This document shows, one piece after another, positions 1 to 64,000 of a DNA stretch of 64,000 bases (positions within the stretch are counted from its first letter, which is position 1; each line of letters opens with the position of its first letter). The position numbers and the translations under genes are program-made. Below the pieces are notes generated by a model, which was given only the letters and a program-made list of their open reading frames with translations, was not told the DNA's origin and searched no databases. The stretch covers positions 62,001-126,000 of the forward strand of contig NZ_BSTC01000010.1 of assembly GCF_030269305.1 (NCBI RefSeq), written 5' to 3'. The DNA comes from Kineosporia sp. NBRC 101731. GTDB taxonomy: Bacteria > Actinomycetota > Actinomycetes > Actinomycetales > Kineosporiaceae.

Positions 1-627
1 CTGCTGGCCCGGCAGAACGCCCTGCTGGCCGACGAGGTGCGCACCGAACGCGAGGCCGTCGAGCAGATCAACCTGCGGCTGTCCGAGGCCAACGCCGAGC
101 TCGCGCACAAGGCCACCCGGGACCCGCTGACCGGTCTGCCGAACCGGGCCCTGTTCTTCGACCACCTGGCCAGCGCCCTGGTGCGCAGCCGTCAGGTGGG
201 GCGCCGGCTCGGCGTCATCTACTTCGACCTCGACCGGTTCAAGGTCGTCAACGACAGCCTGGGTCACGGTGCCGGTGACGACCTGCTGCGCCAGGCCGGC
301 GCCCGGATCAGCGCCGTGCTGCGCAGCGGCGACGTACTGGCGCGCCTGGGTGGTGACGAGTTCGTCGTGCTCACCGGCGACCGCAGCGACCCCACCGGCG
401 GCGCCGGGGTGGCCGAGCGGGTCCGTCAGGTGCTGGAGGAGCCGTTCGTGCTGGACGGACGCGAGGTACGGGTCTCCTCCAGTCTCGGGGTAGCGGTCGA
501 CGACGGCTTCTCGACCGGCGAGCAGCTGGTCGAGTTCGCCGACATCGCCCTCTACCGGGCCAAGCAGGGCGGGCGGAACCGGGTGGCCCGGTTCAGCCCC
601 TCCATGCTGGAGCCGACCGGGCCCTAG
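1..627 (+). CDS. GGDEF domain protein (diguanylate cyclase), 5' truncated by window edge
   Basis: The reading frame is already open at base 1, so the N-terminal sensory part lies outside the window. The visible part begins with a short helical linker (LLARQNALLADEV...), followed by a GGDEF domain starting at DPLTGLPNR. The intact signature RLGGDEFVVL is present, and RSGD five residues before GGDEF matches the RxxD inhibitory site. Proteins of this type make cyclic di-GMP from two GTP and are product-inhibited through RxxD. The helical linker suggests it couples an upstream sensor domain to the cyclase. It converges on the metallopeptidase gene with only a few bases between them. An EAL-like protein lies at 28.2 kb. 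Confident for the domain; the sensed signal is unknown. Confidence 0.93.
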   Translation: MLARQNALLADEVRTEREAVEQINLRLSEANAELAHKATRDPLTGLPNRALFFDHLASALVRSRQVGRRLGVIYFDLDRFKVVNDSLGHGAGDDLLRQAGARISAVLRSGDVLARLGGDEFVVLTGDRSDPTGGAGVAERVRQVLEEPFVLDGREVRVSSSLGVAVDDGFSTGEQLVEFADIALYRAKQGGRNRVARFSPSMLEPTGP

Positions 628-631
628 AGCT

Positions 632-1549
632 CTAAAGCCCCATCGACGCGAACGTGTCGCACTGGTCGATGTCGCCGCTGGAGTAGCCGGTGGTGAACCA
701 CTGCTTGCGCTGGGCCGCCGAACCGTGGGTCCAGGAGTCCTGGTCGACCCGGCCGGTCGCCTTCTTCTGGATGCGGTCGTCGCCCACGGCCTGCGCGGCC
801 TTCTGCGCCTCGGCGATGTTGGCCTTGGTCAGGTCGATACCGCTCTTGCGCTGGTCGGCCAGCGTCGACCAGACCCCGGCGTAGCAGTCGGCCTGGAGTT
901 CCATCGCGACCGAGTACTCGTTCTCCTGCTTCGGGTTCTTCTGCTGGGCCTGGCGCACCTGCTCCTCGGTGCCCAGCAGCGTCTGCAGGTGGTGGCCGTA
1001 CTCGTGGGCCAGGATGTAGGCCTGTGCGAACTCGCCCTCGGCCCCGTACTCCTTCTGCAGCTGGTCGAGGAAGTTCAGGTCCAGGAAGATCTCCTCGCCG
1101 GAGGGGCAGTAGAACGGCCCGACCTGTGAGGACGCCTGGCCGCAGCCGGTGCTCACGGCGTCGTCGAAGAACGCCAGCTGGGGCGCGTGATAGTCCAGGC
1201 CGCGCCGGGCGAACTCGTCCTCCCAGGTGTTGTCCGCGATGTCGTAGACCTTGATCAGCCGGCAGTCGGTGTACTCGTCCAGGGCGCCCTGGGTGTTGCA
1301 GCGGTCGGACAGTTCCTGCCGTGATTCCTGCTTGCCGGTGCTGTTGGCACTGCCCGCGCCCAGCTGCGGCAGACCACTGCCACCGCCGTCGCCGGACCCA
1401 CCGCCGAGCACGGCCACCAGCAGGTAGATCACCAGACCCACCACACCGGCACCACCGCCGATGGCGAGGCCACCGCCGGCCACTCCCATGCCGCGGCGGT
1501 CGTCCACGCCACCGACGTCCACCCGATCGTCGTCGAACTCGATACCCAC
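632..1549 (-). CDS. Neutral zinc metallopeptidase (YpfJ family)
   Basis: About 305 residues from the GTG at 1549, which has AGGGG about 9 bases upstream. A longer frame to 1690 would run over the 5' region of the divergent ABC-F gene and add residues without family character. The order is a short acidic N-terminus (GIEFDDDRVDVGG), one membrane segment (GVVGLVIYLLVAVL), a Gly/Ser linker, then the peptidase domain. That domain has the zinc motif HEYGHH (HExxH) in AYILAHEYGHHLQ and the downstream ELQADCYAG segment that supplies a further ligand in this family. It is probably membrane-anchored with the catalytic domain outside. Substrate unknown. Family assignment is secure. Confidence 0.9.
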   Translation of the reverse strand: MGIEFDDDRVDVGGVDDRRGMGVAGGGLAIGGGAGVVGLVIYLLVAVLGGGSGDGGGSGLPQLGAGSANSTGKQESRQELSDRCNTQGALDEYTDCRLIKVYDIADNTWEDEFARRGLDYHAPQLAFFDDAVSTGCGQASSQVGPFYCPSGEEIFLDLNFLDQLQKEYGAEGEFAQAYILAHEYGHHLQTLLGTEEQVRQAQQKNPKQENEYSVAMELQADCYAGVWSTLADQRKSGIDLTKANIAEAQKAAQAVGDDRIQKKATGRVDQDSWTHGSAAQRKQWFTTGYSSGDIDQCDTFASMGL

Positions 1550-1692
1550 CCGCGTTACCCCTGTCCTGACAGCAATGAGCGGGCCGGTCCCTGCGCCCGC
1601 GTAGAATGCTGCCACCACCTTTGGTCCGGTTCGACTGCTGCTGCACACCGGGCACCTCAGTCCCAGACCTTTCGCAGGAGCCGTACCCACCC

Positions 1693-3291
<1,599 letters not shown>

Positions 3292-3350
3292 GTTTCCGGC
3301 GGGTTATCCGGATCATCCCTTCCGAAGCCTCCCGAACTGCCCGCGAAGAT

Positions 3351-3385
3351 CGTTCTCACCTGTGCACAGTGCGCCGTTGAGAACG
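3351..3385. other. Inverted repeat downstream of the ABC-F gene
   Basis: CGTTCTCA at 3351-3358 is mirrored by TGAGAACG at 3378-3385 with a 19-base loop. It lies in the 240-base gap between the ABC-F gene and the small HTH gene. No U-tract follows, so it may be a weak terminator or a protein-binding dyad. The rest of the gap holds no gene that I can support. Confidence 0.35.
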
Positions 3386-3531
3386 GATTCGGGCGCCTGT
3401 GCCGGACCCGTTCGGAGTAGGCCGGTGTGAAAGGAATGTCCGTCAAGTCACTTTGCGTGGCAGGTCGACTGGCCGGATCTTCGACTCGAGATCACCATGG
3501 ACCGAGAACGACACACGTTCGAGGAGGATTC

Positions 3532-3750
3532 GTGGCCGAGAGTGTTAAGAAGGGAGCCCGGATCACGGGCACCGATCGTTCGAAGCTGGCCGGTGAGCTG
3601 AAGAAGAAATACACGTCGGGCGCGAGTATTCGTGCTCTGGCGGAGGAGACGGGGCGTTCCTACGGTTTCGTCCACCGCATCCTCACCGAGAACGAGGTTC
3701 AGCTGCGTGGCCGGGGTGGAGCTACCCGAGGCAAGGCCAAGCAGCACTAA
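3532..3750 (+). CDS. Small helix-turn-helix DNA-binding protein
   Basis: 72 residues from the GTG at 3532, set by GAGGAGG at 3521-3527. The short basic N-terminus (KKGARITGTDRSKLAGELKKKY) leads into one helix-turn-helix of the resolvase/sigma-70 region 4 type: ASIRALAEETGRSYGFVHRILTENEV. A basic tail (RGRGGATRGKAKQH) follows. There is no ligand or dimerisation domain, so it is probably a small nucleoid-associated or accessory DNA-binding protein. Short HTH proteins of this design are widespread in actinomycetes, mostly without assigned function. A strong intrinsic terminator follows, so it is probably a single-gene unit. The longer frame from 3427 lacks a comparable ribosome-binding site. Confidence 0.85.
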   Translation: MAESVKKGARITGTDRSKLAGELKKKYTSGASIRALAEETGRSYGFVHRILTENEVQLRGRGGATRGKAKQH

Positions 3751-3794
3751 GACCTCGCGGTCGTAAGATCTTCGACAGTGAGTTCGTCCAGCAC

Positions 3795-3852
3795 CGCTGA
3801 CGGCCGGGGGCGCAAGGCACCATCTGCGCTCCCGGGCCGTCAGCGCTGTTTT
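3795..3852 (+). terminator. Intrinsic terminator after the small HTH gene
   Basis: An outer 11-bp stem, CGCTGACGGCC at 3795-3805 with GGCCGTCAGCG at 3835-3845, is extended inward by GGGGGCGCA pairing with TGCGCTCCC. TTTT follows at 3849-3852. Position and structure fit a Rho-independent terminator. Confidence 0.8.
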
Positions 3853-3975
3853 GCGCTGTTCCCGTCCCCCGGGGACGTGGGGGCACCTCCCCGGCCGAAG
3901 GCCGGCGGATCGCATGATCACGACCAAGCGGGTGGCCGACCTTCGTGGTCATCGCACTAGGCGTACGGTGACAGG

Positions 3976-4485
3976 GTGGACAGAGGCGAAGAGCCCGGAA
4001 CACGGGGGCACACGCGGCCCGTGCAGCCCGTGCACAGCATCACTGGAGCGGTGTCGCCCCTTTCCGACGATCTGGACGCACGGATCCGTCGCTACCTGAT
4101 CTCGATGAGCATGCGCGTCGTCTGCGTCATCCTCGCCATCGTCGTCCACACCCGGTGGGGCCACTGGTCGTGGTGGATCTTCGCGATCGGTGCGGTCTTC
4201 CTGCCCTACGTCGCCGTCGTCATGGCCAACGCCACCGACCGGCGCGGCGGACCCGGCCCGGCCCCCGTCACCCCCGTCACCCCGTCGGTGCGCACCGCGC
4301 TGTCGTCGGCGGCTCCCGCCGCGACGGTGGACGAGGACATCGAGGTGACGATTCATCCGCCACAGCGCCCATTTCATGAAGAATCGTCCGGTTCGGAGGC
4401 TTTTGAGGGCAGTTTCGACGCTTCGCGGGCCAACGGCCGGGAATTTGTGAGGGATTCGACCCTGCCGTCCGATAGGCCGCAGTGA
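3976..4485 (+). CDS. DUF3099-type small membrane protein
   Basis: Up to 169 residues from the GTG at 3976; in-frame GTGs near 4021 and 4030 are alternatives because no clear ribosome-binding site is seen. The conserved core is HSITGAVSPLSDDLDARIRRYLISMSMR followed by two membrane segments, about residues 53-63 (VCVILAIVVHT) and 70-86 (WWIFAIGAVFLPYVAVVMA). This is the pattern I know as DUF3099. The cytosolic tail is acidic and Pro/Ser-rich. Function unknown. In other actinomycetes it tends to lie near fabG-inhA and SURF1 genes, as here. Family call moderately secure; start uncertain. Confidence 0.75.
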   Translation: MDRGEEPGTRGHTRPVQPVHSITGAVSPLSDDLDARIRRYLISMSMRVVCVILAIVVHTRWGHWSWWIFAIGAVFLPYVAVVMANATDRRGGPGPAPVTPVTPSVRTALSSAAPAATVDEDIEVTIHPPQRPFHEESSGSEAFEGSFDASRANGREFVRDSTLPSDRPQ

Positions 4486-4586
4486 AGAGTCACCCGAATG
4501 GCCGTCCTGATTCATGGGTCAGACTGACACCGATCCGTGTCATACTTGCTGAGCGCGCCCTGCATCCCCCGTCGGGGTGCGCGAAT

Positions 4587-4631
4587 GGACGCCGGGCGGC
4601 ATCCCCCGTGGCCGCCCGGCGTCCGCCTTTT
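4587..4631 (+). terminator. Terminator or leader attenuator upstream of the SURF1 pair
   Basis: A perfect 14-bp stem (4587-4600 with 4611-4624, loop ATCCCCCGTG) is followed by TTTT at 4628-4631. A second GC-rich hairpin lies just upstream, around 4555-4582. It sits about 100 bases after the DUF3099 gene and only 15 bases before the GTG of the next gene. It could end DUF3099 transcription or act as an attenuator in the next transcript's leader. Confidence 0.65.
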
Positions 4632-4646
4632 GGCAGACTGTCCCTC

Positions 4647-4853
4647 GTGACAGAACGGCAGGACCCGATGTGCAGTGCTCGCGGCTGCCGGCAGGCCGCG
4701 GTGTGGGCGCTGCGGTGGAACAACCCGAAGCTGCACACGCCCGAGCGGCGCAAGATCTGGGTGGCCTGCGACGACCACCGTGAGCACCTCGAGGAGTTCC
4801 TGAGTCTGCGGGGCTTCCTCAAGGACACGGTGAGAACCGAGGAGCTGGCGTGA
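4647..4853 (+). CDS. Conserved small Cys-containing protein upstream of SURF1
   Basis: 68 residues from the GTG at 4647 (VTERQDPMCSARGC...). It has CSARGC near the N-terminus and a later CDDHREH, a Cys/His arrangement that could bind a metal. The segment WNNPKLHTPERRKIWVACDDHREHLEEFL is typical of short actinobacterial proteins I know next to SURF1, sometimes misannotated as acetone carboxylase. Its stop overlaps the SURF1 start (GTGA at 4850-4853), implying translational coupling and possibly a shared role in cytochrome oxidase assembly. That link is inference from context only. Confidence 0.8.
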   Translation: MTERQDPMCSARGCRQAAVWALRWNNPKLHTPERRKIWVACDDHREHLEEFLSLRGFLKDTVRTEELA

Positions 4854-5782
4854 GCGTCGAGGCGCCGCAGGAGACGGAAGACTCCACCCCGGCCCCCCGG
4901 CGGGGCGCCTGGGACACCACCCGGGCCGCCCTGGGCCTGCTGCGCGAACGCGGCTGGATGCTCTCCCTCGTCGGTATCGTCGTGCTGTCGATCGTGTTCG
5001 TGTTCCTCGGGCGCTGGCAGTTCCACCGGCACGAGGTCCGCTCGGCCCGCAACAACCTGATCAAGGCGAACTACGACGCCGCCCCGGTGCCGCTGAACCA
5101 GCTGATCCCCGCCACGGCCCAGAAGGCCTCCGCCGCGCTGCCCCACGACCTGCAGTATCGGCCGGTCACGGTGACGGGCGAATACCTGGCCGACCGGACG
5201 GTGCTGATCCGCAACCGGCCGCACGACCAGATCGGCCAGGCCGGCTCGCTCAGCGCCGGGGGCAGCAACTCCCAGAACGGCTACGAGGTGGTCGTGCCCC
5301 TGCGCACCACCGACGGCTCGGTGCTGTTCGTCGACCGCGGCTGGATCCCGGCCGGTGCGGCGAACGCCTCGAGGCCGGACAGTGTGCCGGCCGCGCCCAC
5401 CGGCGAGGTCACGGTGGTGGCCCGGCTGCGGTCCAGCGAGGAGGCATCGAACCGCACGGCACCGGCCGGGCAGGCGGCCCGGATCAACATCCCGGCCCTG
5501 GTGCGGCAGACCGGCATCGAGCAGGACCGGGTCGCCGGGGCCTTCGGCGCCCTGGTCAGTGAAGACCCGTCCGCCACCGACACTCCCGAGGCCGCCGACC
5601 GGCCCCAGGAGAGCATCGGTATCAACCTGTCCTACTCCGTGCAGTGGGACGGGTTCGCGCTGGTGGCGTACATCCTCTTCGGCGTGGCCGCCGTGCGTGA
5701 GGTGCGCCGGCGGGACGAGGAGGAGATGGAGGACGAGGAGGAGGAAGGTCCTCCCGCCCTCACCGGTGCCACCTACCGCTGA
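4850..5782 (+). CDS. SURF1 family cytochrome oxidase biogenesis protein
   Basis: 310 residues. It has an N-terminal membrane segment at about residues 40-56 (MLSLVGIVVLSIVFVFLG) immediately followed by the hallmark RWQFHRHE. An extracytoplasmic domain contains PVTVTGEYL, IRNRP, GYEVVVPL and FVDRGWIP, and a second membrane segment lies near residue 270 (WDGFALVAYILFGVAAV). The acidic EEEMEDEEEEG tail is cytosolic. This is the complete SURF1 layout. SURF1 proteins help assemble heme-copper (aa3-type) oxidase. Translation is coupled to the preceding 68-residue protein by a 4-base overlap. The C-terminus converges closely on pheA. Confidence 0.92.
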   Translation: MSVEAPQETEDSTPAPRRGAWDTTRAALGLLRERGWMLSLVGIVVLSIVFVFLGRWQFHRHEVRSARNNLIKANYDAAPVPLNQLIPATAQKASAALPHDLQYRPVTVTGEYLADRTVLIRNRPHDQIGQAGSLSAGGSNSQNGYEVVVPLRTTDGSVLFVDRGWIPAGAANASRPDSVPAAPTGEVTVVARLRSSEEASNRTAPAGQAARINIPALVRQTGIEQDRVAGAFGALVSEDPSATDTPEAADRPQESIGINLSYSVQWDGFALVAYILFGVAAVREVRRRDEEEMEDEEEEGPPALTGATYR

Positions 5783-5796
5783 CCAGGGGACGGCCC

Positions 5797-6654
5797 CTAG
5801 ATCCCCGGCCGCTGCTGCGCGCGGAACGGGCTGGCCCGGTACACGCCCAGCATGCGGACCTCGGCGAAGAAGCTGAGCTCCTCGAACGCCCGCGCCACGT
5901 GCGGCTCGTCGGGGTGCCCGTCGATGTCGGCCAGGAACCGGGTGGCGGTGAAGTTCCCGCCCACCATGTAGCTCTCCAGCTTGGTCATGTTCACGCCGTT
6001 CGTGGCGAAACCGCCCAGCCCTTTGTAGAGCGCGGCCGGGATGTTGCGCACGCCGAACACGAAGGTGGTCACGATCGGCCCCACTCCCGGCGCGGCGCGC
6101 AGGTTCTCGGGGGAGAGGATGATGAAGCGCGTGGTGTTGTGGGCCTCGTCCTCGAAGTCGGCCCGCAGCACGTCCAGGCCGTAGACCTCGGCGGCCAGGG
6201 TGGAGGCGATCGCGGCCACCGAGGGGTCGCCCGCCTCGATGATCTCCCGGGCGCTGCCGGCCGTGTCGGTGGCGGTCACCGGGGTGATGCCGAGGTCGCG
6301 CAGGGCGTTGCGGCACTGGTCGAGCGCCTGCGGGTGGCTGCGCGCGCTCTTGACCTGCTCCAGCGTGGTGCCCGGCAGGCCGAGCAGCTGGTGGCGGATC
6401 GGCAGGAAGTACTCGCCGACGATGTGCACCGTGGAGTCGGGCAGCAGGTAGTGGATGTCGGCCACCCGCCCGGCCGTGGAGTTCTCCACCGGGATCATCG
6501 CCAGGTCGGCCGTGCCGTCCCCGAGCGCGGTGAAGCACTCCTCGAAGGTGCGGAACGGCACCGGGTCGTAGTCGGGATAGACGTCACGGCAGGCGATGTG
6601 CGAATTGGCGCCCAGTTCACCCTGGAACGCGATCCGGCGGGTACGGGTATTCAT
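5797..6654 (-). CDS. pheA: Prephenate dehydratase
   Basis: 285 residues from the ATG at 6654 (MNTRTRRIAFQGELG). An in-frame ATG at 6675 would add seven residues. It is a monofunctional prephenate dehydratase: catalytic domain about residues 5-185 with IAFQGELGANSH, ENSTAGRV and the conserved NTTRFIIL, followed by a regulatory ACT domain (VFGVRNIPAALYKGLGGFATNGVNMTKLESYMVGG). The enzyme converts prephenate to phenylpyruvate in phenylalanine synthesis and is usually feedback-controlled through the ACT domain. The usual ESRP of the ACT domain reads ESYM here. It is a single gene between SURF1 (convergent) and a divergent SDR. Confidence 0.94.
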   Translation of the reverse strand: MNTRTRRIAFQGELGANSHIACRDVYPDYDPVPFRTFEECFTALGDGTADLAMIPVENSTAGRVADIHYLLPDSTVHIVGEYFLPIRHQLLGLPGTTLEQVKSARSHPQALDQCRNALRDLGITPVTATDTAGSAREIIEAGDPSVAAIASTLAAEVYGLDVLRADFEDEAHNTTRFIILSPENLRAAPGVGPIVTTFVFGVRNIPAALYKGLGGFATNGVNMTKLESYMVGGNFTATRFLADIDGHPDEPHVARAFEELSFFAEVRMLGVYRASPFRAQQRPGI

Positions 6655-6810
6655 GATGCACAGATCATGCCGCATGCGCGGACGGCTTCCACGTTCGGTC
6701 CGATCGGAGGACCCTCGTTGCGGGTTTCACCCGGCATATCGTTCTAGAGTGTTCGATCAGTCACCATGAGTCATTGGTGGGCGGTGGGGTGCGAGGAACG
6801 GGATAACTCG

Positions 6811-7575
6811 ATGGATCTGGGTCTGTCAGACCGGGTGTACGTCGTGACGGGAGCTTCGAGGGGTCTCGGCAGGGCCTGCGCGGAACTGCTCGCGGCCGAG
6901 GGCGCGCGCCTGGTGCTGTGCGACCGCGACGAGGAGGAGCTGAAGGCGACCGCGGCGTCGCTCGGCGGTTCCGAACGGGCGATCGCCGTGCCCGGCGACA
7001 TCGGTGAGCCGGGGATCGAGACCTGCCTGGTCGCGGCCGCGGTGGCCCGGTACGGGCGACTCGACGGTGGCCTGATCAGCGTCGGCGAGCCGCCGTCGGG
7101 CGCGGTGATGGACCTCGACGACGGCGCCTGGCGCATGGCGTTCGAGGAGACCTTCCTGGGTCCGCTGCGCCTGGCCCGCACGGTCGGCAAGCTGTCGTCG
7201 CGCGAGGGCGGCTCGGTGGTGCTCGTGCTGTCCACCACGGTCAAGGAAACCGTTGCGGGCCAAGCGCTCTCCGACGGTATGCGACCCGGCCTGGCGATGG
7301 CGGCCAAGACCCTGGCGAACGAGCTGGGTGACCGCAACGTGCGGGTCAACGGCATCATGCCCGGGCGCGTCGACGCCGACCGCTCCCGCACACCCGACGC
7401 CGCCGGCGGGCGCCCGGAGGAGGTGCGCCGGCAGCAGGAGTCGCGGATCCCGCTCGGAAGGTACGGCGAGCCGCTGGAATTCGCCCGTCCTGCGGTGTTC
7501 CTGCTCTCACCCGCGGCCAGTTTCGTGACGGGAACGATGCTGGCGGTAGACGGCGGCCTCTCCCACGTCCTCTAA
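6811..7575 (+). CDS. SDR family protein lacking the usual catalytic Tyr and Lys
   Basis: 254 residues from the ATG at 6811 (GAGGAA about 12 bases upstream). The Rossmann fold is clear: TGASRGLG nucleotide loop, a CDRDEEEL strand and the C-terminal LLSPAASFVTGTMLAVDGG typical of FabG-like SDRs. The catalytic stretch reads STTVKETVAGQALSDGMRP. Counting from the Ser, the positions that normally hold Tyr and Lys (S-x12-Y-x3-K) hold Ser and Arg. I recall an SDR subgroup with a similar LS-x-x-x-RP pattern, so this may be a family trait rather than damage. Classical carbonyl reduction is doubtful. It could be a non-canonical oxidoreductase or a binding protein. Confidence 0.82.
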   Translation: MDLGLSDRVYVVTGASRGLGRACAELLAAEGARLVLCDRDEEELKATAASLGGSERAIAVPGDIGEPGIETCLVAAAVARYGRLDGGLISVGEPPSGAVMDLDDGAWRMAFEETFLGPLRLARTVGKLSSREGGSVVLVLSTTVKETVAGQALSDGMRPGLAMAAKTLANELGDRNVRVNGIMPGRVDADRSRTPDAAGGRPEEVRRQQESRIPLGRYGEPLEFARPAVFLLSPAASFVTGTMLAVDGGLSHVL

Positions 7576-7588
7576 AAACGAGGGAGGG

Positions 7589-8983
7589 TCAGGCGCCTTC
7601 GGCCACCGTGCTCATGTTGAAGTCCTGGATCCGCAACGCCGGCATGGCGGTGCGGGTGAACCATTCGCCCCACTCCCGGCTCAGGCACACCTCGGTGGCG
7701 CCGTAGGCGTCGATCCGGGACAGCAGGTCCACCGGGCTCTCGTTGTAGCGGAAATTGCTGGTGGCGCCGACGACCTCGCCATTCTCGACGACATAGACCC
7801 CGTCGCGGGTGAGGCCGGTCAGCAGCAGCGTCTGGGGGTCGACCTCGCGGATATACCACATCGAGCTCAGCAGCAGGCCGTTGTCCACCCCGGCCAGCAG
7901 GTCAAGGGTGCTGCCGGTGCCGTCCGCGCCGGTCAGCACCAGGTTGTCGGCCGCGGGGGCCAGAGGCAGCCCGGTCAGGCCGGCGGTGTGCCGGGTGGTG
8001 GGCAGGTTGCTGATCGTGCCGGAGTCCAGCCAGGTGGCGGCGGGGGAGGCCAGGCCGTTGTCGAACACCGAGGCCATCGGCGACGACGCGGTGGTCAGAA
8101 CCCGGTCGGCGCACCCCAGTCCGGCGTGGAACGGGTCGCTGAGCAGGCTCACCGGGCTGCTGGTGATCGTCTCACCGACCCGGGTGCCACCGCCGGTGCG
8201 CGAGAACACGCTGCGGCCCTCGTGTGCGGTGCGGGCGTCGGACGACCACAGGAAGTAGATCATCAGGTCGGCGACCGAGGTGGGCGGCAACACCGTGGTG
8301 TACCGGCCCGGCTTCAGCGTGATCGGGCGTTCCTGCCAGCGCAGCCGGGTGGCGATCTCGTCGTCCATCGCCAGCACGTCGACATCACCGAAGTCGCGGG
8401 TGGCGCCCGCCACGTAGGCGGAACGGCTTCTGGCTCCGGCCTTCCCGGTCAGCTCGATGGTGCCCCGCGGCTGCTCGTGCCGGTAGCGCAGGCCCCCGGT
8501 CGTGCCCAGCCAGGTGGTGACCACCTCGTGCAGGGCGAAACCGAACGACTCGCGATCCTGGGCGCGGGAGCGCCCGAACACCTCACCGAGCGCCTCCGCG
8601 ACCCCCGACAGGGTGGACGCGCCGGTCTCGGCCCCCGGGTCGGCGAACCCGGGCAGTTCCTCGCCGGTCACGAAAGGCGCCGCGTCTTCTGCCGGTTCGG
8701 CGTCGCGGGCCAGGGCGACGGTGTCGGCGGCGAGAGCCCGAACGCCGTCCGCGTCCAGCCCCTGACGGCTCAGCACGCCCGCACCGGTGCCACCGGCGAC
8801 GGGCGCGCCGACGATCACGGTGACCGTGCGGGCGGAGGTCAGGCCGTTGGTGGTCAGGCCGCTCAGGGCCCAGCGCAGATTCGCGGTGCTGGCCTCGGAG
8901 ACCAGCACCGCGGCGCCCAGATCGGCTCCGGCCCGGGCAATTTCGCCGAGGGCGATCTCGACGAACTCCGACGACGTGCTCAT
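7589..8983 (-). CDS. tldE: TldD/PmbA family protein, TldE-like subunit
   Basis: 464 residues of the PmbA/TldD fold, without the HExxxH metal motif carried by its partner, which is what the TldE (PmbA) subunit looks like. Typical C-terminal features are DNLVLTGADGTGSTLDLL, MWYIREVDPQTLLLTGLTRDGVYVVENGEVVG and NFRYNESPVDLL. TldD/TldE form a heteromeric zinc protease that trims unfolded or modified peptides. Its start overlaps the stop of the TldD gene by four bases (8980-8983), so the pair is co-translated. It converges on the SDR gene. Confidence 0.88.
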   Translation of the reverse strand: MSTSSEFVEIALGEIARAGADLGAAVLVSEASTANLRWALSGLTTNGLTSARTVTVIVGAPVAGGTGAGVLSRQGLDADGVRALAADTVALARDAEPAEDAAPFVTGEELPGFADPGAETGASTLSGVAEALGEVFGRSRAQDRESFGFALHEVVTTWLGTTGGLRYRHEQPRGTIELTGKAGARSRSAYVAGATRDFGDVDVLAMDDEIATRLRWQERPITLKPGRYTTVLPPTSVADLMIYFLWSSDARTAHEGRSVFSRTGGGTRVGETITSSPVSLLSDPFHAGLGCADRVLTTASSPMASVFDNGLASPAATWLDSGTISNLPTTRHTAGLTGLPLAPAADNLVLTGADGTGSTLDLLAGVDNGLLLSSMWYIREVDPQTLLLTGLTRDGVYVVENGEVVGATSNFRYNESPVDLLSRIDAYGATEVCLSREWGEWFTRTAMPALRIQDFNMSTVAEGA

Positions 8984-10509
8984 CGGCCCCCCTCGCTGCG
9001 CGTGTTGAGCACCTTGACCTGCTCGAAAAGTGTGGCCGGGGCGCCGTGGCTGACCCAGGCGGACTGACCGGGCTGGGCCTTGCCGCAGTTCGACGCCCCA
9101 CCGAGGTAGTAGGTGGACGGTCCGCCCAGGCCCTTCAGCGAGCCCCAGAAGCCCGGTGTGGAGCCCTGGTAGGCGGCGTCTTTCACCTGCCCGGCCAGCT
9201 TCCCACCCTGGATCCGGTAGAACCGCTGGGCGGTGAACTGGAAGTTGTAGCGCTGCATGTCGATCGACCAGGACTTGTCGCCGACCACGTAGAGGCCGTC
9301 GTCCACACCGGAGATCAGGTCGGCGGTCGTCACGTCCGAGGAGCCCGCTGCATCAGGGGCCAGACTGACGTTCGCCATCCGCTGCACCGGCACGTTGAGT
9401 GCCGAGTCGGCGTACGCGCAGCCGTTGGACGCCGCGAAACCACAGCGCGCGGCCATCGCCCGGTCGAGCTGGAAGCCGGCCAGCACACCGCCCGAGACCA
9501 GGTCCCAGGAGCGGGTGGCCACGCCCTCGTCGTCGAAACCGATGGTGGCCCCACCGTGCGGGGTGGTGCGGTCGGCCGTGACGTTCATCAGGTCGCTGCC
9601 GTAGCGGAACCTGCCGACGCCCTCCAGGCGGGCGAAACTGGTTCCGGCGTAGGCCGCCTCGTAGCCCAGGGAGCGGTCGAGCTCGGTCGCGTGGCCGACC
9701 GACTCGTGGATGGTGAGCCAGAGGTTGGTCGGGTCGATGACCAGGTCGTAGTCGCCTGCGGTCACCGTGGGCGCCTTCACCCGTTCGGCGAGATGCTCCG
9801 GCAGACGCTCGATCTCGGCCGCGAAGTCCCATCCCTCACCGAGCACGTACTCCCAGCCGCGGGCCACCGGCGGGGCCAGTGAGCGCATCGACTCCGGACC
9901 GGCCGGTGCGATCGCCACCACGGTGATCTCGGGCTCGATCAGCACCCGCTGCTGCCGGGTGACCGTACCGGCCAGGTCGGCGTAGAACTTCTGCTCCTTG
10001 GCCAGGTTCAGCGTGACGTCACAGTGGTCCACGCCGTCGGCGGCGAGCAGCGTGCCCGACCAGCCGGCCAGGTGCCGGGCCCGTTCCGCCACGGGAACCG
10101 CGAACGGGTCGGTCGTGTACGGCGAGACCCAGGTGGCACCGGCGTGCACCGGCTCAGGGGCCAGCTCGACCCGCTCGGCGACCAGGGGCCGCGAGATCCG
10201 GGCCACCTCCAGCGCCCGCCGGGCGGTCGCCACGGCGGCGGCCGGGGTGAGCTCGTCGGTGGCGGCGAAACCCCAGACCCCGTCGAGCAGCACGCGCACC
10301 GCCAGGCCGGCGACCACCGCGTCGGAGCTGGACGACAGCCGGGCGTCGCGCACCTGCATCGACCCACCGCGCATGCGCTGCACCCGTAGGTCGGCATGCT
10401 GCAGCAAGCTGCCCCCGGCGCTGCGGGCGTGCTGCAGCGCCGCGTCGGCCAGTGAGTCCAGGGGGAGAGCGAGGAAGTCGGCGTCGATCTGCGCCGTCAT
10501 TGCCGTCAT
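8980..10509 (-). CDS. tldD: TldD-like metalloprotease subunit
   Basis: 509 residues. The metal-binding motif HESVGHATELD (HExxxH) is followed by the conserved SLGYEAAYAGTSF, and the C-terminal CGKAQPGQ ligand region is present. This is the catalytic TldD half of a TldD/TldE protease. The ATG at 10509 abuts the stop of the upstream quinone oxidoreductase gene and has AAGGAG six bases upstream, so it is preferred to the in-frame ATG at 10500. TldD/TldE proteases mature some RiPP peptides (microcin B17) and degrade peptide toxins. No precursor peptide is evident here, so a housekeeping role is likelier. Confidence 0.9.
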   Translation of the reverse strand: MTAMTAQIDADFLALPLDSLADAALQHARSAGGSLLQHADLRVQRMRGGSMQVRDARLSSSSDAVVAGLAVRVLLDGVWGFAATDELTPAAAVATARRALEVARISRPLVAERVELAPEPVHAGATWVSPYTTDPFAVPVAERARHLAGWSGTLLAADGVDHCDVTLNLAKEQKFYADLAGTVTRQQRVLIEPEITVVAIAPAGPESMRSLAPPVARGWEYVLGEGWDFAAEIERLPEHLAERVKAPTVTAGDYDLVIDPTNLWLTIHESVGHATELDRSLGYEAAYAGTSFARLEGVGRFRYGSDLMNVTADRTTPHGGATIGFDDEGVATRSWDLVSGGVLAGFQLDRAMAARCGFAASNGCAYADSALNVPVQRMANVSLAPDAAGSSDVTTADLISGVDDGLYVVGDKSWSIDMQRYNFQFTAQRFYRIQGGKLAGQVKDAAYQGSTPGFWGSLKGLGGPSTYYLGGASNCGKAQPGQSAWVSHGAPATLFEQVKVLNTRSEGGR

Positions 10510-11529
10510 TCAGGACTCCTTAGCGACGACCTGCGTGATCCCTTGTCCGGAGATGTCGAGCACCAGCTTCCCGGTGCTGCGGCGGCTGCGAAGATCCTCG
10601 TGCGCGCGGGCGGCCTCGGCAAGGGGATAACTGCCACCCAGGACCGGGTTGAGCACGCCGGCCCGCACCATCGAGCGCATCTCCTCCAGCGCGCCGGCCA
10701 GCAGGCCGGGCTGGGCCACGGCGTGGGGGAGCCAGAAGCCGGTCAGCGTGAGCGACTTGCGCATCAGCTTCTGCACGCGCACCGGTGCCGGGTCGATCTT
10801 CGAGGCGAGCCCGAACACCGCGATCCGCCCCAGTGGGCGCAGGGAGGCCAGGGAACCGTCGAAGACGTGCCCACCGGTCATCTCCAGCACCAGGTCGACA
10901 CCCTGGCCGTCGTTCGCGGCGAGCAGCGCGTCACGCACCTCGTCGGCGGTGGTCGTGGCCGAGATGTCGAGAGCCACGTGGGCGCCGAGCGAGCGCGCCA
11001 GCTCGCACTTGGCCTCGCCCGAGGCGGTGGCGATGATGCGCCCGGCACCCCAGGCCCGGGCCAGCTGCACGGCCATGGTGCCGACGCCGCCGGCCGCGGC
11101 GTGGATCACGACGGTCTCGCCCCCGCGCAGTTCGGCGCTGCGTCGCAACAGGTGCCAGGCGGTGGTGCCGTGCACCAGCAGGGCCAGGGCCTGGGCGTCG
11201 GTCAGATCGTCTTTCAGCCTGAAGGCCTGGTCGGACGGCACCACGACGCGCTCGGCGTAGCCACCTCCGCCCGAGGTGAGCCCCAGCACACGGGTGCCGA
11301 TCGGGAGGCCCGACCCGGCGACGACCCGGCCGACGACCTCGCTGCCCGGCACGAACGGCAGGGTCTGCCGGACCAGGTAGGAATCTTCGGCCTGGTGGGT
11401 GTCGGCGTAGTTCACCCCGGCCGAGTCGACCTCGACCAGCAGTTCACCCGCACCGGGCGTGGGTTCGTCGAGGTCGGTCACCCTGAGTACCTCGGGACCG
11501 CCGAACTCGGTAATCTGCACAGCTCGCAC
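10510..11529 (-). CDS. NADPH:quinone oxidoreductase-like medium-chain dehydrogenase
   Basis: 339 residues of the zinc-independent quinone oxidoreductase branch of the MDR family. It has a GroES-like N-terminal domain (MRAVQITEFGGPEVLRVTDLDEPTPGAGELLVEVDSAG), VPGSEVVGRV, the NADPH-binding AAAGGVGTMAVQLARAWGA, and a C-terminal ARAHEDLRSRRSTGKLVLD. No structural zinc cysteines are seen. Probable reaction: NADPH-dependent reduction of quinones or enones in the cytosol. It is the first gene of a run with tldD and tldE: its stop touches the TldD start and a ribosome-binding site for tldD lies inside its 3' end. Confidence 0.9.
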   Translation of the reverse strand: MRAVQITEFGGPEVLRVTDLDEPTPGAGELLVEVDSAGVNYADTHQAEDSYLVRQTLPFVPGSEVVGRVVAGSGLPIGTRVLGLTSGGGGYAERVVVPSDQAFRLKDDLTDAQALALLVHGTTAWHLLRRSAELRGGETVVIHAAAGGVGTMAVQLARAWGAGRIIATASGEAKCELARSLGAHVALDISATTTADEVRDALLAANDGQGVDLVLEMTGGHVFDGSLASLRPLGRIAVFGLASKIDPAPVRVQKLMRKSLTLTGFWLPHAVAQPGLLAGALEEMRSMVRAGVLNPVLGGSYPLAEAARAHEDLRSRRSTGKLVLDISGQGITQVVAKES

Positions 11530-11720
11530 GGCGTGAACCTACTCCTTTTCCCCGGCCGGGACAGGCCCCCGCCGCCGGGCACTTGTACGGTTCCGACAGA
11601 TTTCCGGGTCGATCTTTGCCCTGGGTGCGCTGGTGCGTGGCTGTTCCGGAGTCGGATAACGTCACTCACCGGATTCCGTTCGTCGTCGGCCGGTCGGCGC
11701 GCCGCCGCGCGAGACCGTGA

Positions 11721-11790
11721 CCGGATCGAGACGAATCGATACGAATCGACACGGAACGGCACGAACCGATCCGGATCGATAGGGAACGGC
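11721..11790 (+). repeat. Seven 10-bp phased tandem repeats upstream of fabG
   Basis: Seven consecutive 10-mers share a consensus near ACGRATCGAY: CCGGATCGAG, ACGAATCGAT, ACGAATCGAC, ACGGAACGGC, ACGAACCGAT, CCGGATCGAT, AGGGAACGGC. The array ends 27 bases before the fabG start. The remainder of the 288-base gap (11530-11817) has no gene I can support and must contain the promoters of fabG and the divergent oxidoreductase gene. The period equals about one DNA helical turn, which would place the repeats on one face. Confidence 0.75.
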
Positions 11791-11817
11791 AGCTTGGAAA
11801 ACAACGGAAGGGTGATC

Positions 11818-12522
11818 GTGGCTCGCAGTGTGCTGGTGACTGGTGGTAACCGAGGGATCGGACTGGCGATCGCCCGGGCGATGGCGGAGGACGGCGACGC
11901 CGTCACCGTGACCCACCGCAGCGGCGAGCCGCCGGCCGGCCTGAAGGGTGTCCTCTGCGAGATCACCGACACCGAGTCGGTGAAGAACGCGGTGGCCCAG
12001 GTCGAGGCCGACCAGGGCCCGATCGAGGTGCTCGTGGCGAACGCGGGCGTCACCCGCGACACGCTGCTCATGAGGATGAGTGACGACGACTGGGACACGG
12101 TCGTCGACACCAACCTGGGTGGCACGTTCCGCTGTGTGCGGGCCGTCAGCAAGTCGATGATCAAGGCCCGTCGTGGCCGCATCATCCTGGTCGGCAGCGT
12201 CGTCGGCCTGATGGGATCGCCGGGGCAGGTGAACTACGCGGCCACCAAGTCCGGTCTGGTCGGCATGGCCCGCGCGATCACCCGGGAGATCGGTGGGCGG
12301 GGCATCACCACCAACGTCGTGGCGCCGGGCTTCATCGACACGGACATGACGGCGTCCCTGCCGGAGAAGGTGCGGAGCGAGTACCTGAGCCGGATCCCGG
12401 CCGGCCGGTTCGGCAATGTCGACGAGATCGCGGCCACCGTGCGCTTCCTCGCCTCCGACTCGGCCGCCTACATCACCGGCGCGGTCATCCCCGTCGACGG
12501 TGGCATCGGCATGGGTCACTGA
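11818..12522 (+). CDS. fabG: 3-oxoacyl-ACP reductase, FabG1/MabA type
   Basis: 234 residues from the GTG at 11818, preceded by GGAAGG with a 6-base spacer. It is an SDR with LVTGGNRGIGLAIA, NAG (VANAGVT), catalytic Ser in GSVVGL, and Tyr/Lys in NYAATKSG. The ending GAVIPVDGGIGMGH closely matches mycobacterial MabA. It reduces 3-oxoacyl-ACP to 3-hydroxyacyl-ACP with NADPH in type II fatty-acid synthesis. inhA follows directly, as in mycobacteria and many actinomycetes. A phased repeat array lies upstream and an intrinsic hairpin lies between the two genes. Confidence 0.95.
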   Translation: MARSVLVTGGNRGIGLAIARAMAEDGDAVTVTHRSGEPPAGLKGVLCEITDTESVKNAVAQVEADQGPIEVLVANAGVTRDTLLMRMSDDDWDTVVDTNLGGTFRCVRAVSKSMIKARRGRIILVGSVVGLMGSPGQVNYAATKSGLVGMARAITREIGGRGITTNVVAPGFIDTDMTASLPEKVRSEYLSRIPAGRFGNVDEIAATVRFLASDSAAYITGAVIPVDGGIGMGH

Positions 12523-12538
12523 CCTACAGATGAGTTTT

Positions 12539-12569
12539 CGCCCGCGGCCGCACGGGCCGCGGGCGTTTT
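12539..12569 (+). terminator. Hairpin with U-tract between fabG and inhA
   Basis: A perfect 11-bp stem, CGCCCGCGGCC at 12539-12549 and GGCCGCGGGCG at 12555-12565, with a 5-base loop and TTTT at 12566-12569. It lies in the 72-base gap between fabG and inhA, where co-transcription is normally expected. It probably gives partial termination or 3'-end stabilisation. Confidence 0.75.
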
Positions 12570-12594
12570 CTGCGAAGTGAAAGGGACTGCACGA

Positions 12595-13368
12595 ATGGGA
12601 CTGCTCGAGGGCAAGAAGCTGCTCGTGACGGGTGTGCTGATGGACTCGTCCATCGCTTTCCACGCGGCGAGGGTTGCCCAGGAGGAGGGCGCCGAGGTCG
12701 TGCTGAGCTCCTTCGGCCGGCAGATGAAGCTCACGCAGGCCATCGCCAAGCGCCTGCCGAAGACCCCGCCGGTGATCGAGCTCGATGTCACCAGCACCGA
12801 AGACCTGGCCGCGCTGCCCGAGCGGGTGCGCGAGCACGTCGACAGCCTGGACGGCGTGCTGCACTCCATCGGTTTCGCGCCGCAGAGCGCGATGGGTGGC
12901 AACTTCCTCAACACCGAGTGGGAAGACGTCGCCACGGCGCTGCAGATCTCGGCCTTCAGCTACAAGTCGCTGGCTGTGGCCGCACTGCCGCTGCTGAAGG
13001 AGGGCGGCGCGGTGGTCGGCCTGACCCTCGACGCGCGCATCGCCTGGCCGACCTACGACTGGATGGGTGTGGCCAAGGCCGCGCTGGAGTCGACGTCACG
13101 CTATGTGGCCCGGGACCTGGGTCCCAAGGGCATCCGCAGCAACATCGTGGCGGCCGGCCCGCTGCGCACCACGGCCGCGAAGGCGATCCCGAGTTTCGAG
13201 GCCTTCGACGAGCTGTTCCAGAACCGCGCCCCGCTGGGCTGGGACGTGCGTAACGCGGAGCCCACCGCCAAGGCCTGCGTGGCGCTGCTGTCCGACTGGT
13301 TCCCGGCGACCACGGGCACGATCGTGTACGTGGACGGCGGTTTCCAGGCGATGGCCGGCAACGTCTGA
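12595..13368 (+). CDS. inhA: Enoyl-ACP reductase (NADH), InhA/FabI type
   Basis: 257 residues from the ATG at 12595 (AAGGG nine bases upstream). It shows MGLLEGKKLLVTGVLMDSSIAFH, then LELDV-like dinucleotide-binding features, HSIGFAPQ, and the catalytic Tyr/Lys in YDWMGVAKAALES (Y-x6-K). LLSDWFPATTGTIVYVDGG closes the fold. It performs the last reduction of each fatty-acid elongation cycle and is the isoniazid/triclosan target class. It is about a dozen residues shorter than Mycobacterium tuberculosis InhA, mostly in the substrate-binding loop region, which suggests substrates of ordinary chain length. Confidence 0.95.
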   Translation: MGLLEGKKLLVTGVLMDSSIAFHAARVAQEEGAEVVLSSFGRQMKLTQAIAKRLPKTPPVIELDVTSTEDLAALPERVREHVDSLDGVLHSIGFAPQSAMGGNFLNTEWEDVATALQISAFSYKSLAVAALPLLKEGGAVVGLTLDARIAWPTYDWMGVAKAALESTSRYVARDLGPKGIRSNIVAAGPLRTTAAKAIPSFEAFDELFQNRAPLGWDVRNAEPTAKACVALLSDWFPATTGTIVYVDGGFQAMAGNV

Positions 13369-13379
13369 TCAAACCCGGA

Positions 13380-13418
13380 AGTGAGGACGTTGTGGGCGCC
13401 GCCCACAACGTCCTCACT
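13380..13418. terminator. Perfect bidirectional hairpin between inhA and sixA
   Basis: An 18-bp perfect stem (13380-13397 with 13401-13418) around a 3-base GCC loop lies between two convergent genes. CTTTG follows on the plus strand. It probably terminates transcription from both sides. Confidence 0.85.
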
Positions 13419-13437
13419 CTTTGTCCCGGAAAGTTTC

Positions 13438-13998
13438 TCAGCCGATCGAGCCGCCACCGTCGGCCCGGGGTACCACGAACTTCTCCAGCCGTCCGTCACC
13501 GGGCGCCAGGTCGGCCCACTCCCGCTCGACCGCCAGCACCGCGATACCCGCGGTCGGGAAGCCGGCCTTGACGTGCTGCACGGCGTCCGGGTCGGACCCG
13601 GCGCCGGCCAGGGACAGCGTGGCCTCCGACATGGTCGGCTCGTGCCCGACCAGCACCACGACGGATGCCTGGCCCCCGGCCTTACGCACGGTCTCGACCA
13701 GGTCGAACACCCCCGCCTCGTACAGGCCGTGCGGGTACTTCACCTCGGGGTGGGCCGGCTGCGCGAGTTCTCCCGAGAGGCCCTCGAGCACGGTGCGCCA
13801 GGTCTGCCGGGTGCGCCGGGCGGGGGAGCACAGCACCAGGTCGGGGACGGCGACGAGCGCCAGCTCCTGACCACCCACCACGGCGTCGAGCAGGCCGCGC
13901 GGTGCCAGCGGACGGTCCACGTCCTCCTGGCCGGGCGTCGCCTGCTCCGCCTTCGCGTGCCGGATCAGGATCAGCCTGCGGGTCGGTGCGGTGCTCAT
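13438..13998 (-). CDS. sixA: SixA-like histidine phosphatase
   Basis: 186 residues of the histidine phosphatase superfamily: the N-terminal RRLILIRHAKAE holds the RHG-type catalytic His (RHA here, as usual for SixA), and the second His is in VVLVGHEPTMSE. The short size fits SixA, which dephosphorylates phosphohistidine in bacterial phosphorelay and PTS proteins. In actinomycetes the true substrate is not established. The start overlaps the serB stop by four bases (13995-13998), so the two phosphatases are coupled in one operon. Confidence 0.85.
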   Translation of the reverse strand: MSTAPTRRLILIRHAKAEQATPGQEDVDRPLAPRGLLDAVVGGQELALVAVPDLVLCSPARRTRQTWRTVLEGLSGELAQPAHPEVKYPHGLYEAGVFDLVETVRKAGGQASVVVLVGHEPTMSEATLSLAGAGSDPDAVQHVKAGFPTAGIAVLAVEREWADLAPGDGRLEKFVVPRADGGGSIG

Positions 13999-15284
13999 GA
14001 TCGGTTCCCTCCGGTCGGTGCTTCGGCCTCACCCGGAACAGCCGGGGCAAGATCTTCGTCGGCGTCCTCGATCTCGGATCGCGGGATCCCGAGCAGGTAC
14101 AGCACGGCGTCGAGGTAGGGCACGCTCACCGAGGTGTCGGCCTGCTCACGAACTACCGGCTTGGCGCAGAAGGCGATGCCCAGGCCGGCGGTGGCCAGCA
14201 TGTCCAGGTCGTTCGCGCCGTCGCCGATCGCGACCGTGCGGGACAGCGACAGACCCTCGAGCTCGGCGAACCGGCGCAGCGAGGCAGCCTTGGCGGCGCG
14301 GTCGACCACCGCTCCCACCACCCGGCCGGTGAGGTGCCCGTCGGCGACCTCCAGCTGGTTGGCCGCCACGTGATGGATGCCGAGGTCGCGGGCCAGGGGC
14401 GCCACCACCTCGATGAACCCGCCCGACACCACACCCAGGGTGAAGCCCAGACGGCGCAGGGTGCGGGTGAGCGTGCGGGCGCCGCGGGTCAGGCGCACCG
14501 AGTGGTAGACGTCGTCCAGCACGCTCTCGGGCAGCCCGGCCAGGCAGGCGACGCGCTCGTGCAGGCTCTGCGCGAAGTCCAGCTCGCCGCGCATGGCCCG
14601 CTCGGTGACGTGGGCGACCTGCTTCTCCACCTCCGGGCCGGCGTGGCCCGCGAGCAGCTCGATCACCTCGTCCTGGATCAGCGTGGAGTCGACGTCCATC
14701 ACCACCAGGCGTCGGCCGCGGCGGGCCAGCCCGGCCGGGCAGACGGCGAGGTCGGCCCCGTGAGCCATCGCCTCGGCGGTCAGTTCGCGGCGCAGCACCT
14801 CACCGTCACCACCGGACACGTCCATCTCGATGGTGGTGACCGGGAAGCGGGAGATGCGCCGGATGCGGTCGATGTTGGCCCCGTGCTCGGCGATCCGGCC
14901 CGCGACCCCGGCCACGGCCGAGGGCAGCAACGGCGCGCCGAGCATGGTCACGGCCAGCCGGTTGCGGCGTCGCTTGGAGTTGTCACCGGTGCCCGGCAAC
15001 CCGGTCACCGTCAGCCCGAGCTCTCCGCCGACCACACGCACGGCGCCGATCGTGCCCGCCTCGTCGTCGCCGGCCGTCACCAGCACGGCGAGGGACAGAT
15101 GACCCCGCACCACCACCTGCTCCACATCGAGAACCTCGACGCCGGAACGGGTCAGGGCCTGGAAGACGGCGGTCGTCACCCCCGGCCGGTCGGGGCCGGT
15201 GAGGGTGAACAGCACGGTGGGGGAGCCGTCGGAGGGCAGGGAGGTCGTCGGTGCCGGAGCATCCTGCTGCGTGGTCACGGCCAT
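13995..15284 (-). CDS. serB: Phosphoserine phosphatase with N-terminal ACT domains (SerB2 type)
   Basis: 429 residues from the ATG at 15284 (MAVTTQQDAP); the frame stays open further upstream but without family sequence. Two ACT-like domains come first (FTLTGPDRPGVTTAVFQAL, then LAVTMLGAPLLPSAVAGVAGRIAEHG). A HAD phosphatase domain follows with the nucleophile motif VMDVDSTLI, VVSGGFIEV, and the Mg-binding AIGDGANDLDML. It hydrolyses phosphoserine to serine in the last step of serine synthesis. The ACT domains suggest amino-acid feedback, as in mycobacterial SerB2. It is coupled to sixA downstream. Confidence 0.94.
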   Translation of the reverse strand: MAVTTQQDAPAPTTSLPSDGSPTVLFTLTGPDRPGVTTAVFQALTRSGVEVLDVEQVVVRGHLSLAVLVTAGDDEAGTIGAVRVVGGELGLTVTGLPGTGDNSKRRRNRLAVTMLGAPLLPSAVAGVAGRIAEHGANIDRIRRISRFPVTTIEMDVSGGDGEVLRRELTAEAMAHGADLAVCPAGLARRGRRLVVMDVDSTLIQDEVIELLAGHAGPEVEKQVAHVTERAMRGELDFAQSLHERVACLAGLPESVLDDVYHSVRLTRGARTLTRTLRRLGFTLGVVSGGFIEVVAPLARDLGIHHVAANQLEVADGHLTGRVVGAVVDRAAKAASLRRFAELEGLSLSRTVAIGDGANDLDMLATAGLGIAFCAKPVVREQADTSVSVPYLDAVLYLLGIPRSEIEDADEDLAPAVPGEAEAPTGGNRS

Positions 15285-15394
15285 GAGGCTAGTCGAGCGT
15301 TGCCGGAACGAGACCATTCCCCGGCTGAGGGATTCATCCCAATAGCCCTCGGACGGCGCCGTGCTCACGCCTGTTCATGTCTGTTCACGCCTTT

Positions 15395-16009
15395 TCACGG
15401 TTGCCGGGGCCGGGCCCGCACGTGCATACGCTCACCCTGTGGGCCGAACAGTCCCAGTACCTCCGTCGGCGTGGGATCCGGATTTCCCATCCAGTGCGGG
15501 GTGCGGGTGTCGAACTCGGCCACCTCGCCCGCCTCCAGCACGAAGTCGTGCTCACCGAGCACCAGCCGGAGCCGGCCGCCGAGCACGTAGATCCAGTCGT
15601 AGCCCTCGTGGGTGCGCTGGTCGTCCGGCGCGGGCCCGGTGCCCGGGAAGTTCGGCGGGTAGATGATCTTGTAGGCCTGGAGTCCGCCGGGCCGGCGGCT
15701 CAGCGGCAGGTAGACCGCACCGTGCCGTTCGATGCGGCGGGGCCGGATCCGCGGGTCACCGGTTGCCGGGGCGTCGACCAGCTCGTCCAGCGCCACCTGG
15801 TGCGCCCGGGCCAGGGGCAGCAGAAGCTCCAGCGTGGGCCGCCTCTGGCCCGCCTCGAGCCTCGACAGTGTGCTCACGGAGATGCCGGTCTCCTCGGCGA
15901 GCTCGGCCAGCGTGGCCCCGCGCTCCTGCCTCAACTGCCGCAGCCGCGGGCCGACAGCATGGAGGACGTCCTCGAACCCCTCGTCCCCGCCCTCTGCGTC
16001 CGTGATCAT
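15395..16009 (-). CDS. XRE family regulator with C-terminal cupin domain
   Basis: 204 residues. An XRE helix-turn-helix spans about residues 20-75 (LRQLRQERGATLAELAEETGISVSTLSRLEAGQRRPTLELLLPLA). A small-molecule-binding cupin covers about 105-190 (THEGYDWIYVLGGRLRLVLGEHDFVLEAGEVAEFDTRTPHWMGN). Such proteins are ligand-responsive repressors. It is divergent from the flavin oxidoreductase/methyltransferase pair at 16154, so it probably controls that pair and itself from the 144-base intergenic region. Its ATG and GGGGAGAG ribosome-binding region fall inside a half copy of a dispersed inverted repeat (16001-16024). Confidence 0.88.
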   Translation of the reverse strand: MITDAEGGDEGFEDVLHAVGPRLRQLRQERGATLAELAEETGISVSTLSRLEAGQRRPTLELLLPLARAHQVALDELVDAPATGDPRIRPRRIERHGAVYLPLSRRPGGLQAYKIIYPPNFPGTGPAPDDQRTHEGYDWIYVLGGRLRLVLGEHDFVLEAGEVAEFDTRTPHWMGNPDPTPTEVLGLFGPQGERMHVRARPRQP

Positions 16010-16024
16010 GCCAACTCTCCCCGG
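16001..16024. repeat. Half copy of the CGTGATCA inverted-repeat family
   Basis: These 24 bases match 17743-17766 at 23 positions and 37424-37447 at about 20. Read on the minus strand they supply the ribosome-binding region (GGGGAGAG) and the ATGATCACGGAC start of the XRE-cupin gene. There is no mirror arm here, unlike the other two copies. Confidence 0.7.
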
Positions 16025-16153
16025 TGGTCCTGAACTCGCTTCACCCGTCCATTTGCCGTTCCAGCAACAAAGTTTGTCAAGACCGGGAACCCGGAGGCAC
16101 TCTCGGAAGCAGCTCGGACACAGCTCGGACGAGTATGCCGACGAGGAGGAACG

Positions 16154-17101
16154 ATGAGGAACACCTACGACGTCGTGGTCATCGGTGGGGGAGCGGCCGG
16201 CCTGAGCGGCGCCGTCACCCTGGCCCGGTCACTGCGATCAGTACTGGTGGTGGACGCGGGCGACCCACGCAACGCCCCGGCCGAGGCGATGCACAACTAC
16301 CTGGGCCGCGAGGGCACCTCGCCGCTCGACCTGGTGGCCGACGGGCGCAAGGAGCTCGAGGGCTACGGGGGAGAGGTGGTGTCCGGGGTCGTGACCGGTG
16401 CCCGGCCCACCGACGACGGGTTCGTCATCACCCTGGAGAGCGGCGAGAGCGTGCAGGCCCGCCGCCTCCTGCTGGCCACCGGTCTGCGGGACGAGCTGCC
16501 CGCGGTCGAGGGCCTGGCCGCACGCTGGGGCAAGGACGTCATCCACTGCCCCTACTGCCACGGATACGAGCACCGTGGGCAGGCGATCGGGGTGCTGGCC
16601 TCCACCCCGATGGTGATGCACCAGGCGCTGATGTTCCGGCAGCTCTCGGACGACGTGGTGGTGTTCACCCACACCGCGCCCGACCTCGGGGCCGATGCTC
16701 TCGAGCAGCTGGCCGCGCTCGGCGTGCGGGTGGTCGAGGGCGAGGTGGCCGCGGTCGAGATGAAGGACGAGGGGATCACCGGGGTGCGGCTGGTGTCGGG
16801 CGAGGTGGTGGCGCGGGAGGTCGTGGTGGTCGCGCCGCGCTTCAACGCCCGCGTCGCCGGGCTCGAGGGCCTCGGCCTGGAGATCACCGAGATGGTGGTG
16901 GAGGGCGCCGTGCTGGGGACCTCGGTGCAGGCCGATCCCACCGGGAAGACGAACGTGCCCGGGGTGTGGGCGGCCGGCAACGTCGCCTCGATGGCCGCAC
17001 AGGTCGTCATCTCCGCCGGGGCCGGGCTGATGGCCGGCTCACAGATCAACTACGACCTGATCCTCGACGACACCCGCCGGGCCGTGGAGGCGGCGAGATG
17101 A
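16154..17101 (+). CDS. FAD-dependent disulfide oxidoreductase (thioredoxin reductase/GliT-like)
   Basis: 315 residues from the ATG at 16154 behind GAGGAGGAAC. It has an N-terminal FAD-binding loop (VVVIGGGAAGLSGAVTLARS), an NADPH-domain-like central part with the redox pair CPYCHGYEHRGQ (about residue 133), and a C-terminal FAD motif (VPGVWAAGNVAS). The domain layout is that of low-Mr thioredoxin reductases, but HGYE after CxxC recalls dithiol oxidases of the GliT/HlmI group. The following methyltransferase overlaps by four bases. Together they could oxidise and methylate small thiols; this is inference. The physiological electron donor or acceptor cannot be told from sequence. Confidence 0.85.
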   Translation: MRNTYDVVVIGGGAAGLSGAVTLARSLRSVLVVDAGDPRNAPAEAMHNYLGREGTSPLDLVADGRKELEGYGGEVVSGVVTGARPTDDGFVITLESGESVQARRLLLATGLRDELPAVEGLAARWGKDVIHCPYCHGYEHRGQAIGVLASTPMVMHQALMFRQLSDDVVVFTHTAPDLGADALEQLAALGVRVVEGEVAAVEMKDEGITGVRLVSGEVVAREVVVVAPRFNARVAGLEGLGLEITEMVVEGAVLGTSVQADPTGKTNVPGVWAAGNVASMAAQVVISAGAGLMAGSQINYDLILDDTRRAVEAAR

Positions 17102-17727
17102 CCGACCACCACGTCTGGTTCGAGGCCCCGGCCTGGGAGGAACGCTACGGCGGCGCCGACCGGATCTTCAGCGGCAACGTCAACCCGCAGCTGGTCACCG
17201 AGGTCGAAGGGCTGGAGCCGGGCTCGGCCCTGGACGCCGGCTGCGGTGAGGGCGGCGACGTGTTCTGGCTGGCGGCGCGGGGCTGGCGGGTCACGGGGGC
17301 CGACTTCTCCCGGGTGGTGCTGGAGAAGAACGAGGCCTGGGCCGCAGAGCTGGGGGAGGACATCGCCACCCGCACCGAGTGGGTGCACGCCGACCTGCGC
17401 TCGTGGCAGCCGCCGCGGGGCCAGTACGACCTGGTGACGAGCCATTTCGTCCACCCGACCGAGCCCGAGCCGTTCCGCCGCCTGGCGTCGGCCGTGGCCC
17501 CCGGCGGCCAGCTGCTGATCGTGCTGCACAGCCCGCTCGACCTGGCCACGACGATGGGCCGGCCCGACCTGCCCGACGCCTTCTGGACGGCCGAGGAGAT
17601 CGCCGACTGCCTGGACCTCACCGGCTGGGAGGTGATCACGTCGGCGGCCCGGCCGCGTCCGGCGAAGGATCCCGAGGGTCACGACATCACGATCCACGAC
17701 ACGGTGTTCCGGGCCCGCCGATCCTGA
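17098..17727 (+). CDS. Class I SAM-dependent methyltransferase
   Basis: 209 residues from the ATG at 17098, overlapping the oxidoreductase stop (ATGA). Motif I is ALDAGCGEGGDVFWLAARGW with GADFS after it; LVTSHFVHPTEPEPFRRLASAVAPGGQLLIV is the post-catalytic region. The N-terminus WEERYGGADRIFSGNVNPQLV resembles the TehB/thiopurine-methyltransferase-like group acting on small molecules. The substrate is unknown. Operon position beside a disulfide oxidoreductase makes a small thiol or toxic electrophile plausible. It ends before a long inverted repeat that likely terminates the unit. Confidence 0.85.
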   Translation: MTDHHVWFEAPAWEERYGGADRIFSGNVNPQLVTEVEGLEPGSALDAGCGEGGDVFWLAARGWRVTGADFSRVVLEKNEAWAAELGEDIATRTEWVHADLRSWQPPRGQYDLVTSHFVHPTEPEPFRRLASAVAPGGQLLIVLHSPLDLATTMGRPDLPDAFWTAEEIADCLDLTGWEVITSAARPRPAKDPEGHDITIHDTVFRARRS

Positions 17728-17742
17728 CCCCCACGTCCCGGT

Positions 17743-17786
17743 CGTGATCATGCGAACTCTCCCCGGGGAAAGTTCGCATGATCACG
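17743..17786. terminator. Long inverted repeat (CGTGATCA family) between convergent genes
   Basis: A 16-bp perfect outer stem (17743-17758 with 17771-17786) is closed by CTCCCC/GGGGAA with a single mismatch, so almost all 44 bases pair. It lies between the methyltransferase and the convergent LLM oxidoreductase and is probably a bidirectional terminator. Outer CGTGATCA and apical CCCCGG are shared with the repeat at 37424. Confidence 0.8.
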
Positions 17787-17819
17787 GACCAGGAAGAGCG
17801 GTGGTGACCCGACGCGTCC

Positions 17820-18590
17820 TCAATCCTTCTTCGCGTCGCGGAAGGCCACCCACTCGCGCACCAGACCCATGTCGTAGTCGGGCCCGTTCAGCCCCACGGT
17901 GAAGAGGTTGGCGCCCGCGGCGATGAGTTCCTCACCGACCTCGTCGGGGGCCTTGTCCACGCCGATCGAGCGTTCCACGGCGGAGCTGGGCCGGCCCTCG
18001 GTGTCGCACCACTCGTCGAGGATCGCGCTCTTGCGCCTGAGCACCTCGACATCGCCGAAGGTGTGCCAGATGTCGGCGTGACGTGCGGTGTAGCGCAGCG
18101 TCTTCTTCTCGCCACCCCCGCCGATCAGGATCGGGATGTCGCGCGTGGGCGCCGGGTTCACCTTCTGCCAGCGGGCCTCGATCCGCGCCAGCGCCTGCTC
18201 CAGGTCGGCGAGGCGAGTGCCCGCGGTGCCGAAGTCGTAGCCGTACTCGTCGTAGTCGCGCTCGAACCAGCCCGCGCCGATCCCGAGGATCAGCCGGCCG
18301 CCGGAGATGTGGTCGACGGTGCGGGCCATATCGGCCAGCAGATCGGCGTTGCGGTAGCTGTTGCAGGTGACGAGCGCGCCGATCTCGATGCGCGACGTCG
18401 CCTCCGCCCAGGCACCGAGCATGGTCCAGCACTCGAAGTGCTTGCCGTCGGCCTCACCGTAGAGCGGGAAGAAGTGGTCCCAGTTGAAGGCGATGTCGAC
18501 GCCGATCTCCTCGGCCTCCGCCACCGCCCGGCGGATGTCGGCGTAGTCCGCGTGCTGCGGCTGAATCTGTACCCCGATGCGAATGGTCAC
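17820..18590 (-). CDS. LLM-class F420-dependent oxidoreductase
   Basis: 256 residues from the GTG at 18590 (VTIRIGVQIQPQHADY). It is a luciferase-like TIM-barrel: IRIGVQIQPQ, DIAFNWDHFFPL, LVTCNSYRNADLLADMARTVDHISGGRLILGIGAGWFERDYDEYGYDFGT, then IPILIGGGGEKKTLRYTARHADIWH. The GIGAGW and GGGGE stretches are characteristic of the actinobacterial F420-dependent branch. It probably transfers hydride between F420 and an unknown substrate. It lies 42 bases after glgC on the same strand. A 14-bp inverted repeat covers its start codon, which may restrain translation. Confidence 0.88.
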   Translation of the reverse strand: MTIRIGVQIQPQHADYADIRRAVAEAEEIGVDIAFNWDHFFPLYGEADGKHFECWTMLGAWAEATSRIEIGALVTCNSYRNADLLADMARTVDHISGGRLILGIGAGWFERDYDEYGYDFGTAGTRLADLEQALARIEARWQKVNPAPTRDIPILIGGGGEKKTLRYTARHADIWHTFGDVEVLRRKSAILDEWCDTEGRPSSAVERSIGVDKAPDEVGEELIAAGANLFTVGLNGPDYDMGLVREWVAFRDAKKD

Positions 18591-18618
18591 GCGTCGCACT
18601 CTAAGCGTGACCATTCGC
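18579..18618 (-). other. Inverted repeat overlapping the LLM gene start codon
   Basis: GCGAATGGTCACGC at 18579-18592 is mirrored exactly by GCGTGACCATTCGC at 18605-18618 with a 12-base loop. In the minus-strand mRNA the distal arm contains the GTG start of the LLM gene, just after glgC. It can act as a terminator, a start-masking hairpin or an operator. Confidence 0.65.
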
Positions 18619-18632
18619 GTTCGCACGGGTAA

Positions 18633-19874
18633 TTACACGGTGACGCGCTGGCCCTTGCCGATCACCGTGATGCCGGACTCGGTGACCACGAAACCGCGCT
18701 CGCGGTCGGCCACCGGGTCCATGCCGATGCGGGCGCCCTCGGGCACCACCACGTTCTTGTCGAGGATCGCGCGGCGCACCACGGCGTGCCGGCCGATGTC
18801 GACGCCGTCCATCAGCACGCTCTCGCTGACCGTCGACCACGACCGCACGTTGACGTTGGGCGAGAGCACCGAGCTCTCCACGAACGCCCCCGAGACCACG
18901 GTGCCGGGGGAGACGATCGAGTTCACCGCGTGGCCGATGCGGCCCTGCCAGCCGTGCACGAACTTGGCCGGGGGCCACGGGCCCTGGTGGGTGTACAGCG
19001 GCCAGTCGTAGTTGTAGAGGTTGAACACCGGGTGCACGGAGACCAGGTCCATCTGGGCCTCGAAGTAGGCCTCGATGGTGCCGACGTCACGCCAGTAGTG
19101 ACGGTCGCGGTCGGTGGAACCGCGCACGTCGTTGTCCTTGAAGTCGTACACCGCGGCCTCACCCCGGCCGACGAAGTAGGGCACGATGTCGCCGCCCATG
19201 TCGTGCCGTGAGCCCGGGTCGTCCGAGTCGCTGGTCACGGCCTCGATCAGGGCCTTGGCATCGAACACGTAGTTGCCCATCGAGGCGAGCACCTCGTTCG
19301 GCGAGTCCGGCAGCCCGACCGGGTTGGCCGGCTTCTCCAGGAACGCCTCGATGCGGCGCGGGTCCTCGTCGTAGGTCTTGATCACACCGAACTGGTCGGC
19401 CTCGGAGATCGGCGTGCGGATACCGGCGACCGTGCAGCCGGCCCCGGACTCGATGTGCTGCTGGACCATGGCCGCGAAGTCCATGCGGTACACGTGGTCG
19501 GCGCCGACCACCACGACGATGTCGGGCTTCTCGTCGTTCACCAGGTTGAGGCTCTGGAAGATCGCGTCGGCGCTGCCCAGGTACCAGCGCTTGCCCACCC
19601 GCTGCTGCGCCGGGACCGGCGCGATGTAGTTGCCCAGCTGCGTCGACATCCGCCAGGCCTGCGCGATGTGCCGGTCGAGGCTGTGGCTCTTGTACTGGGT
19701 GAGTACCACGATCCGCAGGTACCCGGAATTGACCAGATTGCTCAACGCGAAATCGACGAGACGGTAGACGCCTCCGAAGGGAACAGCGGGTTTGGCGCGG
19801 TCTAACGTCAGTGGCATCAACCGCTTGCCCTCCCCGCCGGCCAGAACGATCGCCAGAACCTTCGGATTCGCCAT
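18633..19874 (-). CDS. glgC: Glucose-1-phosphate adenylyltransferase
   Basis: 413 residues of normal length. The N-terminal nucleotidyltransferase domain has [26 protein letters not shown] (GGxGxRLxPLT loop), [12 protein letters not shown] and FLEKP; a C-terminal left-handed beta-helix follows ([25 protein letters not shown] and onward). It makes ADP-glucose from glucose-1-phosphate and ATP for glycogen or maltosyl-phosphate synthesis. It is divergent from glgA with only 47 bases between starts, so the two promoters overlap and are likely co-regulated. Confidence 0.95.
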
Positions 19875-19921
19875 GTGCTGACTGTATGGCGTCGGCTCGT
19901 TGTCGCACTACGGTGGGCAGC

Positions 19922-21103
19922 ATGCGCGTCGACGTTCTCTCCCGTGAATACCCGCCGGATGTCTATGGAGGGGCGGGTGTTCACGTGCAGAATCTCGTGG
20001 AGGTGCTCCGCCGCCAGATCGACGTGGAGGTTCGCACCTTCGGTGAACCGCGCGACGAACGGTCGGTGACCGCCTATCCGGAGCCGGCCACGCTGGCCGC
20101 GGCCAACCCGGCCCTGCGCACCTTCGGGGTTGATCTGGCCATCGCCGCGGACTGTGCCGGGGCCGACCTGGTCCACTCCCACACCTGGTACGCCAACCTC
20201 GCCGGGCACCTGGCCTCACTGCTGCACGGCGTGCCCCATGTGCTCACCGCGCACAGCCTGGAGCCGCTGCGGCCGTGGAAGGCCGAGCAGCTCGGTGGTG
20301 GGTACGCGCTGAGCTCGTGGGCCGAGAAGACCGCCTACGAGGCCGCGGCCGCGGTGATCGCGGTCAGCGCCGGCATGCGCGACGACATCCTGCGGTCCTA
20401 CCCCTCGGTCGACCCGGACAAGGTCAGGGTCGTGCACAACGGCATCGACCTGTCGGGCTGGAAGCGGATCGAGGACGAGGCGACCGTGCGGTCGCTGGGC
20501 ATCGACCCCGCCCGGCCGAGTGTGGTCTTCGTCGGCCGCATCACCCGGCAGAAGGGCCTGCCCTACCTGCTGCGCGCCGCGGCCCTGCTGCCGCCGGAGA
20601 TCCAGCTGGTGCTCTGCGCCGGGGCCCCCGACACCCCGGAGATCATGGCCGAGGTCTCCTCGCTGGTGGAGGAGCTGGGCAAGACCCGCGACGGCGTGGT
20701 CTGGATCCAGCGCATGCTGCCCCGCGACGAGCTGTGCACCGTGCTCTCCGCCGCCACCGCATTCGTCTGCCCGTCGGTCTACGAGCCCCTGGGCATCGTG
20801 AACCTGGAGGCCATGGCCTGCGAGGCGGCCGTGGTCGGCACGGCCACGGGCGGTATCCCGGAGGTCGTGCAGGACGGCGTCACCGGTCTGCTGGTGCCGA
20901 TCGAGCAGGTCGACGACGGCACCGGAACCCCCCTGGATCCGGAGAAGTTCGTGGCCGACCTGGCCGCGGCGCTGACCGAGGTCTGCGCCGACCCCGAGCG
21001 GGCCCGGGCCTGGGGACGCGCGGGCCGGCAGCGCGCCGAGAGCCACTTCTCCTGGGACGCCATCTCGGAGAGCACGATCGAGGTCTACCGCTCGGTGCTG
21101 TAG
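19922..21103 (+). CDS. glgA: Glycogen synthase / ADP-glucose glycosyltransferase, actinobacterial GT4 type
   Basis: 393 residues from the ATG at 19922. It is a GT-B glycosyltransferase: MRVDVLSREYPPDVYGGAGVHV, a C-terminal domain with VGRITRQKGLPYLL, and the nucleotide-sugar motif PSVYEPLGIVNLEAMACEAAVVGTATGGIPEVV (E-x7-E). This short GT4 enzyme corresponds to mycobacterial Rv1212c, first called GlgA and later shown to act as GlgM (maltose-1-phosphate synthase). Either glycogen synthase or GlgM activity is possible; sequence alone does not separate them. The longer frame from 19811 would overlap glgC. Confidence 0.92.
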   Translation: MRVDVLSREYPPDVYGGAGVHVQNLVEVLRRQIDVEVRTFGEPRDERSVTAYPEPATLAAANPALRTFGVDLAIAADCAGADLVHSHTWYANLAGHLASLLHGVPHVLTAHSLEPLRPWKAEQLGGGYALSSWAEKTAYEAAAAVIAVSAGMRDDILRSYPSVDPDKVRVVHNGIDLSGWKRIEDEATVRSLGIDPARPSVVFVGRITRQKGLPYLLRAAALLPPEIQLVLCAGAPDTPEIMAEVSSLVEELGKTRDGVVWIQRMLPRDELCTVLSAATAFVCPSVYEPLGIVNLEAMACEAAVVGTATGGIPEVVQDGVTGLLVPIEQVDDGTGTPLDPEKFVADLAAALTEVCADPERARAWGRAGRQRAESHFSWDAISESTIEVYRSVL

Positions 21104-21115
21104 GGGGATGGAGGT

Positions 21116-21139
21116 CTCCCGGCGCTAGTGGGCCGGGAG
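21116..21139 (+). terminator. Probable terminator after glgA
   Basis: CTCCCGGC at 21116-21123 pairs with GCCGGGAG at 21132-21139 across an 8-base loop, 12 bases after the glgA stop. No U-tract follows. Confidence 0.5.
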
Positions 21140-21192
21140 GCGCCCCCAGCGGGTGAGGGCCGACGCGGTCAGGCCCCCTGCGGTCAGTACAC

Positions 21193-22005
21193 CTAGTCGT
21201 CCTCGGGTTCCTTGATGCCGTTGATGGCCGCGACCATCGCCCGGCGGGACACCACGTCGAGGCGCCGTAGAGCCTGACTGCGCCGGTGGGCCTCGGCCTG
21301 GGTGACCGCCGCGCCGTCGTCCTCGCTCGCCAGCTCGACGATCGCGCGCACCCGGGCGGCCCGGGACAGCACCTGCACCACGCGTTTCGGGGTGGTCGGG
21401 GGAATCATGCCGCTCTCCAGACCGCCGTCGCGGATGGCGGCGACCCGGTCGGCCGCGTCGTCGCGCCAGCGGGCCACGTCGAGCCGGGCCAGTTCCTCGA
21501 CCGCCTCGGCCAGGGCCGAGCGCAGTTCCCGGTCGGCGTCCGCGACGCTGCCGATGTCGGTGACCCGGCGGCGACCCACCGACTGGGCCCTCCACGCGAC
21601 CATCGCGCCGGGCTCGTAGACTGAACCGAATTCGGTGATCTCGGCCACCAGCCCGATGGCCGGGCCGGCCGGATCGTTGACGCCGTCGCCCGCCAGCACC
21701 GCCTCGCCGGTCTCCACGGCCGCCTCGTTGAACGCCGGCGGGCCCGGCAGCCCGAGCAGGTCGCCGGGCGCGGGGAGGGCCACGTGCAGGGAGGGTGTGC
21801 CGTGCCGTTGCAGGCTGACGAGCAGGTCGAGCAGGCTGCCCGCGGGTGGCAGACCCAGCGTGGCCGCGACCTCGAAGTCGGCCGTGACCTGGTGCGGTTC
21901 GTCGTCACGGGTGACGGCGTTGACGGCCTGGGCCGGGTCCACGCCGTCCGCGAGCACGGCCGTGCCCCAGGCGGCGAGACGGGCGGACCGTGGCAGCAGG
22001 AGCAT
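21193..22005 (-). CDS. Conserved hypothetical protein
   Basis: 270 residues, soluble, not recognised as a named family. The N-terminal half looks like a compact alpha/beta domain (LPRSARLAAWGTAVLADGVDPAQAVNAVTRDDEPHQV... then LHVALPAPGDLLGLPGPPAFNEAA). The C-terminal third is helical and charged (RSALAEAVEELARLDVARWRDDAADRVAAI... RRLDVVSRRAMVAAINGIKEPEDD). No catalytic motif is evident. It is divergent from the ABC ATPase gene. Codon usage and length make it a genuine gene. Actinobacterial proteins of this type are known to me only as hypotheticals. Confidence 0.75.
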   Translation of the reverse strand: MLLLPRSARLAAWGTAVLADGVDPAQAVNAVTRDDEPHQVTADFEVAATLGLPPAGSLLDLLVSLQRHGTPSLHVALPAPGDLLGLPGPPAFNEAAVETGEAVLAGDGVNDPAGPAIGLVAEITEFGSVYEPGAMVAWRAQSVGRRRVTDIGSVADADRELRSALAEAVEELARLDVARWRDDAADRVAAIRDGGLESGMIPPTTPKRVVQVLSRAARVRAIVELASEDDGAAVTQAEAHRRSQALRRLDVVSRRAMVAAINGIKEPEDD

Positions 22006-22110
22006 CCACCAAGCCTAAAGCTTCATCTGAGGGGGGACGGAAAGGTGATCATCGTCCTGATGGCCGGACCCGGCGGCGCACCGGGTCGCGAGTGCCATAG
22101 GGTCGTGCTC

Positions 22111-22899
22111 ATGGCCGACGTGCTGGACCTGGACGGCGTCACGATCATGCGTGGCGGCAACGCTCTCCTGGACGACGTGAGCTGGGAGGTCAGCGAAGGC
22201 GAGCGGTGGGTGGTCCTGGGCCCGAACGGCGCCGGTAAGACCACCCTCCTCCAGGTCGCCGCGGCGCGCATGCATCCCACCAAGGGCAGCGCGACGATCC
22301 TCGGTGAGACGCTCGGCGGCACCGACGTGTTCGAGCTGCGCCCCCGCATCGGCCTGGCGAGTGCGGCTCTGGCGGAGCGTATTCCGGCCGAAGAGCTGGT
22401 GCGTGACGTGGTGCTGACCGCCGCCTACGCGATCTCCGGCCGCTGGCGCGAGCAGTACGACACCCTCGACCACGGCCGCGCGAAAGACCTGCTCGCGGCC
22501 TTCGGCGTGGGGCACCTGGCCGACCGCACCTTCGGCACCCTGAGCGAGGGCGAGCGCAAGCGGGTCCAGCTGGCCCGCTCCCTGATGACCGACCCGGAAC
22601 TGGTGCTGCTCGACGAGCCGGCCGCGGGCCTGGACCTGGGCAGCCGCGAGACCCTCGTGCGTGACCTGGCCGAGCTGGCCGGGGACAAGAAGTCGCCGGT
22701 GCTGGTGCTGGTCACGCACCACGTGGAGGAGATCCCGCCGGGGTTCACCCACGTCCTCATGCTGCAGGCCGGGAAGACCGTCGTCGCCGGGCCGATCGAC
22801 GAGACCCTCACCGACGAGAACCTGAGCACCACCTTCGACGTTCCTCTGAATGTCAGGCGTAACGCGCAACGCTGGTCGGCAGTGCTGCGTCAGGAGTAG
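22111..22899 (+). CDS. Stand-alone ABC transporter ATP-binding protein
   Basis: 262 residues from the ATG at 22111; a GTG six bases earlier is possible. It has one ABC domain: Walker A LGPNGAGKTTLL, signature LSEGERKRVQLARS, Walker B LVLLDEPAAGLDLGSRE, and H-loop LVTHHVEE. There is no permease gene nearby; NfeD and SPFH genes follow on the same strand. The closest type by memory is the YlmA/ModC-like ATPase found alone in Gram-positives. Partner and substrate unknown; a regulatory or ribosome-linked role is also possible. Confidence 0.88.
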   Translation: MADVLDLDGVTIMRGGNALLDDVSWEVSEGERWVVLGPNGAGKTTLLQVAAARMHPTKGSATILGETLGGTDVFELRPRIGLASAALAERIPAEELVRDVVLTAAYAISGRWREQYDTLDHGRAKDLLAAFGVGHLADRTFGTLSEGERKRVQLARSLMTDPELVLLDEPAAGLDLGSRETLVRDLAELAGDKKSPVLVLVTHHVEEIPPGFTHVLMLQAGKTVVAGPIDETLTDENLSTTFDVPLNVRRNAQRWSAVLRQE

Positions 22900-22943
22900 T
22901 GGAGGGGCGCTGATGCGCCCTCCGTGAGACGGGAGGACGCACA

Positions 22944-23411
22944 GTGGACAATTGGGGAGACCACGCCTGGCTGATCTGGATCGGTGTGGCCGTGGTGTTC
23001 GGCCTGATCGAGATCACGTCACTCGACTTCTTCTTCCTCATGCTGGCCGGTGGTGCGCTCGCCGCCTCACTGTCCGACGCCCTGGGTGCCGGGGTCCCCC
23101 TCCAGGTGATCGTCTTCGCGATCGCCTCGGGTGCGTTGCTGTTCGCCGTGCGTCCACCGCTCAAGGCCTGGGCCGCGCGTGGCGAAAGCGTGATCACCGG
23201 CACGGCCGCCCTGGTGGGGCACGAGGCGCGGGTTCTCGAGCCGGTGACGGAGACCAGCGGTCTGGTGAAGCTGTCCGGTGAGACCTGGACTGCCCGGGTC
23301 GACCCGGGCCGGCCGTCGCTGGAGATCGACAGTCCCGTGTACGTGGTCAGGATCGACGGTGCCGCCGCCGTGGTGGCGCCCTTGCACGAACTCCCCGAAG
23401 GAAGGCTGTAG
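22944..23411 (+). CDS. NfeD family membrane protein
   Basis: 155 residues from the GTG at 22944 behind GGGAGGAC. Membrane segments lie at about residues 8-25 (AWLIWIGVAVVFGLIEI), 29-45 (FFFLMLAGGALAASLSD) and 52-70 (LQVIVFAIASGALLFAV), followed by a soluble OB-fold domain (residues 85-150, TGTAALVGHEARVLEPV ... VYVVRIDGAAAVVAPLHEL). This is the short NfeD1b type, which partners SPFH proteins in membrane microdomains. The SPFH gene follows two bases after its stop, the standard pairing. Confidence 0.88.
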   Translation: MDNWGDHAWLIWIGVAVVFGLIEITSLDFFFLMLAGGALAASLSDALGAGVPLQVIVFAIASGALLFAVRPPLKAWAARGESVITGTAALVGHEARVLEPVTETSGLVKLSGETWTARVDPGRPSLEIDSPVYVVRIDGAAAVVAPLHELPEGRL

Positions 23412-23413
23412 TC

Positions 23414-24541
23414 ATGGAACCAGGTGATGTCGTGCTCCTCGTCGTCCTCGCACTGGTGGTGCTGATGGTGCTGACGACCATCGCGAAAGCGGTCCGGATC
23501 GTCCCGCAGGCCACCTCCGTGCTCGTCGAACGGCTGGGCCGCTACTCGCGCACCCTGGAACCGGGTCTGCACTTCCTGGTCCCGTTCGTCGACCGGCCGC
23601 GGGCCGTGGTCGACATGCGTGAGCAGGTCGTCTCGTTCCCGCCGCAGCCGGTGATCACCTCGGACAACCTGGTGGTCAACATCGACACGGTGATCTACTT
23701 CCAGCCGACCGACCCCAAGGCTGCCGTCTACGAGATCTACAACTACATCCAGGGCATCGAGCAGCTCACCGTCACCACGCTGCGGAACGTGATCGGTTCG
23801 CTCGACCTGGAGCAGACCCTGACCAGCCGCGACCAGATCAACGGTCAGCTGCGTGGGGTGCTCGACGACGCCACGGGCCGCTGGGGCATCCGGGTCAACC
23901 GGGTCGAGCTCAAGGCCATCGACCCGCCGGCCTCGGTGCAGGACTCGATGGAGAAGCAGATGCGGGCCGAGCGCGACCGGCGCGCGGCGATCCTGAACGC
24001 CGAGGGCGTCAAGCAGTCGCAGATCCTCACGGCCGAGGGTGACAAGCAGTCGTCCATCCTGCGGGCCGAGGGTCAGGCTCAGGCCGCGGTGCTCAAGGCC
24101 CAGGGTGAGTCGCGGGCCATCCTCCAGGTGTTCGACGCCATCCACCGCGGTGACGCCGACCCGAAGCTGCTGGCCTACCAGTACCTGCAGATGCTGCCGC
24201 AGATCGCGAACGGCACCGCCAGCAAGATGTGGATCGTGCCGACCGAGCTCACCCAGGCGCTCAGCAGCATCAGCGGCGCCCTCGGCGGCAACGACGCGAC
24301 GATCTCGGCCCCCTCGGCCGCCCGGTACTCCTCGCCGGACAACGAAGTGGGCACGAACCCGTTCAGCGACACCACGCTGGAAGACCCGAACGAGGCCCTG
24401 GAGCGGGCCCGGCAGGAGGCCGCCTCCGCGTCCGCCGAGGCCGACGCCGACTCCCGCAGGGCGTCGGGCAGCACCAGCCCTGCCGGGTACACGCAGCCCA
24501 TCCCGAAGAACGACGACTACGGCACCCCGCCGGTGCAGTAG
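23414..24541 (+). CDS. SPFH/band 7 membrane protein (stomatin/QmcA-like)
   Basis: 375 residues. An N-terminal membrane anchor (residues 5-22, VVLLVVLALVVLMVLTTI) is followed by the SPFH domain (VRIVPQATSVLVERLGRYSRTLEPGLHFLVPFVDRPR ... ITSDNLVVNIDTVIYFQ). A long Ala/Glu/Gln-rich coiled coil comes next with repeated LNAEG/LTAEG/LRAEG units (about 180-235), then a low-complexity Ser/Asp/Pro tail. Such proteins form oligomeric membrane scaffolds and are linked to membrane-protein quality control. It pairs with NfeD upstream. The gene converges on the lytic transglycosylase gene. Confidence 0.93.
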   Translation: MEPGDVVLLVVLALVVLMVLTTIAKAVRIVPQATSVLVERLGRYSRTLEPGLHFLVPFVDRPRAVVDMREQVVSFPPQPVITSDNLVVNIDTVIYFQPTDPKAAVYEIYNYIQGIEQLTVTTLRNVIGSLDLEQTLTSRDQINGQLRGVLDDATGRWGIRVNRVELKAIDPPASVQDSMEKQMRAERDRRAAILNAEGVKQSQILTAEGDKQSSILRAEGQAQAAVLKAQGESRAILQVFDAIHRGDADPKLLAYQYLQMLPQIANGTASKMWIVPTELTQALSSISGALGGNDATISAPSAARYSSPDNEVGTNPFSDTTLEDPNEALERARQEAASASAEADADSRRASGSTSPAGYTQPIPKNDDYGTPPVQ

Positions 24542-24556
24542 GCGTCACTGGCTCAC

Positions 24557-25723
24557 CTACTGACCCACCTCGGCCGCGCGGGCGATGATTGCCTGCTCGG
24601 CCGAGAGCACCAGGTCGACGTACCAGTCGGCCCGGTTGTACGCGAACAGCGCGGTCCGGTCCCGGGCCGCGCTGTCTCCCGTTCCCCGCCCGATCCCACT
24701 GGCACACAGGTAGTTCGCCGCCGAGAAGATCGCGTCCTGCGGGTCCTGGATGTCCGTCACCCCGTTCAGGTCACCGTCCACGCCGTAGGCCGCGAACGTC
24801 GCCGGCATGAACTGCATGGGCCCCTGTGCCCCCGCCGACGAGGGCCCCACGTTGCGCCCGTGCCCACTCTCCACCTGACCCACCGCCGCCAGCAGCGTCC
24901 ACCGCAGGCTGGCACAGGTACCCGCCGCATCCTGGTACGCGATCTGGTACTCAGCCGGGATACCCAGCGCGGTGACGACACCCGTGGCCCGGCGCCGCTG
25001 TTCCCGGGCCTGGCGCTGTGCCTGCGCGATGCGCTCGCGGGCCGCCTGCACCGCGCGGGCCTGCTGGGCCCTGCGGTCCAGGCGCGCCAGCGTCGTGCGC
25101 GCCTTCGCCAGCGCGATCCGGGCCCGGTCGGCGTCCTGCCGTAGTTCGCCCATCGCCGCCGACTGCTCGACCGCCGCCGCATCGGCCTGCGCCACCTTCT
25201 GCCCGGCCCGCCGTGCCACCGCCTGGGTGTCCCGCAGGATCTGCTGGTCGGAGTCGAGCACGCTCTTCAGCAGCCGGTCGTTGGTGCCGTACCGCCAGAG
25301 CGCGTCGCTGGGGGAGTCCGCCAGCAACAGCGTTGCCATCAGCCCCACCGTGCCGCCGGCGGCGTACACGGCCCGCACGTCCCGAGCCCGCCGCGCCGCG
25401 GCCCGGTGCTCCAGCCGCTTCAGCCGCTCGGCGTCGGCACTCGCCGCATCCGCCACCGAGAACGCCCGTGACACCCGCGAAAGCTGTCGCGCCATCGCCA
25501 TCTCGGCGTCCTCGTACTGATCCACCAGCCGATCCACCCGGCCCTGGGCCCGCGCCGCCCGCCGCTGCGCCTGTGTCACGGAGGAGGCCTGGGCCGTGCC
25601 GGCGGCCGGTACGAGCACCCCGGCGGCGATCACGAAGGCCAGCAGCCAACGGCTGGTCACAGGCAGCGAGGCTCGAGGCACACCTCCAGGGATCGGCGCG
25701 GACCGGGCCGGCCTTGACGACAT
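24557..25723 (-). CDS. Secreted lytic transglycosylase with coiled-coil N-terminal domain
   Basis: About 388 residues from the ATG at 25723 (MSSRPARSAPIPGG); no good ribosome-binding site is visible, and GTG starts nearer the signal peptide are possible. It has a signal/anchor segment (RWLLAFVIAAGVLVPAAGTAQASS), a long alpha-helical coiled coil (about 50-240, rich in Ala/Arg/Gln/Glu), then a C-terminal SLT/MltB-like domain (LRWTLLAAVGQVESGHGRNVGPSSAGAQGPMQFMPATFAAYGVDGD). The catalytic Glu is in VESGHG. It probably cleaves peptidoglycan glycan strands outside the cell. The helical domain resembles those in NlpC/P60 and RipA-type hydrolases that keep the enzyme controlled. Confidence 0.87.
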   Translation of the reverse strand: MSSRPARSAPIPGGVPRASLPVTSRWLLAFVIAAGVLVPAAGTAQASSVTQAQRRAARAQGRVDRLVDQYEDAEMAMARQLSRVSRAFSVADAASADAERLKRLEHRAAARRARDVRAVYAAGGTVGLMATLLLADSPSDALWRYGTNDRLLKSVLDSDQQILRDTQAVARRAGQKVAQADAAAVEQSAAMGELRQDADRARIALAKARTTLARLDRRAQQARAVQAARERIAQAQRQAREQRRRATGVVTALGIPAEYQIAYQDAAGTCASLRWTLLAAVGQVESGHGRNVGPSSAGAQGPMQFMPATFAAYGVDGDLNGVTDIQDPQDAIFSAANYLCASGIGRGTGDSAARDRTALFAYNRADWYVDLVLSAEQAIIARAAEVGQ

Positions 25724-25825
25724 CGGGGTGGGGCCGGGGACGGAAGGTTTGGGGCGGGTGTTCTTCTCCCGGGCCTTGGGCTGCTGGTTGCTCTGTGTAG
25801 CGGAGGGGTGGCTAGGGTGGTGGCC

Positions 25826-27319
25826 ATGACGGGATGGCGCTGGTTGTTCGCGGATCAGCTGGGGCCGCATTTCCTGGACGACGACGAGCAGCCGGTGCTG
25901 CTGATCGAGTCGCGGAGGGTGTTCGAGCGTCGGCGGTTCCATCGGCGAAAAGCTCATCTGGTGCTGTCGGCCCTGCGGCACCGGGCGGCCGAGCTGGGGG
26001 AACGGGCCCAGGTGCGGCGGGTCGATACCTACCGGGAAGGCCTGCCGAGGTCGCTGAAGGGTCTCAGCGTCTGCGCGCCCACCACCTACGCCGCCCGTCG
26101 GCTGGTGCAGAGCCTGAAGGGCGTCGAGGTGCTGCCCTCGCGCGGCTACGCGATCGACGAGGAGGCGTTCGGGAAGTGGGCGCAGCGCCGGCAGGGGCGC
26201 AAGCTGGTGATGGAAGACTTCTACCGGGATGTCCGCACGTACCACCGCCTGCTCCTGGAGGGCGACGGGGAACCGGTCGGCGGCCGGTGGAACTACGACC
26301 AGGACAACCGCGAACCCCCTCCCCGGACCGCGACGCTCGGGGAGGCCACCGGCGTCCAAAAGCCTTGGTGGCCGCAGGAGGACGAGATCGACGAGGAGGT
26401 CCGGGCCGACCTCGACCGCTGGGCCGCCGACGGGGTGGAGTTCATCGGCGACGACGGGCCGCGCCGGTTCGCCGTCACCCGGGACGAGGCGCTGCAGGCG
26501 CTGGAGTCGTTCGTGACCACGCGGCTGGAGGACTTCGGCCCGTACGAGGACGCCATCCTGGAGGACGACCGCTGGATGGCGCACTCCCTGCTCTCCGTGC
26601 CCCTGAATCTCGGCCTGCTGCATCCGGTCGAAGTGGCCAGAAGGGCGGAACAAGCCTGGAAGGACGGGGACGCGGGGCTCGCCAGTACCGAGGGTTTCGT
26701 GCGGCAGGTGGTGGGCTGGCGGGACTACGTCTGGCACGTCTACTGGCATTTCGGCGACGACTACCGGCGGCGCAACCAGCTCGGGGCCCGGCAGGAGCTG
26801 CCCCGGTGGTTCGCCGAGCTCGACCCCGACGGCGAGGTGCAGGCCAAGTGCCTGTCCAGCGCGCTGGCGTCGGTGCGCCAAGACGGCTGGGCGCACCACA
26901 TCCCGCGGTTGATGGTGCTCGGGAACTGGGCGCTGCAGCGGGGTTACGACCCGGTCGAGGTGACCGACTGGTTCCACCGGAACTTCGTCGACGGCTACGA
27001 CTGGGTGATGGTGCCGAACGTGGTCGGGATGGCCCTGCACGCCGACGGCGGCGCCATGATGACCAAGCCCTATGCGGCCGGTGGCGCCTACATCCACCGG
27101 ATGAGCAACCACTGCGGCGGGTGCCGGTACGACCCGAAGAAGCGGGTGGGCGACGACGCGTGCCCGTTCACCGCCGGGTACTGGGCCTTCCTGGACCGCA
27201 ACCGCGACGAGTTCGCGGGCAACCACCGGATGAGCCGTTCGTACGCCGGCATGGGCCGGCTGAAAGACCTCGAGGCGCTGCTGGAGCAGGAGCGGCACCG
27301 GGGGACTCAGGCGCCCTAA
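25826..27319 (+). CDS. Iron-sulfur photolyase/cryptochrome (FeS-BCP, PhrB-like)
   Basis: 497 residues from the ATG at 25826. The N-terminal antenna half begins WRWLFADQLGPHFLDDDEQPVLLIES; the C-terminal FAD half has WRDYVWHVYWHFG, LMVLGNWALQRGYDP and WVMVPNVVGMALHADGG. Four cysteines at residues 342, 430, 433 and 446 repeat the 88/3/13 spacing of the [4Fe-4S] ligands of Agrobacterium PhrB, a (6-4) photolyase. This fixes it in the FeS-BCP group. It probably repairs UV (6-4) photoproducts using blue light, with a lumazine-type antenna in known members. An rRNA/tRNA methyltransferase gene follows 13 bases later. Confidence 0.93.
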   Translation: MTGWRWLFADQLGPHFLDDDEQPVLLIESRRVFERRRFHRRKAHLVLSALRHRAAELGERAQVRRVDTYREGLPRSLKGLSVCAPTTYAARRLVQSLKGVEVLPSRGYAIDEEAFGKWAQRRQGRKLVMEDFYRDVRTYHRLLLEGDGEPVGGRWNYDQDNREPPPRTATLGEATGVQKPWWPQEDEIDEEVRADLDRWAADGVEFIGDDGPRRFAVTRDEALQALESFVTTRLEDFGPYEDAILEDDRWMAHSLLSVPLNLGLLHPVEVARRAEQAWKDGDAGLASTEGFVRQVVGWRDYVWHVYWHFGDDYRRRNQLGARQELPRWFAELDPDGEVQAKCLSSALASVRQDGWAHHIPRLMVLGNWALQRGYDPVEVTDWFHRNFVDGYDWVMVPNVVGMALHADGGAMMTKPYAAGGAYIHRMSNHCGGCRYDPKKRVGDDACPFTAGYWAFLDRNRDEFAGNHRMSRSYAGMGRLKDLEALLEQERHRGTQAP

Positions 27320-27332
27320 TAAGCTGCGCACC

Positions 27333-28142
27333 GTGACACTGATCCACCTCGACGATCCGAACGACGAACGCCTCGCCGACTACGTGAGCCTGACCGACGT
27401 CGTCCTGCGCACCCGCCTCGAACCGGCCGGTGGCCTGTACATGGCCGAGAGCGAGAAGGTGATCCGCAGGGCCCTGCGGGCCGGCCACCGGCCGCGCTCG
27501 ATGGTGCTGGCCGAGAACTGGCGTTCCTCGCTCGACGACCTGGTCGCGGACATGCTGGCGGCCGACGTGCCGGTGTTCACCGGCCCGATCGACCTGATCG
27601 AGAAGATCACCGGATTCCACGTGCACCGGGGTGCGATCGCCGCGATGCACCGGCCGGCACTGCCGCCCGTCGCGCAGGTCATCGAGAACGCTCGCCGCAT
27701 CGTCGTTCTGGAGAACATCACCGACCACACCAACGTGGGCGCGATCTTCCGGTCGGTGGCCGGGCTGGGTGCCGACGCGGTGCTCGTCACCCCGCGCTGC
27801 GCCGACCCGTTCTACCGCCGTTCGGTGCGGGTCTCGATGGGCACGGTGTTCCAGGTGCCGTGGACCCGGATCGACCCCTGGCCCGAGGGGATCGACCTGC
27901 TGCAGATGGCTGGGTTCACGGTGGCCGCCCTGGCTCTGCGCCCGGACGCGGTGAGTCTGGACGACTTCGTCGCGAGCGCCCCGCCGAAGGCGGCGCTGGT
28001 GCTGGGCGCCGAGGGGGACGGGCTGAGCCCGGTCACGATCGAGCACGCCGACCGCACCGTCACCATCCCGATGGCCGGGGGAGTGGACTCCCTGAACGTC
28101 GCGGCCGCGGCGGCCGTCGCGATGTGGTCGCTGCGGGTCTAG
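27333..28142 (+). CDS. TrmH/SpoU family RNA 2'-O-methyltransferase
   Basis: 269 residues from the GTG at 27333. The N-terminal substrate-binding domain (YVSLTDVVLRTRLEPAGGLYMAESEKVIRRALRAGHRPRSMV) precedes the trefoil-knot SPOUT domain with VVLENITDHTNVGAIFRSVAGLGADAVLV, LVLGAEGDGLS and the final IPMAGGVDSLNVAAAAAVAMW (SAM knot with SLNV). It methylates the 2'-hydroxyl of an rRNA or tRNA nucleotide; the target cannot be told. It is 13 bases after the photolyase gene, so the two are probably co-transcribed. Confidence 0.92.
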   Translation: MTLIHLDDPNDERLADYVSLTDVVLRTRLEPAGGLYMAESEKVIRRALRAGHRPRSMVLAENWRSSLDDLVADMLAADVPVFTGPIDLIEKITGFHVHRGAIAAMHRPALPPVAQVIENARRIVVLENITDHTNVGAIFRSVAGLGADAVLVTPRCADPFYRRSVRVSMGTVFQVPWTRIDPWPEGIDLLQMAGFTVAALALRPDAVSLDDFVASAPPKAALVLGAEGDGLSPVTIEHADRTVTIPMAGGVDSLNVAAAAAVAMWSLRV

Positions 28143-28163
28143 GGCACACCCGGGGGACAGGGG

Positions 28164-28208
28164 CGTGCATGGTCACGGCAGGGAGGGGGCTGCCCGCGAC
28201 CATGCACG
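28164..28208. terminator. Inverted repeat between convergent TrmH and EAL genes
   Basis: CGTGCATGGTC at 28164-28174 pairs with GACCATGCACG at 28198-28208, with an inner GGCAG/CTGCC pairing. It lies between convergent genes, so bidirectional termination is likely. It resembles the CGTGATCA repeats in design but not closely in sequence. Confidence 0.7.
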
Positions 28209-28235
28209 ACCCGGCTCTGGGCGGTGGTGACCGGT

Positions 28236-29225
28236 TCAGAGCAGCCGGGGCCACTGCGTGTCGTCGTTCTTGCGGTAGCTGTCCAGGTCGATGTAGCGGC
28301 CACCCACCGGTTTACCCACCAGGGGCTGGGTCTCGTCCCAGTCCTCGTGCGTCGCGCCCTGCCGGGGGATCAGCCCGGGCTGGGTGTTCCAGACCCGCAG
28401 CCACTCGCAGACCTCCGGAGACGGCGGGGTGAAGCCCGGCCGGGCGCGACCGAACAGCCAGCCCGAGGCCAGGCGCACGCCACTGCCGCGCAGCACGCTG
28501 GCCTCGTCGAGGCTCTCGACGTCCTCGGCCAGCACGGCCGCACCGAGGTCCTCGGCCAGGTCGACCACGTTCTCCACCAGGCGACGGCGCACCGCGTGCT
28601 CGTGTACGTCACGCACCAGCTCGGCGGGGATCTGGATCAGGTCGGGCACCAGGTGCTCCAGCGCCAGCAGATCACCCAGCCCGGCCGCCCCGACGCCGGC
28701 CGCCAGGAGCAGCCCCCGGGCGCGCAGGCCGGAGAGTACGTCGATCGCGGGATGCCCGGGGGTGATGTGCGGCGTGATGAGACTCAGCACCAGGTCGCTG
28801 ATCTGGCCCGCGAGGTCGAGCACGTCGAGCACGTCGCGGTGGGTCAGGGCGTCGGCGTCCATCTCCACGGCGAGGAACTTCTCCGCGGGCAGAGCCGTGC
28901 GTTCGCGCACGGCGGCCTGCAGGGCGAGGGCCCCGAGCTGGCCGGAGAGACCGGCCTGCGCGGCGGCCTCGAAGTACGGTGCGGCCGAGCGGGCGGCCCA
29001 GTCGCCGACCCGCACGGTGGCCTGATATCCCAGGCAGGTGCCGTCGGCCAGCGCCACGACCGGCCGGTGGATGCTGCGGATCGTGGCCGGGCGCGCCAGC
29101 GTCTGCGCTATCGGTTCGGCGATCTCGGGCTCGCGCGGCGCGATGACGGCAAGGTCCGACGATCCCAGGCGGATGGGCGGTTCCTCGTGGGGGCGCCCCG
29201 GAACGACAGTCGTCACGTCCGACAC
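28236..29225 (-). CDS. Degenerate EAL-domain protein
   Basis: About 329 residues from the GTG at 29225; GTGs at 29216 and 29246 are alternatives. The EAL fold is recognisable (SIHRPVVALADGTCLGYQATVRVGDW ... LAEDVESLDEASVLRGSGVRLASGWLFGRA) but the catalytic set is gone: EAL reads QAT, the Asn strand reads LAVEMDA, the DDFG loop reads AGVGAAG, and KID reads QIP. Only AEDVE keeps acid residues. Cyclic di-GMP hydrolysis is therefore very unlikely. It may bind the nucleotide or a protein partner. The MarR gene upstream is on the same strand, about 190 bases away. Confidence 0.82.
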   Translation of the reverse strand: MSDVTTVVPGRPHEEPPIRLGSSDLAVIAPREPEIAEPIAQTLARPATIRSIHRPVVALADGTCLGYQATVRVGDWAARSAAPYFEAAAQAGLSGQLGALALQAAVRERTALPAEKFLAVEMDADALTHRDVLDVLDLAGQISDLVLSLITPHITPGHPAIDVLSGLRARGLLLAAGVGAAGLGDLLALEHLVPDLIQIPAELVRDVHEHAVRRRLVENVVDLAEDLGAAVLAEDVESLDEASVLRGSGVRLASGWLFGRARPGFTPPSPEVCEWLRVWNTQPGLIPRQGATHEDWDETQPLVGKPVGGRYIDLDSYRKNDDTQWPRLL

Positions 29226-29418
29226 GCTAGGACCAGGGCGCACCACAGTCCATCACTGCGTGTCTATGTTCGATAACGCTCTGTCAATACGCCGGGATCT
29301 GTCCCCCTCGCCGGTTCTGAGCGGGTGGACGATCGGGTCCAGTCCGCACAGATCGGTACCAGCCAGCGCGGCGGCATCCAAAACGGTCGAACGACGGACG
29401 ATGACGCGCCCGGGGCGC

Positions 29419-29961
29419 TCAGGCCACCCGCGAGGAGGGCCGGTCTTCGTGCCGGACGGCCCCCTCCTGCTGACGCGAGGTGCACTCCTGCTCGATCTCG
29501 GCGGAGCTCTCGCGCAGCCCGGCGACGATCGCGTCGGTGATCTCGCCGAGCTGGAGCATCTGCTCGCGGCTGAGCCGGTCGAACAGGTGGCTGCGCACGC
29601 TGCTGACGTGTGAGGGTGCAGCGTTGGTGAGGGCCTCGAAGCCGTCGTCGGTGAGCACCGCGAACGCGCCCCGGCGGTCGGTCGGGCAGCTCTCGCGCTC
29701 CACCCAGCCATTGGCCACGAGCCGCGCCACCGCGTGGGAGAGGCGGCTGCGGGAGGAGTCGCTGACCTCGGCCAGGTCACTCATGCGCAGCCGTCGGTCG
29801 GGTGACTCGGACAGTCGCACCAGGATCTCGTAGTACGACTGGGGAATGCCGCTGTCACGCTGCAGCTCGCGATCGAGCTGGGCGCTGAGAAGCCTGGTCG
29901 CAGCCAGGTACGAGCGCCAGGTGTGGTGCTCGTCCTGATCCAGCCACCGGGGTTCCGTCAT
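29419..29961 (-). CDS. MarR family transcriptional regulator
   Basis: 180 residues from the ATG at 29961. It is a winged-helix MarR protein: LSAQLDRELQRDSGIPQSYYEILVRLSESPDRRLRMSDLAEVSDSSRSRLSHAVARLVANGWVERESCPTDRRGAFAVLTDDGFEAL. The wing contains the conserved D-R-R. An acidic/polar tail of about 30 residues extends past the usual end. It is divergent from the lectin-like gene at 30064 (102 bases between starts), a possible target. The frame stays open far upstream, but that stretch is antisense to real genes. Confidence 0.9.
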   Translation of the reverse strand: MTEPRWLDQDEHHTWRSYLAATRLLSAQLDRELQRDSGIPQSYYEILVRLSESPDRRLRMSDLAEVSDSSRSRLSHAVARLVANGWVERESCPTDRRGAFAVLTDDGFEALTNAAPSHVSSVRSHLFDRLSREQMLQLGEITDAIVAGLRESSAEIEQECTSRQQEGAVRHEDRPSSRVA

Positions 29962-30063
29962 GCGTGCATCGTACCTTTCGGTGTCCCGCTCCGCGCGGGA
30001 AGGTTGAGCGCTCACCCAAATGGGCGGCCTGAACGGGCACGGCCCACCGGCCGTGGACCAGCT

Positions 30064-31536
30064 ATGACCGGTATGACCCGTAGATCCGAGCTCCGGCCGG
30101 GGCAGTTCCTGAACCGGTCCGCCCTGACCTCGCCCGCCGGGCGGTTCGTGCTGCGCAACGCCCGGTACGGCGGCGCTACCGAGCTGACCGACGAGGCCAC
30201 CGGCACGACGCTGTGGACGGTTCCGGGGGACAACGTCTACGGCCAGAGCACCCTGGTGTTCGGTCTGGACGGCGACCTGATGGTGTGGAACCACCACCGC
30301 GAACGAGGCTGGAGTGCTGGGACGGCCGGGCGTGGCGCGGTGCTGCTGCGGTTGACCGACGCCGGGGACGTGGTGCTGCTCGATGCCGGTGGGGGCACGG
30401 TCTGGAGCAGTGGCACCGCGGTGTCCTTCGATCCCTTCCCGCCGTACGAGGCCGACGGGCGACAGGCCGATGACGAGGGCCCGGCTCCCGATCGGCAGCA
30501 CAGGCTCGCGGCCCTTTTCGATTCCCTCGCCCCGGAGCACGGCTACACCGTCGCGGTGGTGCGGGATGTGAGCCCGGACCAGGCGCTGGGTCGCTGGGGT
30601 CTGGTGGGGGAGGAACGGGCCACGACCACCTGGCAGGAACTCCAGGCCCGGCGCGGCGACCGGATCCCGGTCGCGGCCGTTGCCCTGGGCCCGCACACCC
30701 TGCTGATGGCCGGGGCGCCCTGGCTGCCGGGTGACCCGCTCTCCACCGGGACCACCGCTGTCCAGGAGTCCCGTCGGCCGGGCTGCGGCTGGTCGGAGGA
30801 ATGGTCGATGCACGTCGACGGCGCGACCGTGAGCCACCTGCGCGAGGGACAGCCCAAGCGCCGCATCGGGATGACCCGGCCCGAGCTGCTGCGCGCCGCC
30901 GCCGGGGCTGACGTGGAGCCTCACCTGTTGGGCAATGTCGACTGGCTGGCCTCGTGCGCCGGCCTGGAGTTCGTCTGCCTGGTGGCCGGCGTCATGCCCA
31001 CGGCCGACGACGTGAACGGCCCGGTGCTCGGCGGTCTGGTGCCTGTCTCCCTGGCGGAACCGCCCGAGCCGGAGGCCGTCGTCGCACCGCCGGGGCGCCC
31101 GGCGATCCCCGCTCAGGAGTTCGTGCTGGTCCGCACCGACTACTCCGACGACGGGGCCTGGGCCGCCCTGCTCGACGCGGCGCGCCGGGGCGACCTGTTC
31201 GGGGACGGCGAGATGGAGCCCGTGGACGACCCGGGCTGGGACGGCGCCACGCCGGACGAGGTGCTGGCCGCCGTGCCGAACCGGGACGAGATCGCGACCG
31301 TCTTCATCGTCGACCACGAGGCCCTGACCGGCGAGGACTACCCGGTGCTCGTGGTGAACCCCGATCTGCCGGAGGCGAGCGAGAACTACGAGCCGGTCGA
31401 GGGGGTCAGCCGCACCCTGCGGGCGACCGCCGACGAGCTCTTCTCGATCTTCGCCAACCTCAGCATCGCCAACGCCGACTGGGAGGACTACCTCCCCGAT
31501 CCGGACGCCGCCGACCAGGTGTTCCGCGGGTACTGA
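30064..31536 (+). CDS. Multidomain protein: lectin-like N-terminus, DUF6461-like middle, DUF6924-like C-terminus
   Basis: 490 residues from the ATG at 30064. Residues about 10-125 resemble a B-lectin (bulb-type) fold: RPGQFLNRSALTSPAGRFVLRNA, GQSTLVFGLDGDLMVWNHH, RLTDAGDVVLLDAGGGTVWSSGT. Residues 145-350 (HGYTVAVVRDVSPDQALGRWGLVG ... WLASCAGLEFVCLVAG) look like DUF6461. The C-terminus (EFVLVRTDYSDDGAWAALLDAA ... YPVLVVNPDLPEA ... FANLSIANADWEDYLPD) looks like DUF6924. No signal peptide or membrane segment is visible, so it is probably cytosolic. Function unknown; family numbers are from memory. It is divergent from the MarR gene. Confidence 0.72.
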   Translation: MTGMTRRSELRPGQFLNRSALTSPAGRFVLRNARYGGATELTDEATGTTLWTVPGDNVYGQSTLVFGLDGDLMVWNHHRERGWSAGTAGRGAVLLRLTDAGDVVLLDAGGGTVWSSGTAVSFDPFPPYEADGRQADDEGPAPDRQHRLAALFDSLAPEHGYTVAVVRDVSPDQALGRWGLVGEERATTTWQELQARRGDRIPVAAVALGPHTLLMAGAPWLPGDPLSTGTTAVQESRRPGCGWSEEWSMHVDGATVSHLREGQPKRRIGMTRPELLRAAAGADVEPHLLGNVDWLASCAGLEFVCLVAGVMPTADDVNGPVLGGLVPVSLAEPPEPEAVVAPPGRPAIPAQEFVLVRTDYSDDGAWAALLDAARRGDLFGDGEMEPVDDPGWDGATPDEVLAAVPNRDEIATVFIVDHEALTGEDYPVLVVNPDLPEASENYEPVEGVSRTLRATADELFSIFANLSIANADWEDYLPDPDAADQVFRGY

Positions 31537-31660
31537 ACAGGCCGCCGACAGGAGTCGACGATCCAGCACCAGCGGGGGAGGACGAGGTGGCCGTCGCCGC
31601 CGTGACCCGGGCCGGCCACCCCGTCGACCCGCGCCCAGCCGCCTCCTCAATGCATGAAAG

Positions 31661-32599
31661 TCAGTGGAACAGCGACGATACCGACTCGCCGTTGTGGATA
31701 CGACGGATCGCCTCCGCGAGAGCGGGGGCGATCGACAGCACCGTGAGCTTGGGCACCTGCTTGTCCTTGCCGATCGGCACGGTGTTGGTGCAGACCACCT
31801 CGAGCACGTCGTCCTGGGCCTGGAGTTTGTCGAGCGCGCCGGAGGAGAACAGGCCGTGCGTGCAGGCCACCCGGATCTGGCCCACATCACGCTCGCGCAG
31901 ACGGTCGAGCAACTCGAGAATGGTGCTGCCCTTGGCGATCTCGTCATCCAGGACGATCACGTCACGGCCCCGGACATCGCCGATGATGTCGGTGATGACG
32001 ACCTTGTCGTCGGAGAATCGCTGCTTGGCGCCCGCCGCGACCGGCACCCCCAGGATCCGCGCGAAGGCCGTGGCCGCCTTGGCGTTACCGAGGTCGGGGG
32101 ACACGACGACGGTGTTGGACAGATCGTTCGGCTGGAAGTGCGCCGCGAGCTCCCGCAGGGCGTGCAGGTGGTCGACCGGCACGCTGAAGAAACCGTGCAC
32201 CTGGGGCGAGTGCAGCGTCATCGTCAGGACCCGGCCCGCCCCCGCGGTGCTGAGCAGATCGGCGACCAGCCGGCCACCGATCGAGATACGCGGGGCGTCC
32301 TTCTTGTCCGAGCGCGCGTACGCGTAATGCGGCATCACCACGGTGGTGCGCGCGGCTGAGGCCCCCCGGGCGGCGTCGAGCAGCAGGAGCAGCTCGACCA
32401 GATTGTCCTGCACCGGCGGAACCAGCGGCTGGATCAGGTACACGTCACGCTCGCGGCAGTTGGCCTGCAACTGGACCTCGAGGCAGTCGTTCGCGAAGCG
32501 TGAGGTGCGCGAGGGAAGGAGCGGCACGGAGAGGTACTGGCAGATTTCCTCCGCCAGCTCGACGTGGGCGCTGCCGGAGAAGATGGCGATGTCTCTCAC
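31661..32599 (-). CDS. prs: Ribose-phosphate pyrophosphokinase-like protein
   Basis: 312 residues of usual Prs length (GTG start at 32599). Conserved elements are IAIFSGSAHVELAEEI, YARSDKKDAPRISIGGRLVADLL and VVVSPDLGNAKAATAFARILG. The PRPP loop reads DDEIAKGST instead of the usual DDMIDTGGT, and the flexible-loop region TLHSPQVHGFF replaces DLHAGQIQGFF, so this is a divergent paralogue. It probably makes PRPP from ribose-5-phosphate and ATP, but altered kinetics or another pentose substrate is possible. It is the last gene of an apparent ridA-matB-prs operon, 11 bases after matB. Confidence 0.82.
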   Translation of the reverse strand: MRDIAIFSGSAHVELAEEICQYLSVPLLPSRTSRFANDCLEVQLQANCRERDVYLIQPLVPPVQDNLVELLLLLDAARGASAARTTVVMPHYAYARSDKKDAPRISIGGRLVADLLSTAGAGRVLTMTLHSPQVHGFFSVPVDHLHALRELAAHFQPNDLSNTVVVSPDLGNAKAATAFARILGVPVAAGAKQRFSDDKVVITDIIGDVRGRDVIVLDDEIAKGSTILELLDRLRERDVGQIRVACTHGLFSSGALDKLQAQDDVLEVVCTNTVPIGKDKQVPKLTVLSIAPALAEAIRRIHNGESVSSLFH

Positions 32600-32610
32600 A
32601 TGCAGTGATC

Positions 32611-33984
32611 CTAACCGAGCAGCTGCTTCACCACTTTCCCCATGGCATTGCGCGGCAGTTCGGGCAGGAACACCACCTCCCGCGGCCGCTTGTGCACCGA
32701 CAGCCGGGTCGCGACGTGATCGATCACCTGCTGCTCGTCGATCCCCTCACCGACCACGAAGGCCCGCACCCGCTCGCCCAGGTCGTCGTCCGGGATGCCC
32801 ACCACCGCGACCTCGCGCACGCCCGCCAGGGCGAGCAGGACGTCCTCGATCTCGCCGGCACCGATGCGGTAACCGCCACTCTTGATCAGATCGGTGGACG
32901 CCCGACCGACGATGCGGTGCCAGCCGTCGGGGTGGATGGTGGCGACGTCACCCGTGCGGAACCAGCCGTCGGGCGTGAAGGCGGACGCGTTCGCGTCCGG
33001 GCGGCCCAGATAACCGCCGAACACGGTGGGCCCGTGGACCTGGAGCTCACCGACGGCCTCGCCGTCGTGGGGCAGCCGGATGCCGTCGTCGTCCACCAGA
33101 CGCGTGCCCACGCCCGACAGCGGGACGCCGACCAGACCCGGCCGGCGCTCGCCGTCGGCCCGGCTGCTCACCGTGATCAGCGTCTCGGTCATGCCGTAAC
33201 GCTCCACCGGACGGTGCCCGGTGAGCTCCTCGACGCGGCCGAACACCGGGGCCGGCAGGGGAGCGCTGCCCGAGACCAGGAGCCGGGCCCGGCGCAGGGC
33301 GGCGGCCGACGGCGCGTCGGCGGCGACCCGCGACCACACCGTGGGCACGCCGAAGAACAGCGAACCCCGCTGCTCCCGGGCAGCCCGGGCGTACTCGGCG
33401 GGTTTCGGCCGCACCGTGTGCACCAGTCGTGACCCGTGACGCAGAGGGCCCAGGACACCGAGGACCAGGCCGTGGACATGAAAGATCGGCAGGCCGTGGA
33501 CGAGGGTGTCGTCCGGCGTCCAGTCCCAGGCCCGGGCCAGGGAGTCCAGGCAGGCGGCGATCGCGGCGTGGGTCACCGGTACGCCCTTGGGGGCTCCGGT
33601 GGTGCCACTCGTGTAAAGAATCAGCGCGGTGCTGTCCGGCGTGGGGTCGGGGTGACTGCCGGTGCCCCTCGCCCCCGGATCGATCGTCTGCGGATCGAGG
33701 ACGAGGTCGGCGCCGCAGTCGCGCAGGATGTGTGCGCGCTCGGTGTCGCCGCTGTCCGGGGGCACGGGCACCACCGGCACGCCCGCCAGCAGGCAGCCGA
33801 CGATGCCGGTGACCGTGCGGGCGTCTGCGGTGGCCTCGATCGCCACGGCCTTCGCCCCCGCCACCCGGTCGGCGACCGCGGTGGCGGCCGCCAGCAGTTG
33901 CTCACGGCCCAGGCCCACCTCGCCGACGCGGACGGCGTCGCCCTGGTCGGGGTGAGGCTCGGTCAGCGAGGTGAGCAGCGGCAT
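32611..33984 (-). CDS. matB: Malonyl-CoA synthetase-like acyl-CoA ligase
   Basis: 457 residues of the ANL adenylating family. The ATP loop is LILYTSGTTGAPKG, then HGLPIFHVHGLVLGVLGPL, VERYGMTETL, GWFRTGDVA, VGRASTDLIKSGGYRIGAGEIE, and the C-terminal catalytic Lys in LPRNAMGKVVK. FHVHGLVLG and the compact size closely match Streptomyces MatB, which makes malonyl- and methylmalonyl-CoA from the free diacids. It probably supplies malonyl-CoA from malonate. ridA lies 18 bases upstream and prs 11 bases downstream on the same strand. Confidence 0.88.
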   Translation of the reverse strand: MPLLTSLTEPHPDQGDAVRVGEVGLGREQLLAAATAVADRVAGAKAVAIEATADARTVTGIVGCLLAGVPVVPVPPDSGDTERAHILRDCGADLVLDPQTIDPGARGTGSHPDPTPDSTALILYTSGTTGAPKGVPVTHAAIAACLDSLARAWDWTPDDTLVHGLPIFHVHGLVLGVLGPLRHGSRLVHTVRPKPAEYARAAREQRGSLFFGVPTVWSRVAADAPSAAALRRARLLVSGSAPLPAPVFGRVEELTGHRPVERYGMTETLITVSSRADGERRPGLVGVPLSGVGTRLVDDDGIRLPHDGEAVGELQVHGPTVFGGYLGRPDANASAFTPDGWFRTGDVATIHPDGWHRIVGRASTDLIKSGGYRIGAGEIEDVLLALAGVREVAVVGIPDDDLGERVRAFVVGEGIDEQQVIDHVATRLSVHKRPREVVFLPELPRNAMGKVVKQLLG

Positions 33985-34002
33985 CCGGTCAGTTCATCAG
34001 CT

Positions 34003-34407
34003 TCAGGCGACGACGGCCAGGGCGTCGATCTCCACCAGCATGTCGGGGTGGGGGAGGCCGACCATCACGGTGGTGCGTGAGGGCAGCACACCGCTCTCGC
34101 AGCGGGCGGTGAGGTATTCGGCGTAGGCCTCGTTCATCGCGCCGAAGTGGTCGCGGGTGGTGAGGTAGACACGCAGCATGATCACGTCGTCGAACGTGGC
34201 TCCACCGGCGCTGAGCACGGCCTCGACGTTCTCCAGCACCCGCAGGGTCTGGGCCTTCACGTCGCCCTGGTGCACGAACTCACCGGTCACGGGGTCGGTC
34301 GGGCCCTGACCCGAGACCTGCACGGTGTTACCCGCCCGCACGCCGGCGGAGAAGGGCAGGCCGGGGGCCGGGGCGTCCGGCGGGGTCAGGGCGGAGCGTT
34401 GGGTCAT
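34003..34407 (-). CDS. RidA family protein (reactive enamine/imine deaminase)
   Basis: 134 residues covering the full YjgF/YER057c/UK114 fold: FSAGVRAGNTVQVSGQGPTDPVTG, NVEAVLSAGGATFDDVIMLRVYLT, and the C-terminal PSRTTVMVGLPHPDMLVEIDALAVV. The active-site Arg is in SRTT (Arg105-like position of RidA). RidA proteins hydrolyse reactive enamines such as 2-aminoacrylate; some subgroups have other uses. It heads the ridA-matB-prs unit and follows the terminator after ferritin. The operon link to MatB is unusual and its meaning unknown. Confidence 0.9.
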   Translation of the reverse strand: MTQRSALTPPDAPAPGLPFSAGVRAGNTVQVSGQGPTDPVTGEFVHQGDVKAQTLRVLENVEAVLSAGGATFDDVIMLRVYLTTRDHFGAMNEAYAEYLTARCESGVLPSRTTVMVGLPHPDMLVEIDALAVVA

Positions 34408-34454
34408 CTGGGGGGAATCCTTCGACGGCAGTTGGCGAGGGGTGTGAACGCGAG

Positions 34455-34487
34455 GAGCGGGGCGCCAGCATGACAGGCGCCCCGCTC
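34455..34487 (-). terminator. Terminator downstream of ferritin
   Basis: GAGCGGGGCGCC at 34455-34466 pairs exactly with GGCGCCCCGCTC at 34476-34487 (9-base loop). It lies between ferritin and ridA on the same strand and separates the two transcripts. Confidence 0.7.
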
Positions 34488-34540
34488 CGTTCGTCTACAG
34501 CCTACCTGTAATATTTCGGGATTGCCTGGTGCACTTGCGG

Positions 34541-35077
34541 TTACAGAGCGCCCCCGGCCACGGCCGGGGCGGACGGGTCGGCCGGCTCGGCTCCGGTCTC
34601 CCGGGCCACGAAGTCCTCGATCTTGAAGTAGTCGGTGCCCGCCCGCTCGCAGATGGCCAGCAGGGTCTGCATCGAGGCCACCTCCTCGACCTGCTCCTTG
34701 AGGAACCAGAGCATGAACTGCTCACCCAGGAAGTCGCCGCCGTCCCGGGCTGCCTTGAACAGCGCCTCGATCTGGCGGGTGACGGTTTCTTCCTGGGCCA
34801 GGGCCAGGGCCACCAGTTCCGTCGGCTCGCCGAAGTCGTTGCGGATGTCGCCGAAGCCGGGGATGCGCGGCGGGATGTCCCGGTCCAGGAGGTACTTGAC
34901 CATCATCATCGCGTGGTTGCGCTCCTCGACGGCCTGCCGGTAGTAGAACCCGGCCAGCTGCGGAAGATCGCGTGCGTCGAACCACACCGCCAGGGCGACG
35001 TACTGCTGCTGGGCGGTGAACTCGTGGTTGATCTGCTCCTGGAGCAGGGTGACGAACGGTGATTCCTTGTCCGACAT
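34541..35077 (-). CDS. Ferritin (iron storage)
   Basis: 178 residues forming the four-helix ferritin: FVTLLQEQINHEFTAQQQYVALAVWFDARDLPQLAGFYYRQAVEERNHAMMMVKYLLDRDIPP. The ferroxidase ligands are visible as the Glu in NHEFTAQQQY, the EERNH pair, and QEETVTRQ and EQFMLWFLKEQVEE further on. No heme-binding Met of bacterioferritin is evident, so it is the Ftn/BfrB type. It oxidises and stores iron as a 24-mer. It lies 54 bases after the DUF2470 gene on the same strand, so control by the DtxR/IdeR-like box upstream of that gene is possible. Confidence 0.92.
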   Translation of the reverse strand: MSDKESPFVTLLQEQINHEFTAQQQYVALAVWFDARDLPQLAGFYYRQAVEERNHAMMMVKYLLDRDIPPRIPGFGDIRNDFGEPTELVALALAQEETVTRQIEALFKAARDGGDFLGEQFMLWFLKEQVEEVASMQTLLAICERAGTDYFKIEDFVARETGAEPADPSAPAVAGGAL

Positions 35078-35131
35078 GGCTCTTCCGCCTTCGGTCCGTA
35101 GGTGAGCGGGAAGTTTTTCACCCTAGACCGG

Positions 35132-35881
35132 TCATCGGGCGCAAGGGCGCCGGCGACTCCCCTCGGCCAGGAGATGTCGCAGCTCGGCGGCCGCTTCCGT
35201 GCCGGAGTCGACCCGGCGGCGGAACGCCAGGCGGACGTCCGTGTGGTCGCGGAGCTTCTCGATCCGCAGCACGATGCCGTAGCGGTCGAGGGCGATCGGC
35301 ATCACCCTCATCACCCCGAGCATCGCCTCGGGCTCGCAGAGCCGGGACAGCGTGACGACCGCGTCCGGATGGTGGGCCACGAGGTGCTGGAGCTGATCGG
35401 CGGCCCCGAGGTGGAGGGGGTCCGGCTCGCTGCGCCGGTAGTCCTCCACGGTGACCCAGTCGTGGCGGCCGGCTTCCTCGAGCATGACCTCGGCCACGTC
35501 GATCCGCAGGCTGACGGACCCGGCCGAGGCGGCCCGGCCGACGTCCGGCTGCCGGGCGGGGTGGGCGAGCGACATCCAGCCACCCAGGCAGACGCGTGAC
35601 CGGACCCGGTCGCGCACACTGACCGCGCAGAGTTCGGTAAGCTCTACGGTGACTGGAATATCTTCTTCGGAAGTTCCTCGGGCTGCCTGAGCAGCCCGAG
35701 CTAACGTGCTGCTTGTCTCTAGCGTTAGGATCACGTCGCCCATCGGGTCGTCGTGATGACATCCGAGAAGGTCAACGCGACCGCCGTCCCACCGGACCGA
35801 CACCGAGGCGGCCGCGGCCAGAACAGTTCGAGCTCTTTCCGCCTGTGACGGGCGGGTGGGGGTGTGCGTGCGAGTGTCCAC
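35132..35881 (-). CDS. DUF2470 domain protein, probably iron/heme-linked
   Basis: 249 residues from the GTG at 35881, set by GGAGG at 35887-35891 on the minus strand with a 5-base spacer. The in-frame ATG at 35899 has no ribosome-binding site and would lie inside the iron box. The C-terminal half (VTVEDYRRSEPDPLHLGAADQLQHLVAHHPDAVVTLSRL ... IALDRYGIVLRIE) resembles DUF2470, the domain at the C-terminus of heme-degrading HugZ-type proteins. The N-terminal half looks like a pyridoxamine-oxidase-like barrel remnant (DVILTLETSSTLARAAQAARG ... VTVELTELCAVSVRDRVRSRVCLGGW). A DtxR/IdeR-type box lies just upstream, so it is probably iron-regulated. Confidence 0.8.
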   Translation of the reverse strand: MDTRTHTPTRPSQAERARTVLAAAASVSVRWDGGRVDLLGCHHDDPMGDVILTLETSSTLARAAQAARGTSEEDIPVTVELTELCAVSVRDRVRSRVCLGGWMSLAHPARQPDVGRAASAGSVSLRIDVAEVMLEEAGRHDWVTVEDYRRSEPDPLHLGAADQLQHLVAHHPDAVVTLSRLCEPEAMLGVMRVMPIALDRYGIVLRIEKLRDHTDVRLAFRRRVDSGTEAAAELRHLLAEGSRRRPCAR

Positions 35882-35897
35882 TTGCGCCTCCAGCAAC

Positions 35898-35916
35898 ATA
35901 GGTAAGCCTTACCTAA
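35898..35916. promoter_or_regulatory. DtxR/IdeR-like iron box
   Basis: ATAGGTAAGCCTTACCTAA matches the DtxR/IdeR consensus TTAGGTTAGGCTAACCTAA at 15 of 19 positions; AGGTAAGCCTTACCT itself is a near-perfect dyad. It ends 16 bases upstream of the DUF2470 GTG on the minus strand and 20 bases upstream of rpsD on the plus strand. Confidence 0.8.
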
Positions 35917-35936
35917 ACTACCGTGGAGATCAGTCA

Positions 35937-36545
35937 GTGAATAACCCCCGTCCCAAGGCGAAGTTGTCTCGCGCCCTCGGCATCCCGCTCACCCCGAAGT
36001 GCGTGAAGTACTTCGAGCAGCGTCCCTACCCGCCGGGCGACCACGGTCGTGCGCGCAAGTCCACCTCGGACTACAAGGTGCGTCTGCTCGAGAAGCAGCG
36101 TCTGCGCTTCCAGTACAACATCAGCGAGACGCAGATGGCCCGGGCCTTCGAGAAGGCTCACCGTGGCGCGACGAAGACCGGCGAGGCGCTGGTCGTCTCG
36201 CTCGAGACCCGTCTCGACGCCCTGGTGCTGCGCAGCGGCTTCGCCCGCACGATCTACCAGGCCCGCCAGAACGTGGTCCACCGCCACATCACCGTCAACG
36301 GCATCCTCGTCGACAAGCCGTCGTACCAGGTCAAGCCGGAAGACGTGATCGCGGTCGCGCCGCGCAGCCGGAACAAGACCCCGTTCCAGGTTGCCGCCGC
36401 CGGTGCTCACCAGCTGGCCACCACCCCGCCCTACCTCGAGGTGCTGCTCCCGCAGCTCCACGCCCGGCTGGTTCGCCTGCCGGTTCGCGAAGAGGTTCCG
36501 GTGACCTGCAACGAGCAGCTCGTCGTCGAGTACTACTCGCGCTGA
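35937..36545 (+). CDS. rpsD: 30S ribosomal protein S4
   Basis: 202 residues from the GTG at 35937 (GGAG at 35925-35928). It matches bacterial S4 of the actinomycete stand-alone type: PRPKAKLSRALGIPLTPKCVKYFEQRPYPPGDHGRARK, KTGEALVVSLETRLDALVLRSGFARTIYQARQNVVHRHITVNG (S4 RNA-binding domain), and the C-terminal EEVPVTCNEQLVVEYYSR. S4 nucleates 30S assembly and binds 16S rRNA. It is not in the usual rpsM-rpsK-rpoA operon, as in Streptomyces. An iron box lies in the short region shared with the divergent DUF2470 gene. Confidence 0.96.
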   Translation: MNNPRPKAKLSRALGIPLTPKCVKYFEQRPYPPGDHGRARKSTSDYKVRLLEKQRLRFQYNISETQMARAFEKAHRGATKTGEALVVSLETRLDALVLRSGFARTIYQARQNVVHRHITVNGILVDKPSYQVKPEDVIAVAPRSRNKTPFQVAAAGAHQLATTPPYLEVLLPQLHARLVRLPVREEVPVTCNEQLVVEYYSR

Positions 36546-36617
36546 CCCGCTCCTGGCTCGGCACCACCCAGCAACACCTCGCACCACTCTGGCTGTTCAC
36601 CTCCACGGGTGACGTAC

Positions 36618-36654
36618 GCGGTGCAGGGCCCGGAATTTTGGGTTCCTGCACCGC
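36618..36654 (+). terminator. Terminator after rpsD
   Basis: GCGGTGCAGG at 36618-36627 pairs with CCTGCACCGC at 36645-36654; the loop contains CCC/GGG that can pair further. It lies in the 180-base gap after rpsD, which holds no gene. Confidence 0.65.
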
Positions 36655-36725
36655 TACGGTCGTTGCCCCAAGGCCGTGACCTTCGTCACCCTGGTGTGCA
36701 GTTCTTCTCGATGAGGGAGTCGGGC

Positions 36726-37412
36726 ATGACCGTCGGCATCACCGGCGGTCTGCCCGAACCCATCGGTTTCCTGCCCGGCAGCCTGCTCCTGGATCGCGAC
36801 TGGCTGTCCGGTCAGGTGCGTGACACCGGCGCCTTCTACGGCTGCCGGGAACCCCGCGTGAGTACCACTCTCTGGTGGTACTCAGCGAGCGCGGTCCTGT
36901 TCGGGCCGGCGATCCACGAACTCGTCCTGCTCGGGGCCGGTCTCTCGCTCGACCCGGCGGCGCTGCGGATGACCGCGCGGCCGTCCGGCCTGGAGCGGGT
37001 CGTGCCCGGCAGGCCCCTCGACCCCGGTCCCGCCGCCTTCGGCCGGCATCTCGACGCAGCTCTCGCCCCGGTGATCCGGGCGCTCGGTGACGTCGGTCAG
37101 GTCACGCCCCAGTCGCTGTGGGCGGTCGCCGCCGACTCCCTGGCCACCCGGCTGCTCACCTCCCGGGCCCCCGATCCGGCGGGCTGGGCCGCGGACATCG
37201 CCGGCGCCAGCGAGCGGCTGAGCCCCACGCCCCGCTTCGTCCAGGTCCAAGGTCGCCCCGGCGCTGCACCGAGCACCTATGTGCACCGCGTCTCGTGCTG
37301 TCAGATCTACCGCGTGCCGATGAGCCTGTGCCTCAGCTGCCCGCGCCGGCCCCCGGCCGAGCGCCGGCAGCGGCTGGAGACCCACGCGGCCGCCCGGGCG
37401 CCGGGCTCCTGA
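36726..37412 (+). CDS. FhuF-like (2Fe-2S) ferric-siderophore reductase homologue
   Basis: 228 residues from the ATG at 36726 (GGGAG six bases upstream); an ATG at 36711 would add five residues. The N-terminus has no membrane segment. The C-terminus carries RVSCCQIYRVPMSLCLSCPR, that is CC-x10-C-x2-C, the four cysteines that hold the [2Fe-2S] cluster of FhuF-type siderophore-iron reductases. The preceding part is helical (LWAVAADSLATRLL, HLDAALAPVIRALGDV). It probably reduces ferric siderophores in the cytosol. It lies near the iron box, ferritin and DUF2470 genes. No iron box was found directly upstream. Confidence 0.82.
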   Translation: MTVGITGGLPEPIGFLPGSLLLDRDWLSGQVRDTGAFYGCREPRVSTTLWWYSASAVLFGPAIHELVLLGAGLSLDPAALRMTARPSGLERVVPGRPLDPGPAAFGRHLDAALAPVIRALGDVGQVTPQSLWAVAADSLATRLLTSRAPDPAGWAADIAGASERLSPTPRFVQVQGRPGAAPSTYVHRVSCCQIYRVPMSLCLSCPRRPPAERRQRLETHAAARAPGS

Positions 37413-37423
37413 AAAACCTCTTC

Positions 37424-37475
37424 CGTGATCAGGCCAAGTGACCCCGGCCCCCCGGGGACACTTGGCCTGATCACG
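37424..37475. terminator. Long inverted repeat (CGTGATCA family) after the FhuF-like gene
   Basis: A 17-bp perfect stem (37424-37440 with 37459-37475) has an apex rich in CCCCGG/CCGGGG. It begins 12 bases after the FhuF-like stop. The outer CGTGATCA and apical CCCCGG match the repeat at 17743, so it belongs to the same dispersed family. Likely terminator. Confidence 0.75.
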
Positions 37476-37528
37476 AACAAAAGGTGTGGGCACCACCCTC
37501 ACCGACTCCTGGCCCAAGGAAGGTACCC

Positions 37529-38362
37529 ATGGCCCTGCGCACCATCGACCCCGCGTCCCTCGACAGCTTCGTCGCGCTCGGTGACTCGTTCACCGAAGGG
37601 CTGCACGACGAGATCGGGCCGGACGGGCGGCACCGGGGCTGGGCCGACCGGGTCGCCGACGGACTGGCCACGGCCAACGGCCGGGTGCGGTACGCCAACC
37701 TCGCCATCCGCGGACGCCTGCTCGACCAGGTGGTGGCCGAGCAGGTTCCGGTGGCCCTGGCGCTGAAGCCGGCGCTGGTCGCGTTCAACGCCGGGGGCAA
37801 TGACGCGCTGCGCCCGCGGGCCGATCTGGGCCGGGTGTTCGCGACGTTCGAGGAGAACGTGGCCCGGCTGCGGGAGAACGGATCGCAGGTGCTGCTGTTC
37901 ACCTCGCTCGGCCCGCCCCGGGCCCCGGGCGACCGGGTGGCCCGCGGCACGTCCGGCCTGATCAGCAAGTTCACCGCGTTCAACACGTGCGTGCGCCGCG
38001 TGGCCGACCGCTACGAGTGCGCCCTGGCCGACATCGGTGCCGCCCCCGCCCTGCTCGACCGCCGCTTCTGGCACGAGGACCGGCTGCACCTGGCCCCGGA
38101 GGGGCACGCACGGGTGGCCGCGGCGGCGATGGAATCGCTCGGCCTGGGTGATCCGGCGCTGCTCGCGGGGGAGACGGGCTGGTGGCGGGCGTCGCTGCCG
38201 GAGAAGGTCGTCACCGGCCGGGTCGCGGACATCGCCTCCGACCTGCGCTGGGCCCGGACCTTCCTGATGCCGTGGATCGGGCGGCGTCTGCGAGGGGTCT
38301 CCAGCGGGGACGCGCTGCTGCCGAAGAGGGCCGAGATGATCGAGATCGTCGCGACCCCCTGA
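37529..38362 (+). CDS. SGNH/GDSL hydrolase
   Basis: 277 residues from the ATG at 37529 behind AAGGAAGG. Block I is [15 protein letters not shown] (nucleophile Ser), block [15 protein letters not shown], and block [19 protein letters not shown] (Asp-His). There is no signal peptide, so it is probably cytosolic. A C-terminal extension of about 60 residues after block V ([39 protein letters not shown]) is common to the actinobacterial subgroup I know. It is an esterase or deacylase of unknown substrate. Confidence 0.9.
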
Positions 38363-38456
38363 ACGGGTGCCGGGCCGTCAGCGGGCCTTCAGTAAGACAC
38401 CGGCAGTCCCGATATCCACCCCGACCACTCGGATCGCTGTTGGGGGTAGCTGGTAC

Positions 38457-40028
38457 ATGTCTCGTCTCTCGGCCTGGCCGATCCGCAGGGTGTTCAACGT
38501 GCTGGTGGCCCTCACGGTGATCACCCTGGTGGCGATCGCGATCGTGGTGAGCTTCTCCTACAGCAGTCAGACGTCCAAACGGGCGGACTACGACCAGCTC
38601 GTCCGGGCCTACATCGGCACCAAGGACATGCAGAACACCGGCACCAGCATCATTCTCGACAACACCGTAGTGAACTACGTGCCCTCGGCCGCCGAGGCGT
38701 ACAAGAAGAACCTGACGACGGACCTGGCGGCCATGCAGAACCTGGTCGAGACGAACACGGCGCTCGATGTCCCGGACAAGCTCAAGGAAGAGATCACCGC
38801 GATCGGGACGGCCTACGCCGCGCTCGGTGACTTCCTGTCCACGGCCGGAGCGCCCACCGACCCGGCCGAACAGGCCCAGCAGACCAAAGACTTCGGCACC
38901 CTGACGGCGGCGACCAGTGCCGCGCTCAAGGCCGCGCAGGACACGGCGTACGCCCGGATCGTGGAGCTGAACGCCGAGATCCACAGTGTCGGCAAGAACA
39001 CGAACATCGTCACCCTGGCCCTGTGCGCCTTCACCGCCCTGCTGATCGGTGGTTCGCTGCTGGCCTACGGCCGGCGGATCAGCACCAGTGTGGACGAGCT
39101 GCGGATGGCGGTGGACCAGGTGTCCAACGGCGACCTGACTCACTCCGTCCCGGTGCACGGCCGGGACGAGCTGGCCCTGATGGCCGGTTCCCTGGAGACC
39201 ATGCGCCTCAAGCTGGTGCAGATGTTCCGGCAGCTGACCGATTCCAGCAACCGGCTGGGCGACTCGGCGGTCAGCCTGAGCGGCATTTTCTCCGAGGTGG
39301 GAGCCTCGTCCGAGCGCACCTCCACGCAGATGGGCACGGTCTCGGCCACGGCCAACGAGGTGTCGGCCAACATCCAGGCGGTCGCGGCCGGTTCCGAGGA
39401 GATGGGCGCCTCGATCGGTGAGATTGCCCGCAGCGCCGGTGATGCCGCCCGGGAGGCGACCGCCGCGGTGAACGCCGTGGAGTCGACCACCGGAACGATG
39501 AACAAGCTCGGTGACAGCTCGCGGGAGATCGGCGACGTGATCAAGCTGATCACCTCGATCGCGGAGCAGACCAACCTGCTCGCGCTGAACGCGACGATCG
39601 AGGCGGCGCGGGCCGGTGATGCGGGTAAGGGCTTCGCGGTGGTCGCGGACGAGGTCAAGCAGCTGGCGCAGGAGACCGCCCGGGCCACCGAGGACATCTC
39701 CAGCCGGGTCGAGACCATCCAGGCCGATGCGGTCCAGGCCGGTGAGGCGATCCAGGGGGTCGCCGCCGTCATCAACCGGATCAACGAGTATCAGGCCACG
39801 ATCGCCTCGGCGGTGGAGGAACAGAGCGCCACGACACAGGCCATCAACTCGGGGGTGAACGAGGCGGCGAACGGTTCCACCCAGATCGCCGGCTCGATCG
39901 CCTCGGCCGCCCAGGACGCCGCGACCAATGCGGCGTCGATGCAGCAGGGCACCGACAACGCCCAGCAGATCGCCTCGCTGCGGCAACAGCTGAACACCCT
40001 GATCTCGAGTTTCCGTCTGCCTGCCTGA
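38457..40028 (+). CDS. Methyl-accepting chemotaxis protein
   Basis: 523 residues from the ATG at 38457. TM1 is about residues 12-33 ([22 protein letters not shown]), followed by a periplasmic-side four-helix-type sensor (about 34-180), TM2 about 183-203 ([21 protein letters not shown]), HAMP (205-258) and a signalling domain with the highly conserved tip [37 protein letters not shown]. It senses an extracellular ligand and controls CheA. It implies a motile cell with a chemotaxis system elsewhere. It ends at a perfect terminator. Confidence 0.95.
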
Positions 40029-40051
40029 CAACATCTGCAAGCATCTGAAAA

Positions 40052-40089
40052 CAACCGTCCCCGGGCCGACATCGGCCCGGGGACGGTTG
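40052..40089. terminator. Perfect hairpin terminator between MCP and TetR genes
   Basis: An 18-bp perfect stem (40052-40069 with 40072-40089) lies between two convergent genes. It begins 23 bases after the MCP stop and serves both directions. Confidence 0.85.
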
Positions 40090-40097
40090 CTCGACGA

Positions 40098-40805
40098 TCA
40101 GTCCGGGACCACCGAGAGGTGCCCTGGTGGCCCCACGCAGTCCGGGGCACAGATCTCGAGCAGCTCCTGGTCGGTCAGCGGCACCCCCGGCAACGGGAGC
40201 GCGCCGTGCGGCCTCAGCCCGGCCAGCACGAGCGCCAGCTGCCGTCGCCAGGCGTCGGGGGTGGAGAACTTGCCCACCCCGTGCAGCATGAACTGCGTGA
40301 CAGCCAGATCGGTGACCGAGACGTCTTGGCGCACAGCACCTTCGGCCTTGGCCTGGGCCAGGATCGCGGCGACGGTCGGCTGAATCCGGGCCACCTTCTC
40401 CACCACTTGCGCCTGCATCGACGCCGCCACCGAGACATCGCCGAAGAGAAGCTCTTTCAGCCCCCGGTCGGCGATCTGCATCTCGACCGACCGGGTGATC
40501 AGCGTGACCAGCCCGGTCCACGCGTCCGGTGCGTCCTGAGCCTGTTCGGTCAGCTCCACCAGGGCCTCCACCCGGCTCACGAACAGGGCCTCGATGAGCG
40601 AGGACTTGTCCGGGAACCGGCGGTAGACGGTGCCGGTGCCGACGCCGGCATGACGAGCTATCTCGTCCAGACCGGCGTCGAGGCCCCGTTCGGCGAACAC
40701 CTCGGCCGCCGCCGCGAGAATCCGGCGCCGGTTGCGCTCGGCGTCGGCCCGCAGCGGCCGCCGTCCTTCTCGTTCTTCGCGCCCTACTGTCTGTTCCAGC
40801 GTCAT
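40098..40805 (-). CDS. TetR family regulator of the adjacent MFS exporter
   Basis: 235 residues from the ATG at 40805, preceded by GGGAGG. The N-terminal HTH is RRRILAAAAEVFAERGLDAGLDEIARHAGVGTGTVYRRFPDKSSLIEALF; the ligand-binding C-terminal domain is ELTEQAQDAPDAWTGLVTLITRSVEMQIADRG and onward, the DHA2-linked type common in actinomycetes. It lies 75 bases after the MFS gene on the same strand. A 23-bp palindrome upstream of that gene (42550-42572) is a good candidate operator. It probably represses the exporter until a drug-like ligand is bound. Confidence 0.9.
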   Translation of the reverse strand: MTLEQTVGREEREGRRPLRADAERNRRRILAAAAEVFAERGLDAGLDEIARHAGVGTGTVYRRFPDKSSLIEALFVSRVEALVELTEQAQDAPDAWTGLVTLITRSVEMQIADRGLKELLFGDVSVAASMQAQVVEKVARIQPTVAAILAQAKAEGAVRQDVSVTDLAVTQFMLHGVGKFSTPDAWRRQLALVLAGLRPHGALPLPGVPLTDQELLEICAPDCVGPPGHLSVVPD

Positions 40806-40880
40806 TGCCGGACCTCCCAGAGGGAAAACCAGTGTGTCTCGACCATGATGCCGCACTTCCCGCCGGGTTTCGCCGGACGG

Positions 40881-42497
40881 TCAGCCCATCATCATGTGGG
40901 CCTGCATCTGCGCGGCCTCTTCGTCGCTGATCTGCGGCTTGCGCTTCGGCAGCAGCACGGCGGCCACCACGAACGCGACGGCGACCATGGCCGTGGCCCA
41001 CCAGAAGGTGTGGCCGAACGCCTCGGCCGTCCGCGCCAGGGCCTCCTGGAGACCGGCCAGAACGGTCGGGTCCTGGGCCTTGGACGGGTCGGCCGCGACC
41101 GCTCCCTGGGCGGCGAGCGCCTCGGCGGGCACCTTGTCCTTGATGGCAGCCGTGAGGATCACGACCATCACCGCGGTACCGATGGAGGAGCCGGCCTGCT
41201 GAATGATGTTCAGCGTGGTGCTGGCCTTGGCCACCGCGGCGTGGCGCAGCGTCTGCATGGCGCCGGTCATCAGCGGCATCATCGAGAAGCCCATGCCGAC
41301 GCCCTGGAGGAACAGGTAGGCCGACAGCTCCCAGTAGGACGTGTCGGCGGCGATCTGGGTCAGGCCGATGAACGACAGGGCCACGGCCAGCAGACCGAAC
41401 GGGGCGACCCGGCCGACGCCGGTGCGGTCCACCAGGATGCCGGCGATCGGCATGGCGATCATCGCGCCCAGACCCTGCGGGGCCAGCAGCAGACCGGTGT
41501 CGAAAGCGCCCTCGCCGCGCACCTGCTGGAGGTACAGCGGCAGCAGCAGCATGCCGCCGAACACCGAGATGATCATCAGGCCCATGGTGACCGAGGAGGC
41601 CGCGAAGACCTTGTTGGTGAACAGGCGCAGGTCGATCAGCGCGTCGTCACCCTTGCGCAGGGCGTGCCAGACGAAGACGGTCAGCAGCACGGCGCCGGCG
41701 ACCATCGGGCCGATCACGATGGCGTGCCCGAAGCCGCTCTTCTCGGACGACTGGGCCAGGCCGAAGATCAGCAGGGCGAGGCCGGGGGAGAGCAGGGCCA
41801 GGCCGGTCCAGTCCAGCTTGTGGCCGGGCGTGGGAACGTCTTTCGGCAGGATGCGGAAGGACATGAACAGGGCCAGGGCGCCGATCGGGGCGTTGATGAT
41901 GAAGATCCAGCGCCAGCTGAAGTCTTCCACCAGCCAGCCACCGAGGATCGGGCCGAGGATCGGGCCGAGCAGCATCGGCACACCCATCACGGCCATCACC
42001 CGGCCGAGACGCTGCGGGCCGGCGGCGCGGGTCAGGATCGTCATACCGGCCGGCATCACCATGCCGCCACCCAGACCCTGCAGCACCCGGAAGGCGATGA
42101 GAGACGTGTCGTTCCAGGCGATGCCGGACAGCACCGAGCCGATCACGAACAGGAAGATCGAGGTCATGTAGAGCCGCTTGGTGCCGAAACGCTCAGCGCC
42201 CCAGCCGGTCAGTGGGATGACCGTGGCCAGCGCCAGGGTGTAGCCGGTGGCCACCCACTGGATCGTGGCGAGATTCGTGTTGAAGTCGTCCACCAGCGAC
42301 GGCAGTGCCACGTTGACGACGGTGACATCGAGGATGGACATGATGGCGCCGAGAACGACACAGGCCGCCACGAGCAGCAGCCCGCGGTCGAGGCCCTGCG
42401 GCGCCGGTGCGCTCGGCGTTGTCGGTGCCGGTGCCGGTGCCGGTGCCGGTGCCGGCGCGCCGGGCTCGGCGGCCTGGCCAGGTTCTGTGGTTGACAT
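40881..42497 (-). CDS. DHA2 family MFS multidrug exporter
   Basis: 538 residues with 14 predicted membrane segments. The N-terminal segment (LLLVAACVVLGAIMSILDVTVVNVALPSL) contains the D-x-T-x-V-N-x-A-L-P motif of EmrB/QacA-type drug:H+ antiporters. It continues with WVATGYTLALATVIPLTGWGAERFGTKRLY (motif A). An N-terminal Ala-Pro repeat (about residues 17-25) comes from five GGTGCC units in the DNA. It probably exports toxic organic cations or drugs. A TetR gene follows and an inverted repeat precedes it. Confidence 0.93.
   Translation of the reverse strand: MSTTEPGQAAEPGAPAPAPAPAPAPTTPSAPAPQGLDRGLLLVAACVVLGAIMSILDVTVVNVALPSLVDDFNTNLATIQWVATGYTLALATVIPLTGWGAERFGTKRLYMTSIFLFVIGSVLSGIAWNDTSLIAFRVLQGLGGGMVMPAGMTILTRAAGPQRLGRVMAVMGVPMLLGPILGPILGGWLVEDFSWRWIFIINAPIGALALFMSFRILPKDVPTPGHKLDWTGLALLSPGLALLIFGLAQSSEKSGFGHAIVIGPMVAGAVLLTVFVWHALRKGDDALIDLRLFTNKVFAASSVTMGLMIISVFGGMLLLPLYLQQVRGEGAFDTGLLLAPQGLGAMIAMPIAGILVDRTGVGRVAPFGLLAVALSFIGLTQIAADTSYWELSAYLFLQGVGMGFSMMPLMTGAMQTLRHAAVAKASTTLNIIQQAGSSIGTAVMVVILTAAIKDKVPAEALAAQGAVAADPSKAQDPTVLAGLQEALARTAEAFGHTFWWATAMVAVAFVVAAVLLPKRKPQISDEEAAQMQAHMMMG
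42424..42453 (+). repeat. Five GGTGCC tandem units in the MFS gene
   Basis: Five exact 6-base units (read GGCACC on the coding strand) encode an Ala-Pro run near the N-terminus. Copy number could vary by slippage without shifting the frame. Confidence 0.85.
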
Positions 42498-42549
42498 GGA
42501 GATCCCCGGGAGAAAGAAGTGGAGAGAAGTTTCCGGAACACCCTAGTGG

Positions 42550-42572
42550 AAGTGGAAAAGCAGATTCCACTT
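42550..42572. promoter_or_regulatory. Palindromic candidate TetR operator upstream of the MFS gene
   Basis: AAGTGGAA at 42550-42557 and TTCCACTT at 42565-42572 are exact inverted repeats with 7 bases between. They lie 52 bases upstream of the MFS start. A further GTGGAA at 42546-42551 makes a partial direct repeat. Confidence 0.7.
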
Positions 42573-42691
42573 AGTTTCCCCTGGGCAGATGCTGTGTCGC
42601 GGCTGTGCAGACCGGCCTCGAAGTGCACATAACGGAAATCCTGCCTATCGTCCCGGGGTTGCACCGCTCCGGACGGACCAAGGAGGGTCTC

Positions 42692-44221
42692 GTGACGTCG
42701 TCCGCCCTGCCGCTGCTCGCGGCCGAAACCGCGAAGGCGTCGGGGGATGCCCGGCTGATCACGGCGGCGGTGCTGGGGATCGCCGTCGTCATCCTGCTCA
42801 TCGCCTTGGCGAAACTGCACCCGTTCCTGGCCCTGGTTCTGGGTTCCGCCGTGCTGGGCATTGTCGGAGGTCTCGGGGTCGCGGGCACCATCGACAGTTT
42901 CACCGGTGGGGTCGGGGCCACGGCCGGAACGGTCGGCCTGCTGATCGCGCTGGGCAACATGATCGGCGCGCTGCTGGCCGATTCCGGCGGGGCCGACCGG
43001 ATCGTCGACCGCGTGGTCAGCCGGGTCCCCGGAGGTCGGCTGCCCTGGGCGATGGCCGGGGTGGCGGCCCTCATCGGACTGCCGTTGTTCTTCGAGATCG
43101 GTGTCGTCCTGCTGGTTCCGGTGGTGCTCCTGGTCTCGGCGCGGACCCAGGTTCCGCTGCTGAAGGTAGCCATCCCCGCACTTGCCGGGCTCTCGGTATT
43201 ACACGGTCTGGTGCCACCGCATCCCGGCCCGCTGGCCGCGGTCACCGCCCTCGACGCCGATCTCGGCCTGACGCTGATGTTCGGCCTGATCCTGGCGATC
43301 CCCACGGTGATCCTGGCGGGGCCGGTGTTCGCGTCGTGGGTGTCGCGGTACGTGGTGGCCCAGGCGCCTCCTGCGCTGGTGGCTTCCGGCGGGGTCACAG
43401 GGGTGCTTGAGGACGACGGTGAGCGTCGGGGGGCCGCCGAGGACGTGGGCGGGCCCACCGACCCGGACGGACCGGACGACCCGGACGGACCGGACGGACC
43501 GGGCGGACCGGGCGGACCGGGCGGACCGGCGTCCACCCTGGGCTTCCCGGCGCGGCGCCCCGCCTTCTGGCCCGCCGTGCTGACCATCCTGCTCCCGGTC
43601 GTCCTGATGCTCGTGCGGGCCGTGGGTGAGCTGACCCTCGACGAGGGCGACGGTCTGCGCGAGGCCCTCGAGGTGGCGGGCGAGCCGCTGGTCGCGCTGC
43701 TGGCCGGCGTGCTGCTGGCCATGTTCACCCTGGGTTTCGCCACCGGGATGGATCGCTCGCAGGTGTCCGGGAGCATCGCCGGGGCGTTGCCGTCGATCTC
43801 CGCGATTCTCCTGATCGTCGCCGCCGGAGGCGGTTTCAAGCAGGTGCTGATCGATGCCGGGGTCGGTCAGGTGATCGCCGACGCGGCCCGGGACACCGAC
43901 CTGTCGCCTCTGCTGCTGGGCTGGCTGGTGGCCGTCGGGATCCGGGTGGCCACCGGTTCGGCCACGGTCGCCACGATCACGGCGGCCGGCATCGTGGTGC
44001 CGCTGGCCGCCGACCTGAGCAGCCCGCAGCTGTCGCTGCTGGTCCTGGCGATCGGTACCGGCTCCCTGTTCTTCTCGCACGTCAACGACGCCGGTTTCTG
44101 GCTGGTGAAGGAGTATCTCGGTCTCACCGTGGGACAGACCCTGCGCACCTGGTCGGTGATGGAGACGCTGATCTCGGTGATCGGCCTGGCCGGGGTGCTG
44201 CTGCTGTCGCTGCTGGTCTAG
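42692..44221 (+). CDS. GntP family gluconate-type permease
   Basis: 509 residues from the GTG at 42692 behind AAGGAGGG; an ATG-like start further left is weaker. It is a hydrophobic 12-14 segment protein with the GntP signatures GLPLFFEIGVVLLVPV and VPPHPGPLAAV, and the C-terminal ATGSATVATITAAGIVVPL and FSHVNDAGFWLVKEYLGL. It probably imports gluconate or a related sugar acid with protons. A cytosolic loop (about residues 240-285) carries a collagen-like Gly-x-Pro run. No kinase or regulator gene lies beside it; the PLD-like gene follows. Confidence 0.93.
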   Translation: MTSSALPLLAAETAKASGDARLITAAVLGIAVVILLIALAKLHPFLALVLGSAVLGIVGGLGVAGTIDSFTGGVGATAGTVGLLIALGNMIGALLADSGGADRIVDRVVSRVPGGRLPWAMAGVAALIGLPLFFEIGVVLLVPVVLLVSARTQVPLLKVAIPALAGLSVLHGLVPPHPGPLAAVTALDADLGLTLMFGLILAIPTVILAGPVFASWVSRYVVAQAPPALVASGGVTGVLEDDGERRGAAEDVGGPTDPDGPDDPDGPDGPGGPGGPGGPASTLGFPARRPAFWPAVLTILLPVVLMLVRAVGELTLDEGDGLREALEVAGEPLVALLAGVLLAMFTLGFATGMDRSQVSGSIAGALPSISAILLIVAAGGGFKQVLIDAGVGQVIADAARDTDLSPLLLGWLVAVGIRVATGSATVATITAAGIVVPLAADLSSPQLSLLVLAIGTGSLFFSHVNDAGFWLVKEYLGLTVGQTLRTWSVMETLISVIGLAGVLLLSLLV

Positions 44222-44272
44222 CCAAGGAGCACCTCCGCGGTGTCTGATGGCTCCTGCAGGCAGGGGGCCTTC

Positions 44273-45376
44273 ATGGGGATCAAGGTCGGCGGTATCGAGT
44301 TGTTCATGGGCCCGCCCGCGCTCGGGGGCCCGGACGACCTCGACGAGGTCGTGCGTGACTTCATCGGCGGGGCCAAGCGCAGCCTGGCCATCGCGGCGCA
44401 GGAACTGGACTCGCGATCGGTGGCACAGGCCGTGCTGGCCGCGCAGGCCGCGAAGATCCGGGTGCGGCTGATCCTCGAGGGGGATTACCTCACCGAGGCC
44501 CGCCCGCCGGGCGACCCCTGGGCGCCGGCCGGTGACAACGAGACCAACCGCGTCATCCATTCCGCGCTGCTGCGGTCGGGGGTCGACGTGGTCACCGACC
44601 TGAATCCGGCCATCTTCCACCAGAAGTTCATCGTGCGGGACCCGGGTGAGCCGACCGCCGCCGTCCTGACCGGCTCGGCCAACTTCACCCGCACCGACAC
44701 CGGCACGAACGACCCGCCGCAGTCGCCGGGCGTGGTCGGCAACAACCTCAACCACATCGCGATCCTCTACGGGCGCACCGCGGCGAAGACCTACCTTGCC
44801 GAGTTCGACCGGATGCGCTCGGGTCTCTTCGGTGCCACGCACGAGCGGGTGGAGGCCCGGCCGGTCGAGTTCCGTCTCGGGAAAGTGCGGGTCAAGCCCG
44901 TTTTCGCGCCCCGTCAGGGGCCGGAGATGGAGATCATGAAACAGATGCTGAAGGCCGCCACCAGCATCGACTTCGCGATGTTCACCTTCGCGCGGTCGTC
45001 CGGTATTGACGACGCGATGATCCGCCTGGCGCCGACTCTGGACCGGCTGCGGGGTGTGCTCGACCGCGGACAGGGCGTGCAGAAGTGGGCGGCGACGCAG
45101 CCGCTGAAGGCGGCCGGGGTGGAACTGCACCAGAACCGGCCGGGCACCGGCGTGCGCAAGCTGCACCACAAGCTGATGGTGATCGACGAGCGACTCCTGG
45201 TGATCGGCAGTTTCAACTACACCGGCCCGGCAACCACGCTGAATGACGAGAACATCATCGTCATCGGTGATCTCGAGGAGGCCGACCCCGTGAGCGAGGA
45301 AGCGCAGCGGCGTCTGGCGGGCTACGCCCTGGTCGAGATCGAGCGGATCGTCCGGGACCTGACCGAACCCGTCTGA
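44273..45376 (+). CDS. Phospholipase D-like domain protein
   Basis: 367 residues from the ATG at 44273 (AGGGGG upstream); the GTG at 44240 is an alternative with AAGGAG 10 bases away. It contains two HKD motifs, FHQKFIVRD and LHHKLMVID, each followed by the G-S-x-N motif (GSANFT and GSFNYT). It is therefore a complete two-motif PLD fold, without a signal peptide. Substrates could be phospholipids or nucleic acids; bacterial cytosolic PLD proteins include endonucleases. It is an isolated gene with a 369-base gap after it. Confidence 0.88.
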   Translation: MGIKVGGIELFMGPPALGGPDDLDEVVRDFIGGAKRSLAIAAQELDSRSVAQAVLAAQAAKIRVRLILEGDYLTEARPPGDPWAPAGDNETNRVIHSALLRSGVDVVTDLNPAIFHQKFIVRDPGEPTAAVLTGSANFTRTDTGTNDPPQSPGVVGNNLNHIAILYGRTAAKTYLAEFDRMRSGLFGATHERVEARPVEFRLGKVRVKPVFAPRQGPEMEIMKQMLKAATSIDFAMFTFARSSGIDDAMIRLAPTLDRLRGVLDRGQGVQKWAATQPLKAAGVELHQNRPGTGVRKLHHKLMVIDERLLVIGSFNYTGPATTLNDENIIVIGDLEEADPVSEEAQRRLAGYALVEIERIVRDLTEPV

Positions 45377-45745
45377 GGTTCAGCAGGCGGCGTTAATTCT
45401 TTGTTTCGCAGCTCCGGCGGTCCTGAGCGTGGATTCATCACAATCGGATGACGGCGGGCCCACAGGAGTGACATATCGGCCGAACTAAGGGCAACCTTAC
45501 TGGCCAGACGGTTCCCAAGTGGCTAACGTGCACCGAAACTCACGGGTAACAGGAAGTTTTGCACTTCGTTCCCGTCCTGGTCATACCGTGTCCGAGGCCC
45601 GCGTCCAGGGCGATCCGGTCACGTCCGCTCCGCCTGAAGTCCAGCTCCGTCGCACTGCCTGTTCCCGTCAACGCGTTCCACCAGGTCCCGTTCCCGAACC
45701 CGCACCGCCCGGTCGTAGGTCCGCCAGAAGGAGAGTCCGACCCGT
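45377..45745 (+). other. Non-coding gap upstream of the peptide ABC operon
   Basis: 369 bases without a convincing gene; the short frames in it lack a ribosome-binding site or homology. It contains a short dyad TAAGG-N4-CCTTA at 45486-45499 and GC-poorer stretches around 45400-45500, so the operon promoter probably lies there. Nothing else is seen. Confidence 0.5.
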
Positions 45746-46741
45746 ATGTCCGCTCCGCTCGACGTACCCGGGGGTGCGACCGAAGCACAGCCCGAGGCCG
45801 TTCTCTCCGGTGCCGGGGTGGCGATCCAGGGACGCTCCCTCACGCAGATCGCCTGGCTGCGGCTGCGGCGTGACCGCTGGGCGCTGGCCGGCGGCGTCAT
45901 CGTCGTCCTGCTGATCCTGATCGCGATCTTCGCGCCGCTGGTCGTGGCTCTCCTGGGGCACCCGCCCAACGAGTTCCACCCCGACCAGATCGACCCGGAC
46001 CTGGCCACGCCGATCCACCCGCTGGGGGGCATCACCGGCGACTTCCTGCTCGGCGTGGAGCCGCTGAACGGTCGTGACCTGTTCAGCCGGGTGGTCTACG
46101 GCGCCCGGATCTCGCTGCTCATCGCGTTTCTCGCGACGCTGCTGTCGGTGTTCATCGGCACGGTGCTCGGGGTGGTCGCGGGTTACTACGGCCGCTGGAT
46201 CGACACGCTGATCAGCCGCACCATGGACCTCTTCCTGGCGTTCCCCCTGCTGGTGTTCGCCCTGGCCCTGGCCGGGGTGGTGCCCGACAAGGCGTTCGGG
46301 CTGAGCGGCGACGCGCTGCGTATCGCGCTGCTGATCTTCATCATCGGCTTCTTCAACTGGCCCTACATCGGCCGCATCGTGCGCGGGCAGACCCTGTCGC
46401 TGCGAGAGCGTGAGTTCGTCGACGCCGCACGTAGTCTCGGTGCCCGCACGCCGTACATCCTGTTCCGTGAGCTGCTGCCGAACCTGGCCGCGCCGATCCT
46501 GGTGTACGCCACGCTGCTGATCCCGACCAACATCCTGTTCGAGGCGGCCCTGTCGTTCCTCGGCGTGGGTGTGCGCCCGCCCACCCCGACCTGGGGCGGC
46601 ATGCTCTCCGAGGCCACCACGTACTACCGGGTCGACCCCACCTTCATGATGGTGCCCGGTGTCGCGATCTTCGTGACCGTGCTGGCCTTCAACATCCTCG
46701 GTGACGGCCTGAGGGACGCCCTGGACCCCCGCGCCCGCTGA
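45746..46741 (+). CDS. Oligopeptide/dipeptide ABC transporter permease (OppC/DppC type)
   Basis: 331 residues with six membrane segments, first at about residues 45-70 (RWALAGGVIVVLLILIAIFAPLVVAL). The N-terminal OppC_N region and the BPD permease signature EFVDAARSLGARTPYILFRELLPNLAAPILV (EAA motif) are present, with TDPRFMM-like FLGVGVRPPTPTWGGMLSEA. It forms one half of the importer channel with the permease at 48644. It is the first gene of a five-gene operon (C, binding protein, B, D, F). Confidence 0.93.
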   Translation: MSAPLDVPGGATEAQPEAVLSGAGVAIQGRSLTQIAWLRLRRDRWALAGGVIVVLLILIAIFAPLVVALLGHPPNEFHPDQIDPDLATPIHPLGGITGDFLLGVEPLNGRDLFSRVVYGARISLLIAFLATLLSVFIGTVLGVVAGYYGRWIDTLISRTMDLFLAFPLLVFALALAGVVPDKAFGLSGDALRIALLIFIIGFFNWPYIGRIVRGQTLSLREREFVDAARSLGARTPYILFRELLPNLAAPILVYATLLIPTNILFEAALSFLGVGVRPPTPTWGGMLSEATTYYRVDPTFMMVPGVAIFVTVLAFNILGDGLRDALDPRAR

Positions 46742-46834
46742 CGTTCCACTCGTACGGGGGTTCGGCGCTGTTCCCCTGCAACGATTTTCCAAGAAGGTGC
46801 CGTGCTGGCCAAGACAGTGAAGGTGGAACACACC

Positions 46835-48589
46835 ATGAGAAGAAGGCGCACGACCATCGCCGTCGCCGGCGCTGCCGCGCTGACGGTGAGCCTGGCGGCG
46901 TGCGGCGGGGGATCCTCGTCCGGCGACGACGGGGACGCCGGTGGCGCGGCCAAGTTCGACGCCGCTGTCACCGGTGTCGTCAACTCCTCCGACGCCAAGG
47001 GCGGCACCCTCCGCTACGCGAACGAGGGTGAGTGGGACTCCACCGACCCGGGTGACACCTACTACGGGTACTCCTGGAACTTCGCCCGCTACTACACGCG
47101 CACCCTGGTGACCTACAAGTCCGCGCCCGGCGCCGAGGGTGCCACCCTGGTCCCGGACCTCGCGACCAGCCTGGGCAAGTCGTCCGACGGCGGCAAGACC
47201 TGGACCTACACGCTGAAGGACGGCCTGAAGTTCGAGGACGGCTCGCCGATCACCTCGGGCGACATCCGTTACGCGGTGGAGCGCCAGCTCGACAAGACCA
47301 CGTTCCCGCACGGGCCCACGTACTTCAACGACTTCCTGGCCGACGTGCCCGAGGGTTACTCGGTCTACAAGGACAAGAAGGACCTCGACGCGATCGAGAC
47401 GCCGGACGACAAGACCATCGTCTTCCACCTGAACCAGGCGTTCAGCGGGTTCGACTACTTCGCCGGCCTTCCCGCCACCGCTCCGGTGCCGAAGGACAAG
47501 GACACCGGCTCGAAGTACAAGTCCGCGGTGGTCTCCTCGGGCCCGTACAAGTTCTCGGACTACGAGGCCGGCAAGAGCTTCAAGCTGGTCCGCAACGACC
47601 AGTGGGACGCGGCCACCGACGAGGTGCGCCCGGCCCTGCCGGACCAGATCGACGTGACGCTCAACGTCAACAAGGACGACATCGACCAGCGTCTGCTCTC
47701 GGGTGACCTCGACGTCTCCGTCACCCAGCTGGGTATCGGCGCGGCCGCCAAGGCGCAGGTGCTGGCCGACCCCGAGGAGAAGAAGAACTCGGACTCGGCC
47801 CCGCTGAACCGCACCTGGTTCACCTCGATCAACAGCGAGGTCGCGCCGTTCGACAACATCGACTGCCGCAAGGCGGTCATCTACGCGGCCGACCACACCG
47901 GCTACCAGACGGCCTTCGGCGGCTCGATCGGTGGCGGCGACGTGGCCACCAGCCTGCTGCCCCCGACCATCCCGGGCCAGCAGAAGGTCGACCTGTACCC
48001 GGTCAGCGCGCAGACCGGCGACGAGGCCAAGGCCAAGGAGGCGCTCACCGCCTGCGGCAAGCCCGACGGCTTCGAGACCAGCTACAGCTACCGCACCGAG
48101 CGTCCGGCCGAGAAGGCCGCCGCCGAGTCGATGCAGCAGTCGCTGGCCAAGGTCGGCATCAAGGTGACCCTGAAGCCCTACCCGCAGGGTGACTACTTCT
48201 CGCTGTACGCCGGTAAGCCGTCCTTCGCCAAGAAGGAAGGCCTGGGCCTGATGGCCAACGGCTGGGCGGCCGACTGGCCGGACGGTTACGGCTTCCTGTC
48301 CCAGCTGGTCGACAGCCGGGTCATCCGCGAGACCGGTGGCGCCTCGAACCTGAGCGTCCGCGACCCCGAGATCGACAAGCTCATCGACCTCGCCGTCAAC
48401 GAGCAGGACACGGCCAAGCGTGAGCAGGAGTGGGCCGACATCGACAAGAAGGTCATGGAAGGCGCCTGGGTGTACCCGGGTGTCTGGGCGAAGGTGCTGC
48501 TGTACCGGCCCAAGACCCTGACCAACGTGTTCGTGAGCAGCGGCTACGACGGATACGACTACTCCGCGCTCGGCGTGGCGAAGAGCTGA
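46835..48589 (+). CDS. ABC transporter peptide-binding lipoprotein (SBP family 5)
   Basis: 584 residues from the ATG at 46835. It has a lipoprotein signal peptide (MRRRRTTIAVAGAAALTVSLAAC) with lipobox LAAC and an acylated Cys, then a Gly/Ser/Asp linker. A family 5 substrate-binding domain follows (GGTLRYANEGEWDSTDPGDTYYGYSWNFARYYTRTLVTYK, LVPDLATSLGKSSDGGKTWTYTLKDGLKFEDGSPITSGDIRYAVER). It captures peptides or another ligand outside the membrane for the permeases encoded on both sides. Ligand cannot be predicted. Confidence 0.94.
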   Translation: MRRRRTTIAVAGAAALTVSLAACGGGSSSGDDGDAGGAAKFDAAVTGVVNSSDAKGGTLRYANEGEWDSTDPGDTYYGYSWNFARYYTRTLVTYKSAPGAEGATLVPDLATSLGKSSDGGKTWTYTLKDGLKFEDGSPITSGDIRYAVERQLDKTTFPHGPTYFNDFLADVPEGYSVYKDKKDLDAIETPDDKTIVFHLNQAFSGFDYFAGLPATAPVPKDKDTGSKYKSAVVSSGPYKFSDYEAGKSFKLVRNDQWDAATDEVRPALPDQIDVTLNVNKDDIDQRLLSGDLDVSVTQLGIGAAAKAQVLADPEEKKNSDSAPLNRTWFTSINSEVAPFDNIDCRKAVIYAADHTGYQTAFGGSIGGGDVATSLLPPTIPGQQKVDLYPVSAQTGDEAKAKEALTACGKPDGFETSYSYRTERPAEKAAAESMQQSLAKVGIKVTLKPYPQGDYFSLYAGKPSFAKKEGLGLMANGWAADWPDGYGFLSQLVDSRVIRETGGASNLSVRDPEIDKLIDLAVNEQDTAKREQEWADIDKKVMEGAWVYPGVWAKVLLYRPKTLTNVFVSSGYDGYDYSALGVAKS

Positions 48590-48643
48590 AAGGCAACACA
48601 GCACCATGAATCGACGACGACGGCGACCGGAAAGGACTGAGCA

Positions 48644-49657
48644 GTGACGGCATTCATCGCCAGGCGCGCGGTCGCCGCCGTCGTCATCCTGGCCCTGGTC
48701 AGCTTCATCACCTTCGCGATCTTCTTCCTGGTGCCGAGGCTGGCCGGGGCGAGTGCCGACGACCTGGCCTCGCGCTACGTGGGCAAGACGGCCGGTGCCG
48801 AGCAGGTGCACGAGCGGGCGGTGCAGCTCGGCTTCACCGACCCGGTGTACGTGCAGTACGGCGACTTCGTGAAGGGCATCTTCGCGGGCCGCGACTACGA
48901 CCTCGGCGGGCCGGCACCGGAGCACTGCCCGGCCCCCTGCCTCGGGTTCTCGTTCATCGACCAGAACCCGGTGCTGCCCGACCTGCTCGACCGGCTGCCG
49001 GTGACGCTGTCGCTGGCCGCCGGGGCGGCGCTGATCTGGCTGATCAGCGGCGTCGGGGTCGGTGTGCTCTCGGCCCTGCGCCGGGGCACGGTGTTCGACC
49101 GGGCGGCCATGGCCGTGGCGCTCGCGGGTGTCTCCCTGCCGATCTTCTTCACCGGTCTGCTGGCCCTGTCGGTGTTCAGCTACACCCTGAAGATCTTCCC
49201 GCCGGGCAGTAGCTACACCCCGTTGCTGGAGAACCCGATCGAGTGGGCCTACGACCTGATCCTGCCCTGGGTCACGCTGGCCTTCCTCTACGCGGCCGGG
49301 TACGCCCGGCTGACCCGGGCGGGCATGCTCGAGACGATGAACGAGGACTACATCCGCACGGCCCGGGCCAAGGGCCTGCCCGAGCGCACGGTGGTGCTGA
49401 AGCACGCCCTGCGCTCCACCCTCACCCCGGTGCTGACGATCTTCGGTCTCGACCTGGGCCTGCTGGTGGGTGGCGCGATCCTGACCGAGTCGACGTTCTC
49501 GCTGCCCGGTCTCGGCTCGTACACGGTGCAGGCGATCTCCCACAACGACCTGCCCAAGGTGCTCGGCGTGACCCTGCTGGCCGCCACCTTCGTGGTGATA
49601 GCCAACCTGGTCGTCGACATTCTGTACGCCGTGATCGACCCGAGGGTGAGGCTCTGA
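48644..49657 (+). CDS. Oligopeptide/dipeptide ABC transporter permease (OppB/DppB type)
   Basis: 337 residues. N-terminal membrane segment RRAVAAVVILALVSFITFAIFFLVPRLAG, then the EAA motif in EDYIRTARAKGLPERTVVLKHALRSTLTPVLTIFG and GGAILTESTFSLPGLGSYTVQAI. This is the partner of the OppC-type subunit. The extracellular loop holds four cysteines (CPAPCL region and nearby) that could form a disulfide. It lies after the binding-protein gene rather than before it, an unusual order. Confidence 0.93.
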   Translation: MTAFIARRAVAAVVILALVSFITFAIFFLVPRLAGASADDLASRYVGKTAGAEQVHERAVQLGFTDPVYVQYGDFVKGIFAGRDYDLGGPAPEHCPAPCLGFSFIDQNPVLPDLLDRLPVTLSLAAGAALIWLISGVGVGVLSALRRGTVFDRAAMAVALAGVSLPIFFTGLLALSVFSYTLKIFPPGSSYTPLLENPIEWAYDLILPWVTLAFLYAAGYARLTRAGMLETMNEDYIRTARAKGLPERTVVLKHALRSTLTPVLTIFGLDLGLLVGGAILTESTFSLPGLGSYTVQAISHNDLPKVLGVTLLAATFVVIANLVVDILYAVIDPRVRL

Positions 49658-49658
49658 G

Positions 49659-50720
49659 GTGACCGAGGTTTCCACCGCCGGAGACGGTGACCGCCAACGT
49701 CCGTTCCTGGACGTCCGTGACCTGCGCATCCACTTCCCGACCGACGACGGTCTGGTGAAATCGGTCGACGGGCTCAGCTTCTCGCTGGAACGCGGGAAGA
49801 CGCTGGGGATCGTCGGCGAGTCCGGCTCGGGCAAGAGCGTGTCCAGCATGGGCATCATGGGTCTGCACCGCACCACGAACGCCCAGGTCTCCGGCGAGAT
49901 CTGGCTGGACGGCGACGAACTGGTCTCGGCCAGTGCCGACTTCGTCCGGAAGCTGCGCGGCCGCAAGATGGCCATGATCTTCCAGGACCCGCTGTCCTCC
50001 CTGCACCCGTACTTCAAGGTCGGCGCGCAGATCATCGAGGCGTACCGGCTGTACAACGACGTCAGCAAGAAGCAGGCCCGTCAGCACGCGATCGATCTGC
50101 TCGGCCGGGTCGGCATTCCGGAGCCCTCCTCACGGGTGGACGACTACCCGCACCAGTTCTCCGGCGGCATGCGCCAGCGCGCGATGATCGCGATGGCGCT
50201 CGCCTGTGACCCCGAGCTGCTGATCGCCGACGAGCCGACCACGGCCCTGGACGTCACCGTGCAGGCCGAGATCCTCGACCTGATCCGCGACCTGCAGCAG
50301 GAGTTCGGCTCGGCGGTCATCATGATCACCCACGACCTCGGGGTGATCGCGGAGCTGGCCGACGACGTGCTGGTGATGTATGGCGGCAAGGCGGTGGAGC
50401 ACGCCTCGGTGCACGATCTCTTCCGGGCGCCCGAACACCCCTACACCTGGGGCCTGCTCAGCTCGATGCCGCGGATGGACCGGGTGCGCGCCGAGCGGCT
50501 GCTGCCCGTTCCCGGCAGCCCGCCGAGCCTGATCAGCCTGCCGCCCGGCTGCGCGTTCAGCCCGCGCTGCCCCTATGACGAACTGACCGACGGGAAGGCG
50601 CTGACCGACGTGCCCGAACTGCTCCCGGTACCGGGCCGGGCGGCGCACCGCGTGGCCTGTCACCTGCCGTCCGCCCAGCGCCGGCAGATCTGGACGGAGG
50701 AGGTGTCACCGCGCCTGTGA
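49659..50720 (+). CDS. Oligopeptide ABC transporter ATPase (OppD/DppD type)
   Basis: 353 residues, GTG at 49659, one base after the stop of the permease gene. Walker [13 protein letters not shown], signature [15 protein letters not shown], Walker [13 protein letters not shown], and the C-terminal oligopeptide_ATPase cysteine motif ([12 protein letters not shown]) that binds an Fe-S cluster or zinc in OppD proteins. It energises the importer with the following ATPase. Its stop overlaps the next start by four bases. Confidence 0.94.
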
Positions 50721-51784
50721 GTACAGTTTCCGAGGTCCCCGCGGACGAGGGGACGACGCAGGACGACCTCCTGCTCGACGTGAAGGGCCTGAAGCGGCAC
50801 TTCCCGGTGAACCGGGGCGCCGTGCTGCGCCGCCAGGTCGCCGCGGTGAAGGCCGTGGACGGTATCGACTTCCAGGTGCGCCGGGGCGAGACCCTGGGCC
50901 TGGTGGGGGAGTCCGGTTGCGGCAAGACCACCACCGGCCGCCTGCTGACCCGTCTGGACGAGCCCACCGAGGGCACGATCTCGCTGGACGGCCGGGACAT
51001 CGCGCACCTGTCCGACTCCGCGATGCGCCCGCTGCGCCGTGACGTGCAGATGATCTTCCAGGACCCGTACTCGTCGCTGAACCCCCGCCACACCGTGGGC
51101 TCGATCGTCGGGGCGCCGTTCCGCCTGCACAAGACCCTGCCGTCCGCGCAGGTCAAGCCGGCCGTGCAGGAACTGCTGGAACTGGTGGGCCTGAACCCGG
51201 AGCACTACAACCGGTACCCGCACGAGTTCTCCGGCGGCCAGCGCCAGCGCATCGGGGTGGCCCGGGCGATCGCCCTGCGCCCCAAGCTGGTCATCGCCGA
51301 CGAGCCGGTCTCCGCCCTGGACGTGTCGATCCAGGCGCAGGTGATCAACCTGCTGGAAGACCTGCAGAACGAGTTCGCCCTGACCTACGTGGTGATCGCC
51401 CACGACCTGTCCGTGGTGCGGCACATCTCCGACCGGATCGCGGTGATGTACCTCGGCAAGATCGTCGAGATCGCCGACCGGGACGACCTGTACGAGCGGC
51501 CGATGCATCCGTACACGCACGCGCTGCTGTCGGCCGTGCCGGTGCCCGACCCGGACGCCCGCGTCAACCGGGAACGCATCCGTCTGCGCGGGGAGACCCC
51601 GAGCCCGCTCAACCCGCCGTCCGGCTGCCGGTTCCACACCCGCTGCTGGAAGGCCCAGGAGATCTGCTCGGTGCAGGAGCCGCCGCTGGAGCCGATGGTG
51701 GGCAACCACGAGGTGGCCTGTCACTTCCCGGAGAACCCGCCGGGCGACCGCCTGACCGCCCACCCGATTCAGCCCTCCGAGTAA
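50717..51784 (+). CDS. Oligopeptide ABC transporter ATPase (OppF/DppF type)
   Basis: 355 residues, GTG at 50717 overlapping the OppD-type stop (GTGA). Walker A GESGCGKTTTGR, signature FSGGQRQRIGVARAI, Walker B LVIADEPVSALD, and the C-terminal PPSGCRFHTRCWKAQEICS cysteine motif. It forms the heterodimeric motor with the OppD-type subunit. Its 3' end overlaps the convergent BKACE gene by 16 bases, leaving no room for a terminator. Confidence 0.94.
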   Translation: MSTVSEVPADEGTTQDDLLLDVKGLKRHFPVNRGAVLRRQVAAVKAVDGIDFQVRRGETLGLVGESGCGKTTTGRLLTRLDEPTEGTISLDGRDIAHLSDSAMRPLRRDVQMIFQDPYSSLNPRHTVGSIVGAPFRLHKTLPSAQVKPAVQELLELVGLNPEHYNRYPHEFSGGQRQRIGVARAIALRPKLVIADEPVSALDVSIQAQVINLLEDLQNEFALTYVVIAHDLSVVRHISDRIAVMYLGKIVEIADRDDLYERPMHPYTHALLSAVPVPDPDARVNRERIRLRGETPSPLNPPSGCRFHTRCWKAQEICSVQEPPLEPMVGNHEVACHFPENPPGDRLTAHPIQPSE

Positions 51785-52512
51785 GACTTTCCGAGGTACA
51801 GCTCACGAACGCCCCGGACCAGGGCGGCGTTGCCGGTCACCGGCCCGCCGTCCGGTCCGGTGAGCGTGTCCTCCAGGCCGATCCGGGTGTCCAGGCCCAG
51901 GGCCAGGGCGTGACGGAGCACCGGCCAGCACGCCTCCTGCTCGCCGTGCAGCAGGACCGGCACGCCCGGATCGCCGAGTTCCTGGAGGATGGCGTCGGCC
52001 TCGGCCACCGCCTTCTCCGGCGGTACGCCGATGATCTCGACGAGTACCCGGATGATCCCGGGAAGAGGGCCCGACCCGAGCAGGCGGGCGTCACGGGTGG
52101 TCCAGACCCCGGCCTCGATCCCGATGCCGATCTCGCGCAGCACCGCCGCCAGTTCGAGGGCGCTGGGCTCGGACAGGTTCACCGAGGCGAAGTCGGGCCG
52201 CTCGGCAGGCCGCAGCGCCACCCAGCCCCGGACCAGCTCACGTCGCGCGGTCACGTCGCGCGCGGTGATCCACAGCCCGGTGGACACACCCACCGGAATA
52301 CCGGGGCACGCCTGACGGACGGCGCTGACGGCCGCCGCCACCTCGACCGCCAGCAGCGACTCCGCCCCGTCGACCCCCCGGGGGTGCAGATGCAGGCAGT
52401 CGGCGCCGGCCTCCACCGCCGCCCGGGCGGCGCCGGCGAGCTGGGCCGGCGTGACCGGCAGCCCGGGATGTTCCGACCGGGTGCGCGATCCGTTGAGACA
52501 CACCTTCAGCAC
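51769..52512 (-). CDS. BKACE family (beta-keto acid cleavage, DUF849) protein
   Basis: 247 residues, somewhat short for the family (about 270-300). The N-terminal VCLNGSRTRSEHPGLPVTPAQLAGAARAAVEAGADCLHLHPRG contains the zinc-binding HLHPR pair. VGVSTGLW and the end GLDTRIGLEDTL (Glu proton-relay) match BKACE enzymes, which condense a beta-keto acid with acetyl-CoA to give acetoacetate and a new CoA ester. The founding member is 3-keto-5-aminohexanoate cleavage enzyme. Substrate here unknown. It converges on the peptide importer with overlapping 3' ends. Confidence 0.85.
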   Translation of the reverse strand: MLKVCLNGSRTRSEHPGLPVTPAQLAGAARAAVEAGADCLHLHPRGVDGAESLLAVEVAAAVSAVRQACPGIPVGVSTGLWITARDVTARRELVRGWVALRPAERPDFASVNLSEPSALELAAVLREIGIGIEAGVWTTRDARLLGSGPLPGIIRVLVEIIGVPPEKAVAEADAILQELGDPGVPVLLHGEQEACWPVLRHALALGLDTRIGLEDTLTGPDGGPVTGNAALVRGVRELYLGKSYSEG

Positions 52513-52620
52513 GGTTCCTCCTCCACGTCCGATCAGTAATGAACCGCTTACGGACGCGGGAGTCCAGCGTAAGAACCGTGTCGTCCGGCACCGGGCCCGG
52601 CGGGCCCGGGGTCCGCACCT

Positions 52621-53988
52621 CTACGCCGGGCCGCGGGCCTTCTCGACGTAGGGCCGGATCGCCTCCGGCACCAGGTCGTCGGCGCCCCAGCCGGCCAGCA
52701 CCTCGGCCAGGGTGGGCGCCTGCTGGATCCGGGTGTCCTCGGCCATGAGCAGCAGGGCCGCCGGAACCGGGGCGTCGCGTTCCAGCACCGAGCGCAGGCA
52801 GGCTCTCACCTCGTCCTCACTGCCGGTGCACTCGAACGGCTTGGTGCCGTGCAGCCCGGCCATCCGCTCGTAGAGCCCGGACAGCGAACGGTCTTCGAGC
52901 AGGTCCCCGCCGAGTTTGGCGACCGCCAGGTCGTGCCCGAACAACACCGAGGTGGCGAGGAAGACCCAGGCGCACTTGGCGCAGGCCCGGCACCAGCCCG
53001 TGCTCTTCGCCTGGTTACAGCTGGCGGTACGCAGGTAGGCATCGACGTCGTCGGTCAGCAGCGAGACGATCTGCAGTTCGAGCAGAGGACGCAGCGGGCT
53101 GGCGTAGGGGGGAGCCGCCGGCACCCAGCGGTGCCGGTAGTCGGCGAGGTTCGCCTCGAACTCGTACGTCTTCGTCCACTGATGATTGACGGGACGGCCG
53201 CGGTAGGCGCTGATGTTCGGCTCGTCGTCGCTGCGGGAGTTGCCGGCCAGCACCAGGCTGTTGCCGCGCAGGTAGCCGGCCAGCATCGCCGCGAACGCCA
53301 GGTAGGCCGAGTACGGCGTGTGGCCGTTGGGGTGGCCCTGGGCGTTGAGCCGCAGCAGGTCGGGCAGGATCCGGCGCTCGAGGGTGATCACGCGACCGGG
53401 CCGTAGCGTTCCGGTCAGCGCGAGCTGGCCGGGTGTGGGGTTGTAGAGGAAGACGTCGATCGGCATGGCGTGCCGGGTGGTGAGGGCCAGGGCGAGGGAG
53501 TCCTTGCCGCCGGAGAACATGACGAGGGCGGGGGCCGCGGGCGCCTCGACGGCCCGGGCGCGAGGGGCGGGGTCGTCCGGCCCGGTGGCCCGCAGCGTCA
53601 GGAAGTCTGGTGCGGTGAAGTCGATGTCGTTGCGGTAGAAGAACTCGCCCAGGGCCGGGGCCCAGAAATCGTTCCACCAGGTGAGTCGGCTGCCGCTGCC
53701 CGGAATGACGAGTTCCGGGCTGCAGAACGCCTTCCAGTAGGAGAAGGCCTCGACCACGGCGAGGGCCCGGAGGAGTTCGCGGGCCGGATCCTCGTTCGCC
53801 CGGGTCAGTTCGTGCGCCTCCAGACCGCTGAGCGTGATCGAGGGCTCGAAGGTGTGCTGTCCTACCGTGAACCGGAATCGGACGACGAGTCGCCCGTCGT
53901 CGATGACGCAGACCGGTTCGGCCACCGTGAAGGTGGGGTGTGCGGTGCGTAGGGACCGCAGGAGGCTGGGGTCCACCGGGGTGCTCAC
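52621..53988 (-). CDS. murL: MurL-like PP-loop protein (putative UDP-MurNAc-L-Ala-L-Glu epimerase family)
   Basis: 455 residues from the GTG at 53988; the GTG at 54012 overlaps the upstream stop (GTGA) and is a good alternative (463 residues). A PP-loop, MFSGGKDSLALAL, lies near residue 155. Downstream come NGHTPYSAYLAFAAMLAGYL, NSRSDDEPN and NHQWTKTYEFEANLADY, and a Cys cluster CNQAKSTGWCRACAKCAWVF. This order fits MurL, an ATP-dependent epimerase found in Xanthomonas that converts the terminal L-Glu of UDP-MurNAc-L-Ala-L-Glu to D-Glu. No MurD2 partner is adjacent; instead it is coupled to an AAA ATPase/nuclease. Another amide or epimerase role is possible. Confidence 0.68.
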   Translation of the reverse strand: MSTPVDPSLLRSLRTAHPTFTVAEPVCVIDDGRLVVRFRFTVGQHTFEPSITLSGLEAHELTRANEDPARELLRALAVVEAFSYWKAFCSPELVIPGSGSRLTWWNDFWAPALGEFFYRNDIDFTAPDFLTLRATGPDDPAPRARAVEAPAAPALVMFSGGKDSLALALTTRHAMPIDVFLYNPTPGQLALTGTLRPGRVITLERRILPDLLRLNAQGHPNGHTPYSAYLAFAAMLAGYLRGNSLVLAGNSRSDDEPNISAYRGRPVNHQWTKTYEFEANLADYRHRWVPAAPPYASPLRPLLELQIVSLLTDDVDAYLRTASCNQAKSTGWCRACAKCAWVFLATSVLFGHDLAVAKLGGDLLEDRSLSGLYERMAGLHGTKPFECTGSEDEVRACLRSVLERDAPVPAALLLMAEDTRIQQAPTLAEVLAGWGADDLVPEAIRPYVEKARGPA

Positions 53989-54008
53989 GACGTCGTCCGT
54001 TCCCTTGT

Positions 54009-55478
54009 TCACGAGTACAGTCGCTCGAGATCGATGAGAAGAACCTGGTCGTCCGTGGTGGCGACGGCCCTGAGTTCTTCGGTGAACCCGGCGCCACCGT
54101 ACAGGGCGAGCACGGTGTTCTCGGTGTGGTAGCTCTTGTTCTGCAGCAGGTCCCGCGCTCTTCTCAGACGCCTGAGGTGATCGAGCCCGATCACCTCTCC
54201 CCATTTCACCTCACCCAGGGAGACGACCTGCCGGGGGCCGTTCGACTGCTGGGCCGAGAACGCGACCACATCGATCTCGATCTGTGTCCGGTTCGCCGGG
54301 TCGTTGATGATGCCGGAACCGACCTCGGAGGGTTGCTCGCCGAAGAGATCGGCGCCTGCGTCCAGCGCGAACGACCGGCACAGGGACTCCAGGTGAGGGC
54401 CCACGACCTGGGTGAGAAAGGTCTGCCGGGTCGTGGCCCAGACCTGTTCCGCCCGGTGGATCTCCAGTTCGGCCCAGCGTTTGCGCATGATCGCCTCGTA
54501 GAACGTGATCAGCGGTTCCACGATCCGGTAGTGGGACCGGCCGGGCCGGAACAGGTCCGGCTCCCGGGCGATCAGGGCGCAGTCCTCGAGAACATTGAGA
54601 GGGTGGGAGATCTGGTCGGACCGGCGCCCGATGAAATTCGCGATTCCCCCGTTCGTGGTGTTCCCGGCGGCGATCGCCGCCAGCACCGAGTGGTACAGCG
54701 CGGGGTCACGGATGGCGGACTCCTCGGCCAGCAGGTACCGCGCCTCCCGGAACAGGGGCGTCTGCGGGTTCAGCGCAGTGCGTACCACCCACGGGTCGAA
54801 GTCCTCGATGCTCGAAGGAGCATCTCCCCGGGTGAATTCATAGCGGTAGGCGGGGGTACCGCCGACAACCGCGTGCACCAGCACCGCGAGCCGGGGATCG
54901 GTGATGCCCCAGAACCGGGCTGCTTTGCGATACTGGAACGGCTGAACCACGAGCTCGAGACTGGCCCGCCCGCGCAGTGGCGCCTGACCGGCCAGCAGAT
55001 TTCCCATGACCGACATCGCCGACCCGCACAGCACCAGACGGACCGGGCTCGTGCGGCCGCTGCCCCCGGGGCCGAGCTCACGTTGAATGATGGACGGCAG
55101 CGCCGGTGATGTCTTGGACAGGAAAGGGAATTCGTCGATGGCGATGAAGGCCGGCCGGTCCCACGAACTGCGGAACAGGTGTGCGATCGCCTCGTTCCAG
55201 TCCCGCGGGGGCGCGCCGATGAACTCTCCGGTGTGGCGGGAGAGCGTCTCGGCGAAGAGGCGGAGCGATTCGGTCTCGGTGGCCTCGGTGGCGGCGAAAT
55301 ACATGCCCCCGGCCGTCTCGGCCATGGCCTGGAGCAGGAAGCTCTTTCCCTGCCGGCGCCGGCCACTGACGATTCCCAGTGCGGCGCCGCCCTGGGTCGC
55401 CTCCGGGGGAGTGCCGGCGAAGGCGGCCAGGCCGTCCCACTCGCGGGACCGACCGAAGATGCGTGAGGGTTTTTCCAC
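54009..55478 (-). CDS. AAA ATPase with C-terminal DUF234-type PD-(D/E)xK domain
   Basis: 489 residues from the GTG at 55478 (GGGAG eight bases upstream). Residues about 5-230 form an archaeal-type ATPase (ATPase_2): IFGRSREWDGLAAFAG, Walker A SGRRRQGKSFLL, Walker B AFIAIDEFPFL, sensor VLCGSAMS. A winged-helix part follows (GNTTNGGIANFIGRRSDQISHPLNVLEDCALI). The C-terminal DUF234 region shows IEIDVVA ... GEVKW, the D...ExK pattern of restriction-like nucleases. The role of these proteins is unknown; selfish-element or defence functions are guesses. A 31-bp double palindrome lies 30 bases upstream. The stop overlaps a possible start of the MurL-like gene. Confidence 0.87.
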   Translation of the reverse strand: MEKPSRIFGRSREWDGLAAFAGTPPEATQGGAALGIVSGRRRQGKSFLLQAMAETAGGMYFAATEATETESLRLFAETLSRHTGEFIGAPPRDWNEAIAHLFRSSWDRPAFIAIDEFPFLSKTSPALPSIIQRELGPGGSGRTSPVRLVLCGSAMSVMGNLLAGQAPLRGRASLELVVQPFQYRKAARFWGITDPRLAVLVHAVVGGTPAYRYEFTRGDAPSSIEDFDPWVVRTALNPQTPLFREARYLLAEESAIRDPALYHSVLAAIAAGNTTNGGIANFIGRRSDQISHPLNVLEDCALIAREPDLFRPGRSHYRIVEPLITFYEAIMRKRWAELEIHRAEQVWATTRQTFLTQVVGPHLESLCRSFALDAGADLFGEQPSEVGSGIINDPANRTQIEIDVVAFSAQQSNGPRQVVSLGEVKWGEVIGLDHLRRLRRARDLLQNKSYHTENTVLALYGGAGFTEELRAVATTDDQVLLIDLERLYS

Positions 55479-55507
55479 GGTGCGATCTCCCGGGGAGGTT
55501 CGGGTCA

Positions 55508-55538
55508 CAGAAGTGTACTTCACGGAAGTATACTTCTG
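55508..55538. promoter_or_regulatory. Tandem GAAGTNTACTTC palindromes upstream of the AAA ATPase gene
   Basis: GAAGTGTACTTC (55510-55521) and GAAGTATACTTC (55525-55536) are spaced 15 bases centre to centre; together they form a 31-bp dyad with one mismatch (55508-55538). They are strikingly AT-rich for this genome and lie 30 bases upstream of the GTG. A likely operator. Confidence 0.75.
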
Positions 55539-55600
55539 TCATGCCGGACACTCTGCGAACTGGTCCCTGGAAGCGGGGCGGGACGGCGTCCTCCAGCAGG

Positions 55601-55642
55601 CAAAACAAAGGTGCGGCCCGGGAGCGAACCCGGACCGCACCT
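55601..55642 (-). terminator. Intrinsic terminator of the MFS gene
   Basis: A 14-base stem with one mismatch (55609-55622 with 55629-55642). On the minus strand it is followed by CTTTGTTTTG. It lies 14 bases after the MFS stop. Confidence 0.8.
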
Positions 55643-55655
55643 GACGACCGGAGGA

Positions 55656-57164
55656 TCAGGACGACAGGCCCGACACCGGGGAGAACTCGCCGGCCATGCT
55701 GACGGCGGCCTCCTCGCGCTCTTCCTGCGCGGGCACCGGGCGGTGGCCCCGCACGCCGAACAGGCCGATGAGCGCGACGATCGCGAAGGCGATGGCGCCC
55801 ATGGTGAAGATGACCACGTAGGCACCCTCGGAGGGGAGCCCGGTCCGGTCGTCGGCCATGGCCGTGAGCAGGCTGACGATCAGGGCGCTGGCCACGGCGC
55901 TGCCGACCGACCGCATGATCGAGTTCACGCTGTTGGCCACGCCGGTCTCGGCGGGGGAGACGCTCTGCACGAGCAGGGCGGGCAGGGTGGCGAAGCCGAA
56001 GGTGACGGCGAGCTGGGTGAAGATGCCGAACACGATCATGTGCCAGGACTGGTCGTGGAACAGGGCCATGCCGGCGAAGCCGATCAGGCCGAAGAGCGCG
56101 CCGGTGGCCAGGGCCCGGCCACCGCCGACCCTGTGCACGTACTTGCCGATGAACGGGGCGGCGATCACGCCGGCGATACCACCGGGCAGCAGGTACAGGG
56201 CGCTGGCCCGCAGCACGCTGGCACCGAAGCCGTAGCCGGTGACCTGGCTCGGGGTCTCGACGAAGTCGGTGATGCCGAGGAACGCGCCGAACAGGCCGAA
56301 CCCGACGAGCAGACCGGCCAGGTTGGTCATCGCGACGCCCCGGTTGGCCAGGAGTTTGGGGCTGGCGAGCGGCTGGGCGATGCGACCCTCGATGACGAGC
56401 CAGAGGCCGAGCACCACGACGGCGGCGACGAACAGGCCGATGGTCAGGGGCGAACCCCAGCCCCAGCGCTCACCCTGCGAGATCGGCAGGAGCAGCAGCA
56501 CCAGGCCGGCGCCGAGGATGAAACCACCGATCCAGTCGACCGAGGTGTGGTGACCGTCGGGCGCCCGGCGGGGGAGCGCGAAGAAGCCGATGACGAGGGC
56601 GACCAGGGTGACGACGAGGCCGAACCAGAACGGGCGGTGGTAGCTCGCGTCGCCCTGCGTGAGCAGGCCGGTGGCCAGCAGGCCGACCACGCCGCCGACG
56701 CCCAGGGTGGCGCTGACCAGGGCCATCGACGAGGTGAGCTTCTGCGGCGGGACCTCTTCGCGCAGCACGCCCATGGAGAGCGGGAACAGGCCGTACGAGG
56801 TGCCCTGGAGCACGCGGGCCAGGATCAGGAGGGGCAGCGAGCTGGTGAACAGCGCCAGCAGGATGCCGATGAGCACGGTGACGAGGATGCCGAGCATCAC
56901 CGGGCGGCGGCCGTACACGTCGCCCATGCGCCCGAGGACCGGGGTGGCCACGGCGGCGGCCAGCAGGTTGGCGGTGAGCACCCAGGCGACGGCGGTGAGG
57001 TCGGCGTCGAGCTGCTCGGCGATACGGGAGAGGACGGGGACGACGAGGGTCTGCAGCAGCGACAGCGTCATCACCGCCGTGGCCAGGCCGACGACCAGGA
57101 GGCCCGTCTTCTGCTGCCCGTTCTCGGACTGGGATGTGGGACTCGACGAGTCGACCGCGACCAT
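55656..57164 (-). CDS. MFS transporter, DHA2 family
   Basis: 502 residues with 14 membrane segments. Key features: TGLLVVGLATAVMTLSLLQTLVVPVLSRIAEQLD, WVLTANLLAAAVATPVLGRMGDVYGRRPVM (motif A) and QGTSYGLFPLSMGVLREEVPPQK. A polar N-terminus (SSSPTSQSENGQQK) and acidic C-terminus are cytosolic. It probably exports a drug or small metabolite. No regulator is directly adjacent; its own 344-base upstream region is shared with tex. Confidence 0.93.
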   Translation of the reverse strand: MVAVDSSSPTSQSENGQQKTGLLVVGLATAVMTLSLLQTLVVPVLSRIAEQLDADLTAVAWVLTANLLAAAVATPVLGRMGDVYGRRPVMLGILVTVLIGILLALFTSSLPLLILARVLQGTSYGLFPLSMGVLREEVPPQKLTSSMALVSATLGVGGVVGLLATGLLTQGDASYHRPFWFGLVVTLVALVIGFFALPRRAPDGHHTSVDWIGGFILGAGLVLLLLPISQGERWGWGSPLTIGLFVAAVVVLGLWLVIEGRIAQPLASPKLLANRGVAMTNLAGLLVGFGLFGAFLGITDFVETPSQVTGYGFGASVLRASALYLLPGGIAGVIAAPFIGKYVHRVGGGRALATGALFGLIGFAGMALFHDQSWHMIVFGIFTQLAVTFGFATLPALLVQSVSPAETGVANSVNSIMRSVGSAVASALIVSLLTAMADDRTGLPSEGAYVVIFTMGAIAFAIVALIGLFGVRGHRPVPAQEEREEAAVSMAGEFSPVSGLSS

Positions 57165-57508
57165 GAAGCTTGTACTCCGCCTTCTCTTGCTGAGGGTGTG
57201 AAGCGCACACGTCGTCGCTGACGTGGGGAGGTACCCGGGGATGATGACCGTTCGTTGCGGACGGCAACTAACTCACGGGTGCAGCGTAGAGGAGGGGTAT
57301 CCGTATTCCCCTCCGAAGATCTGCCGACCGGGTGACGCCCGCCACCCCCACCGGCCCACGGGCCCGCTTGCTGCGGATATGGGAAGGGATGGGGCGCGAG
57401 CGTGCTTCCGCCGGGCCCTGCGTCGGCTGTCGGGACCGCAACCTGTCGGTGGTACCCAATAGAGTCTGTGATCGTCCTTCAGGAGCACCGGGCAAGAGGT
57501 GGAAGAAC
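57165..57508 (+). other. Non-coding gap between the divergent MFS and tex genes
   Basis: 344 bases. It contains a small inverted repeat (GGAGGGGTAT with ATTCCCCTCC, about 57291-57314) and probably the promoters for both genes. The tex frame stays open upstream of 57509, but that part lacks family sequence and has no good ribosome-binding site. No further gene is supported. Confidence 0.5.
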
Positions 57509-60028
<2,520 letters not shown>

Positions 60029-60052
60029 GTTCCGGACCAGGAGAACCCTTAC

Positions 60053-60098
60053 CAGCGGGTGGGTTTCGCGCGGATCACCGTGCGGCACCCACCCGCTG
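60053..60098. terminator. Terminator between tex and TetR
   Basis: CAGCGGGTGGGT at 60053-60064 pairs exactly with ACCCACCCGCTG at 60087-60098. It lies 24 bases after the tex stop and between convergent genes. Confidence 0.75.
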
Positions 60099-60156
60099 CC
60101 GGTCGGTGCCGGTTCCCTCTGGCCGGAACGGGCGAGAGGCGCCCGGTACTGCCGGA

Positions 60157-60822
60157 TCAGGCGCGGGCGGCGGCGAGCAAGGATCTCACCTGGGTGAGGA
60201 GCTGCTCGGCGGTCAGGTCGAAGGGCTCGAGGGTGCGCTCGGCGCGGGCCAGGACCACGGCGCCCTCACTGGCGGCGATGAGGAGGGTGGCGAAGCCCGC
60301 AGCGCTGTCGGCGGGCAGCCCACCGTGCTCGAGCAGCTGAGCCAGTCGGGTGCGCCAGCTCCGGAACACCGAAGCGGCCTCGTCAAGAAGGGTTTTCGTA
60401 TCCACGGCGGCGACGGTCACGGCGAGCACGGCGCAGCCGGTGGTGCAGTCGGAGCGGGACAGCAGCAACCGCCAGCTGTGCAGGAACCGCTCGGTGACCA
60501 CGTCGGCGGCGTCACCGTCCCACCGGTCGAGCCATTCCCGGGTGCGCTGACCGGCCAGGCCGAGCGCCTCGGAGACCACCTGTTCCTTACCGCGGGGGAA
60601 GGAGTGGTACATCGATCCGCGGGCGGCCTTCGAGGCGCTGAGGATCTCGGTGAGCGACGTGGCCTGCAGGCCACGTCGGGCGAGGAGCGCGGCCGTGCCC
60701 TCGACGATGCGGTCACGGGCGCTAGCCCGATGCGCCGGTGATGTCCCGGTCCGGGGAGCCGGGACCGAGACTTCCAGGGTGCTGACCGAGATCGCGTCCG
60801 AAGTCGTTGTTCTCGCCACCAT
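60157..60822 (-). CDS. TetR family transcriptional regulator
   Basis: 221 residues from the ATG at 60822; a TTG at 60834 is an alternative. The HTH is ARDRIVEGTAALLARRGLQATSLTEILSASKAARGSMYHSFPRGKEQVV; the C-terminal domain (LAQLLEHGGLPADSAAGFATLLIAASEGAVVLARAERTLEPFDLTAEQL) resembles the LmrA/YxaF group. No exporter gene is adjacent in the same direction; the next gene upstream encodes an acyl-CoA synthetase-like protein. Its target is not evident. Confidence 0.9.
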   Translation of the reverse strand: MVARTTTSDAISVSTLEVSVPAPRTGTSPAHRASARDRIVEGTAALLARRGLQATSLTEILSASKAARGSMYHSFPRGKEQVVSEALGLAGQRTREWLDRWDGDAADVVTERFLHSWRLLLSRSDCTTGCAVLAVTVAAVDTKTLLDEAASVFRSWRTRLAQLLEHGGLPADSAAGFATLLIAASEGAVVLARAERTLEPFDLTAEQLLTQVRSLLAAARA

Positions 60823-60903
60823 TACGTCATGCAATCACAACCGGCCCGGACAGGACCCGAAACGCGCCAGCGGTCCGGCCGTCTGATCCTCGGTGGTGGG
60901 CAC

Positions 60904-62955
60904 TCAGGGTGGGGGCAACTGCCGGGCCTGGGCGCTCACGGCCGTCCCATCGGTGAGAGTGATGCGTAGATGGGCGAAATGGCCCTCCACGAGCAATTCT
61001 CCGAGCCGGTGCCCGGCCCGGCCGGCGGCGGCCAGGTCGGCGGTCGCGGTACCGGGCAGCGACGCCGCGGCCCGGGTGACGCGTTCCGGGTCGGCGGGCA
61101 GCGGAACGGTACGGGTACTGCCGGGCACCTGGGCCCAGGGGCCGCCGAGGCCGACGGTGAGGGCGGGGACCGCTCCCCGGCGATGTGCGGTCATCGTCAG
61201 GGGTAGGCCCGGGCGGGCCCGGGCCTCAATGAGGAGAGCCGCGTCGCAACGGCTTTCGGCGTCCAGGGCATCCGCTTCGCGGAGCAGGCCGGCGACCCGG
61301 CGGCTGACCCGGTCGCCGCTGGTGAGGCTGGTCAGGCCGGTCGGCTCGGGGTCGGTCGCAGGGCCGGGGGAGGACAGGCGCAGGGTCACCGGGAAGCCGA
61401 TCTGGGCGGCGGCCAGTGCCACGGCCGTGGCGACGGCCGCGGGGTCGGAACCGCTCGGGGGGACCGGCACGACGGCGTGCCGGAGGACATCGATCCCGGC
61501 GGTGTCGAGCACGGCCTTCATGCTGTGCTCGGCTGGGAAGGGATGGCGGCTCCCGGGGCGGGTCCGGGCCGGGGTGGTGGGGGCCGCTGTCCGGGCCACC
61601 TCGGCGATCTGGGCGAACGCGGCAATCCGGTCGAGACGGGTTGCGTCCGGCGGTGGTTGGCGCAGCTGGGCCAGGGCGGCCAGGGCGGCGGGCAGACCGG
61701 AGACCGCCCCGGCCGGTTCCTGCCCGGGCATCGCGGCGACGACCAGCACGTCGATGTCACCGTTGAGGCGCAGTGGTGGGACGTCCGGTTCGTCGTGCAC
61801 GTAGACCACCGTGCCCACACCGGGATCCGCGGCCACCGCGGCGGCGACGGCGTCCAGGGTGTCGGCGTGCAGCTGGGTGGTGTGGTGCAGCGGGTTGGAC
61901 GGCGTCATCGTTCTCGGGAGGTGGCTGCGGAGCTTGAGCCGGGTGGTGGCCTGGAGCGCGGCCAGCTCGATCCCGGCGCCGGCGGCCAGGTCCTCGGCCA
62001 GTGCCGCATCGCTCGTGCAGGTGGTGATGACGGCAACGGGTTTTCGTGATCGTCGCCCCTGGGCCAGGGCCCGCGTGGTTTCGATCAGCTGGTGCACGTC
62101 GGCGCACGGCACCGCCCCGGCCTCGTGCAGCAGCGCGTCGAGCACCTCGGAGTCACCGGTGCGGCGGCCCGTGCGCAACACCGCGAGGCGCACCCCGGCG
62201 TCGGCGCACACGGCGAGGGCGGAGGCCAGACGGGCGCCGGGCGGGACCTGCTCCAGGTACAGCGCGATCGCCCGGACCCCGTCGGTGGTCGCCAGAACCG
62301 TCAGGGCGAGCGCGGCGTCGACGACGGCGCCGTTGCCCAGGGAGACCACGGTGTGCAGGCCGGTGCCGCCGCGGTGGGCCAGCGCCCGCCGTCCGACGGC
62401 GCTGCTCTCGGTGATCAGCGCGATGCCGGTGTCGGGCTCGGCCGGGCCGGGCAGCGTCACCGGGTCGCGCCAGAGGCAGGCCCGGGCGCGACTGCTGACC
62501 AGGCCCCCGGTGTCCGGGCCGAGCGTCGGCAACCCGTACCGGCCGGCCGCGGCGACCAGACGCTGTTCGGCGGGCAGGTCACCGGCCTCGGCGAACCCAC
62601 CGGCGAAGACCACCGCCCCACCGCAGCCCAGCCGCCCGGCCTCGGTCAGGTAGTCGGGCACGGTGGCGGCGGTGGTGGCCACGACGACGGCGTCGGCCGG
62701 TGCGCCGATCAGGTCGAGTGCACCCGACAGGTCGGGCCGGCAGGCGACGCCGAGCACGTCCGCCTGCCGCGGGTGCACTCCCGCCAGGGGCCCGGTGAAT
62801 CCGGAACGCCGCAGGTTGAGCAGGGTCTGGGCGGCGTAGGAGCCGGCCCGGTCGGTGGCCCCGACCACCACGACCGACCGGGGCGCCAGCAGGCGTCGCA
62901 GATCCGGGCCGGGCGACGAGGGGAAGGGTCGCGGCTCCCCGGCCTCAGTTACCAC
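60904..62955 (-). CDS. NDP-forming acyl-CoA synthetase-like protein, probably lacking the phospho-His loop
   Basis: 683 residues. Order: CoA-binding domain (LAPRSVVVVGATDRAGSYAAQTLLNLRRSGFTGPLAGVHP), succinyl-CoA-ligase-like domain(s) (GIALITESSAVGRRALAHRGGTGLHTVVSLGNGAVVD), and a C-terminal ATP-grasp part. In active ADP-forming acetyl-CoA synthetases the second domain carries a GRS-EAG-x-x-ASHTGALAG segment with the phosphorylated His; here the corresponding stretch is VLRTGRRTGDSEVLDALLHEAGAVPC, shortened and without SHTG. The ATP-grasp region is also divergent. Normal ligation is doubtful; it may be a regulatory or N-acetyltransferase-linked relative. The start codon is GTG with a weak ribosome-binding site. 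Confidence 0.8.
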   Translation of the reverse strand: MVTEAGEPRPFPSSPGPDLRRLLAPRSVVVVGATDRAGSYAAQTLLNLRRSGFTGPLAGVHPRQADVLGVACRPDLSGALDLIGAPADAVVVATTAATVPDYLTEAGRLGCGGAVVFAGGFAEAGDLPAEQRLVAAAGRYGLPTLGPDTGGLVSSRARACLWRDPVTLPGPAEPDTGIALITESSAVGRRALAHRGGTGLHTVVSLGNGAVVDAALALTVLATTDGVRAIALYLEQVPPGARLASALAVCADAGVRLAVLRTGRRTGDSEVLDALLHEAGAVPCADVHQLIETTRALAQGRRSRKPVAVITTCTSDAALAEDLAAGAGIELAALQATTRLKLRSHLPRTMTPSNPLHHTTQLHADTLDAVAAAVAADPGVGTVVYVHDEPDVPPLRLNGDIDVLVVAAMPGQEPAGAVSGLPAALAALAQLRQPPPDATRLDRIAAFAQIAEVARTAAPTTPARTRPGSRHPFPAEHSMKAVLDTAGIDVLRHAVVPVPPSGSDPAAVATAVALAAAQIGFPVTLRLSSPGPATDPEPTGLTSLTSGDRVSRRVAGLLREADALDAESRCDAALLIEARARPGLPLTMTAHRRGAVPALTVGLGGPWAQVPGSTRTVPLPADPERVTRAAASLPGTATADLAAAGRAGHRLGELLVEGHFAHLRITLTDGTAVSAQARQLPPP

Positions 62956-63042
62956 GCAGGCAAGTATTCGCGGTTCGGGTGCCGTTCGGGTGGTTTTCCC
63001 TCGATCTACCGTGATCCACAGTGATCACGGTGGAACCAGGGG

Positions 63043-64000
63043 TCACCGCACCGGTGCGGTGAGAGCCGGCGCGACCTCGGGGCACCCGGCGGGCTGGGTC
63101 TGCTCGGCCCGCCGGGCCAGGAGTTCGGCGCCCACGGCGAGCAGAGCCATGGCGATCACCACGAGACCGAACACCGTGGTCGTGGGCCGTAGCCCGAACT
63201 GCGGCACGGCCAGCCCGGCCAGTACCGCGGCGCCCCCGAACGCGCCGTAGCTCGGGACGAAGACGGCCGACAGCAGCTCGGCGCGCTCGTGCGGAAGGAC
63301 CAGCTGGGCCACGGAACCCAGGGCCCCGACGAATCCCGCGCCGAAGCCCAGGCCGGTGACGACCAGTCCGACGAAGAACAGCGGGAGAGAGGTGATGTCG
63401 ACCGCCACGAGCACCACGGCCATGCCGGCGGCGAGCACCAGGGAGGCCCACAGCATCGTGGTGCGGGCCGGCCGGCTGCGCACCACGAAGGCGGCGACCG
63501 AGCCCGAGCCGGCCATGGCCGTCACCACGATGCCGCCGATGACGTGGTTGTTCACGCCGAAGACGCCCACGGCCAGCGACCCGCCGAGCGAGAGGATCAG
63601 CCCTCCGATCGACCAGGTCGCGACCAGGACCGGAACGGCGTTGCGGAACGCGCGCCGGGCGCCGCGCGGGACGGATGCGGTGGGGCGCAGGCTGGCCAGG
63701 GCACCGGGCCGCGGCTCGGTGAGGCGGGGCAGCACCACGGCGCAGGCCACCAGCAGCACGGCCAGGAGCACGGTGAGCACCTCGAACACCAACGTCGTCG
63801 GTCGTGGGGCGAACTGCACCAGCACACCGGAGAGCAGAGCACCCGCGGCCAGGCCGAAGGTGGGCGAGGCGACGTTGAGACCGGAGGCCAGGGCCGGTCG
63901 TTCCGGCGGGGCCAGGTCGCTGATCGTGGCACCGAGCGCGCCCAGCCCGACGCCGGTGGCCAGTCCCTGCAGGGCCCGGCCGATGATCAGCTCGGTCACG
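63043..64000 (-). CDS. MFS transporter, 5' end outside the window
   Basis: At least 318 residues are visible; the frame continues past base 64000 so the true start lies outside. Hydrophobic segments alternate with short loops. LIIGRALQGLATGVGLGALGATISDLAPPERPALASGLNVASPTFGLAAGALLSGVLVQF is the middle of an MFS N-terminal half, followed by about eight further membrane segments. It is probably a 12-segment exporter of the drug-efflux type; the substrate is unknown. It is on the same strand as the acyl-CoA synthetase-like gene with 87 bases between. Confidence 0.88.
   Translation of the reverse strand, partial: VTELIIGRALQGLATGVGLGALGATISDLAPPERPALASGLNVASPTFGLAAGALLSGVLVQFAPRPTTLVFEVLTVLLAVLLVACAVVLPRLTEPRPGALASLRPTASVPRGARRAFRNAVPVLVATWSIGGLILSLGGSLAVGVFGVNNHVIGGIVVTAMAGSGSVAAFVVRSRPARTTMLWASLVLAAGMAVVLVAVDITSLPLFFVGLVVTGLGFGAGFVGALGSVAQLVLPHERAELLSAVFVPSYGAFGGAAVLAGLAVPQFGLRPTTTVFGLVVIAMALLAVGAELLARRAEQTQPAGCPEVAPALTAPVR

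Follow-up and report, generated by a model that had tools for sequence, protein, structure and literature searches.

The locus and the encoded protein

The window, that is, the whole 64,000-nt stretch analyzed from Kineosporia sp. NBRC 101731, carries at 54009-55478 on the minus strand a gene for a 489-aa protein with a GTG start at 55478, and two 12-bp dyads are located 31 bp upstream of this start. The features of the gene and of its upstream region are:

54009..55478, minus strand: ATPase / winged-helix / PD-(D/E)xK gene, with GTG start at 55478 and a longer frame to 55523 that overlaps the site
54204..54212, minus strand: E423-x-K425 of the nuclease core (GEVKW), with partners D403 and E364 likewise conserved
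54504..54707, minus strand: winged-helix stretch, residues 258-325, from weak MarR_2 and ArsR/AdcR-type matches
55131..55136, minus strand: Walker B acidic pair D115-E116, from alignments
55341..55364, minus strand: Walker A GRRRQGKS, residues 39-46, from alignments
55487..55491, minus strand: ribosome-binding-site-like GGGAG, by direct reading
55507..55539, minus strand: 33-bp composite site and proposed self-operator, composed of ACA, a 12-bp dyad, 3 bp, a 12-bp dyad and TGT
55510..55521, no strand: proximal 12-bp near-palindrome GAAGTGTACTTC, with one mismatched pair
55512..55517, minus strand: -10-like TACACT within the proximal dyad, by consensus reading
55525..55536, no strand: distal 12-bp palindrome GAAGTATACTTC, perfect
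55609..55642, minus strand: terminator-like hairpin that follows the upstream MFS gene and lies close to the boundary of the accessory stretch

A longer frame of the gene (54009..55523, minus strand, 504 aa) begins at a far-upstream GTG and overlaps the dyad region. Because the homologue matches begin at the equivalent of 55478, the GTG at this position is the likely start, while that at 55523, inside the dyad region, is an unlikely one. By direct reading, GGGAG sits 8 nt 5′ of the 55478 GTG.

The gene is accessory in the genus, with a homologue in four of six genomes. At the window's locus itself, it was present in two of the six genomes and missing in four, and in the two that have it there it lies alone between the terminator of the MFS gene and a PP-loop gene. 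The latter (52621-53988, minus strand) encodes a PP-loop (SGGKDS) protein of about 455 aa and starts about 20 bp past the ATPase stop. An operon system formed with this neighbor was considered and rejected, as the PP-loop gene occurs without the ATPase in two genus genomes and, within about 3 kb on each side of the homologues, was found only in the nearest relative, L036.

The original prediction read the protein as a P-loop ATPase with a winged helix and a PD-(D/E)xK nuclease-like core, and the alignments agreed with it. Walker A and Walker B as well as E364, D403, and E423-x-K425 showed little or no variation in two alignments, of 11 and of 10 sequences, the Walker B, which reads IDEF, being conserved like Walker A and the E..D..ExK residues. 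The winged-helix matches were weak (MarR_2, E = 0.13; PDB ArsR, E = 0.035; PDB AdcR, E = 0.099). The ATPase part matched the PDB profiles 2qen (E = 3.5e-8) and 2fna (E = 0.011), the latter being presumably SSO1545, so that this part resembles the SSO1545 / ATPase_2 archaeal ATPases; the 2qen and 2fna chains are shorter (357 and 350 aa), and the best-matching stretches fall in the ATPase part only. Pfam matches to both ATPase_2 and DUF234, the families by which the protein had been named, do exist, but at 16.6 bits (curated cut-off 33.2) and 16.3 bits (curated cut-off 22.5), respectively. Since both scores fall below the cut-offs, that name holds, on these profiles, as a distant assignment only. 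No family was found for the protein in NCBIfam and PHROGs at E ≤ 0.01.

The PADLOC profiles of PDC-S27 were matched by the protein, PDLC04984 with E = 3.5e-19 (residues 29-367) and PDLC04985 with E = 2.6e-11, in a library that gives no curated cut-off for PDC-S27 matches. As judged from these matches, the 489-aa protein is a distant PDC-S27 relative from a divergent actinobacterial branch. PDC-S27 is described, in the available part of the source, as a PADLOC phage defense candidate, an abundant single gene with ATPase and PD-(D/E)xK domains, which is especially abundant in archaea among the single-gene candidates, with validation pending for most PDCs (PMC12988326). The window protein thus resembles PDC-S27 both in its sequence match and in the two kinds of domains, but differs by its branch. 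The same available part of that source mentions no upstream sites (PMC12988326).

A double dyad confined to the locus

Two near-identical 12-bp palindromes had been predicted about 30 bases upstream of the gene, and they were found 31 bp from the 55478 start, with 3 bp between them and 15 bp from center to center. Together with their flanks, the two dyads make up a 33-bp imperfect dyad (55507-55539). In the whole assembly (8.26 Mb, 88 contigs, 99% complete), exact GAAGTNTACTTC occurred only at 55510 and 55525, and with one mismatch allowed it had 35 matches on both strands, vs. 24 for the reversed control pattern. Further, among 296 phylum genomes, only the window's own contained the composite GAAnTATAnTTC-3-GAAnTATAnTTC with at most one mismatch. 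The palindrome is thus scattered neither in its own assembly nor in the 296 phylum genomes, as the genome search suggested by the original prediction could have revealed. A chance origin of the pair was also considered and rejected, as the exact 12-mer is confined to two places and shuffles fall short. The dyad pair is neither a chance product nor a scattered host motif, because the exact 12-mer and the composite are unique to the site.

The core of the proximal dyad reads TAnnnT in 11 of 12 close members, the window included. A sigma-70 consensus scan called no promoter at the dyad site.

Retention of the site in close homologues

Scanning of the genome contigs collection, which reaches close relatives only, yielded 12 relatives that are 46-90% identical to the 489-aa protein, from Kineosporia, Actinoplanes-type genera, Nonomuraea, Hamadaea, Longispora, and Herbidospora. 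L035, the locus from Herbidospora (46%), is an N-terminally truncated fragment and was left out of the site test. All 11 homologues with an N-terminus (70-90% identical), the ones in which the upstream regions could be compared, retained the pair of 12-bp dyads with its 3-bp spacer, at a distance of 17 to 42 bp upstream of the start. When the 12 members, the window included, were compared at the best place with GAAnTATAnTTC-3-GAAnTATAnTTC, which has 20 fixed positions, six had no mismatch, three had 1, one had 3, and two had 4. The mean majority per column was 0.869 in the site, vs. 0.439 in the 60-nt left flank and 0.565 in the 14-nt right flank. The window's four neighbor genes were found beside the homologue only in L036; in 11 of the 12 close loci, none of them was found within about 3 kb on each side, one of these regions ending at a contig end. 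Because the dyads are kept while the flanks have diverged and the neighbor genes were found at one locus only, the dyad site is, to judge from this comparison, selected together with the gene.

A 15-bp spacing with changing sequences across the family

More distant relatives, at 35-54% identity, had the same architecture with different sequences; the array of L044 reads TAACTACACTTC-TAA-GAAGTGTAGTTA and that of L048 reads GATCTGTAGTTC-AGT-GATCTATGGTTC. To quantify the spacing, 90 stretches were gathered from the window, the species genomes, the own genome, the phylum sample, and plasmids, of which 80 were anchored by a motif rule and 47 members were kept below 60% identity. Ten stretches without an anchor were dropped: besides relics and truncated genes, they included at least one whole gene (L102) that the narrow rule overlooked. 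The anchors of L036, L076, and L079 look misplaced. The plasmid loci of this first set were 14 hand-picked among the matches listed (40 of 136 records). Out of 51 places, 30 were taken as loci and 20 regions were fetched, and L103, among the 20, repeats L071. The 47-member set spans bacteria and archaea, including haloarchaea, rhizobia, Deinococcus, and a clostridium.

In the 47 members, the direct-repeat score at period 15 was 9.19, vs. 6.65 ± 0.17 in shuffles and 6.4-7.0 at the remaining periods of the 10-25 range; 15 was the best period in 26.7 of the 47 members, with ties shared. A combined symmetry score, with direct, inverted, and palindromic components, reached 22.53 at 15 bp, vs. 17.03 ± 0.28 in shuffles, about 20 SD, and on average did not exceed 18.4 at the remaining periods of the 12-30 range. 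A 15-bp pair was found with p ≤ 0.05 in 30 and with p ≤ 0.01 in 21 of the 47 members, compared with 0-5 of 47 at the other periods from 12 to 30.

As the 15-bp period was first noticed in this set of 47, a later set was scored with the period fixed beforehand. It consisted of 18 loci, 14 hand-picked to span identities among the matches listed (60 of 148 records) and four new intact paralogues from 16 places. The combined score of these 18 loci at 15 bp was 24.94, vs. 17.32 ± 0.47 in shuffles, with p ≤ 0.012 in 14 of the 18. A score of at least 22 was reached by 26 of the 47 first-set members and by six of the eight non-redundant later members, 10 of the 18 later loci having been set aside for this count as redundant at 60%. 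As background, the same threshold was reached by 10 of the 48 window genes that had been roughly called and by 153 of the 1412 windows from the same loci. These results indicated that the support for a gene-linked site exceeds what was originally proposed, as many distant homologues appear to hold the 15-bp spacing with other sequences.

Inspected by eye, L049, L054, L113, and L117 appeared to have at least three units spaced by 15 bp, and L080, L072, and L067 appeared to have a 16-bp step, with three or four units in L080 and L072. A viral scan yielded three distant relatives, which were left out of the counts.

Controls and exceptions

No significant 15-bp pair was found in 17 of the 47 first-set members and in four of the 18 later ones. 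Another spacing or a misplaced anchor may account for some of these and true absence for others; by eye, L116, L115, L066, and L090 appear to be truly without a site. A 16-bp class suggested by eye (L065, L067, L069, L071, L072, and L080) was rejected, as period 16 was not significant over the family (17.34 vs. 17.00 ± 0.28).

Same-locus control windows at 15 bp gave a direct-repeat score of 7.31 (vs. about 6.7) and a combined score of 18.34 (vs. 17.03 in shuffles). This slight rise is expected because of codons, and codon periodicity was rejected as the source of the family signal, since these windows were raised at multiples of 3 including 15, yet far below the family values. Likewise, a general property of upstream regions was rejected, as only the above-mentioned 10 of 48 roughly called window genes reached a score of 22. 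The top background score (29), obtained upstream of 12594, belongs by direct reading to a long, G+C-rich, terminator-like hairpin between two genes (window 12530-12590).

As a control family, PDC-S01 was used, another single-gene candidate with ATPase and PD-(D/E)xK domains according to the available part of the source (PMC12988326). From this family 27 of 30 loci were used, of which 24 were non-redundant. PDC-S01 differs from the present family in that the 15-bp period is absent: its score at 15 bp was 7.29 vs. 7.19 ± 0.20 (n = 24), that is, no signal. At 22 bp the score was 7.88 vs. 7.18 ± 0.20, a mere hint of a signal, because periods 11 and 27 were somewhat raised too. Upstream repeats 22 bp apart were seen at the PDC-S01 genes L135, L136, L141, L142, L145 (own genome), and L150, that of L135 being TTACTCAATATGTTGAGT...TACTCAACATATTGAGTAA. 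This likeness of some members suggests that the idea of a self-operator may extend to PDC-S01 with another step.

Site similarity and the domains of the protein

To relate the sites to the domains, 49 members with a clear site were compared (1035 of 1176 pairs usable, 300 permutations). The raw correlation of site similarity with domain identity was 0.276 for the ATPase, 0.389 for the winged helix, and 0.426 for the nuclease domain, and the partial correlations were -0.004, 0.196, and 0.266, respectively, with p = 0.003 for the last two. The ATPase segment of residues 110-177, with a raw correlation of 0.372, runs counter to a clean domain reading. These values suggest that site similarity follows the two C-terminal domains, winged helix and nuclease, better than the ATPase, and that the DNA-reading domain may be either of the two, the nuclease domain correlating at least as well; they are suggestive only, because they are drawn from related sequences.

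The own genome carries three open family members, the window's gene, L040, and L042, with three different arrays. A common host regulator for the family sites appears unlikely, because the members differ in sequence and the window's sequence lacks a second genomic target. As far as these genome comparisons reach, the encoded protein is the one factor seen traveling with the site.

A proposed self-operator and its alternatives

Taken together, the double dyad is probably a cis-encoded operator that would be bound by the gene's own product, with autorepression of an ATP-switched nuclease as the consequence. In the proposed mechanism, the winged helix, probably with the help of the nuclease-fold domain, would occupy the pair of 12-bp dyads, spaced by 15 bp, as two dimers. 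These dimers would cover the -10 region of the promoter, which is predicted to lie in the array, and so keep expression low. The ATPase part would then serve as the switch by which the complex, silent while bound to the operator, becomes an active nuclease upon a trigger, perhaps phage infection, and expression would rise as the protein leaves the site. Accordingly worded, the part of the original prediction that saw gene and site as a linked, self-regulating unit is well supported by the dyads kept in homologues, by the unscattered palindrome, and by the 15-bp spacing in distant members.

An operator of such dimensions usually belongs to a small dimeric regulator, which speaks for an operator of another, host-encoded regulator that controls the gene. 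We regard this alternative as improbable. Such a regulator would have a single target, as the exact 12-mer occurs at only two places in the assembly, both in this site, and the close homologues hold the site though the neighbor genes were found only at L036, 11 of the 12 loci being without them. Moreover, with three different arrays at the three members of the own genome, each would need its own dedicated regulator.

That the repeat works in RNA, as a leader hairpin, an attenuator, or a terminator, is considered very unlikely. The 33-bp outer dyad could form a stem, and in L044 and L033 the inverted repeats are long and without mismatch across both 12-mers. However, in several other members the units were more similar to each other in direct than in inverted orientation (identities out of 12: L048, 10 vs. 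8; L085, 11 vs. 7; L111, 9 vs. 6; L117, 10 vs. 8). Should the -10-like core be genuine, transcription in the close set would leave out most of the array, and a fixed 15-bp period with changing sequence suits protein dimers on DNA better than a stem.

We give equally little credence to the site as a recognition or cleavage site of the nuclease, whether for self-targeting, for homing, or for a selfish unit that inserts at the site or protects it. The catalytic E, D, and ExK residues are conserved, and the gene, present at the locus in two of six genus genomes and missing in four, comes or goes as a unit, both of which would fit such a role. However, the chromosomes and plasmids of the examined members bear their sites uncut, the same site stands before the gene at other locations, and the viral collection contained no exact match to the composite site (S form). 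Further, 55510 and 55525 are the sole positions of the exact 12-mer in the assembly, and the opposite end of the accessory stretch lacks a copy. For the self-targeting part of the original prediction, in the sense of cleavage at the site, and for its selfish-element part, no positive evidence was obtained.

Least credible of all are iteron-like or ORB-like sites for replication or partition, as for Orc1/Cdc6 or Rep proteins: an AAA-type ATPase with a winged helix resembles Orc1/Cdc6, and some archaeal and clostridial plasmid members adjoin orc1/cdc6, ParA, or ParM genes, but the neighbors of the window's copy are genes of transport and metabolism, genomes of the genus can do without the gene, and a nuclease core is present.

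If the self-operator is extended to the family, PDC-S27 proteins might be operator-gated nucleases, in which one protein is its own repressor, ATP switch, and nuclease; this generalization is put forward tentatively, as a conjecture that may well fail. The operator would act as a sensor, and every lineage would have evolved a private DNA code, determined by the winged-helix and nuclease domains and made up of at least two dyads with a constant 15-bp step. The nuclease would be kept inactive on its own site until a signal of infection, such as competing DNA or a loss of nucleotide balance, frees it and increases its expression, and sibling families like PDC-S01 would use another step (22 bp).

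Defense role, precedents, and relatives

The pattern at the locus would fit a mobile single-gene defense cargo. A possible role in defense is suggested only by the match to the candidate family PDC-S27, the patchy presence in the genus, and broken relics.

Two such broken relics of the family lie in the own genome, at G000:C1:397605-398229 and G000:C3:435859-436786 (L038/L041 and L039/L043). Both have frame changes, the second an internal stop too, and they were read as a sign of rapid turnover.

In C proteins of restriction systems, RptR, and toxin-antitoxin operators, tandem dyads lie over the promoter of the system that is controlled. In these autoregulated defense and toxin-antitoxin operators a separate regulator binds, whereas here the ATPase-nuclease itself is the candidate binder. 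A precedent for promoter action by a protein of related build is IniR of mycobacteria, a STAND-type regulator in which, according to the available part of the source, an SSO1545-like ATPase is fused to a DNA-binding domain in one protein and acts on a promoter (PMC5760070). IniR differs from the window protein in that it targets iniBAC and has, besides a MalT-like domain, a DNA-binding domain that is SdiA-like, and no nuclease domain is described for it in that part (PMC5760070).

In the literature searched, no title or opening of an abstract dealt with upstream sites for this family. Within that scope, the gene class is an already known candidate, and the member-specific operator appears to be new. 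A member-specific DNA target built into PDC-S27-type genes would provide a concrete handle on what such proteins bind, and a gel shift on the protein's own 33 bp is a ready assay, self-regulation being predicted. Provided that the rule applies to the whole family, a DNA recognition code could be learned from thousands of natural pairs of protein and site.

Among the plasmid-borne members, the haloarchaeal PDC-S27 gene of Natronococcus occultus plasmid 2 (L108) lies between two orc1/cdc6 genes and has a near-perfect array, AAATCTGGATTTCCGAAATCTAGATTT, and other plasmid members adjoin ParA or ParM genes.
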